Source: an uncultured Gammaproteobacteria bacterium (lineage in GTDB: Bacteria; Pseudomonadota; Gammaproteobacteria; Steroidobacterales; JABDMI01). Taken from it: 33,077 bases of DNA. Shown here piece by piece: positions 1-33,077 of this stretch. The translations under genes were made by a program, and so were the position numbers. The notes beneath the pieces are model-generated. The model made no database searches, was not told the origin of the DNA, and worked only from the letters and a program-made list of their open reading frames with translations. Where the stretch lies: positions 1 through 33,077 of the forward strand of contig CAJQOG010000082.1 in assembly GCA_905479875.1 (NCBI GenBank). The letters are read 5' to 3'. How positions within the stretch are numbered: the first letter of the stretch is position 1; each line of letters begins with the position of its first letter.

Positions 1-1508
1 GCCTGAGCAAAGAATGCATTTGGAATTGCTCCACCAAAATCATTGAATAAGTCAATTGATGAATACACATCGGTATTGGCTTGTGTTACGCGTACTTCTT
101 TTTCATCGCGTGTGTAGTTTAAGCCAAAAGTTGCTACCAGAGAATCACTTAACTGCCAGTCAACCTGTCCAAATAATGATTGTGATGTATTATCTTGAGA
201 TGATGTATCGACAGCTCCAGTACCATTAGCTTGGAAAACATTTCCTACAGCTGCAGGACCAAATAAAGCACCCTCGATAGCACCTAAAGCTCCAAAAGCA
301 GGGTTGCCAGTTGTGTTACCAGTAAGTACATCCGCGTAAGCACGGAAATCGCGTCCAAACTGAATGTCTGTCACTGCACTAACGTCTTCTTTTAATAAAA
401 AGTACCCAAGCATCCAGTTCACATCAGTGTCACCTGCTGAAGATAAACGAATTTCTTGAGTGAAAGTGTCAATATCTTGGTCTAAGGTGTTTTTTCCAAG
501 TATATCTAATGAAGTAAAGTCAGAATCTTGAGCTGTATTAAGTCTCTGGAAACGTTGAGAAGTAATTGATACCAAATCATAATCATCAGAACTAAAATCA
601 GCTTGTAATGAAATACCATTATCTTCAAGAGCATTAGCACTTGGCTCATTGATTGCATAAGCATAAGAGAAGGCATCATCAGGAACTAACGTGCCGCCTA
701 GTAATGCTACTGCACCACCAGTAGGGCCATTTTGTAAATTGGTTACGCCACAGCAGTTTTCATCAAGAGAGTTGTGATCTGCAATAACACGAAACTCTGC
801 ATTGTCTGATGGAGTCCAAAGTAATTGACCTCTAACACCATATCTGTCACGTTCATTTGCTTCTTGGCCTGATACCAAATCATCAAAATAACCGTCACGT
901 TGGTTAACGCTTCCTGAAAGGCTAAAGGCTAGATTTTCAGTGATGCCATTAGTAACGTCACCACGTAAAACTGTTTGGCCAAAATTACCTAATGTTAATT
1001 CTGCTGAGCCACTAAAATCTTGGCTAGGCTTTGCGGTAACAACACTAATAACACCAGCTGATGCATTTTTACCAAATAATGTGCTTTGAGGCCCGCGTAA
1101 AACTTCAACACGCTCTAAGTTAGGTAAATCAGAGATTGCTCCAGCAGAGCGTGAGCGATATACGCCATCGATGAAAACACCTACTGATGGCTCGATACCA
1201 GCGTTATTAGCGCCATTACCGAAGCCACGAATAACAAAGTTAGTATTGGCAGAGCTTTGTAGTTGAGTAATACGTAATGAAGGTACCACTGATTGCAAAT
1301 CTTGAATATCTAATATTTGAGCTTTTTCAATAGTATCGGCGTCAGTTACGCTAACCGCTACTGGTACTTCTTGAAGAGTTTGTTGGCGCTTAGTAGCGGT
1401 AACGTAAATCTCTTCAATTGTATTTTGTGCAGAAGCAGTAATTGTTAGTGTGCTTGTTAAACAGCCTAAAACTGCCAAGCGGATGAGTTGATTACGGATG
1501 GGTTTCAT
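1..1508 (-). CDS. TonB-dependent outer-membrane receptor, 5' part (runs off left edge)
   Basis: The reading frame is open for 502 codons from ATG at 1508 to the window edge, so the C-terminal barrel is missing. A signal peptide (MKPIRNQLIRLAVLGCL..., likely cut after TASA) is followed by a TonB-box-like EEIYVTATKR. A plug domain follows, with FVIRGFG, GVFIDGVYRSR and the family hallmark VEVLRGPQSTLFGKNASAGVI. The remainder looks like beta-barrel sequence rich in Asp, Asn and Ser, with a Cys-Cys pair in a loop (DENCCG). There is no N-terminal STN signalling domain, so sigma/anti-sigma signalling from the receptor is unlikely. The start is supported by GGAGGA just upstream (about 1511-1516 on the complement). 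Such receptors import siderophores, cobalamin, saccharides or other large nutrients using TonB-ExbB-ExbD energy. The substrate cannot be assigned, because no transport or catabolic neighbour is visible on this side. Confidence 0.93.
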   Translation of the reverse strand, partial: MKPIRNQLIRLAVLGCLTSTLTITASAQNTIEEIYVTATKRQQTLQEVPVAVSVTDADTIEKAQILDIQDLQSVVPSLRITQLQSSANTNFVIRGFGNGANNAGIEPSVGVFIDGVYRSRSAGAISDLPNLERVEVLRGPQSTLFGKNASAGVISVVTAKPSQDFSGSAELTLGNFGQTVLRGDVTNGITENLAFSLSGSVNQRDGYFDDLVSGQEANERDRYGVRGQLLWTPSDNAEFRVIADHNSLDENCCGVTNLQNGPTGGAVALLGGTLVPDDAFSYAYAINEPSANALEDNGISLQADFSSDDYDLVSITSQRFQRLNTAQDSDFTSLDILGKNTLDQDIDTFTQEIRLSSAGDTDVNWMLGYFLLKEDVSAVTDIQFGRDFRAYADVLTGNTTGNPAFGALGAIEGALFGPAAVGNVFQANGTGAVDTSSQDNTSQSLFGQVDWQLSDSLVATFGLNYTRDEKEVRVTQANTDVYSSIDLFNDFGGAIPNAFFAQ

Positions 1509-1707
1509 CGTTCCTCCAGATATGTTGCGAAATAGATAGTATTTTAATTTTATAACTGAGTAGTAATAATTAAGCCGTAAAAGCCCAAAATTAAAATTCT
1601 GTTGCTCTAATAGTACATTAAAAACTATGAAGCTTTGGTTTTATTTTTATTTTTAAGCTTATGAAAAACATAGAATTTACACGATTCAGAAGTGCGAGAC
1701 CAAGATA

Positions 1708-1723
1708 TTTAACTTAAGTTAAA
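1708..1723. promoter_or_regulatory. 16-base perfect palindrome, possible operator
   Basis: TTTAACTTAAGTTAAA is perfectly self-complementary and lies about 200 bases upstream of the receptor start. Its size suits a dimeric regulator, but AT-rich DNA produces such palindromes by chance more often than balanced DNA. No regulator gene is adjacent. Confidence 0.25.
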
Positions 1724-2319
1724 CTAAATATATGTTCTTTTTTTGCAACGAAATAGAAAAAACCTATAAAAACCATGGGTTTAAGCTCGCGTTATTGAAC
1801 TCTTGTGTTAAATTATAAATTATCAAACCTGCAAAACACGTTTACTGAGATTTTAGGGCAGATTGTCTATTCATTAGACCAAATGGTTTACCTACAATTA
1901 AAAACTACAACTTTGTCTATTTGTAATACAAATATGCGATTATTATCGTTAACAAATCTATAGTTTTTATTTTATCTAAGGAACTTTGTGGCAGTTATAC
2001 AAGAGCTATAAATTCGCAAGCCACTACATTTTTATATCAACTTGGCTATTCTATTAGTGTTTTATTAATGGGTTTGAGTATTTGCGCTGTAACCTTAAAA
2101 TTGTAATTATTGGTAACATATAAAATGTAATTTTAAGTTCTTAGTTACTCTTTAATAGCTCTTTATTTTAAGACAAAACCTAAAGACTGGAAACTACGTA
2201 TTTAATATCAAAGTGGTTTTAGATTAGTTTGATGAAAGTAAGTGTAAATAAAGATGAATTTTATTCCGATATTATGTCGCATCACTCATTAACATGGCAT
2301 AATAAGCGATTGAATTTAA

Positions 2320-2325
2320 TATAAT
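2320..2325 (+). promoter_or_regulatory. Candidate -10 box for the methyltransferase gene
   Basis: A perfect TATAAT lies 21 bases before the ATG at 2347, which would give a leader of roughly 15 bases. No good -35 hexamer is visible at normal spacing, so this is tentative. Confidence 0.35.
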
Positions 2326-2346
2326 TATTGCAAAGTAGATTGAAGA

Positions 2347-3159
2347 ATGAATCAGGCCGTTAAAAAATTAAGCTTAGCCGAAAGCTCGGATAAACATTGG
2401 CTTTATGAAAAGTCAGTACAAGATGTCGAAGTAGAAGTGGAATTATTAACGACTACTTATGAGGCAGTACGTGGAAAAAAACCATTATCATTACGCGAAG
2501 ACTTTTGCGGTACGGCAAACTTATGCAGAGAGTGGATTCAAAGCGATAATAAGCGTTCAGCAATTGGAGTTGATATTGAACCATCTGTTTTAGAATGGGG
2601 CAAAATCAATCACATGACAAAGCTGTCAAGTGAAGAAAAACTACGTTTAAAGTTAATTGAAGGAGATGTACTTAGCTCTGATACTGAAAAAGTTGATATA
2701 AATGTAGCAATGAATTTCAGTTATTGGCTATTTAAAACTCGTAAAAGCTTGAAAGAATATTTTATTCAAGCTAAAAAACACATTAAAGATGATGGCCTAT
2801 TTATTCTAGATTGTTTTGGTGGCTCTGAGTCTTTTGAAGTATTAAAAGAAAAAACTAAACATAAAGGATTTACCTATGTTTGGCATCAGGCAAAATATAA
2901 TCCAATAAATGCCGATTATACTTGTCATATACATTTTAAGTTTCCTGATGGTTCTAAAATGAAAAAAGCATTTACTTATGAATGGCGTTTATGGACTTTG
3001 CCGGAAATTCAAGAAATTCTATTAGAGGCTGGATTCTCAAAGGTTGATGTGTACTGGGAAGATGAAGATAAAAAAGGTAACGGCTTAGGTACCTATAATG
3101 CAACTAAAGTGGGATTGCCAGACGCAGGTTGGGTTACCTATTTAGTGGCTCAAATCTAA
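2347..3159 (+). CDS. Class I SAM-dependent methyltransferase, substrate unknown
   Basis: This 270-residue protein has a Rossmann methyltransferase pattern. The SAM-binding loop is the variant EDFCGTA (residues 51-57) in place of the usual D-x-G-x-G-x-G, followed by the acidic ribose-binding strand end GVDIE (74-78). A motif EGDVL then VAMNFSYW fits the third and fourth SAM motifs, and DDGLFILDCFGG resembles the post-motif strand. There is no signal peptide or membrane segment, so it is cytosolic. The C-terminal part ends in TYLVAQI with no extra domain. The gene stands alone on its strand with a 45-base gap to the cyclase gene, so the two may be co-transcribed. I do not recognise a specific substrate; small-molecule and protein substrates are both possible. 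Confidence 0.8.
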   Translation: MNQAVKKLSLAESSDKHWLYEKSVQDVEVEVELLTTTYEAVRGKKPLSLREDFCGTANLCREWIQSDNKRSAIGVDIEPSVLEWGKINHMTKLSSEEKLRLKLIEGDVLSSDTEKVDINVAMNFSYWLFKTRKSLKEYFIQAKKHIKDDGLFILDCFGGSESFEVLKEKTKHKGFTYVWHQAKYNPINADYTCHIHFKFPDGSKMKKAFTYEWRLWTLPEIQEILLEAGFSKVDVYWEDEDKKGNGLGTYNATKVGLPDAGWVTYLVAQI

Positions 3160-3204
3160 ATGAACTTTAGACTTATAACGCTCCAAATAATAATTAGATA
3201 ATTT

Positions 3205-4113
3205 ATGGTATTGCAATCAGAAGTTTCAATCGTTTTTGCTGACATAGTCGCTAGCACTGAGCTATTTGACTTGCTTGGTGAGAGTCAGGCGCGTGAAACA
3301 ATAAATTATTGTTTACATATTATGAGTAGGGCCGTTTTAGATAATGATGGCAGCGTCATTAAAACTATCGGTGATGAAATTCTAGCAACGTTCAATTCTC
3401 CTGATGATGCCATTGAGGCTTCACAGCAGATGCATGAAAAAATATCTGATACTTTGGTTGTTAAAGGACGCTCAATAAATTTACGTATTGGTGCTCATCA
3501 CGGTGTTGTTACACGTGAAAAAAATGATATTTCTGGTGCCTCAGTTCATCTAGCTGCACGCATGGCGGGCCAAGCTAAATCAGCTCAGATAGTTATTAGT
3601 GGTCACATGCGAGAATTACTAGGGGCGGTTTGGAAAAGCTCAAGCCGACAAATTGATGTGACCAAAGTTCAAGGAATGAGCGAAGACATCGAATTATATG
3701 AAGTGCATTGGAAAGTTGAAGGTGTAACCAGTTTAGTACCAATCGGAAACTTTAAAGACTTTGAAGTAGAAAAATCAGTTTCGTTAAAATTAACTTTCAA
3801 CGGTAAAGATATTTTTGTTGATGAAAATAATCCTGGTGCAAATTTAGGTCGATCAGAAGAAAACGATATTTCAGTGAACCATGATTTAGTCTCTCGAGTA
3901 CATACAAGAGTTGAGTTGTATAAAGGTAAGTTTCGACTGCAGGATAAAAGCACCAATGGCACATATGTTAGACCTGCTTCTGGACAACCAGTATTTGTAA
4001 GAAGAGATTATCTAACCTTAAATGGCAGTGGAATGTTTGGCCTTGGGCAAGACGTTACCGCAAATTCGCCCTATGCAATACGTTATATAATTAGCACTCA
4101 AAAGAAGGACTAA
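3205..4113 (+). CDS. Class III nucleotide cyclase domain fused to C-terminal FHA domain
   Basis: Residues about 5-150 form a class III adenylate/guanylate cyclase homology domain. The two metal-binding aspartates are visible in FADIVAST (D13) and TIGDEILATF (D57), with Lys53 in the nucleotide-specificity region. The transition-state pair normally read as V-N-x-A-A-R is V-H-L-A-A-R here (His115, Arg119). Residues about 195-295 form a forkhead-associated domain with GRS (215-217), SRVH (230-233) and NG (251-252), the phosphothreonine-binding signature. The protein has no membrane segment. A cytosolic cyclase tethered to or controlled by a Ser/Thr-phosphorylated partner is the natural inference, but no kinase gene is nearby. 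No Shine-Dalgarno is evident before the ATG. Whether it makes cAMP, cGMP or nothing is not decided by the sequence. Confidence 0.85.
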   Translation: MVLQSEVSIVFADIVASTELFDLLGESQARETINYCLHIMSRAVLDNDGSVIKTIGDEILATFNSPDDAIEASQQMHEKISDTLVVKGRSINLRIGAHHGVVTREKNDISGASVHLAARMAGQAKSAQIVISGHMRELLGAVWKSSSRQIDVTKVQGMSEDIELYEVHWKVEGVTSLVPIGNFKDFEVEKSVSLKLTFNGKDIFVDENNPGANLGRSEENDISVNHDLVSRVHTRVELYKGKFRLQDKSTNGTYVRPASGQPVFVRRDYLTLNGSGMFGLGQDVTANSPYAIRYIISTQKKD

Positions 4114-4145
4114 TTTTGCCCCTAAGATTTTTCTATATTTAGTAA

Positions 4146-4697
4146 TTATTCTTCACGCATTTTTTCAATATCTTCAACTGCAGTAATACGCGCGATGATT
4201 CCAAAATAAGGGTTGTCTATATAGTGCGTTGTCTTACTTCTTAATCTTCTCTTTTCATTTAACAAAGTGACTGTGTTGTTATCTACACTTCTCTCAATAT
4301 TAAAATCAAGATGTAAGTATCTATTTAGATAAAGAGCCACTGTGCCTTCTAAACCTGGAATCCAACGATTTATATTAATCGATCCAGCTTCTTCTTTACT
4401 AAGTCCTTCTTGTATCCAGGAAATATGTTTAAGTAGGCGAAAATTCCGGCTTCCTTTAATGCGTTGTGCGTCCTCTTTAAGTTGTAAATCTTCAGTATTC
4501 ACATCAGTGAAATTTACTAAGCGCGGGTATTCAAAGTTATCGTATTTAGCCTTAGCTTGGGCTTCCGGTGAAGGGCTAGCGTATATGTGATCAAACACAA
4601 GTAACTCAACTTGAAATTCTTTGGCTTGCAGGCTAAAGCTAGCAATTGAGTAAATTGAAAAAATGAATGAAAGTAAAACGATTTTGTAAAGTTTCAT
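4146..4697 (-). CDS. csiV: CsiV-family periplasmic peptidoglycan-binding protein
   Basis: This 183-residue protein begins with a clear signal peptide (MKLYKIVLLSFIFSIYSIAS..., likely cut after LQA). The mature part opens with FQVELLVFDHIY, the strand that starts CsiV-family proteins, and later has GTVALYLNRYLHLDFNI and RRLRSKTTHYIDNPYFGIIARIT. The location immediately downstream of mfd on the same strand is the usual neighbourhood of this family in gammaproteobacteria. In Vibrio cholerae CsiV binds peptidoglycan and works with LpoA to activate the synthase PBP1A. That role is carried over here by family only. It converges with the cyclase gene across a short gap (4114-4145) in which I see no terminator hairpin. 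Confidence 0.7.
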   Translation of the reverse strand: MKLYKIVLLSFIFSIYSIASFSLQAKEFQVELLVFDHIYASPSPEAQAKAKYDNFEYPRLVNFTDVNTEDLQLKEDAQRIKGSRNFRLLKHISWIQEGLSKEEAGSININRWIPGLEGTVALYLNRYLHLDFNIERSVDNNTVTLLNEKRRLRSKTTHYIDNPYFGIIARITAVEDIEKMREE

Positions 4698-4785
4698 ATG
4701 TGCTCGACGGAGTAGATGCTGGTTAATATTCTAGCGATTATTTTAACGCTTGTCTTGTGAACTTGTTTCTTATTTTTCAAAACGA

Positions 4786-7700
4786 TTAAAGAGGTAGTTG
4801 AATTTGCTTAAGCATAGCAAACAAAAAATCAAAACGTTCTTGGGTTGAGTCAAATTCAGCATAAAAGCGTAAACGATCCGCACCAGTGAATTTATACATA
4901 CTTGGTTCACTCTGAATTAAGCGAATGAGTTGCATTGGGTCAATACTTGTGTCATTGGCAAAAAATAAAGTACCTGCCGAATCACCGACGTCAATTTTAT
5001 CAATACCAATAGCGCTAGCGCTTAATTTGAGCTTGCTAATTTGTAACAAGTTTTTTACTGGTTCTGGCAGCGGTCCAAAACGATCAATTAGTTCGCTATG
5101 CAATTCTTGTAATTCTTCTTCACTACTAACACTAGACATACGTTTATACAAAATAAGACGTAAGTGAACATCAGGCATGAAGTCCTCAGGTAATAAGGCT
5201 GGAATGTGTAAGTTAATTTCAGGACCACGATTGAGCGGTTTGTCTAAGTCTGGAACTTTACCCGAACGTAATGCATCAACGGCTCGTTCGAGCATTTCCA
5301 TAAACAGGGTAAATCCAACTTCTTGGATTTGACCACTTTGTCCTTTACCTAATAACTCACCAGCGCCTCGAATTTCTAAATCATGCGTTGCTAGCATGAA
5401 GCCCGTACCAAGCTCATCCATGGCTTCAATTGCAGCGATGCGTTTTTCTGCATCGTCACTAAGTGCCGTCCGGTTTGGAATGAGCATATAAGCATATGCA
5501 CGATGACTAGAGCGTCCAACCCGACCGCGCAATTGATGTAACTGAGATAAACCAAATTTATCGGCTCTATTTATCAGAATGGTATTGGCACTTGGGTTGT
5601 CAATTCCTGATTCAATAATGGTGGTACAAAGCAAAATTTGAAAACGACGATGATAGAAATCAAGCATGACTTGTTCAAGCTTGCCCTCAGTCATTTGCCC
5701 ATGCGCTACTTGAATATCCGCTTCAGGTAACAGTTTTTGTAATTCGTCAGCAAGATTTTCTAATGTTTTGACTTCATTATGAACAAAATAAACTTGTCCG
5801 CCACGGCGAATTTCACGTAAGCAGGCTTCACGAATTAGGTTTTCATCCCAAGTGCTAACAAAGGTTTTCACCGCTAAACGGTCAACCGGCGCTGTAGTTA
5901 TTAAAGATAATTCTCGAATGCCGCCAAGAGCCATGTTTAATGTTCTTGGAATAGGTGTAGCAGTTAAAGTTAGTACATCAACTTCGGAACGTAAATCTTT
6001 TAAACGCTCTTTATGTCTTACACCAAAGCGATGCTCTTCATCAACTACAATTAATCCTAAGTCTTTAAATTTAATATCTTTTGACAATAATTTATGTGTG
6101 CCAATGACTGCGTCCACTTTCCCTTCTATTAATTGTTTAAGAACTTCTTTAGTTTCTTTTGCCGAACGAAAGCGTGAAAGCACTTCAATCTTAAAAGGCC
6201 AATCAGCAAACCGATCTCTAAAACTTTGATAATGTTGTTGAGCCAATAAGGTTGTTGGAACAAGGATGGCGCATTGTTTTCCAGCATTGATACAGGCAAA
6301 TGCAGCGCGTAATGCTACTTCTGTTTTACCAAAACCTACGTCGCCGCACACAACGCGATCCATGGGTTGTTCGCTGCGCATGTCATCTAATACATCAACA
6401 ATGGCTGCAGCTTGATCAGGGGTTTCTTCATATTGAAAAGCTTCGGCAAAAAGGTGATACTCATGGTCATTGATCGGAAATGCAAAGCCTTTGCGTGCCG
6501 CTCGACGTGAATAAATATCTAAAAGTTCTGCAGCCATGTCATGGACTTTTACCGCCGCACGTTTTTTGGCGCGTTGCCAGTTGTCACTGCCTAATCTGTG
6601 TAATGGGGCTTTGTCTGGGCTACTGCCAGTATAACGAGTGATTAAATGAAGCGCATGCACTGGAACATAAAGCTTATCGCCACCCGCATAATGTAAAAGT
6701 AAAAACTCGTTTTTAAGACCTCCAAGATCTAGTGTTTCAAGTCCCATGTAGCGACCAATACCATGTTGCTCATGTACTACTGGACTACCTGGCGTTAGGT
6801 CAGTTAGGTCCCTGATAATAGTCGCTGGGTCACGCTTTTTCCTTTGACGTCGTGATTGTTTTACTTTTTCACCAAATAATTGAGCTTCAGTAATTAAGCT
6901 AAATTCTTCAGTTAGCAAGCCAGCATCCAAAGGGCAAACTGTTAAACCCAGCTTAGGTCTAGTTTGTGTGAATTTATGCCAATCCTTAACTTCAGAAAAA
7001 CCGATGTGATTTTCTCTCAAATACTCAGCAATAATTTCTCGCCTGCCTGCCGTATTTGCAACAATTAAACAGGGTTGAGTATGCTCTAGTAAAAAACTCT
7101 CGAATGCATGTAATGGATGTTCATGTCGTGCGTCTATTCGTAGGCTAGGCAAGGCTTTGCTTGAAAAATTTTGCCATTGAGATTCATCAATATTATTAAT
7201 TTCTTGCTTGAGAGGGTCAATCTCTAATGATTCGGTGTAAATCCTAGGGCTACTGTTAATGGCATCTTCAAAAACCTTGCGTTGAATAAAAATCTCATCG
7301 GGACGTAAGATTGGGTACTCAATGTCATGGGCACGCTGTTCGTATCTATCTTGAATTTCTTGCCAATTGTCTTGCATTTTCTCCTGTAGAAATTGTGGAG
7401 TGGTTTGATGCAGTAATAAGGAGCAATTCTCAGGTAGGTAATCAAAAAGTGTATCTGTGCGTTCAAAAAAAAGGGGTAAGAAATACTCGACACCCGGTGG
7501 CGTGTGGCCATCCGTTACGTCTTGATAGATTGGACTTGTAGTTGGGTCACCTTCAAAGCGCTCTCTATATCGTTGACGGAATTCTTTACGGGCCTCTTCG
7601 TGTAATGGAAATTCTCGTGCCGGAAGTAGTTTTAATTCTGGGAGTTTGGCAATTGTGCGTTGTGTGTCTACATCAAAACTGCGAATGCTTTCAATTTCCT

Positions 7701-8322
7701 TATCGAATAAATCAATGCGAAATGGCACCTGGTGCCCGCTTGGAAATAAATCCAACAAGCTCCCTCGTACTGCAAATTCACCTGGTCCACGAACTTCTGT
7801 AACTGCATAATATCCTGCACGTTGTAGTTGGTGTCTAAAACCACCTAAGTCAAATTCATTGCCAGGTCTAAGTAATAAGCTATTGGCTTTAACATAACTG
7901 CGAGGCGGCAGTCGAAGTAATGCATTATTCAGACTGGTAACAATAATCGGTGGGTTTTGTGTAGTATTTTTAAGCTGACTAATTTGATAAAGCGTTTTTA
8001 AGCGCTGGGACAAGATGTTTGGATGCGGTGAAAAGCGATCGTAGGGTAAAGTTTCTAAATCTGAAAAATGTAGAACTCTAGACGCAATTGCATTTTTTTG
8101 ACTTGAAGATCGTGCTTGTGAATCTTCGCTTAAAAAGAAGCTCAATGCTTCTTCTAATCGAATTGCTTCATGAGTATTCTGACAAATAATTAATAAAGGT
8201 TTATTAGAATTTTGCACTGCATGAGCAATTGCCAATGCATCTGAATTACCATAAAGCTGTCCCCAGTGCTGAGGCTTATCCGCTTGTTGTGAAAGCGTAG
8301 ATTGTGAAAAAACTGAAGTCAT
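4786..8322 (-). CDS. mfd: Transcription-repair coupling factor Mfd
   Basis: Mfd is the SF2 translocase that removes stalled RNA polymerase from DNA lesions and recruits UvrA. With the ATG at 8322 the protein has 1178 residues, close to E. coli Mfd (about 1148). In order it has the UvrB-like N-terminal region, the RNA polymerase interaction domain beginning near GSPVVHEQHGIGRYMG, and the RecG-like helicase. The helicase has Walker A GDVGFGKTE, the DEEH box, TATPIPRTL, and motifs V-VI in TTIIESGIDNPSAN and QLRGRVGRS. The TRCF C-terminal domain follows with LPEDFMPDVHLRL. A 12-codon longer frame would start at a TTG (8358) that lies inside the terminator hairpin of the upstream gene, so I prefer the ATG. 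No strong Shine-Dalgarno is visible. Confidence 0.97.
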   Translation of the reverse strand: MTSVFSQSTLSQQADKPQHWGQLYGNSDALAIAHAVQNSNKPLLIICQNTHEAIRLEEALSFFLSEDSQARSSSQKNAIASRVLHFSDLETLPYDRFSPHPNILSQRLKTLYQISQLKNTTQNPPIIVTSLNNALLRLPPRSYVKANSLLLRPGNEFDLGGFRHQLQRAGYYAVTEVRGPGEFAVRGSLLDLFPSGHQVPFRIDLFDKEIESIRSFDVDTQRTIAKLPELKLLPAREFPLHEEARKEFRQRYRERFEGDPTTSPIYQDVTDGHTPPGVEYFLPLFFERTDTLFDYLPENCSLLLHQTTPQFLQEKMQDNWQEIQDRYEQRAHDIEYPILRPDEIFIQRKVFEDAINSSPRIYTESLEIDPLKQEINNIDESQWQNFSSKALPSLRIDARHEHPLHAFESFLLEHTQPCLIVANTAGRREIIAEYLRENHIGFSEVKDWHKFTQTRPKLGLTVCPLDAGLLTEEFSLITEAQLFGEKVKQSRRQRKKRDPATIIRDLTDLTPGSPVVHEQHGIGRYMGLETLDLGGLKNEFLLLHYAGGDKLYVPVHALHLITRYTGSSPDKAPLHRLGSDNWQRAKKRAAVKVHDMAAELLDIYSRRAARKGFAFPINDHEYHLFAEAFQYEETPDQAAAIVDVLDDMRSEQPMDRVVCGDVGFGKTEVALRAAFACINAGKQCAILVPTTLLAQQHYQSFRDRFADWPFKIEVLSRFRSAKETKEVLKQLIEGKVDAVIGTHKLLSKDIKFKDLGLIVVDEEHRFGVRHKERLKDLRSEVDVLTLTATPIPRTLNMALGGIRELSLITTAPVDRLAVKTFVSTWDENLIREACLREIRRGGQVYFVHNEVKTLENLADELQKLLPEADIQVAHGQMTEGKLEQVMLDFYHRRFQILLCTTIIESGIDNPSANTILINRADKFGLSQLHQLRGRVGRSSHRAYAYMLIPNRTALSDDAEKRIAAIEAMDELGTGFMLATHDLEIRGAGELLGKGQSGQIQEVGFTLFMEMLERAVDALRSGKVPDLDKPLNRGPEINLHIPALLPEDFMPDVHLRLILYKRMSSVSSEEELQELHSELIDRFGPLPEPVKNLLQISKLKLSASAIGIDKIDVGDSAGTLFFANDTSIDPMQLIRLIQSEPSMYKFTGADRLRFYAEFDSTQERFDFLFAMLKQIQLPL

Positions 8323-8343
8323 TTGATATAGAGTTTTACTACG

Positions 8344-8380
8344 AAAAAATAAAAACAAGCCCTTAAAAAGAGCTTGTTTT
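8344..8380 (-). terminator. Intrinsic terminator between the BamE-like gene and mfd
   Basis: A 7-base-pair stem (8356-8362 with 8370-8376, one G-T wobble) encloses a 7-base loop. On the minus strand it is followed by a T-rich run. It lies downstream of the small gene at 8444-8758 and immediately upstream of mfd. The plus strand also has a T-rich tail, so it could act both ways. Confidence 0.7.
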
Positions 8381-8443
8381 ATTATATAAAGTTGTTATTT
8401 ATCAGGTATTTATTTAAATATTCTAAGCTGATGTATATGAAAT

Positions 8444-8758
8444 TTAGCGATTGCGAACTCTAGAGTTATTAACGGCATGTACAACATGATTATATTCAAA
8501 ATACACTGTGAACTCTGCAAATTTCCAACGTGTTATTGGTGGTTCTCCAATGGCCGAATAAGTCTTAATTGGTTCTCCGTAGATTTTACGAACCTGAGCT
8601 TTAGACATGCCTTTCTTTGGTTTTTGAGTACTGTAAAACTGGCCTGTGTCTTTAATAACTAAAGTTTCAGCCTGTAGCGAGGCGTAATTTGTGCCTAGCA
8701 AAAAGCTTGCAGCAAATGCTGTTGCACCAACAATTATTAGGTTTTTAAACTTAGGCAT
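8444..8758 (-). CDS. Small periplasmic protein, BamE/SmpA-OmlA-like
   Basis: This 104-residue protein has an N-terminal signal peptide with a hydrophobic core (LIIVGATAFAASFLLG) and a probable cut after LQA. No lipobox cysteine is present, so it should be soluble in the periplasm and not a lipoprotein. The mature part contains KGMSKAQVRKIYGEP followed by ITRWKFAEFTVYFEYNHVVHAV. This helix then beta-strand pattern is the SmpA/OmlA (BamE-type) fold signature: G-M-S/T...V...G-P...W.Y....V.F....V. AAGGAG lies just before the start codon. It probably forms its own transcription unit, given the promoter at 8785-8793 and the terminator at 8344-8380. The specific role is unknown; BamE itself is a lipoprotein, so this is a relative, not BamE. 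Confidence 0.65.
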   Translation of the reverse strand: MPKFKNLIIVGATAFAASFLLGTNYASLQAETLVIKDTGQFYSTQKPKKGMSKAQVRKIYGEPIKTYSAIGEPPITRWKFAEFTVYFEYNHVVHAVNNSRVRNR

Positions 8759-8784
8759 AACAATCTCCTTAAAATACGGTTTAT

Positions 8785-8793
8785 ATCATAGCA
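8785..8793 (-). promoter_or_regulatory. Candidate extended -10 promoter for the BamE-like gene
   Basis: On the minus strand TGC precedes TATGAT, an extended -10 arrangement, and a start site near 8778 would leave a leader of about 20 bases containing the AAGGAG ribosome site. The -35 region is poor, as is usual for extended -10 promoters. Confidence 0.45.
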
Positions 8794-8918
8794 CTCACAC
8801 ACTTAATTAGCAGCTATGTTGTGCCATATTGTAACTCTTTATTGAAAAATTGAGCTCAGTATTTAAACAATCTAAAGCTAATTTTATCAGCTAATTCAAT
8901 AAGCTGTGAGTAAGGCCT

Positions 8919-8924
8919 TATAAT
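8919..8924 (+). promoter_or_regulatory. Candidate -10 box abutting the lolC start codon
   Basis: A perfect TATAAT ends 6 bases before the ATG at 8931, so transcription from it would begin at about the A of the ATG and give a leaderless message. The -35 match is weak (TTCAAT, 8895-8900, spacer 18). No Shine-Dalgarno sits at normal spacing; TAAGG at 8911-8915 is about 15 bases away. Confidence 0.4.
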
Positions 8925-8930
8925 GTCTTT

Positions 8931-10247
8931 ATGTCAGATCAGCAACAAGCATCTACTTCAGATGCCTTATCAACACCATCTTCGATGCATGGCCCTCTCG
9001 AGATAGCTCTGGGATGGCGTTATTTTCGTAGTCGGCGCCGAAATGGATTCGTTTCATTTATAGCATTGGTATCTTTGATTGGCATCATGTTAGGAATAGC
9101 CTCGTTAATTGTGGTGATCTCAGTTATGAATGGTTTTGGTAATGATTTGCGAGAACGAATTCTTGGGTCAAGTACACATGTTGTTATTACTCCAGCAACT
9201 AATTCAGATGCTAACACTGAACTGTCCTTAGACAAATTGCAGCTAATGTTAACTCCTCAAAACTCAGGGATTAGTGTTGCACCTTATGCAAAAGGTGTTG
9301 GCATGTTGGCTAATAAGGATAAATTAGCTGGTATAAATATACATGGCATAGAACCAGACTATGAGGATGCGGTTACCCAATTAAGTAAACGTATGTTGAT
9401 TGGTAAGGCACAAGTTTTACAAGCCGGAAGCGATAAATTATTAATTGGTGACGCGCTTGCAGTAGAACTGGGTGTTGGTATTAATGATGATGTCACATTA
9501 ATATTGCCCCAAAGCCAAGCCCAGTCAGCTGATTTGACACCAAAATTACGGCGTTATCGCATTGGCGGAATTTTTCATTTTGATCATCCACAAATTAATC
9601 GCCGTGATGTTTATATGCATAAGTCGGATTTACTTCGTTTGCAGTCAAAATCAACCAATACCCAAGGCTATCGTTTACGCTTGCAAGACCCATTTTTAGC
9701 TCCGGAGCTGAATGCTCAATTAAGTAATTCCACAGATCTTAGTAATTTTAAAGTCACTGATTGGACCAAAGAGCAGGCCAGTATTTTTCGAGCTGTGAAA
9801 ATGGAAAAAACAGTCATGTTTATTTTACTTTTGTTAATCGTTGCCGTAGCGGCTTTTAATATTGTGTCAACTTTGATGATGGTGGTTAAAGATAAACGTC
9901 ACGACATTGCTATTTTTAGAACCTTGGGAATGACGCCAAATTCAGTAACACGCATCTTTTTTACTCAAGGCTTATTTATCGGAATTATAGGTACTTTTGC
10001 TGGGGTTATTCTTGGGGTACTTATTACTATAAATGTAAATATAATTTTGCCGTTCTTAGAGCGAAGCTTTGGCTTTAGTTTGTTTCCCAAAGACTTAATG
10101 TTAATACAGGGTTTACCCTACGAGATTCAAATTTCTAATATAGTATTCACTGTAATACTTGCTCTGGTGTTGACTGCTTTAGCGGCTATTTATCCAGCAA
10201 GAAAAGCTGCACTCATAGAGCCTGGAGAGGCTTTACGATATGATTAA
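8931..10247 (+). CDS. lolC: Lipoprotein-releasing ABC transporter permease, LolC-like
   Basis: LolC and LolE form the membrane part of LolCDE, which extracts outer-membrane lipoproteins from the inner membrane and hands them to LolA. This 438-residue protein has the family layout: GWRYFRSRRRNGFVSFIALVSLIGI then the first membrane helix ending in SVMNGFGNDLRERIL. A large periplasmic domain (about 75-285) follows, then three membrane helices starting at ILLLLIVAVAAFNIVSTLMM, and the C-terminal YPARKAALIEPGEALRYD. The ending EALRYD and the FRAVKMEK segment resemble LolC more than LolE. The first 25 or so residues are a polar, Ser/Thr/Gln-rich extension that E. coli LolC (399 aa) lacks; Met19 at 8985 is an alternative start but has no ribosome site. 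First gene of a lolC-lolE-lolD operon. Confidence 0.88.
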   Translation: MSDQQQASTSDALSTPSSMHGPLEIALGWRYFRSRRRNGFVSFIALVSLIGIMLGIASLIVVISVMNGFGNDLRERILGSSTHVVITPATNSDANTELSLDKLQLMLTPQNSGISVAPYAKGVGMLANKDKLAGINIHGIEPDYEDAVTQLSKRMLIGKAQVLQAGSDKLLIGDALAVELGVGINDDVTLILPQSQAQSADLTPKLRRYRIGGIFHFDHPQINRRDVYMHKSDLLRLQSKSTNTQGYRLRLQDPFLAPELNAQLSNSTDLSNFKVTDWTKEQASIFRAVKMEKTVMFILLLLIVAVAAFNIVSTLMMVVKDKRHDIAIFRTLGMTPNSVTRIFFTQGLFIGIIGTFAGVILGVLITINVNIILPFLERSFGFSLFPKDLMLIQGLPYEIQISNIVFTVILALVLTALAAIYPARKAALIEPGEALRYD

Positions 10248-10286
10248 AATTGTATTTTCTAAGCTCTTAAAGCTAGAGTCTTCGGT

Positions 10287-11543
10287 ATGAAATGGTTTGA
10301 AGCAAATATTGGCTGGCGATACGCGCGTGGACGCTCAAAGCGTGAGAAAAAAAGTAATTTTATAGGTTTAATTTCTAAAATTGCTATGACCGGTATCGCT
10401 GTTGGCGTTATGGTTTTAATTACCGTTTTATCAGTTGTGAATGGTTTTGAAAATGAACTGGAAAAGCGTATTTTATCATTAGCGCCACATGCCTCAATAA
10501 GTGGAACTCAACAGACATTGGACAATGCCGAACAAATAATTCAAATCGCGGCTTCTATTCCAAATGTGCATAAAGCAACGTCATATATTGAAGACTATGG
10601 CATGCTCACTTTTGGAGATGGTTTAAGTGCGGTACAGATTCGTGGGGTTAATCCAAAAGATGAGTTGGCGGATTTGAAAAATCAGAATCAAATTAAGTCT
10701 GGCAATTTTGATAACTTTGAGAACCGTTCTTATGAAATTGTTATTGGCTCACAATTAGCTGATGAATTAAATGCAAAAGTCGGTGATAAGCTTGTGCTTT
10801 TGATTTCTCAAGGAACTATCACACCAGCGGGTTTAATACCACGTATGCGTCGCTTTACGGTGTCTGCAATTTTTGAAGTAGGAATGAGTGAGTTTGATAA
10901 AAATATCGCTTTTATACATATTGAAGACGCAGCAAGGCTGTATAAATTAAAGGATCAAGTCTCTGGTGTTCGCTTGTATGTAGATGATCCATTTAAAGCT
11001 GGTGAAACAGCAGTGCAAGTCGCTGAATCTGTCGGTGGTCTTTATTATGTTCAAGACTGGACGCGTAATAATCGAGACCTGTTTCGACAAGTTGCTGCCA
11101 CCAAACAAATTTTGTTCATCGTATTACTTTTGGTCATTGCTATAGCAGCTTTTAATATTGTGTCTACTTTAATGTTAGTTATTGATGACAAACAAGGTGA
11201 TATTGCCATTCTCAGAACCATGGGGGCTCGGGCTAGACAAATCATGAGTATATTCATGACACAGGGAGCCATAATTGGTTTGATAGGAACCTTATGGGGC
11301 GTTGTACTTGGTATATTGTTGGCATTAAATATTGAGAAAATTCTTTCTGGTATTGAATCGTTATTTAATATTGATATCTTGGCAGATGATGTTTATCTGA
11401 TTACCGACTTACCTTCAGCAATACACTGGCCAGACATTTTTTTAATTGCACTTATTTCTATTGGTTTATCCTTGCTTGCAACCCTTTATCCTGCATGGAA
11501 AGCAGCACGCACAGAACCTGCACAGGTATTACGACATGAATAA
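10287..11543 (+). CDS. lolE: Lipoprotein-releasing ABC transporter permease, LolE-like
   Basis: This 418-residue protein (E. coli LolE has 414) is the second permease. The N-terminal GWRYARGRSKREKKSNFIGL leads into a membrane helix ending in SVVNGFENELEKRIL. The periplasmic domain carries LAPHASISG and VQIRGVNP, which match LolE better than LolC. Three helices follow (LLLVIAIAAFNIVSTLMLV onward), and the protein ends in YPAWKAARTEPAQVLRHE. It starts 39 bases after lolC, and its end overlaps the lolD start by 8 bases, so lolE and lolD are probably translationally coupled. LolE and LolC are paralogues, and assignment by sequence reading alone could be swapped. Confidence 0.88.
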   Translation: MKWFEANIGWRYARGRSKREKKSNFIGLISKIAMTGIAVGVMVLITVLSVVNGFENELEKRILSLAPHASISGTQQTLDNAEQIIQIAASIPNVHKATSYIEDYGMLTFGDGLSAVQIRGVNPKDELADLKNQNQIKSGNFDNFENRSYEIVIGSQLADELNAKVGDKLVLLISQGTITPAGLIPRMRRFTVSAIFEVGMSEFDKNIAFIHIEDAARLYKLKDQVSGVRLYVDDPFKAGETAVQVAESVGGLYYVQDWTRNNRDLFRQVAATKQILFIVLLLVIAIAAFNIVSTLMLVIDDKQGDIAILRTMGARARQIMSIFMTQGAIIGLIGTLWGVVLGILLALNIEKILSGIESLFNIDILADDVYLITDLPSAIHWPDIFLIALISIGLSLLATLYPAWKAARTEPAQVLRHE

Positions 11544-12228
11544 AAGCGTTTCAAATACAGTCCTTAGTTGTCAAAATCTCAGTCGAAGTTTTATCGATGG
11601 CGAAAGAGAAATCAAGGTGCTACAAGGTATTAATTTAGACTTGGCACAAAGTGAATCTTTGGCAGTAATTGGTGCATCTGGTTCAGGAAAAACTACTCTC
11701 TTACAGCTCTTGGGCGGATTAGACTCTCCAACATTAGGAACAGTAGAGGTGTGTGGAAACAACTTAAGTGCTGTCAATGAAACTAAGCGTGGAGATTTGC
11801 GTAATCAATATTTAGGTTTTGTGTATCAGTTTCATCATCTTTTAGCTGAGTTCTCAGCATTAGAAAATGTGGCAATGCCTTTTTTGATACGTCGTGTAAA
11901 ACCTAGTGATGCGTTTAAGCAGGCAAGGGAAATTTTAGAGCAAGTAGGCTTGGGTCATAGACTAGAACATAAGCCTGGAATGTTATCGGGAGGAGAGCGT
12001 CAGCGAGCAGCCATTGCAAGAGCTTTAGTGACTAAACCGGCACTTTTGCTTGCCGATGAACCTACAGGGAATCTAGACAGTGAAACAGGTGATGCAGTGA
12101 TGCAGTTACTTTTAGATCTCAAAAACAACTATCAGACAAGTATGGTGATAGTCACTCATGATATGCAGGTTGCTGGAAAAATGGATAGAACTTTAAAGCT
12201 AGATCATGGAGACTTGATAAGTATTTAA
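11536..12228 (+). CDS. lolD: Lipoprotein-releasing ABC transporter ATPase LolD
   Basis: LolD hydrolyses ATP to drive lipoprotein release by LolC and LolE. From the ATG at 11536 it has 230 residues, as in E. coli (233). Visible motifs are Walker A GASGSGKTT, the Q-loop region YQFHHLLAEFSALENVAMP, ABC signature LSGGERQR, Walker B LLLADEPTGNLD and switch histidine VTHD. A longer open frame begins at 11446, but that part is out-of-frame lolE sequence, so the ATG overlapping the lolE stop is preferred. The stop codon overlaps that of the convergent DUF2062 gene within a shared TTAA (12225-12228), leaving no room for a terminator hairpin between them. Confidence 0.95.
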   Translation: MNKSVSNTVLSCQNLSRSFIDGEREIKVLQGINLDLAQSESLAVIGASGSGKTTLLQLLGGLDSPTLGTVEVCGNNLSAVNETKRGDLRNQYLGFVYQFHHLLAEFSALENVAMPFLIRRVKPSDAFKQAREILEQVGLGHRLEHKPGMLSGGERQRAAIARALVTKPALLLADEPTGNLDSETGDAVMQLLLDLKNNYQTSMVIVTHDMQVAGKMDRTLKLDHGDLISI

Positions 12229-12791
12229 TCGTTTTCTTTTTTCTCTATATTATCTTGACGTAGGCGTGCAGATTCACCAGCATTAAAAATACGCTTCTTA
12301 CGTTTATTTAATACATTCCATTTCCAAAACTCATTAAGTCCAAAGCTGCAAATTAAAGCAAAGAATAGTCCAGTTACAAAGCAACCAAGCATCAAAGGCT
12401 GTAAATGTATAGTGAATAATTCTTTTATAAATTCTAGCTTTGTCGTATCTTCTGACATTGCAAATGCTGGTACGTTGAGAATGGTGCAACCTACCTTATA
12501 GCCTAAGTAATACATAGGAACTAAAGTGATGGGGTTATTAAGAAGAGCGGCTGCAACTGCCATAGGAATATTGGCTCTTAACCAAATGGAGAGAAGAATT
12601 GCTGTTAAAACATGCGGAATAATAGGTTGGAAACCTATGAATAATCCAATCGCTAAACCCCATACAATATTCCGCCGCTTAGTTGTCCAAAGCTGTCTAT
12701 TTTCAGCAAAAGACTTAAAATGACGCATATAAGACGCATTTTGAACCTTAATGGGGTCGGGGAGTATTCGTTTGAAAAAGCGACGTGGCAT
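12225..12791 (-). CDS. DUF2062 inner-membrane protein
   Basis: This 188-residue protein matches the DUF2062 pattern: a basic N-terminus (MPRRFFKRILPDP) and RRNIVWGLAIGLFIGFQPIIP, a small-residue helix region VAAALLNNPITLVPMYYLGYKVG with the conserved N-N-P, and a further hydrophobic helix near 130-150 (LMLGCFVTGLFFALICSF). The C-terminal tail is highly charged and probably cytosolic. Function in the family is unknown. Its position beside lolD and comEC is the arrangement I recall from other gammaproteobacteria. It is transcribed against lolD and away from comEC; the 74 bases between 12791 and the comEC ATG at 12866 must hold both start regions. Confidence 0.85.
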   Translation of the reverse strand: MPRRFFKRILPDPIKVQNASYMRHFKSFAENRQLWTTKRRNIVWGLAIGLFIGFQPIIPHVLTAILLSIWLRANIPMAVAAALLNNPITLVPMYYLGYKVGCTILNVPAFAMSEDTTKLEFIKELFTIHLQPLMLGCFVTGLFFALICSFGLNEFWKWNVLNKRKKRIFNAGESARLRQDNIEKKEND

Positions 12792-12865
12792 GGTGCTATT
12801 CTAACGACTTAGTTATACTCTGGCTAACAATCATTTGATTTAATAAATTGCAAGGAAGCAGTTTT

Positions 12866-15361
12866 ATGTCTCACTCCATGGATGGCTTAGACTCAGAGTC
12901 TGGTCTAGGTTTTGAACTCGTTGCCAAAAATGGCAATTCTTATACCCGAAATTTTTTGTTATTACTCTCTACTGCAGCCTTTGTATTGGGTAATTTGTTG
13001 TTACAGACAAGCTCAAAATTAATCTCGTTTGAATGCCTGCTGGTAATTTTCATTGCTTTACTTAGCCTGGGCTTTGTATTTGCAAAATTAACATATTTTT
13101 CAAAAAGCTATTTTTCTTTATACATACTCCTTAGTATGGTTTTATTTGCTTGTTTTTCTGGCTATTCAAGGGCGTGGTTACAGGCTGGTAATTATCTAAA
13201 GCATTCTTTAGCTGCCGATGTGATTTCCCAAGATATTCGGATACCAGCCTGCATAAGTTCACTTACTCAAAACCAATCTGATTTTGCTCGTTTCATTATT
13301 AAACCAATAACAACCACTAGTTATCCTTCTAAAATAACACATGTAAAGCGAATTCGAGTCAGTGCAAACATCAAACAGATTGGAAAGAATAAATCTGAAA
13401 TCGAATTTAATGCTGGTGATTGTTGGCTCTGGAATTTGCGTTTAAAGACAACTCGCGGGCTTCGTAATAAACACAGCTTTGACTATGAAAAATGGTTGTA
13501 TTTACAAGATGTTGGTGCAACAGCGTATCTACGAGCCTTGCCAGAAAAAATTGAATATAAAAAATACCCCTGGCTTAGATTTAGGGCAAATTTAGCTAAA
13601 GAGATTAAACGCGAATTGCCAAGTAATTCGCAATTTTCCGGTCTAATCTTAGGGCTAGGTTTAGGAATTCGTGATGATATCACCACAGAACAATGGCAGG
13701 TTTTACAAAATACTGGCACAAGTCATCTACTAGCCATTTCTGGTTTGCATATTGGAATAGCTGCAATATTTGGTTTTTATTTGGGGAAGTTACTTTATCT
13801 ATTTTTAGTAAAAGTAAGAGTACTGAAAAAAAATACACGACCTATACCTCTCTATCTAGCATTGTCTATAAGTATGTTATGTGCTTGTTTTTATGCTGCA
13901 ATGGCGGGATTCTCTGTGTCTACACAGCGTGCTTGTATAATGCTTATATCTCTTACTATATGCAGTCTTAGCGCAAGAAAATTTAAAGCAAGTAGCATTT
14001 TGAGTATTGCCTTAATTGCGGTATTACTTATTGATCCCAAGGCTATATTGTCGGCTGGTACATGGTTTTCATTTTTAGCGGTAGCGATATTGCTACTTTT
14101 GATTTCTCGCGAAAAAATGTTATTAAGCTTTGAACCAAATTTTATTGATTCTCAAAAATCTAAATTTAAACAAGCAGCAAAATTACAATTTTACTTAGTT
14201 TTTTTTATGTCAGTACCAGTGGCATTTGTCTTTGCTAAAATCAGTATTATTGCACCTTTTGTAAATTTTTTATTAATACCGATTTTTACATTTACAGTAG
14301 TACCTGTTTTGCTACTCAGCTTAATGTTAATAAGAATATTTCCAGAAATTGCATATACATTGATTAATTGGCAACATAAGTGGCTGGGGTTTCTTTGGGA
14401 GAAAATTGAAAAATGTTCTAATTTCCCTATTTCTCAGATTGACTTGCAAATGAATATTGCGAATGCATTTTTATTTTTTATTTTACTTATCCCATTCATT
14501 ATTCCAAAAAGTGTGCTTTCCAGAAGATATAGTATGGTACTGCTATTGCCATTTGTTTTTGGTTTTTCGAGTAAAAACGTAAATTCCAATGAATTATCAA
14601 TTACTGTTTTTGATGTTGGGCAGGGACTCAGTGTTTTTTTGCAAACAGCCACACATCATCTTTTATATGACACTGGTCCTTCTTTCAGTAGCGGTAGTAG
14701 TTCAGCTGAACGAGTTATTACCCCTTGGTTATATGCTGAAAATATTCGTAATATTTCCTATTTAGTTTTAAGTCATAGCGATAATGATCATGCAGGCGGT
14801 TTTGAACTTATTAGGGAGAATTTTAAGCCACAGGAAATTATTGCTCCAAGTGCAGATAGTATTAGTTTTACAAAGGCTTGTGAGGCTGGGTATTCGTGGA
14901 ATTGGGATGGCGTAGATTTCAAGTTTTTGTACCCATACAAGAACTTACAAACCCAAAATACTAATAATCATTCATGTGTTTTACGAGTAAGTTTGCATGG
15001 AAAGAGTATTTTACTTACAGGTGATATTGAAAAAGAAGCTGAGCGAGTATTAGTCGATAAAAACAATGACTTACAAAGTCATATCGTATTAGTCCCCCAT
15101 CACGGAAGTGGTACTTCATCAACTCAGCAATTTGTTAATGCTGTAAGTCCTCAAATATCAGTTATTCCAGCTGGTTTCGCTAACCGTTGGCGGTTTCCTA
15201 AGGAAGATGTACTGGAAAGGTGGGAATTAATGAGTGAAGATGTTTATACCATTGCAGATACTGGCCAGCTTAATTTTTATATCAATGTTTATGGTGAAAT
15301 TTCCACAGAAGCATGGATTGATACTGAATGCCGATATTGGCATCAAGATTGTCAGAAATGA
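12866..15361 (+). CDS. comEC: ComEC/Rec2-family DNA uptake channel protein
   Basis: ComEC forms the inner-membrane channel that brings single-stranded DNA into the cytosol during natural transformation. From the ATG at 12866 (AAGGAA about 8 bases upstream; a TTG frame begins at 12848) it has 831 residues. The order is N-terminal membrane helices, a DUF4131-like soluble part, and the Competence core with GTSHLLAISGLHIG and helices through about 540. A C-terminal metallo-beta-lactamase-like domain follows, with VFDVGQGLSVFLQTATHHLLYD, the metal motif LSHSDNDHAGG (about residues 634-643), LLTGDIE and VPHHGSGTSS. The full domain set suggests a working protein. No pilus or DprA genes lie in the window, so competence itself cannot be claimed. 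It is very AT-rich in places (25% G+C in the line at 14461). Confidence 0.93.
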   Translation: MSHSMDGLDSESGLGFELVAKNGNSYTRNFLLLLSTAAFVLGNLLLQTSSKLISFECLLVIFIALLSLGFVFAKLTYFSKSYFSLYILLSMVLFACFSGYSRAWLQAGNYLKHSLAADVISQDIRIPACISSLTQNQSDFARFIIKPITTTSYPSKITHVKRIRVSANIKQIGKNKSEIEFNAGDCWLWNLRLKTTRGLRNKHSFDYEKWLYLQDVGATAYLRALPEKIEYKKYPWLRFRANLAKEIKRELPSNSQFSGLILGLGLGIRDDITTEQWQVLQNTGTSHLLAISGLHIGIAAIFGFYLGKLLYLFLVKVRVLKKNTRPIPLYLALSISMLCACFYAAMAGFSVSTQRACIMLISLTICSLSARKFKASSILSIALIAVLLIDPKAILSAGTWFSFLAVAILLLLISREKMLLSFEPNFIDSQKSKFKQAAKLQFYLVFFMSVPVAFVFAKISIIAPFVNFLLIPIFTFTVVPVLLLSLMLIRIFPEIAYTLINWQHKWLGFLWEKIEKCSNFPISQIDLQMNIANAFLFFILLIPFIIPKSVLSRRYSMVLLLPFVFGFSSKNVNSNELSITVFDVGQGLSVFLQTATHHLLYDTGPSFSSGSSSAERVITPWLYAENIRNISYLVLSHSDNDHAGGFELIRENFKPQEIIAPSADSISFTKACEAGYSWNWDGVDFKFLYPYKNLQTQNTNNHSCVLRVSLHGKSILLTGDIEKEAERVLVDKNNDLQSHIVLVPHHGSGTSSTQQFVNAVSPQISVIPAGFANRWRFPKEDVLERWELMSEDVYTIADTGQLNFYINVYGEISTEAWIDTECRYWHQDCQK

Positions 15362-15405
15362 AGCTAAGAATGTTAGCATAAAGTGCTGTTTTAACTCGAA
15401 ATAAG

Positions 15406-15436
15406 TTGCATATTTGGTCCTATAGGCTGTTAAAAT
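15406..15436 (+). promoter_or_regulatory. Candidate sigma-70 promoter for the exbB operon
   Basis: TTGCAT (15406-15411) and TAAAAT (15431-15436) are separated by 19 bases. This would put the start site near 15443 and give a leader of about 38 bases before the exbB ATG. The spacing is long, so this is tentative. Confidence 0.35.
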
Positions 15437-15480
15437 GTTTCAAATAAATAAAAATGCAACTAAGCAAATAGCGAGATTAT

Positions 15481-16128
15481 ATGTACGAAATTTTTAGAGC
15501 GGGTGGTTGGATTATGTGGCCACTATTGGTCTGTTCTGTTCTAACCGTTATTATTCTTATTGACCGTCTTGTTGCTCTGCGTAAAGATAAAGTCATACCA
15601 CCCAAGCTGACAGAGACTGTTTGGAGTTGGATTAAAAACCATCAGATAGATGAAGAGCGTTTACGTGCATTGCACAATAGCTCTCCATTAGGCCGAGTAT
15701 TAGCGGCTGGTTTGGTACATAGAAATCAATCTACCGAAGTAATTAAAAGTAGTATAGAAGACACTGGTAGGCACGTTGTACATGAGATGGAAAAATATCT
15801 AAATACCTTAGGCACGGTTGCTGAAACAGCACCATTGTTGGGATTACTTGGTACGGTATGGGGAATGATTAAAGTATTTAATGCCATTGTTACCCAAGGT
15901 GTAGGTGACCCAGGAGTGTTAGCTGGTGGTATATCGCAAGCACTTATAACCACAGCTGCGGGTTTATCAGTTGCGATTGTTGCAAAAATTGCTTACCGTT
16001 TTTTGCATGGTCGAGTTAGCGAGATTGTGGTTGATATGGAAAAAGAATCTATACGTTTATTACAGAGCATGGAAGGGAAATTGCCTCTTGCTGGTATTGA
16101 GCCAACCGCAACTAAATTAAGTAACTAG
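15481..16128 (+). CDS. exbB: ExbB/TolQ/MotA-family proton channel protein
   Basis: ExbB forms the pentameric inner-membrane proton channel that, with ExbD, energises TonB. The protein has 215 residues with three membrane segments: GGWIMWPLLVCSVLTVIILIDRL near the N-terminus, then TAPLLGLLGTVWGMIKVFNAI and ISQALITTAAGLSVAIVAKIAY. The motif LGTVA-TAPLLGLLGTVWGMI is diagnostic of the MotA/TolQ/ExbB family. The gene lies 8 bases ahead of exbD and upstream of msbA, an arrangement known from pseudomonads. There is no tonB gene here, so it probably serves a TonB encoded elsewhere, perhaps for the receptor at the left edge. TolQ identity is less likely, because tolR, tolA and tolB do not follow. Confidence 0.88.
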   Translation: MYEIFRAGGWIMWPLLVCSVLTVIILIDRLVALRKDKVIPPKLTETVWSWIKNHQIDEERLRALHNSSPLGRVLAAGLVHRNQSTEVIKSSIEDTGRHVVHEMEKYLNTLGTVAETAPLLGLLGTVWGMIKVFNAIVTQGVGDPGVLAGGISQALITTAAGLSVAIVAKIAYRFLHGRVSEIVVDMEKESIRLLQSMEGKLPLAGIEPTATKLSN

Positions 16129-16136
16129 TAAGTATT

Positions 16137-16553
16137 ATGAATTTACACCCACGAAGACTTAATGAACCAGAAGTGAATCTTACATCTTTGATTGATGTTG
16201 TATTTTTACTTTTGATTTTTTTCATGGTTTCAACTAGTTTTACTAAAGAGTCTGAGTTAAAAGTTAATTTGCCAGAAGCCATAACTGAAGTTCCTGCAAG
16301 TCTGGATCCTTCATTGGAAATTGTAGTGACTGTTGATGGTAAGTATTTCGTTAATGAAAAAGAACTTATCAATAGTGATCCGTCAACTTTGCGTGACGCT
16401 TTAGAAGCTGAAGTTGGTAATGATAGAGGCATGCCTGTAACCATTCGTGCCGATGGTAAAGCTACCCATCAATCAGTTGTCAATGCGATGGATGTGGCAG
16501 GGCGACTCGGTTTTGCTAATCTTAATATTGTAACGGTAACTGGTAAAAAATAA
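16137..16553 (+). CDS. exbD: ExbD/TolR-family protein
   Basis: This is the partner of ExbB: one membrane helix and a periplasmic domain. The 138 residues begin with a short cytosolic tail, then VNLTSLIDVVFLLLIFFMVSTSF, in which Asp20 is the proton-carrying aspartate equivalent to ExbD Asp25. The periplasmic part has INLP-type sequence (VNLPEAITEV) and ends with the family pattern TIRADGKATHQSVVNAMDVAGRLGFANLNIVT. It lies 8 bases after exbB and 56 bases before msbA, so one transcript from exbB through kdsB or further is plausible. Confidence 0.92.
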   Translation: MNLHPRRLNEPEVNLTSLIDVVFLLLIFFMVSTSFTKESELKVNLPEAITEVPASLDPSLEIVVTVDGKYFVNEKELINSDPSTLRDALEAEVGNDRGMPVTIRADGKATHQSVVNAMDVAGRLGFANLNIVTVTGKK

Positions 16554-16609
16554 GCCAGATGCATTAAATATGCAACCCTCAAGCAATCCACTTTAAAAGT
16601 AAACTGCTT

Positions 16610-18355
16610 ATGCCTTTTATTCATTTAGACCCACCATCAAAAATAATTTTTAAGCGACTGCTTGGTTATGTTTTTCGTTTTAAGTCTTTATTTCCATTAA
16701 TAATTATTTCTCTGGTATTTTTATCTGCTTCACAAGGCTTATTAGCCTTAATCATTGAAGATGTTGTTGATAAAGTAATGATAGAACGTGTCCCGTTTTG
16801 GTTGAAATGGATACCTCTATTTTTGTTTATGATTTTTGTTATCAGAGGTATATCTTCAGCGGGCACTACCTATTACATGGGTAAACTAGCTCGTAAAGTT
16901 ATTTTTACCTTACGTAAAGAACTGTTTTCTAAATACACATTACTTGATAACACATATTTAGACAGTACCAACGACGCAGAACTTACGGCAAAAATGACAT
17001 TTCATATTGAGCAAGTGGCACAGGCTTCAAGTAGAGCGCTGCGTTCTTTAATTGAAGATAGTGCAACAATCGTAGTCCTTTTGGCTATTATGTTTGTTAA
17101 AAGTTGGCAGCTCTCGCTTTTTGTTTTTGCTGTTATACCTTTCTTAATGTTGATAATAAGACTGGTAAGTAAGTTATTTAATCGCTATAGCAAGCGTATT
17201 TTAGGCTCAGTTTCAGATATTACGCAAACAACTGAAGAGGTAATAATTGGCCATAAAGTAGTTAAAGCATTCAATGGACAAGCAATTGAGAATTCAAAGT
17301 TTGGCATTAGCAATGATCAGAATTTTAATGGAAATATGAAAGTTTTGTTAACTAAGGCTGCAAGTAATATTTTGATTCAGCTTGTTGCTGGAACTGCGGT
17401 TGCATTAGTAGTGTATTTTGCTGCTTGGCATACCAACTTAACAACCGGCGAGTTTACCTCGTTTCTAACGGCGCTTATTCTCATAAATACACCCATTAAA
17501 AAATTACTGAATATAAATGAAGTGATTCAAATGGGAGTTGCTTCAGCCGGAAGTATTTTTGAGGTTTTTGATTCAAGCGCTGAAACAGATCAAGGAACAA
17601 TTACTACAGTGCCGACAGATACTAGCCTTACTTTTACAGACGTTTGCTTTGCCTATCCTGGTAAAGATGAACAAGTAATTTCTAAGCTAGACTTTTCGTT
17701 GCCCAAGGGAAAAATGCTGGCTTTTGTGGGAAGTTCAGGTAGTGGAAAATCTACTGTCGCAAGCTTACTGCCACGTTTTTATGATGTGCAATCTGGATCA
17801 ATCAAGTTAGCGGGTAAAGATATTCGTGAGTATAAACTCGAAACTCTGCGACGTGTAATATCATATGTTGGACAAGATATATTTTTATTTAATGACACTA
17901 TAGCTAATAATATCGCATACGCATATGACGGAGACTACTCTCGTGAGGATGTAATTAAAGCGGCTGAAGCAGCGCATGTTATGGAGTTTATTGAAGGGAT
18001 GCCTAACGGTTTGGATACACAAGTTGGTGATAGAGGAGTGCTTTTATCTGGTGGCCAACGCCAACGTATTGCCATAGCTAGAGCGATTATGAAAAATGCA
18101 CCAATATTAGTATTAGATGAAGCAACTTCTGCGTTAGATACAGAGTCAGAGCGTTTAGTGCAAAACGAATTGCAAAGACTCATGCAAGAGTGCACGACCT
18201 TAGTGATAGCTCATCGTTTATCTACTATTGAAATGGCAGATGAAATTCTGGTGATGGAACAGGGTAAGGTGATAGAGCGTGGTACGCATCAAAGTCTGTT
18301 GTCAGTAAATGGTCAATACGCAAAGCTTCAACAATTGCAGTCGGCTGATCATTAA
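16610..18355 (+). CDS. msbA: Lipid A export ABC transporter MsbA
   Basis: MsbA flips core-lipid A across the inner membrane. The 581-residue length is that of E. coli MsbA (582). The N-terminal half is a six-helix exporter domain. The nucleotide-binding half has Walker A GSSGSGKST (about 374-382), the Q-loop YVGQDIFLFNDTIANNIAY, signature LLSGGQRQR, Walker B ILVLDEATSALD and switch IAHRLST. Its assignment as MsbA over another exporter rests on length and on lpxK following 8 bases later, the classic msbA-lpxK pair. The start at 16610 (MPFIHLDPPSK) has no obvious Shine-Dalgarno. Confidence 0.92.
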   Translation: MPFIHLDPPSKIIFKRLLGYVFRFKSLFPLIIISLVFLSASQGLLALIIEDVVDKVMIERVPFWLKWIPLFLFMIFVIRGISSAGTTYYMGKLARKVIFTLRKELFSKYTLLDNTYLDSTNDAELTAKMTFHIEQVAQASSRALRSLIEDSATIVVLLAIMFVKSWQLSLFVFAVIPFLMLIIRLVSKLFNRYSKRILGSVSDITQTTEEVIIGHKVVKAFNGQAIENSKFGISNDQNFNGNMKVLLTKAASNILIQLVAGTAVALVVYFAAWHTNLTTGEFTSFLTALILINTPIKKLLNINEVIQMGVASAGSIFEVFDSSAETDQGTITTVPTDTSLTFTDVCFAYPGKDEQVISKLDFSLPKGKMLAFVGSSGSGKSTVASLLPRFYDVQSGSIKLAGKDIREYKLETLRRVISYVGQDIFLFNDTIANNIAYAYDGDYSREDVIKAAEAAHVMEFIEGMPNGLDTQVGDRGVLLSGGQRQRIAIARAIMKNAPILVLDEATSALDTESERLVQNELQRLMQECTTLVIAHRLSTIEMADEILVMEQGKVIERGTHQSLLSVNGQYAKLQQLQSADH

Positions 18356-18363
18356 GTATATCC

Positions 18364-19398
18364 ATGCGTAACAAACTTGAAAACTATTTTACGAATCTTT
18401 GGTACGGAGAGAAAAAACCAAATGTTTTATTACGTGGTTTAAGTAAAGCATTTGACACAGTACGACTTTCTCGTGAAAAAAAATTAAAAAAATCCTATAG
18501 CGTTAACCATCAATTTAGTGTTCCTGTTATTGTTGTTGGGAATATCTCGGTAGGTGGAACTGGTAAAACTCCAGTTGTACTATTTTTAATTCAAGAATTA
18601 CGCAAATTAGGATATACAGTTGGTGTAATTAGCCGGGGTTATGGTGGCTCAAAATCAAAACAACATTCCGTAGTGCTGACAGAATCCTCAACGGCTGAAG
18701 AAGTAGGTGATGAGGCTCGTATGATTCATAAGCTTGCCTCGGTACCGTTTGCTGTAGGTAGCAATAGACTTGAAGCAGCACAAATGCTGCTCGATCAGAA
18801 CCCAGAAATTAGTTTAATACTTAGCGATGATGGTTTGCAGCATTACAGACTACAACGTGATGTTGAAATCCTAATTATTGATGGACAGCGAGGCTTTGGT
18901 AATCAGCACTTATTACCAGCTGGCCCTTTGCGTGAGCCGTTAAGCCGTGTTGATAGTGTTGACATGGTATTGGTGAATGGTGAAGCTACTCATGAGTCTT
19001 TAATAGATGTTCATGGTATGCAGTTTGATTTGCAATCTAAAGATCTTAAAAAATTAAACTCGGAAGCTGAAGTGTGCGACCTAAAATGGTTTCATGGTAA
19101 AACAGTGCATGCGTTTGCTGGGATTGGAAATCCAGAACGGTTTTTTACACTATTAGAAAGCATGGGCATAGAGGTTATGCGTCACTCACTTCCTGATCAT
19201 GCCTTAATGCCAAAAGATTTTTTTGTTGAGCATGAAAATGATATATTAATTATGACTGAAAAAGATGCAGTAAAGTACCCTTATATCTTTGCTGAGAATT
19301 TTTGGTATCTGCCGGTTGAAGTGAAAATGAATGTTGATGATCAAGCTAAACTTATTGAAGTTCTTGGCGTAAAACTTAGAGAAAGAAATGACCTATAA
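18364..19398 (+). CDS. lpxK: Tetraacyldisaccharide 4'-kinase LpxK
   Basis: LpxK phosphorylates the 4' position of the lipid A disaccharide to give lipid IVA at the inner-membrane face. The 344-residue protein has the family's amphipathic N-terminal segment, the P-loop in GNISVGGTGKTP (59-70), VGVISRGYGG, VGDEARMI and the highly conserved SDDGLQHYRLQRD. It ends with GIGNPERFF, HSLPDH and TEKDAVKYP, all typical. It is 8 bases after msbA, and its end overlaps kdsB by 11 bases, indicating translational coupling. In E. coli other genes, including the small ycaR, lie between lpxK and kdsB; none does here. Confidence 0.96.
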   Translation: MRNKLENYFTNLWYGEKKPNVLLRGLSKAFDTVRLSREKKLKKSYSVNHQFSVPVIVVGNISVGGTGKTPVVLFLIQELRKLGYTVGVISRGYGGSKSKQHSVVLTESSTAEEVGDEARMIHKLASVPFAVGSNRLEAAQMLLDQNPEISLILSDDGLQHYRLQRDVEILIIDGQRGFGNQHLLPAGPLREPLSRVDSVDMVLVNGEATHESLIDVHGMQFDLQSKDLKKLNSEAEVCDLKWFHGKTVHAFAGIGNPERFFTLLESMGIEVMRHSLPDHALMPKDFFVEHENDILIMTEKDAVKYPYIFAENFWYLPVEVKMNVDDQAKLIEVLGVKLRERNDL

Positions 19399-20122
19399 AT
19401 TAGTTATTCCAGCACGTTTTGCTTCAAGCCGTTTACCGGGTAAGCCTCTTAAACAGCTACAAAATCAGACAATGATTGAACATGTAATTGATAAAGCTCT
19501 TAAGTCAAATGCTGAAGAAGTACTTGTTGCAACTGACGATGATCGTATTAAAGAAGTGGTTTTACGAAAGGGTGTAGCTTGTGAAATGACTTCAATGGAT
19601 CATCAAAATGGTACTGATCGTATAACCGAAGTTGCCCTTAAAAAAGCGTGGCCCTCAGATACTATAGTGGTTAATCTGCAAGGTGATGAACCTTTAATGG
19701 TTCCTTCGCTGCTTGACCAGGTTGCCAATATGCTAGAACTAGACTCTAATGCAGCGATTGCCTCTTTATGCCTGCCTTTGCATGATTTTGATAGTTTGCA
19801 AAATCCCAATATTGTTAAAGTAGTTTTCAATAAAAATAATTATGCACAGTATTTTAGTAGGGCTGCAATTCCGTATCCTAGAGACAATGAAAAGTTTACT
19901 GCCTATAGACACTTAGGCCTTTATGCTTATAGAGTCTCTACTTTAAAGAAGTTACTAACTCTTAATCCCACAGAGCATGAGCAGACAGAAAAGCTTGAAC
20001 AGTTACGAGCTTTAGATTACGGATTAAACATAAAAATGGCTATTGCTAATGGTGTTCCTGGTCATGGAGTTGATACTCCAGAAGACTTGGCTCGAGTAGA
20101 ACGTATTCTTAATTCTATGTAA
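19388..20122 (+). CDS. kdsB: 3-deoxy-manno-octulosonate cytidylyltransferase KdsB
   Basis: KdsB makes CMP-KDO, the activated sugar added to lipid A as the inner core. The 244-residue protein begins with the nucleotidyl-transferase signature VIPARFASSRLPGKPL, then TDDDRI, HQNGTDRITEVA, and the metal/sugar site VNLQGDEPLM. AIPYPRD, HLGLYAYR and a C-terminal GVDTPEDL complete the family pattern. The start codon lies inside the 3' end of lpxK. It is followed 3 bases later by the broken phosphatase gene. The protein looks intact. Confidence 0.97.
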   Translation: MTYKLVIPARFASSRLPGKPLKQLQNQTMIEHVIDKALKSNAEEVLVATDDDRIKEVVLRKGVACEMTSMDHQNGTDRITEVALKKAWPSDTIVVNLQGDEPLMVPSLLDQVANMLELDSNAAIASLCLPLHDFDSLQNPNIVKVVFNKNNYAQYFSRAAIPYPRDNEKFTAYRHLGLYAYRVSTLKKLLTLNPTEHEQTEKLEQLRALDYGLNIKMAIANGVPGHGVDTPEDLARVERILNSM

Positions 20123-20125
20123 TTT

Positions 20126-20623
20126 ATGATTTCCCTTAAAGTGAAGCCTAAAAGTGTTCTCTTTGTTTGTCTGGGGAATATTTGTCGTTCGCCAACGGCG
20201 CATGCTGTATTTGAGAGTATGTTACAAGAGGCTGACCTGAAAAATAGTGTCCTTGTCGACTCTGCAGGTACTGGTGCTTATCACGAGGGTAATAAGCCTG
20301 ATGCTCGTATGATGAAAGCTGCAAAACAACGTGGTGTTGATTTGAGTTTTCTCTGAGCAAGAGCGGTGCATCAAAATGACTTTGAGAAATTCGATTTGAT
20401 TTTAGCAATGGATAAAGCTAATTATGAAGATCTTATTGAAATATGCCCAATCGAATACCAAGATAAGGTAAAAATGTTTTTAAGTTTCTCTAATAATATA
20501 TCTCTGCACTCTGTTCCTGATCCATACTATGGTGGATCAAAGGGCTTTGAAGATGTTTTAGATTTGGTAGAAAAAGCATGCTCCGGATTATTCAAACTTT
20601 TTTTTAATTTAAAAATTTTCTGA
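20126..20623 (+). pseudogene. Low-molecular-weight protein tyrosine phosphatase gene with in-frame stop
   Basis: The two halves (20126-20356 and 20357-20623) are in the same frame, divided by a single TGA at 20354-20356. The first half carries the P-loop VCLGNICRSP (nucleophile Cys15, Arg21). The second carries RAVHQNDFEKFDLILAMD and the general-acid loop DPYYGG. Family members usually have an arginine just before A-R in this stretch, so the TGA most simply replaces a CGA codon by one C-to-T change. The rest, about 165 codons, is full length and shows no frameshift. Truncation at residue 76 would remove the acid loop, so the product should be inactive unless the stop is read through. The family includes Wzb-type regulators of polysaccharide export and PtpA-like enzymes. 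A sequencing error is possible. It would be the last gene of the kdsB operon, just before the IS. Confidence 0.85.
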
Positions 20624-20644
20624 AAATAAAAAAGCCCGCATCAA

Positions 20645-20670
20645 TGAACTGAACCCCATAAGTTGGACAC
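20645..20670 (+). repeat. IS left inverted repeat (IRL)
   Basis: It starts TGAACTGAACCCCA and continues to TTGGACA, and pairs with the complement of 22054-22079. Its inner part is also the left arm of the hairpin at 20652-20683. Confidence 0.88.
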
Positions 20671-20683
20671 AACTTATGGGGTT
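20652..20683 (+). promoter_or_regulatory. Strong hairpin with T-run just before the transposase start
   Basis: A perfect 14-base-pair stem (20652-20665 with 20670-20683) closes a 4-base loop GACA and is followed by three further T residues. It looks like an intrinsic terminator and ends 5 bases before the OrfA ATG at 20689. GGGG at 20678-20681, the only plausible ribosome-binding sequence, is buried in the stem. This would block both transcription and translation entering from outside the element. Confidence 0.75.
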
Positions 20684-20688
20684 TTTCT

Positions 20689-21207
20689 ATGAAGTATGAT
20701 TTAATCTTTAAGCAATCTGTGATTGCTTATTACGATGCAGGCAATGGCTTACAGGCCACAGCTAAGCACTTTGGTATTGCTTATAAAAGCACTGTTGATA
20801 AATGGGTAAAGCAATATAAGTTTGGTGGTGTTGAAGCCATCAGGCCCAAACGTAGTAAGGCAGTCTATTCAGCTGATTTCAAGTATCAAGTTCTGACCGT
20901 CATGGAGCAAGAGGGCTTAAGCGAAGCCGATACAGCACTCCAGTTTAGTATCACGTCACCCAGTTTAGTCGGTGTGTGGCGAAAGCGGTATGCAAGCGAT
21001 GGTATGCTAGGTCTCATGCCAAAACCTAAAGGAAAGCGTCCTATGTCTAAGAAAGCCAAGAATGCTTACATTGCTGACAAACCTGACGATGAGAAAACGA
21101 TAGCTGAGCTAAAGCGTGAGCTTGACTATCTACGTGCGGAGAATGAGTATCTAAAAAAGCTCGATGCCTTGCCAGCGACACCAAGCAACCCGAAAAAGCA
21201 AGGCTAA
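20689..21207 (+). CDS. IS3-family transposase OrfA
   Basis: OrfA is the DNA-binding part of the transposase and recognises the element ends. The 172 residues contain two helix-turn-helix units: residues about 10-45 (GLQATAKHFGIAYKSTVDKWVKQYK) and about 65-105 (GLSEADTALQFSITSPSLVGVWRKRY). A leucine-zipper-like helix follows (IAELKRELDYLRAENEYLKKL), through which OrfA and the fusion protein multimerise. The doubled helix-turn-helix is typical of the IS150 group. The slip site is at codons 155-157. If no shift occurs, translation stops at 21205-21207. Confidence 0.93.
   Translation: MKYDLIFKQSVIAYYDAGNGLQATAKHFGIAYKSTVDKWVKQYKFGGVEAIRPKRSKAVYSADFKYQVLTVMEQEGLSEADTALQFSITSPSLVGVWRKRYASDGMLGLMPKPKGKRPMSKKAKNAYIADKPDDEKTIAELKRELDYLRAENEYLKKLDALPATPSNPKKQG
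21153..21204 (+). promoter_or_regulatory. Programmed -1 frameshift signal
   Basis: A AAA AAG at 21153-21159 is in the correct phase in OrfA for a -1 slip. Six bases later a perfect 7-base-pair stem GCCTTGC / GCAAGGC (21166-21172 with 21198-21204) can form a stem-loop. A -1 shift here leads directly into the OrfB frame and gives a fusion of about 452 residues. Confidence 0.88.
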
Positions 21208-21239
21208 TTCAAGACCTACGTGTTCGTTATGCACTGCCT

Positions 21240-22046
21240 TTGCTGTTGTGCGTTACCAACATGCCAAAAAGCAGTTTTTATTATCAATCCAGTCGCTTAA
21301 GTTTGGTTGATAAGTACGAGGGTCTTAAACGTTTGATTCGCAAGATTTATCACGCCCACAAAGGACGCTATGGCTATCGACGAGTTACCTTAGCGCTTAG
21401 GCACCAAGGCCATAAATACAATCATAAGTTAATCTATAAACTGATGAAGCAAATGGGTTTACGAGCAAAAATCAGAGTCAAGAAATATCGTTCTTATAAG
21501 GGCGAAGAAGGCAAGATTACTAACAACAAACTTAAAAGACGATTCACGGCCTCGCGCCCACAACAACGGTGGTTAACGGATATTACGGAGTTTAAAGTCG
21601 GTCATGACAAACTCTATCTGTCTCCGATACTGGATTGCTACAACAATGAAATCATCAGCTATACCTTGTCCCGACGCCCGGTCTTTACGCTGGTGAAAGA
21701 CATGTTGGATCAAGCCATCAAGTTATTGCCGACAAAGCGCAAGAAAGCGCTCATGCTTCACTCTGACCAAGGGTGGCATTATCAGATGAATGCGTTTAGC
21801 AAAACCCTTAAACAGCATCACATAACGCAGAGTATGAGCAGAAAAGGAAACTGCCTGGATAACGCATTAATGGAAGGCTTCTTTGGTACCTTGAAGTGTG
21901 AAACTATTTACCTAAGTAAGCCCAAGTGTATTGAAGAACTGGAGAAGCAGATTCATGATTATATAAAATACTATAACCATGAACGAATACAGCTTAAACT
22001 AAAAGGACTGAGCCCTGTGCAGTACAGAACTCAGTCCATTGTTTAA
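21240..22046 (+). CDS. IS3-family transposase OrfB (DDE integrase), expressed mainly as OrfAB fusion
   Basis: OrfB carries the catalytic core. The acidic triad is visible in WLTDITEF (first Asp), LHSDQGWHY (second Asp) and NALMEGFFGTLK (Glu), followed by YYNHERIQLKLKGLSPVQYR, the family C-terminus. The HTH_21-type region HKGRYGYRRVTLALR lies upstream. The frame is -1 relative to OrfA and is open back to the slip site, so the natural product is probably the OrfAB fusion; the TTG at 21240 is a weak independent start. No disabling change is visible. Confidence 0.93.
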   Translation: MLLCVTNMPKSSFYYQSSRLSLVDKYEGLKRLIRKIYHAHKGRYGYRRVTLALRHQGHKYNHKLIYKLMKQMGLRAKIRVKKYRSYKGEEGKITNNKLKRRFTASRPQQRWLTDITEFKVGHDKLYLSPILDCYNNEIISYTLSRRPVFTLVKDMLDQAIKLLPTKRKKALMLHSDQGWHYQMNAFSKTLKQHHITQSMSRKGNCLDNALMEGFFGTLKCETIYLSKPKCIEELEKQIHDYIKYYNHERIQLKLKGLSPVQYRTQSIV

Positions 22047-22053
22047 AACTAAA

Positions 22054-22079
22054 CTGTCCAAGGTTTGGGGTTCAGTTCA
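22054..22079 (-). repeat. IS right inverted repeat (IRR)
   Basis: Read on the minus strand it begins TGAACTGAACCCCA and then TTGGACA, matching the left end. It lies 7 bases after the OrfB stop. Confidence 0.88.
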
Positions 22080-22100
22080 TTTGGAGTCTTTTTTATTTCC
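22080..22100 (-). terminator. Half of a terminator-like arm flanking the IS
   Basis: GGAG-TC followed by T6 and ATTTCC at about 22083-22100 looks like the right arm and tail of an intrinsic terminator. The left flank of the IS (about 20624-20640) reads AAAATAAAAAAGCCCGC, the left arm of a terminator. The outer A/T parts pair for 11 bases (AAATAAAAAAG with its complement), but the G+C cores (GCCCGC and GGAGTC) do not. See the finding on the breakpoint. Confidence 0.4.
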
Positions 22101-22123
22101 TGACTATTAGCTATTTATATATT

Positions 22124-22897
22124 TTATGCCGCTTGCTTTTGTTCTAAAGCTTCAAACTCTTCAGCTTTCTCTTTATACAATGGAAAGTTCTCACGCATGG
22201 TATTTTCCATCCATGCAGTTGCCTCTTCAAGCATTTGATCTGCGGTTTTACCTTCAGGCAAAATTGGCTCTCCGATAATCACTTTAATTTTTCCAGGATG
22301 CACCATAAGAGACTTCCCACCCCAAAACTCACCTGCATTGTGAGCAATTAATACTAATGGAACATTAGCTTCTTTTGCCAAGATGACACCGCTTTTACCA
22401 AAACGCCTGGTCTGACCAACAGGCATACGAGTGCCTTCAGGAAAAATAGATACCCATAAACCATCAGCCAAACGTTCACTACCTTTTTCAATTACTTGAG
22501 TTACTGCAGAGGCACCGCTTTTCCTATCGATATCTATAAACTTTAAACGACTTAAGGCTTGACCGAAAACAGGTATAGCCATTAACTCACGTTTAAGAAC
22601 AATAACAAACTGAGGGACTATTCTAAAAATTAACATAGTTTCCCATGCTGATTGATGCTTCATCAACACCACACTTGGGGTTTCAGGCAAGTTTTCTTTA
22701 CCTTCAATTTCATAACTCAAACCTGTGAGACCGACCAAAGCATAGTGCCCAATATTGGCCCAGCTACGTGCAAAAATATATTGTTTTTTATGGCCAAATG
22801 GAATAGTTAACACCACCATTAAACAATTTAACATAGTGCTTGGAATAATAACCGCACCTGCTAAAGTAGAACGTACAGCTGTAAATGCTTTATTCAT
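22124..22897 (-). CDS. 1-acylglycerol-3-phosphate acyltransferase, PlsC-like (copy 1)
   Basis: PlsC-type enzymes add the second acyl chain to make phosphatidic acid. From the ATG at 22897 the protein has 257 residues with an N-terminal hydrophobic segment. The four acyltransferase blocks are block I KHQSAWE, block II FIDIDRK, block III FPEGTR and block IV VLIAHNAGEFW. Block I reads H-x4-E where the textbook motif is H-x4-D, a variant I recall from proteobacterial relatives of this subgroup. A longer open frame begins at 22993, but it overlaps the end of the upstream copy; the ATG 16 bases after that stop is the more natural start. The last gene of the glyQ operon, converging on the IS. It is paralogous to the next gene. 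Confidence 0.88.
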   Translation of the reverse strand: MNKAFTAVRSTLAGAVIIPSTMLNCLMVVLTIPFGHKKQYIFARSWANIGHYALVGLTGLSYEIEGKENLPETPSVVLMKHQSAWETMLIFRIVPQFVIVLKRELMAIPVFGQALSRLKFIDIDRKSGASAVTQVIEKGSERLADGLWVSIFPEGTRMPVGQTRRFGKSGVILAKEANVPLVLIAHNAGEFWGGKSLMVHPGKIKVIIGEPILPEGKTADQMLEEATAWMENTMRENFPLYKEKAEEFEALEQKQAA

Positions 22898-22913
22898 AAA
22901 AAAATTTCCACTA

Positions 22914-23714
22914 TTAAATCTTTCGACTGTCTTCCAAATCACCCGAGGTATCTTGATCTCCCCGCGCCTCATAATATGCTGATTTTTTTGCATATAATGG
23001 ACTTATTTCTTTCTGGGTTGCTTCAATCCATTTTTTGGCTTCGGCAGTAATTTCATTAACTGTTTTATTGCTTGGATCAATAGGTTCACCTATCACTACC
23101 TTAACTTCACCTGGATAAATAAGTAAATCTTGACGACGCCAAAACTCACCTGCATTATGTGCAATCGGAACAATCTTATGCCCAGTTTCTTTTGCGAGGT
23201 ACGCTCCACTGCGGCCATATTTACGTGTTTTACCTATGGGCATCCTCGTACCTTCGGGAAATAACATCACACTAATCCCATTGTTCAAACGCTGGCTTCC
23301 AATTTCAATTATTTGCTCTACCGCAGAGCGGCCACCTTTTCGATCAATACCAATGGCTTCTATTGCACGCAAGCCCCAACCAAAAAACGGCACCTGTAAG
23401 AGAATTTTTTTAAACACCCAGGTATGACGAGGCATAAAATGCTGCAATGTATAAAGCTCCAAAATTGATTGATGCTTAGACCAAAATACACAAGTTTCAT
23501 TTTCTGGGAGATTTTCTTTGCCTGAAACGGTATAGCTAACACCTGTTGCAAATCGTAAAGAAAACATTACCCCATCTGTATAACGATCTACAAAAAACCA
23601 TTGAACTTTACGCCCAAAAGGAAAAGTGATAATGACCAGACTTCCAAAAAATATCGTACACAGCACCAACAACAGGTTGAAAAGCATGGAGCGAATAAAG
23701 ATAATAAATTTCAT
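22914..23714 (-). CDS. 1-acylglycerol-3-phosphate acyltransferase, PlsC-like (copy 2)
   Basis: This 266-residue protein is a tandem paralogue of the downstream gene. An N-terminal membrane segment (MLFNLLLVLCTIFFGSLVIIT) is followed by acyltransferase blocks: I KHQSILE (again with Glu), II IGIDRKGGRSA, III FPEGTRMPIG and IV IVPIAHNAGEFW. The C-terminal tail is polar and charged. It follows gmhB by 7 bases. The two copies align through most of their length but differ enough that this is not a recent duplication. Their acyl-chain preferences cannot be told from sequence. Confidence 0.88.
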   Translation of the reverse strand: MKFIIFIRSMLFNLLLVLCTIFFGSLVIITFPFGRKVQWFFVDRYTDGVMFSLRFATGVSYTVSGKENLPENETCVFWSKHQSILELYTLQHFMPRHTWVFKKILLQVPFFGWGLRAIEAIGIDRKGGRSAVEQIIEIGSQRLNNGISVMLFPEGTRMPIGKTRKYGRSGAYLAKETGHKIVPIAHNAGEFWRRQDLLIYPGEVKVVIGEPIDPSNKTVNEITAEAKKWIEATQKEISPLYAKKSAYYEARGDQDTSGDLEDSRKI

Positions 23715-23721
23715 ACTTTAA

Positions 23722-24294
23722 TTATATATATGGTTTGGGTGTAAATGATTTTGATAACAAATGCTGTGTAAATTCATGTAACTCTGTATAAATCGGTATT
23801 GCTTGCTTAACTACTAGCTCGTGCTCAATGAATTTAGATCCTTTTCCTGTAGTAACTAAAATAGGTTGAGCATCAATGGATAGGGCCACCTCAACGTCTG
23901 TAATTTTATCACCTACATAATAAGACTGCGATAAATCAATCTCATATTCCAATGCTAATTGTTGAAACAAACCTGGCTTAGGCTTACGGCAAGCGCATTC
24001 ATTTTTAGGATGATGTGGACAGTAATAGATTGCTTGAATGTCACCACCTAAAGCTTGAACTTGCTTATAAAGCTCAGCATGCATTTGGGCAAGTGTTGCT
24101 TCGTCATAATAACCGCGCTCTATACCTGATTGATTGGTCACGATGAATACTGGCCAGCCAGCCTTATGAAGATCTACAATAGCTTGTACGCTTTTAGGCA
24201 TAAGCTTAAATTCATCTAAACTCTTAACGTAACTATCAGAATCAAAATTAATTACTCCATCTCTATCTAAAATGACAGCTGCCTGCTTAATCAT
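23722..24294 (-). CDS. gmhB: D-glycero-beta-D-manno-heptose 1,7-bisphosphate 7-phosphatase GmhB
   Basis: GmhB removes the 7-phosphate in ADP-heptose synthesis for the LPS inner core. The 190-residue protein is a HAD phosphatase with the DxD pair in VILDRDGVIN (Asp10, Asp12), VTNQSGIERGYY, and a structural zinc loop CPHHPKNECACRKPKPGL (Cys, His, Cys, Cys) that distinguishes GmhB from most HAD enzymes. YYVGDKITDVEVA supplies the acidic motif IV. A TAGGA lies about 8 bases before the start. It is 14 bases after glyS, as in the glyQS-gmhB-plsC clusters of other gammaproteobacteria. Confidence 0.94.
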   Translation of the reverse strand: MIKQAAVILDRDGVINFDSDSYVKSLDEFKLMPKSVQAIVDLHKAGWPVFIVTNQSGIERGYYDEATLAQMHAELYKQVQALGGDIQAIYYCPHHPKNECACRKPKPGLFQQLALEYEIDLSQSYYVGDKITDVEVALSIDAQPILVTTGKGSKFIEHELVVKQAIPIYTELHEFTQHLLSKSFTPKPYI

Positions 24295-24308
24295 AGAAGC
24301 AGTCCTAG

Positions 24309-26420
24309 TTACTGATCTTCACTTGGGCTTAAATCAAGTAAAGATAGATCAGCGACATTAGTTGATATAGTGTGGAAATCTAGCAAAAGACTAAGACGAT
24401 TATTTCTTTCAGCTGGGTCATCCGACATTACCATCACATCATTAAAAAAGTTATCGATCGGATCTTTTAGACGAGCTAAACGCAGCAAGACATCCGTATA
24501 ACGTTGTGCTTGCATCAAACTATCCACATCGCCATGAACCGTTTGTAAGGCCTGATAAAGTACATACTCAGATTTCTCAGTCATTACATTGATGTCTACT
24601 TTGCTTAAATCTTTAATCGCATCAGAATTTTTCTTAAGGATATTAGCAACACGTTTATTTGCTGCAGCTAAATTTGGAGCTGCAGGCATTTGTACAAATT
24701 TTTGCAAGGCCTGTAAACGTTTTTGCATATCTAACGGACTACCTGTCTTGGTTGCAAAAACCGATGCGATTTGATCGCTAGTTGAATTATGGTCTTGAAA
24801 ATAACCACGAGCTCGTTCCTGTAAATACACAAAAACCTCATCAATAACTTCAGGCTTACGCAATGCTTCAGGCATATACCGTAAAGACGCTGTAACCAAA
24901 TTACGTAAATCAAAGTCTAATTCTTTTTCGATAATAATACGTAAAACACCAATCGATTGCCTACGTAATCCAAAAGGATCGCGTGTGCCCGTTGGCTTTT
25001 TACCAATTGCAAAAATTCCAACAATTGTATCCAATTTATCGGCAATTGAAATTACCTGCCCAAGAATATGGCCAGGTAATTCATCGCCAGAGAAACGTGG
25101 TAAATAATGCTCATCTAGGGCTAAGGCAACATCTACATTTTCTTTTTGATGGATTGCATAGTAACGACCCATAACGCCTTGCAATTCTGGAAATTCTCCA
25201 ACCATATCACTAAGCAAATCGCATTTACATAAACTAGCCGCACGCCTTACTTGGTCTTCACTTATTTTTGGTGATTTTTCTAAGTTTTGCAACATATGCA
25301 AACTAAGAGACTCTATACGTTTAACTTTTTCACCCAGTGAGCCCAGATCTCTTTGAAAAACAACTTTGTCTAAATCAACGATGCGGCTTTCTAAACTACG
25401 TTCTAAATCTTTTTTATAAAAGAACTCAGCATCAGCCAAGCGAGGATGTATAACACGCTCATTACCTAATCTCACCTGCTCGGGTTCCTTGCTGTCGATA
25501 TTACTGATGGTGATAAAATTATTCAGAATATCGCCGTCTGCAGAACGAAGTGGAAAATATTTTTGATGTTGTTGTAATGTCTCAATCAATACTTCTTCTG
25601 GTAACTCTAAATAACGCTGATCAAAACTTCCTAAAACTGCATAGGGCTTTTCAACTAACGCCGTTACCTCATTGAGTAAATCATTATCGACAACCGCTTG
25701 TCCACTAACACTCTCAGCTGCAGCATTAACCTGGTCTTCAATAAATTTTGTACGTTCAGAAAAAACCGGAACAATTTGGCCGACATGAGATAGTAAATTT
25801 TTATAAGCTGAAGGTTGTTCAATACTAATTTCTTGTGGCGCCATAAAACGGTGGCCATAAGTAAGTCGGTCGGCCGACAAGCCTAATATTTCACATTCAA
25901 CTATTTCATTTCCTAATAGCATTAACAACCAATGCACAGGCCGCACAAAGCTCTCACTACGATTGCCCCAACGCATACGCTTTGGAATTGGCAACTGATC
26001 TAAGGCCTCTTTAACAATGCCTGGTAATATCTCTTTACTGGCCTTACCCGATTCAAATCCACGAAAAACCAAGTAAGTACCTTTGCCCATTTTCACATGG
26101 TGCAAATCATAAACATCCACACCATTACTCTGTGCAAAAGCATTAGCCGCTTTTGTAGGAAGTTTATTTTCATCAAAAGCGCGGTCAAGAGGCGGGCCTT
26201 TTCTTTCAATGGCTTTATCTTCTTGTTGCGTCACTAAGTCATGAACCAATACAGCTAAACGTCTTGGCGTTGCAAATACTTCCACTTCACCATGCTGAAG
26301 TCGTTGCACTGCTAAACCAGCTTGTATACTGACTTTAAAAGCATTGGATAAGTCACGTAATGCCTTTGGTGGTAATTCTTCTGTGCCTAACTCAACTAAA
26401 AAATCTTTAGAATCACTCAT
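24309..26420 (-). CDS. glyS: Glycyl-tRNA synthetase beta subunit
   Basis: GlyS is the large subunit of the alpha2-beta2 bacterial enzyme and supplies tRNA recognition and the HD and anticodon-binding regions. The 703 residues are close to E. coli GlyS (689). The start [21 protein letters not shown] and the motifs [50 protein letters not shown]-like sequence, GVMGRYYA and DPFGLRRQ are diagnostic. It overlaps glyQ by 4 bases (ATGA), so the subunits are translationally coupled at equal stoichiometry. No frameshift is apparent. Confidence 0.98.
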
Positions 26421-27352
26421 TCTGACTCTCCAATTTGTTGATTGTTAAGTAATGGAAATCCTAAACGTTCGCGACTAGTTAAATATAACTCGGCTACTGC
26501 TCTAGACAAGGTACGTACCCGTAGAATAAACCGTTGACGCTCAGTTACCGAAATTGCGTGCCGAGCATCCAATAAATTAAACCAATGCGAGGCCAAAATG
26601 ACTTGCTCGTAGGCAGGCAAGGCTAATTCTTTTTCTAAAAGCAGATTTGCCTCTTTTTCAGCATGATCAAATGCTTTAAACAAATGATCAGTGTCTGCAA
26701 TTTCAAAATTATAAGTAGATTGCTCCACCTCATTTTGATGAAAAATTTGGCCATAAGATACTGGACCATTTGGACCAGTTGCCCAAACTAAATCGTAAAC
26801 ACTTTCTACGCCCTGTAAGTACATAGCCAATCTTTCTAAACCGTAAGTAATTTCACCAGTTACTGGCTTGCACTCTAATCCACCGGCTTGTTGAAAGTAT
26901 GTGAACTGGGTTATCTCCATTCCATTCATCCATACTTCCCAACCTAAACCCCAAGCGCCCAAAGTTGGTGACTCCCAATTGTCCTCTACAAATCGGATGT
27001 CATGCACTAATGGATCAATACCTAAGGCTTTAAGAGAATCAAGATAAAGCTCTTGAATATTATCTGGTGAAGGCTTAAGCGCTACCTGAAATTGATAGTA
27101 ATGCTGCAATCGATTTGGGTTTTCGCCATAACGTCCATCAGTTGGGCGTCTGCATCCTTGCGCATAGGCCGAGCTCCACGGCTCAGGACCAATTGCACGT
27201 AAAAAAGTAGACGGATGAAATGTTCCCGCACCCATTGGTAAATCCATAGGCTGCATAATGACGCAACCTTTTTGTGCCCAAAATTGTTGCAGGCGAAAAA
27301 TTAGTGATTGAAAGCTTTTTGGTTTAGTCACCGGCTTGGCTTGCTGCGACAT
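26417..27352 (-). CDS. glyQ: Glycyl-tRNA synthetase alpha subunit
   Basis: GlyQ is the catalytic class II subunit that forms glycyl-adenylate. The 311 residues (E. coli 303) include [24 protein letters not shown], the family's opening ATP-site region, then [40 protein letters not shown]-type sequence, [29 protein letters not shown] and [14 protein letters not shown]. The first gene of the glyQ-glyS-gmhB-plsC-plsC operon. The start at 27352 is preceded by the promoter and inverted repeat described at 27371-27413. Confidence 0.98.
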
Positions 27353-27370
27353 AAGTGTTGGTTTCCGTTG

Positions 27371-27413
27371 GAAAATTTAGCATTGCAGTATAACCGTAAA
27401 GCGCTAAATTTTC
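27371..27413 (-). promoter_or_regulatory. Candidate glyQ promoter inside an 11-base inverted repeat
   Basis: GAAAATTTAGC (27371-27381) and GCTAAATTTTC (27403-27413) are perfect inverted copies around a 21-base loop. On the minus strand the loop contains TATACT (27387-27392), a good -10 hexamer, with CTGAAA about 17-18 bases upstream as a weak -35. The arrangement could be an operator over the promoter. Confidence 0.4.
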
Positions 27414-27497
27414 AGCTTAGCAACAAATTTCACTACGTATTTTTGTCTTTAAATAAGGCTTGATTCGAACGATAAGTGTCATTATTACACCATACCT

Positions 27498-27514
27498 CGC
27501 ACCAAAAAGGTGCT
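27498..27514. promoter_or_regulatory. NtrC-binding site, distal (strong match)
   Basis: The perfect inverted core GCACC-AAAAA-GGTGC (27499-27513) matches the enterobacterial NtrC consensus TGCACCA-N-TGGTGCA over its core. It is centred near -182 from the inferred sigma-54 start. Confidence 0.8.
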
Positions 27515-27528
27515 TGCCTAAGATTCTT

Positions 27529-27545
27529 TGCATTATTAAAGTGCA
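27529..27545. promoter_or_regulatory. NtrC-binding site, proximal (weaker match)
   Basis: TGCATTATTAAAGTGCA is a 17-base site with palindromic TGCA ends. Its centre lies 31 bases from that of the distal site, about three helical turns, as with the paired NtrC sites of E. coli glnA. Confidence 0.6.
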
Positions 27546-27660
27546 TAATTATTGGAACTAGCTGATTTATAATGACTTTTAGATTTAAAAACTGTCTTAT
27601 AAGCTACTTTAAAGAGACAAAAACTAAGCTTTTCAGATGGATTCTGGCAAAGCTAGATAC

Positions 27661-27677
27661 TTGGCATGGTTTCTGCA
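27661..27677 (+). promoter_or_regulatory. glnA: Sigma-54 promoter of glnA
   Basis: TTGGCATGGTTTCTGCA has the invariant GG (-24) and GC (-12) with exactly ten bases between them, matching TGGCAC-N5-TTGCA with two substitutions. The inferred start is near 27688, giving a leader of about 115 bases before the glnA ATG. With the upstream NtrC sites this indicates nitrogen-limitation control. Confidence 0.8.
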
Positions 27678-27803
27678 CTGTTATAGGTAAAAACCCGCTA
27701 CAATAGCGCACTATTTTTCAATGAAAGAGCTCGCAGATAGACGTAGGCTTTATCAAAAACAGTTTTACCATTAACCAATCTTAAATTTACTCAGGAGCCT
27801 GTT

Positions 27804-29213
27804 ATGTCCGCCGCGGATATTTTAAAAACCATTAAAGACAAAGAAGTACGTTACATCGATTTACGCTTTACCGATACACGCGGTAAAGAGCAACACGTAA
27901 CCGTACCTTCACACACTATTGACGCTGATTTTTTTGAAGAAGGCAAAATGTTTGATGGATCATCAATTAATGGTTGGAAAGGCATTAACGAATCAGACAT
28001 GATTTTGTTACCTGATACTGAAACAGCTAGGCTTGATGTGTTTTCTGTAGACACAACTTTGAACATCACTTGTGATGTAGTTGAGCCTTCGGATGGTCAA
28101 GGTTACGGGCGTGATCCACGTTCTATTGCTAGACGTGCCGAAGCCTATTTGCAATCTACTGGTATTGGTGACACGGCATACTTTGGTCCTGAAAACGAAT
28201 TCTTTGTCTTTGATGATGTTCGTTGGAATACCGATATGAATAATTGCGGTTTCAATATTGATTCAGAAGAAGGCTTCTGGAATTCTGGTACTAAAATGGA
28301 AGGTGGCAATATGGGTCATCGTCCTGGCATTAAAGGTGGTTACTTCCCAGTACCTCCAGTTGATTCACTGCATGATATTCGTGGCGCTATGTGTAATGCC
28401 CTTGAAGAAATGGGTTTAACAACTGAAGTACATCACCATGAAGTAGCTACAGCTGGCCAATGTGAAATTGGTGCTGTATTCAATACTCTAGTTAAAAAAG
28501 CTGATGAAGTTCAGTTATTTAAATATGTAGTTCATAATATTGCTCACAGCTTTGGCAAAACTGCAACCTTTATGCCTAAGCCATTAGTTGGTGATAACGG
28601 TTCAGGTATGCACGTACATGCTTCAATCATGAAAGATGGGGTTAACTTATTTTCTGGTGACGGCTATGGCGGTTTATCTGACATCGCTCTCTACTACATC
28701 GGTGGTGTTATTAAGCATGCTAAAGCCATTAACGCTTTCGCAAACGCTTCAACTAACTCTTACAAACGTTTAGTTCCAGGTTTTGAAGCCCCAGTAAAAT
28801 TAGCTTATTCAGCTCGTAACCGTTCTGCTTCAATTCGTATTCCTTACATCGCTAACCCTAAAGGTCGTCGTATTGAAGTTCGTTTCCCTGATTCAACAGC
28901 AAACCCATACCTAGCCTTTACTGCTATTTTGATGGCCGGCCTTGACGGAATTAAAAATAAGATTCATCCTGGAGAAGCTTCTGATAAAGACTTATATGAT
29001 CTACCTGCTGAAGAGTCTAAAGCGATCCCAGAAGTTGCTTTCTCTTTAGAAGAAGCTTTGAATGCTTTAGATGGTGATCGTGAGTTCTTAAAAGCTGGCG
29101 ACGTATTCAGTGATGATGCGATTGATGCATATATCGAATTAAAAATGGAAGAAGTGACTCGTTTACGTATGAGCACTCATCCAGTTGAGTTCGATATGTA
29201 CTACAGTGCTTAA
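27804..29213 (+). CDS. glnA: Type I glutamine synthetase
   Basis: GlnA makes glutamine from glutamate, ammonia and ATP, and is the central nitrogen-assimilation enzyme, active as a dodecamer. The 469-residue length equals that of E. coli GlnA. Signatures include [27 protein letters not shown]-like sequence [27 protein letters not shown], the ATP-site [14 protein letters not shown] and [13 protein letters not shown]. The adenylylation tyrosine is present in [10 protein letters not shown] (Tyr398 counting the Met), so the protein is the GSI-beta type controlled by GlnE. AGGAG at 27793-27797 fixes the start. It is a single-gene unit closed by the terminator at 29271-29304. Confidence 0.99.
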
Positions 29214-29214
29214 G

Positions 29215-29251
29215 CGACAATAGTATTGTCGTCCTGAACTAGCTTCAGGAT
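29215..29251. repeat. Two small hairpins after glnA, REP-like
   Basis: CGACAAT/ATTGTCG (about 29215-29231) and TCCTGAA-CTAGC-TTCAGGA (about 29233-29251) are perfect small inverted repeats starting just after the stop codon. The second resembles the dispersed palindrome GTC-TCCTGAA...TTCAGGAT seen between genes of many bacteria. Only this one copy occurs in the window, so dispersal is not shown. Confidence 0.4.
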
Positions 29252-29270
29252 GTTGTAGCCTTAAAGAATT

Positions 29271-29304
29271 AAAGCCGATGCAGAAATGTATCGGCTTTTT
29301 CTTT
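29271..29304 (+). terminator. Intrinsic terminator of glnA
   Basis: AAAGCCGAT and ATCGGCTTT pair around a 10-base loop (which can add two more pairs) and run into T5-C-T4. The T-run reaches into the region where the -35 of the next gene would be. Confidence 0.85.
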
Positions 29305-29323
29305 TCACTGCTCTAAAAAAGAA

Positions 29324-29329
29324 TACAAT
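29324..29329 (+). promoter_or_regulatory. Candidate -10 box abutting the ABC exporter start codon
   Basis: TACAAT ends 6 bases before the ATG at 29336, and TTTTCA (29302-29307) is a possible -35 at 16-base spacing. No Shine-Dalgarno precedes the ATG, which suggests a leaderless message. Confidence 0.4.
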
Positions 29330-29335
29330 ACCCTA

Positions 29336-31111
29336 ATGAATTCACTTAGTCCTCTCAGCCGAACCCTAGCTTATGGCAAAGAATATAAGCTCCGCGCCTT
29401 ATGGGCTACTGTTTGCTCTGTTCTTAACAAATTATTCGACATAGCACCAGAAATTCTGATTGGTGTGGCTTTGGACGTCGTTATTCGAAGAGATGATTCC
29501 TTTGTTGCAAGTTTTGGAATTATTGAACCTGAAAAACAACTTATAACTTTAGGTATATTGACCTTTTTAATTTGGGCTTTTGAATCTTTATTTGAATACT
29601 TACACCTCAGATTGTGGCGTAATCTAGCTCAAGACGTGCAGCATCAATTTCGTAATGATACATACCAACACGTGCAAAACATGGATGTGGCCTATTTTGA
29701 GGACCAGCCCTCTGGACGCTTAACAGCCATTCTCAATGATGACATCAATCAACTAGAACGATTTTTAAATGTTGGTGCAAATGACATCTTGCAAGTAATC
29801 ACGGCTGTAATTGGTATTGGCGCAGTATTTTTTGTGCTCTCACCTAAAATTGCAGTCTTCGCGTTTTTACCTATCCCGGTTATTATTTTTGGGGCCTTTT
29901 ACTATCAATCTAAAGCCGAACCCAAATATGCCATCGTACGCGAGTTGGCTGGCAAACTTGCCGGAGCAATAAATAATAATCTCATTGGTATAGCTACTAT
30001 TAAAAGTTTTACTCGTGAACATGAAGAAGGGAAGCGAATACAAGATATTAGCCAAGATTACTCACAAGCAAATACTAAAGTCATCGCCTTAAGTTCTGCG
30101 TTTATTCCTTTAATACGCATGGCAATTCTAAGTGGTTTTTTAGTAACCTTTATTTTAGGTGGCTTAGAAACTTTAAATGGTGTTTTAGAAGTTGGAGCCT
30201 ACGGGGTATTAGTCTTTTTAACTCAACGACTATTGTGGCCTTTTACCCGACTCGCTGAAACCATGGACTTATATGAACGTGGCATGGCCTCAGCACGACG
30301 TATATTTCACTTACTAGATGAGCCAATTCAAATTAATGACCGTGATCATGCTTTGCAGACAGACTTAAATGGCGATATCGCATTTAAAAATATTAGTTTT
30401 AAATACGCAAAAAGTCCAACTAATATTCTGTCTGAGCTTAACTTCAATATTCCGGAAAATACCACACATGCTTTTGTAGGGCAAACAGGCTCGGGTAAAT
30501 CTACCCTAGTGAAGCTGCTATTACGTTTCTATCAGGCTCAAACCGGTGAGATTAGCATTGGTGAACACTCTATAAGTAACATAAAACTAAATAGTCTACG
30601 TTCACAAATTGGTTTAGTTTCTCAAGATATTTATTTATTTAATGGGTCTATATTCGAGAATATTAAATTTGGAAACTCTAATGCAACAGATGCCGAAATT
30701 TATGCTGCAGCTAGATTAGCTGAATGTGATGACTTTATTAATCTTCAAGAACATAAATATCAAACCACTATCGGTGAAGGTGGCGTAAAGCTTTCAGGCG
30801 GACAAAAGCAACGTCTTTCCTTGGCAAGAGCCATAGTTAAAGATCCTAAAATATTAATTTTAGACGAGGCCACTTCCGCTGTTGATAATGAAACCGAAGC
30901 AGCAATACAAAAGTCTTTATCTCAAATATCACATAATCGAACCGTCATAGTTATTGCACACAGACTCTCAACTATAGTGTCTGCTGATAAAATACATGTG
31001 ATGGATGCAGGAGAGATTATTGAGAGTGGATCACATCACGAGCTAATCGAGAAAAATGGCATATACACTCGTTTATGGGGAGTGCAAACTGGAAACCAAT
31101 CTGCAGCATAA
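29336..31111 (+). CDS. ABC exporter (fused permease and ATPase), substrate unknown
   Basis: This 591-residue half-transporter has a six-helix type IV exporter domain (about 15-320) with the coupling-helix region MDVAYFEDQPSGRLTAILNDD and TIKSFTREHEEGKR. A nucleotide-binding domain follows with Walker A GQTGSGKST (about 381-389), Q-loop LVSQDIYLFNGSIFENIKF, signature LSGGQKQR, Walker B ILILDEATSAVD and switch IAHRLST. It should act as a homodimer, or as a heterodimer if a partner exists elsewhere. It is not msbA, which lies at 16610-18355. No peptidase C39 or other accessory domain is fused, and neighbours do not reveal a substrate. It is 128 bases from the next gene and probably a separate unit. 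Confidence 0.9.
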   Translation: MNSLSPLSRTLAYGKEYKLRALWATVCSVLNKLFDIAPEILIGVALDVVIRRDDSFVASFGIIEPEKQLITLGILTFLIWAFESLFEYLHLRLWRNLAQDVQHQFRNDTYQHVQNMDVAYFEDQPSGRLTAILNDDINQLERFLNVGANDILQVITAVIGIGAVFFVLSPKIAVFAFLPIPVIIFGAFYYQSKAEPKYAIVRELAGKLAGAINNNLIGIATIKSFTREHEEGKRIQDISQDYSQANTKVIALSSAFIPLIRMAILSGFLVTFILGGLETLNGVLEVGAYGVLVFLTQRLLWPFTRLAETMDLYERGMASARRIFHLLDEPIQINDRDHALQTDLNGDIAFKNISFKYAKSPTNILSELNFNIPENTTHAFVGQTGSGKSTLVKLLLRFYQAQTGEISIGEHSISNIKLNSLRSQIGLVSQDIYLFNGSIFENIKFGNSNATDAEIYAAARLAECDDFINLQEHKYQTTIGEGGVKLSGGQKQRLSLARAIVKDPKILILDEATSAVDNETEAAIQKSLSQISHNRTVIVIAHRLSTIVSADKIHVMDAGEIIESGSHHELIEKNGIYTRLWGVQTGNQSAA

Positions 31112-31183
31112 AATAGTACTTAAAGTCTTACCTTATGCTACTTTTATTACATAGGAGCAAGCCTCTTTTCAGTAGGTTAAACT

Positions 31184-31206
31184 AAGTGAAATATTGTATT
31201 TCACTT
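31184..31206. repeat. 10-base-pair inverted repeat upstream of the membrane module
   Basis: AAGTGAAATA-TTG-TATTTCACTT is a perfect inverted repeat. It lacks a T-run on either side, so it is a poor terminator for the ABC gene. Its right end touches TTGTCA (31205-31210), a candidate -35, so it may be an operator for the 31240 gene. Confidence 0.45.
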
Positions 31207-31239
31207 GTCAATAAACTGGCCTAAATATAGGATTATAGT

Positions 31240-31758
31240 ATGACCCAATCGGAAAAATCACCTCAAAAAAACTGGAGTTTGATTCTTGGTTTAGCCATAC
31301 CCATTCTGATGACCCTGTTTATTGCTGCAAGTATATATTTACCGAAAGTTTTTGATAAAACACCATCAGCTACCGTGGATTTCATCTATTCAACTAAGCG
31401 TTATTACCCACACAAATTAGAAGTAATCAATGGTAAATTGGAGTGGGAAATATTAGAAAATAAAAATAACTCCTCCTATAGCAAACAAATACCAAAAATT
31501 TACTTACATAATGTGACTACAAATAGTAGTAAAGAACTAAGTTTAGAAGACGCACAAAAATTATTTTTAGATAACAGACGTAGAGCACCAGATGAGTACG
31601 CCGTTGAGCTAAATCGACACAGAGGCTTTTTTCTATTTAACGGACACAGTTCTAGAACACATCATTTAGGCAATGGGCATGCCTCGCAAAAACTCAACCT
31701 CGAATATTTTAATGACTATTACTACAACTTCAAATTTTTAGGCTGGGTTATAGAATGA
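31240..31758 (+). CDS. Single-pass membrane-anchored protein of unknown function
   Basis: I do not recognise this 172-residue protein. It has a short cytosolic N-terminus, one membrane segment (WSLILGLAIPILMTLFIAASIYL, about 12-34) and an extracytoplasmic domain of about 135 residues. That domain has KLEVINGKLEWEILENK, a charged stretch KELSLEDAQKLFLDNRRRAPDEYAVELNR (helical), and a His- and aromatic-rich end with GHSSRTHHLGNGHASQ and FNDYYYNFKFLGWVIE. TAGGA lies about 7 bases before the ATG. Its last four bases ATGA overlap the start of the next gene, so the two are translationally coupled and probably act together. In other bacteria DUF2157 genes often pair with a GDYXXLXY-type protein; that motif is not visible here. 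Confidence 0.75.
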   Translation: MTQSEKSPQKNWSLILGLAIPILMTLFIAASIYLPKVFDKTPSATVDFIYSTKRYYPHKLEVINGKLEWEILENKNNSSYSKQIPKIYLHNVTTNSSKELSLEDAQKLFLDNRRRAPDEYAVELNRHRGFFLFNGHSSRTHHLGNGHASQKLNLEYFNDYYYNFKFLGWVIE

Positions 31759-32729
31759 GTCAAGTACAAATTCTTTCCGATCTAGAAAAAGCTCTTCGTT
31801 CAGGCGAAGTTGATCCTAGTGCTGCATTAAAGATAGTTAACAATTTTATTACACCTATTGAGACTGATACCAGTAGTAAACTGATGAAAATCTTATATTT
31901 CATTGGTGGTGGAATCGTTTTCTTAGGTATAGCATTCTGGATTGGTCAAGAGTGGAGCCACTTTGGAGCAATTGCTAAAATTCTATGTACCTTAGGTATA
32001 GCCATTGCTTTTTTTGTAAGTGGCGTTCTACTAAGCCAACATAAAGAACACGTAACGTTAAGCTCTGTATTCTTTTTAATATCAGCTTTATTAATGCCAT
32101 TAGGCTTAGGTGTTACTTATGATGAGCTAGACATCAAAGTAAATTCCTATGCAACAGGCACTCAAATGGGAGTAATTCTGACCGCTGTTTTTGCTGGCGC
32201 ATACTTTCTTTATAAGCGAAACTTACTCTTATTTATTACATTATTTTTTGCTAGTTGTTTATTCTTTATTCTTACTGATTGGATTATGTCTGACAGCTAC
32301 TTAGCATCTGACTACAAATTTGATTTATATAGACTCTTTTTTATGGGCTTAACTTGGATGCTACTAGGGCACGCCTTTAGCAATAGTGAACGCCAAGGCT
32401 TAAGTTCTTGGTTATATGCATTCGGCGTTATATCTGTTCTTTCTACTGGACTAGCACTGGGTGACTGGAAGCCTAATCAAAGTGCTTTTTGGGAAATTAT
32501 TTATCCCGGACTCGCTTTAGGAATTGTTTTCTTAAGTACTGTCGTGAAGAGTCGGTCATTTTTAATTTTTGGCTCACTAGGTTTGGGCATTTACCTTTGC
32601 AAAATTACAGCTGAATACTTTAGTGATTCCTTGGGGTGGCCACTCGCATTAATACTAATGGGCTTTGCAATGATTGGAATTGCCTTTGGTGCAGTTAGAA
32701 TTCGTAACCGTTATTTAAACACTGCATAA
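31755..32729 (+). CDS. DUF2157-like polytopic membrane protein
   Basis: This 324-residue protein starts with a soluble N-terminal segment of about 45 residues (LSDLEKALRSGEVDPSAALKIVNNFI), the short helical region that opens DUF2157 proteins. About nine or ten hydrophobic helices follow: ILYFIGGGIVFLGIAFWIG, AKILCTLGIAIAFFVSGVLL, VFFLISALLMPLGLGV, MGVILTAVFAGAYFLYK, LLLFITLFFASCLFFIL and others to LALILMGFAMIGIAFGAV. No catalytic motif is evident, and function in this group is unknown. It overlaps the upstream gene by 4 bases. Transcription ends at the strong palindrome 32849-32885. Confidence 0.75.
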   Translation: MSQVQILSDLEKALRSGEVDPSAALKIVNNFITPIETDTSSKLMKILYFIGGGIVFLGIAFWIGQEWSHFGAIAKILCTLGIAIAFFVSGVLLSQHKEHVTLSSVFFLISALLMPLGLGVTYDELDIKVNSYATGTQMGVILTAVFAGAYFLYKRNLLLFITLFFASCLFFILTDWIMSDSYLASDYKFDLYRLFFMGLTWMLLGHAFSNSERQGLSSWLYAFGVISVLSTGLALGDWKPNQSAFWEIIYPGLALGIVFLSTVVKSRSFLIFGSLGLGIYLCKITAEYFSDSLGWPLALILMGFAMIGIAFGAVRIRNRYLNTA

Positions 32730-32848
32730 TTCATTTATGCATCGTTGACATACCCTCTACTTATTTGTAGAGCTTATGGTTTGTTTGAGATTTTGTTAAA
32801 TTGATTATTTGTAGTTAATGTCAAATAAAAAAATTGTCATTTTTCTAA
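32730..32848 (+). other. 119-base non-coding stretch between the DUF2157 gene and its terminator
   Basis: It contains a perfect TTGACA (32745-32750) and a 6-base-pair hairpin CTCTAC/GTAGAG (32755-32772), but no convincing -10 hexamer at the right spacing. It is unusually long for the space between a stop codon and its terminator. I see no ORF in it. Confidence 0.4.
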
Positions 32849-32886
32849 AAAAAAGGCGATGAATTAATTCATCGCCTTTTTTGTTT
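32849..32886. terminator. Bidirectional intrinsic terminator, 34-base perfect palindrome
   Basis: Positions 32849-32882 are perfectly self-complementary around AATT, with an AAGGCGATGAAT arm. A-runs on one side and T-runs on the other give poly-U tails in both directions. It closes the DUF2157 operon on the plus strand and the small ORF on the minus strand. Confidence 0.9.
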
Positions 32887-32915
32887 GCTTCTTAAAAATA
32901 TAACTGATTAATATT

Positions 32916-33077
32916 TTACATAGCCTTACAAGCAACATTTTCTAAAGCGTACTCAATAGCTGTTTCTTCATGAACTACATAACAAGCTTTTCCACGCATC
33001 ATTAACTGATAGTGTTGCGGTAACTCAGTAACCCTACCATTAATAGGATTGCCCTCAAATGTGGCTGTCATATTAGT
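32916..33077 (-). CDS. Small or partial ORF of unknown function at right edge
   Basis: The frame is open from the window edge to a TAA at 32916-32918. An ATG at 33071 would give a 51-residue protein containing VTELPQHYQLMMRGKACYVV and ending YALENVACKAM, but only two codons precede it in the window and no ribosome site can be judged. It may be the C-terminal end of a longer gene. It has two cysteines and no membrane segment. The terminator immediately downstream supports it as a real gene. I do not recognise the family. Confidence 0.5.
   Translation of the reverse strand, partial: TNMTATFEGNPINGRVTELPQHYQLMMRGKACYVVHEETAIEYALENVACKAM

What the first reader, a model, noticed from the sequence alone, without database searches (positions are those of the whole stretch)
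20624..22100. IS element at an apparent synteny breakpoint, with no target duplication and unlike terminator half-arms
Seen: the IS has good terminal repeats but its flanks (CAA and TTT) do not repeat. Its left neighbour ends in a terminator left arm with core GCCCGC, and its right neighbour begins with a terminator right arm with core GGAGTC, which do not match each other. Known: in pseudomonads, as I recall, the lol-comEC-msbA-lpxK-kdsB-ptp cluster and the glyQ-glyS-gmhB-plsC cluster lie in different chromosome regions. Inference: the element may mark recombination between two IS copies or a deletion that joined the two clusters, leaving half a terminator from each.
Basis: partly seen in the sequence, partly recalled or inferred. 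Interest (0 to 1): 0.55.

Follow-up and report, generated by a model that had tools for sequence, protein, structure and literature searches.

The report
Mobile element in two terminators' halves
A small mobile DNA element that seems to insert into the hairpin loops of gene-end signals appears here between two unrelated gene clusters; its two sides belong to two different insertions, joined either by recombination in the cell or, more likely, by the assembly software.

Summary
A 1,435-bp IS3-family element (window 20645-22079) lies between half-terminators that do not match, with no target duplication.

The partner of the right half was found. Contig C184 of the same draft genome begins inside the left end of a second IS copy, continues with TTT and the arm AAAAAAGGCTCC, and then carries an M16 peptidase gene. 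In two congeners the plsC gene is followed by that M16 gene; in one the terminator between them is intact and empty. So plsC's half belongs to an M16|IS|plsC insertion with a TTT duplication. The ptp half belongs to a second insertion, whose partner (probably rne) is missing from the draft. The window therefore joins two insertions. Recombination in the cell and assembly chimera both fit; chimera is favoured in this 202-contig draft.

Why both sides are half-terminators: the element and its relatives insert into hairpin loops. 23 of 31 empty sites carry a junction-spanning hairpin above the 95th percentile of random positions, and 16 of 31 are terminator-like against 26 of 9,300 controls. REP-loop targeting by IS3 elements is known. 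I found no paper on terminator loops in ten searches.

The parts
20645..22079 (+). IS3-family insertion sequence, IS150-like, 1,435 bp, 14-bp exact terminal inverted repeats
   Evidence: NCBIfam transpos_IS3 E 5e-95 for OrfB
20645..20658 (+). left terminal inverted repeat TGAACTGAACCCCA
22066..22079 (-). right terminal inverted repeat TGAACTGAACCCCA
20651..20686 (+). strong hairpin with a T-run at the IS left end, just before orfA (folded stretch 20645-20690); inferred guard against transcription or translation from outside
   Evidence: -24.6 kcal/mol, z -7.9, 0 of 200 shuffles as good; not listed by the simple terminator scan
20689..21207 (+). orfA, 172 aa, helix-turn-helix
21153..21159 (+). 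A6G slippery heptamer for a -1 frameshift joining orfA to orfB into a 452-aa OrfAB
   Evidence: frameshifting itself inferred
21240..22046 (+). orfB, 268 aa as listed (frame open from 21147), rve/DD(35)E transposase core; D114, D176, E212 of the 268-aa form
20628..20644 (+). left half of a terminator (A-run, GCCCGC, ATCAA) from the ptp-side insertion
22080..22094 (+). right half of another terminator (TTT, GGAGTC, T-run) from the M16/plsC insertion; its other half is on contig C184
19388..20122 (+). kdsB, end of the left gene cluster
   Evidence: name from recall plus synteny
20126..20623 (+). low-molecular-weight protein-tyrosine phosphatase gene (ptp) with an in-frame TGA
   Evidence: homologous to the intact G002 ORF
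22124..22993 (-). plsC-like acyltransferase, first gene of the right cluster; followed by an M16 gene in both congeners

Best explanation
The element is an IS3-family, IS150-like insertion sequence whose preferred target is the loop of a DNA palindrome, here bidirectional intrinsic terminators between convergent genes. In this lineage it entered at least two terminators: one between the M16 peptidase gene and plsC (3-bp duplication TTT), one behind kdsB-ptp (most likely between ptp and rne). Each insertion leaves one half-terminator on each side. The window shows the left side of the ptp insertion joined to the right side of the M16/plsC insertion. Most likely the assembler followed the shared IS sequence from one insertion into the other (chimeric contig). 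Shown: two insertions, the identity of the right half's partner, the target preference. Inferred: the partner of the left half, and that the join was made by the assembler and not in the cell.
For: C184 starts in the IS left end, carries TTT and the arm GGCTCC that pairs with the window's GGAGTC, then the M16 gene. Joined, minus one TTT, they fold at -17.7 kcal/mol against -9.5 for the window's own flanks; the empty G001 site folds at -22.1. plsC is followed by M16 in G001 and G002. The two IS copies differ at IS positions 104 and 122. In G002 the order is kdsB-ptp-rne-rluC-maf-yceD-rpmF-fabH; G000 contig C27 begins at rpmF-fabH, while rne and rluC orthologues were not found (only 35% and 33% paralogues), so the missing block lies just beyond the ptp-side IS. 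Terminator halves flank every IS end or remnant seen in G000 and G001. Target statistics.
Against: No reads or coverage were available, so a chimera is not shown. The contig contains no N at the IS, and assemblers usually break at such repeats rather than pass through, which a real join would explain. The other half of the ptp insertion (CAA...GCGGGC) was not found (2 matches, neither at an IS end); short contigs are masked (all ends read from contigs under 3 kb were N), so it could be there unseen. 68 contig ends, 9 of them masked, showed no shared terminal overlaps that would betray the assembler's word length.
Confidence: 0.62

Rival explanations
1. Real rearrangement: homologous recombination between the two IS copies (inversion or exchange), or an IS-mediated one-ended transposition, joined ptp to plsC in the cell.
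For: All the two-insertion evidence fits equally; the contig passes through the IS without a gap; a reciprocal M16-IS-rne junction would also leave C184 ending in the IS.
Against: No reciprocal junction was seen; single draft genome; the gene orders on either side otherwise follow the relatives; a deletion would have removed C184's genes, which are in the bin.
Confidence: 0.33
2. A single ordinary insertion whose target duplication has decayed or was never made, in a poor terminator between ptp and plsC.
For: 7 of 31 sites in the set lack a duplication of 3 or more.
Against: C184 holds the exact missing half and duplication of the plsC side next to the gene that follows plsC in both congeners; the arms do not pair.
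Confidence: 0.03
3. The half-terminators are chance features of AT-rich intergenic DNA and the IS has no target preference.
For: 8 of 31 sites fall below the 95th percentile of random positions; six of them (L089, L140, L105, L125, L085, L141) score no better than about one random position in seven.
Against: 16 of 31 sites terminator-like against 26 of 9,300 random positions; 23 of 31 above the 95th percentile, in 14 of 19 genomes or records.
Confidence: 0.02

Closest known systems
IS150 subgroup of the IS3 family (IS150, ISKpn1, ISPsy9)
   Same: OrfA/OrfB with A6G slippery site, DD(35)E core, TG...CA inverted repeats, 3-5 bp duplications; OrfB about 56% identical to proteins annotated ISKpn1, ISPsy9 and InsK/IS150
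   Different: distinct element; no copy above 60% identity in the plasmid collection (best 5,000 records)
IS1397 / ISKpn1 / ISPsy8 (IS3 elements that insert into REP/PU palindromes; PMC1525189, passages read)
   Same: insertion into a palindrome; for ISPsy8 at the symmetry axis of a predicted hairpin with a 3-bp duplication
   Different: the targets here are intrinsic terminators of unrelated sequence, not one repeated REP; shape and T-run are shared, sequence is not
Group IIC introns (recalled)
   Same: recalled as inserting next to terminator hairpins
   Different: retroelement using RNA; inserts after the stem, not in the loop (recalled)
REP-targeting elements of the IS110 family (IS621, ISPpu9)
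   Same: palindrome targeting (IS621; ISPpu9: abstract in the listing)
   Different: other transposase family; IS110 elements use bridge RNAs (title and abstract start in the listing)

Membership tests
IS3 family | OrfB with rve core and DD(35)E | tested here: met
   PF00665, PF13276, PF13333; NF033516 318.8 bits, cut-off 160; D114, D176, E212
IS3 family | two overlapping frames that can be joined by a -1 frameshift | tested here: met
   A6G at 21153 and 452-aa fusion without inner stop; frameshifting itself not measured
IS3 family | terminal inverted repeats TG...CA and 3-5 bp duplication | tested here: met
   repeats; duplications CTG (C200) and TTT (C184 plus window); the window copy as it stands has none
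IS150 subgroup | closest relatives in the IS150 branch | tested here: inconclusive
   about 56% identity to ISKpn1, ISPsy9 and InsK annotated proteins; no tree was built
REP-targeting IS3 elements | insertion at the symmetry axis of a palindrome | tested here: met
REP-targeting IS3 elements | target is a repeated REP/PU sequence | tested here: not met
   the G000 and G001 sites share hairpin shape and A/T runs but have different stems

The most novel reading that the evidence does not exclude
A branch of IS3/IS150-like elements spread from Gammaproteobacteria to Bacillota uses hairpin geometry, chiefly intrinsic terminators, as its target: a safe-haven strategy. Its terminal inverted repeats extend the host terminator stem, so that even a 46-bp left-over of both ends (C200) keeps a terminator; recombination between such copies would shuffle convergent gene pairs at their terminators.
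Probability: 0.5. Interest if true: 0.6.

Novelty: new variant of a known kind. Interest (0 to 1): 0.42.

Why it matters
It explains the 'half-terminators' as target choice and warns that IS repeats in draft genomes can fake synteny breakpoints; matching terminator halves and duplications give a simple way to re-pair the true flanks. If the hairpin preference holds, terminators are a broad safe harbour for a large IS branch, and the basis of the recognition (cruciform, transcription complex or sequence) becomes testable in laboratory strains.

Tried and rejected
Single insertion with lost duplication: rejected, because C184 holds the missing half. Deletion between direct IS copies: unlikely, because the M16 genes and rpmF-fabH remain in the bin. 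Matches of CAA..GCGGGCTTTT elsewhere in G000 (C73, C107): C107 appears to be a complete unrelated terminator, C73 has no IS end; neither is the lost half. TGAACTGAACCCG in C174 lies in coding-looking sequence, a chance match. IS1447 paper (PMC6211511; abstract and find passages read): about slippage, not terminators. Assembler word-length test from contig ends: no overlaps, uninformative. Empty site of C200 in G002: only the neighbouring gene aligns (71%), so the site could not be compared. PMC95333 and PMC94167 (IS1397, ISKpn1 originals) are not held.

Rows dropped before the count: of 44 relative loci, 15 were left out: L107, L121, L123 (masked flank), L126, L127, L128, L131, L132, L134, L135, L093, L096, L097, L137 (both ends or flanks not found) and L139 (see below). 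Copies from one genome are not independent (6 from Lysinibacillus xylanilyticus, 4 from G677). A first version of the count, without the four plasmid records, is.

Full report
What is there. The window is contig C82 of a draft genome, G000 (2.23 Mb in 202 contigs, 89% complete). An insertion sequence occupies 20645-22079 with exact 14-bp inverted repeats. It has orfA (172 aa, helix-turn-helix) and orfB (268 aa as listed, integrase core), an A6G heptamer at 21153 that would fuse them by a -1 frameshift into 452 aa, and a DD(35)E spacing. At its left end, before orfA, lies a hairpin of -24.6 kcal/mol (z -7.9) followed by T residues, which may block transcription or translation from outside (inferred; the simple scan did not list it). 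Similar left-end hairpins are visible in relatives.

The breakpoint. The flanks are CAA and TTT, and the arms GCCCGC and GGAGTC do not match; joined, they fold at -9.5 kcal/mol. The same genome holds a second copy: C184 begins with 202 bases of the IS left end, 99% identical, differing at IS positions 104 and 122, then TTT and GGCTCC with an A-run (read towards the IS), then an M16 peptidase gene. In G001 (same genus) plsC and that M16 gene face each other across an intact, empty terminator AAAAAAGGCTCCTTAAAGGAGCCTTTTTT. In G002 M16 also follows plsC, with two small ORFs between. C184's half joined to the window's right half, minus one TTT, folds at -17.7 kcal/mol. The right side of the window's IS is thus the right side of an M16|IS|plsC insertion.

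The left side. In G002 kdsB-ptp is followed by a convergent rne and then rluC, maf, yceD, rpmF, fabH (gene names recalled from sequence). rne lies in the flank of 4 other kdsB loci among the 30 examined (L015, L036, L040, L041). In G000 no rne or rluC orthologue was found (best 35% and 33%), but contig C27 begins at rpmF-fabH, collinear with G002. The missing block lies just beyond the ptp-side IS. A search for the other half (CAA, up to 6 bases, GCGGGCTTTT) gave two unrelated places. Short contigs are masked in this copy of the genome, so it may exist unseen.

So two insertions are joined. Recombination in the cell or an assembler's step from one copy to the other gives the same sequence. I favour the assembler (0.62 against 0.33), because this is a fragmented draft and the gene orders otherwise follow the relatives; no reads were available. 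The uninterrupted pass through a repeat speaks for a real join.

Why terminators. Other IS traces in the genus also sit in terminators: C200 has a 46-bp left-over of both ends with CTG on each side inside GCGACC/GGTCGC; C62 has a right-end remnant inside GCGATTCA/TGAGTCGC; G001 C79 has a left end next to AAAAAAAGCCACTCATTT. To test this beyond the genus I collected relatives (OrfB mostly 48-58% identical) and named plasmid records. Of 44 relative loci 29 gave both ends with readable flanks; with the two own sites this makes 31. A junction-spanning hairpin at or above the 95th percentile of 9,300 random positions occurred at 23 of 31, at or above the 99th at 15 of 31. Terminator-like sites were 16 of 31 against 26 of 9,300 (Fisher p 3e-31, copies not all independent). 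Duplications of 3 or more bases occurred at 24 of 31 against 3.4% of mismatched flank pairs. The G677 copies sit in one repeated REP-like palindrome. Against it: 8 of 31 sites fall below the 95th percentile, L089, L140 (ISPsy9), L105, L125, L085 and L141 (ISKpn1) clearly so.

Known background. Tobes and Pareja 2006 (PMC1525189; passages read) report IS3 elements in REP palindromes, ISPsy8 with a 3-bp duplication at the symmetry axis. I saw no paper describing terminator loops as IS3 targets in ten searches; the library lacks most subscription journals, including the original IS1397 and ISKpn1 papers.

Verdict. Observation confirmed; interpretation partly supported; the breakpoint itself is ordinary or artefactual, the target preference is the more interesting point.

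Noticed in passing
window 20126-20623: The ptp gene downstream of kdsB has an in-frame TGA in its middle, while the G002 homologue is open; a broken gene, a strain variant or a base error.
   Followed up: partly
L084 (G000 C200) 4109-4154: A 46-bp element made only of the IS left and right ends, with CTG on both sides, in a terminator loop: a deletion left-over or a minimal mobile hairpin.
   Followed up: partly
L083 (G000 C62) 2720-2747: A right-end remnant of the IS inside another terminator.
   Followed up: no
L126 (G465 C169) left end near 914: An element from another family whose left end and hairpin are nearly identical to the window's IS although OrfB is only 65% identical over the 202 residues present; it also abuts an A-run arm.
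   Followed up: no
L124, L130, L133, L136 (G677): Four copies of a related IS in the same GTCCCCGC/GCGGGGAC palindrome, in both orientations, suggesting a REP-specific relative.
   Followed up: partly
window 22124-23714: Two adjacent plsC-like acyltransferase genes (44% identical) as a tandem pair, conserved in G001 and G002.
   Followed up: no
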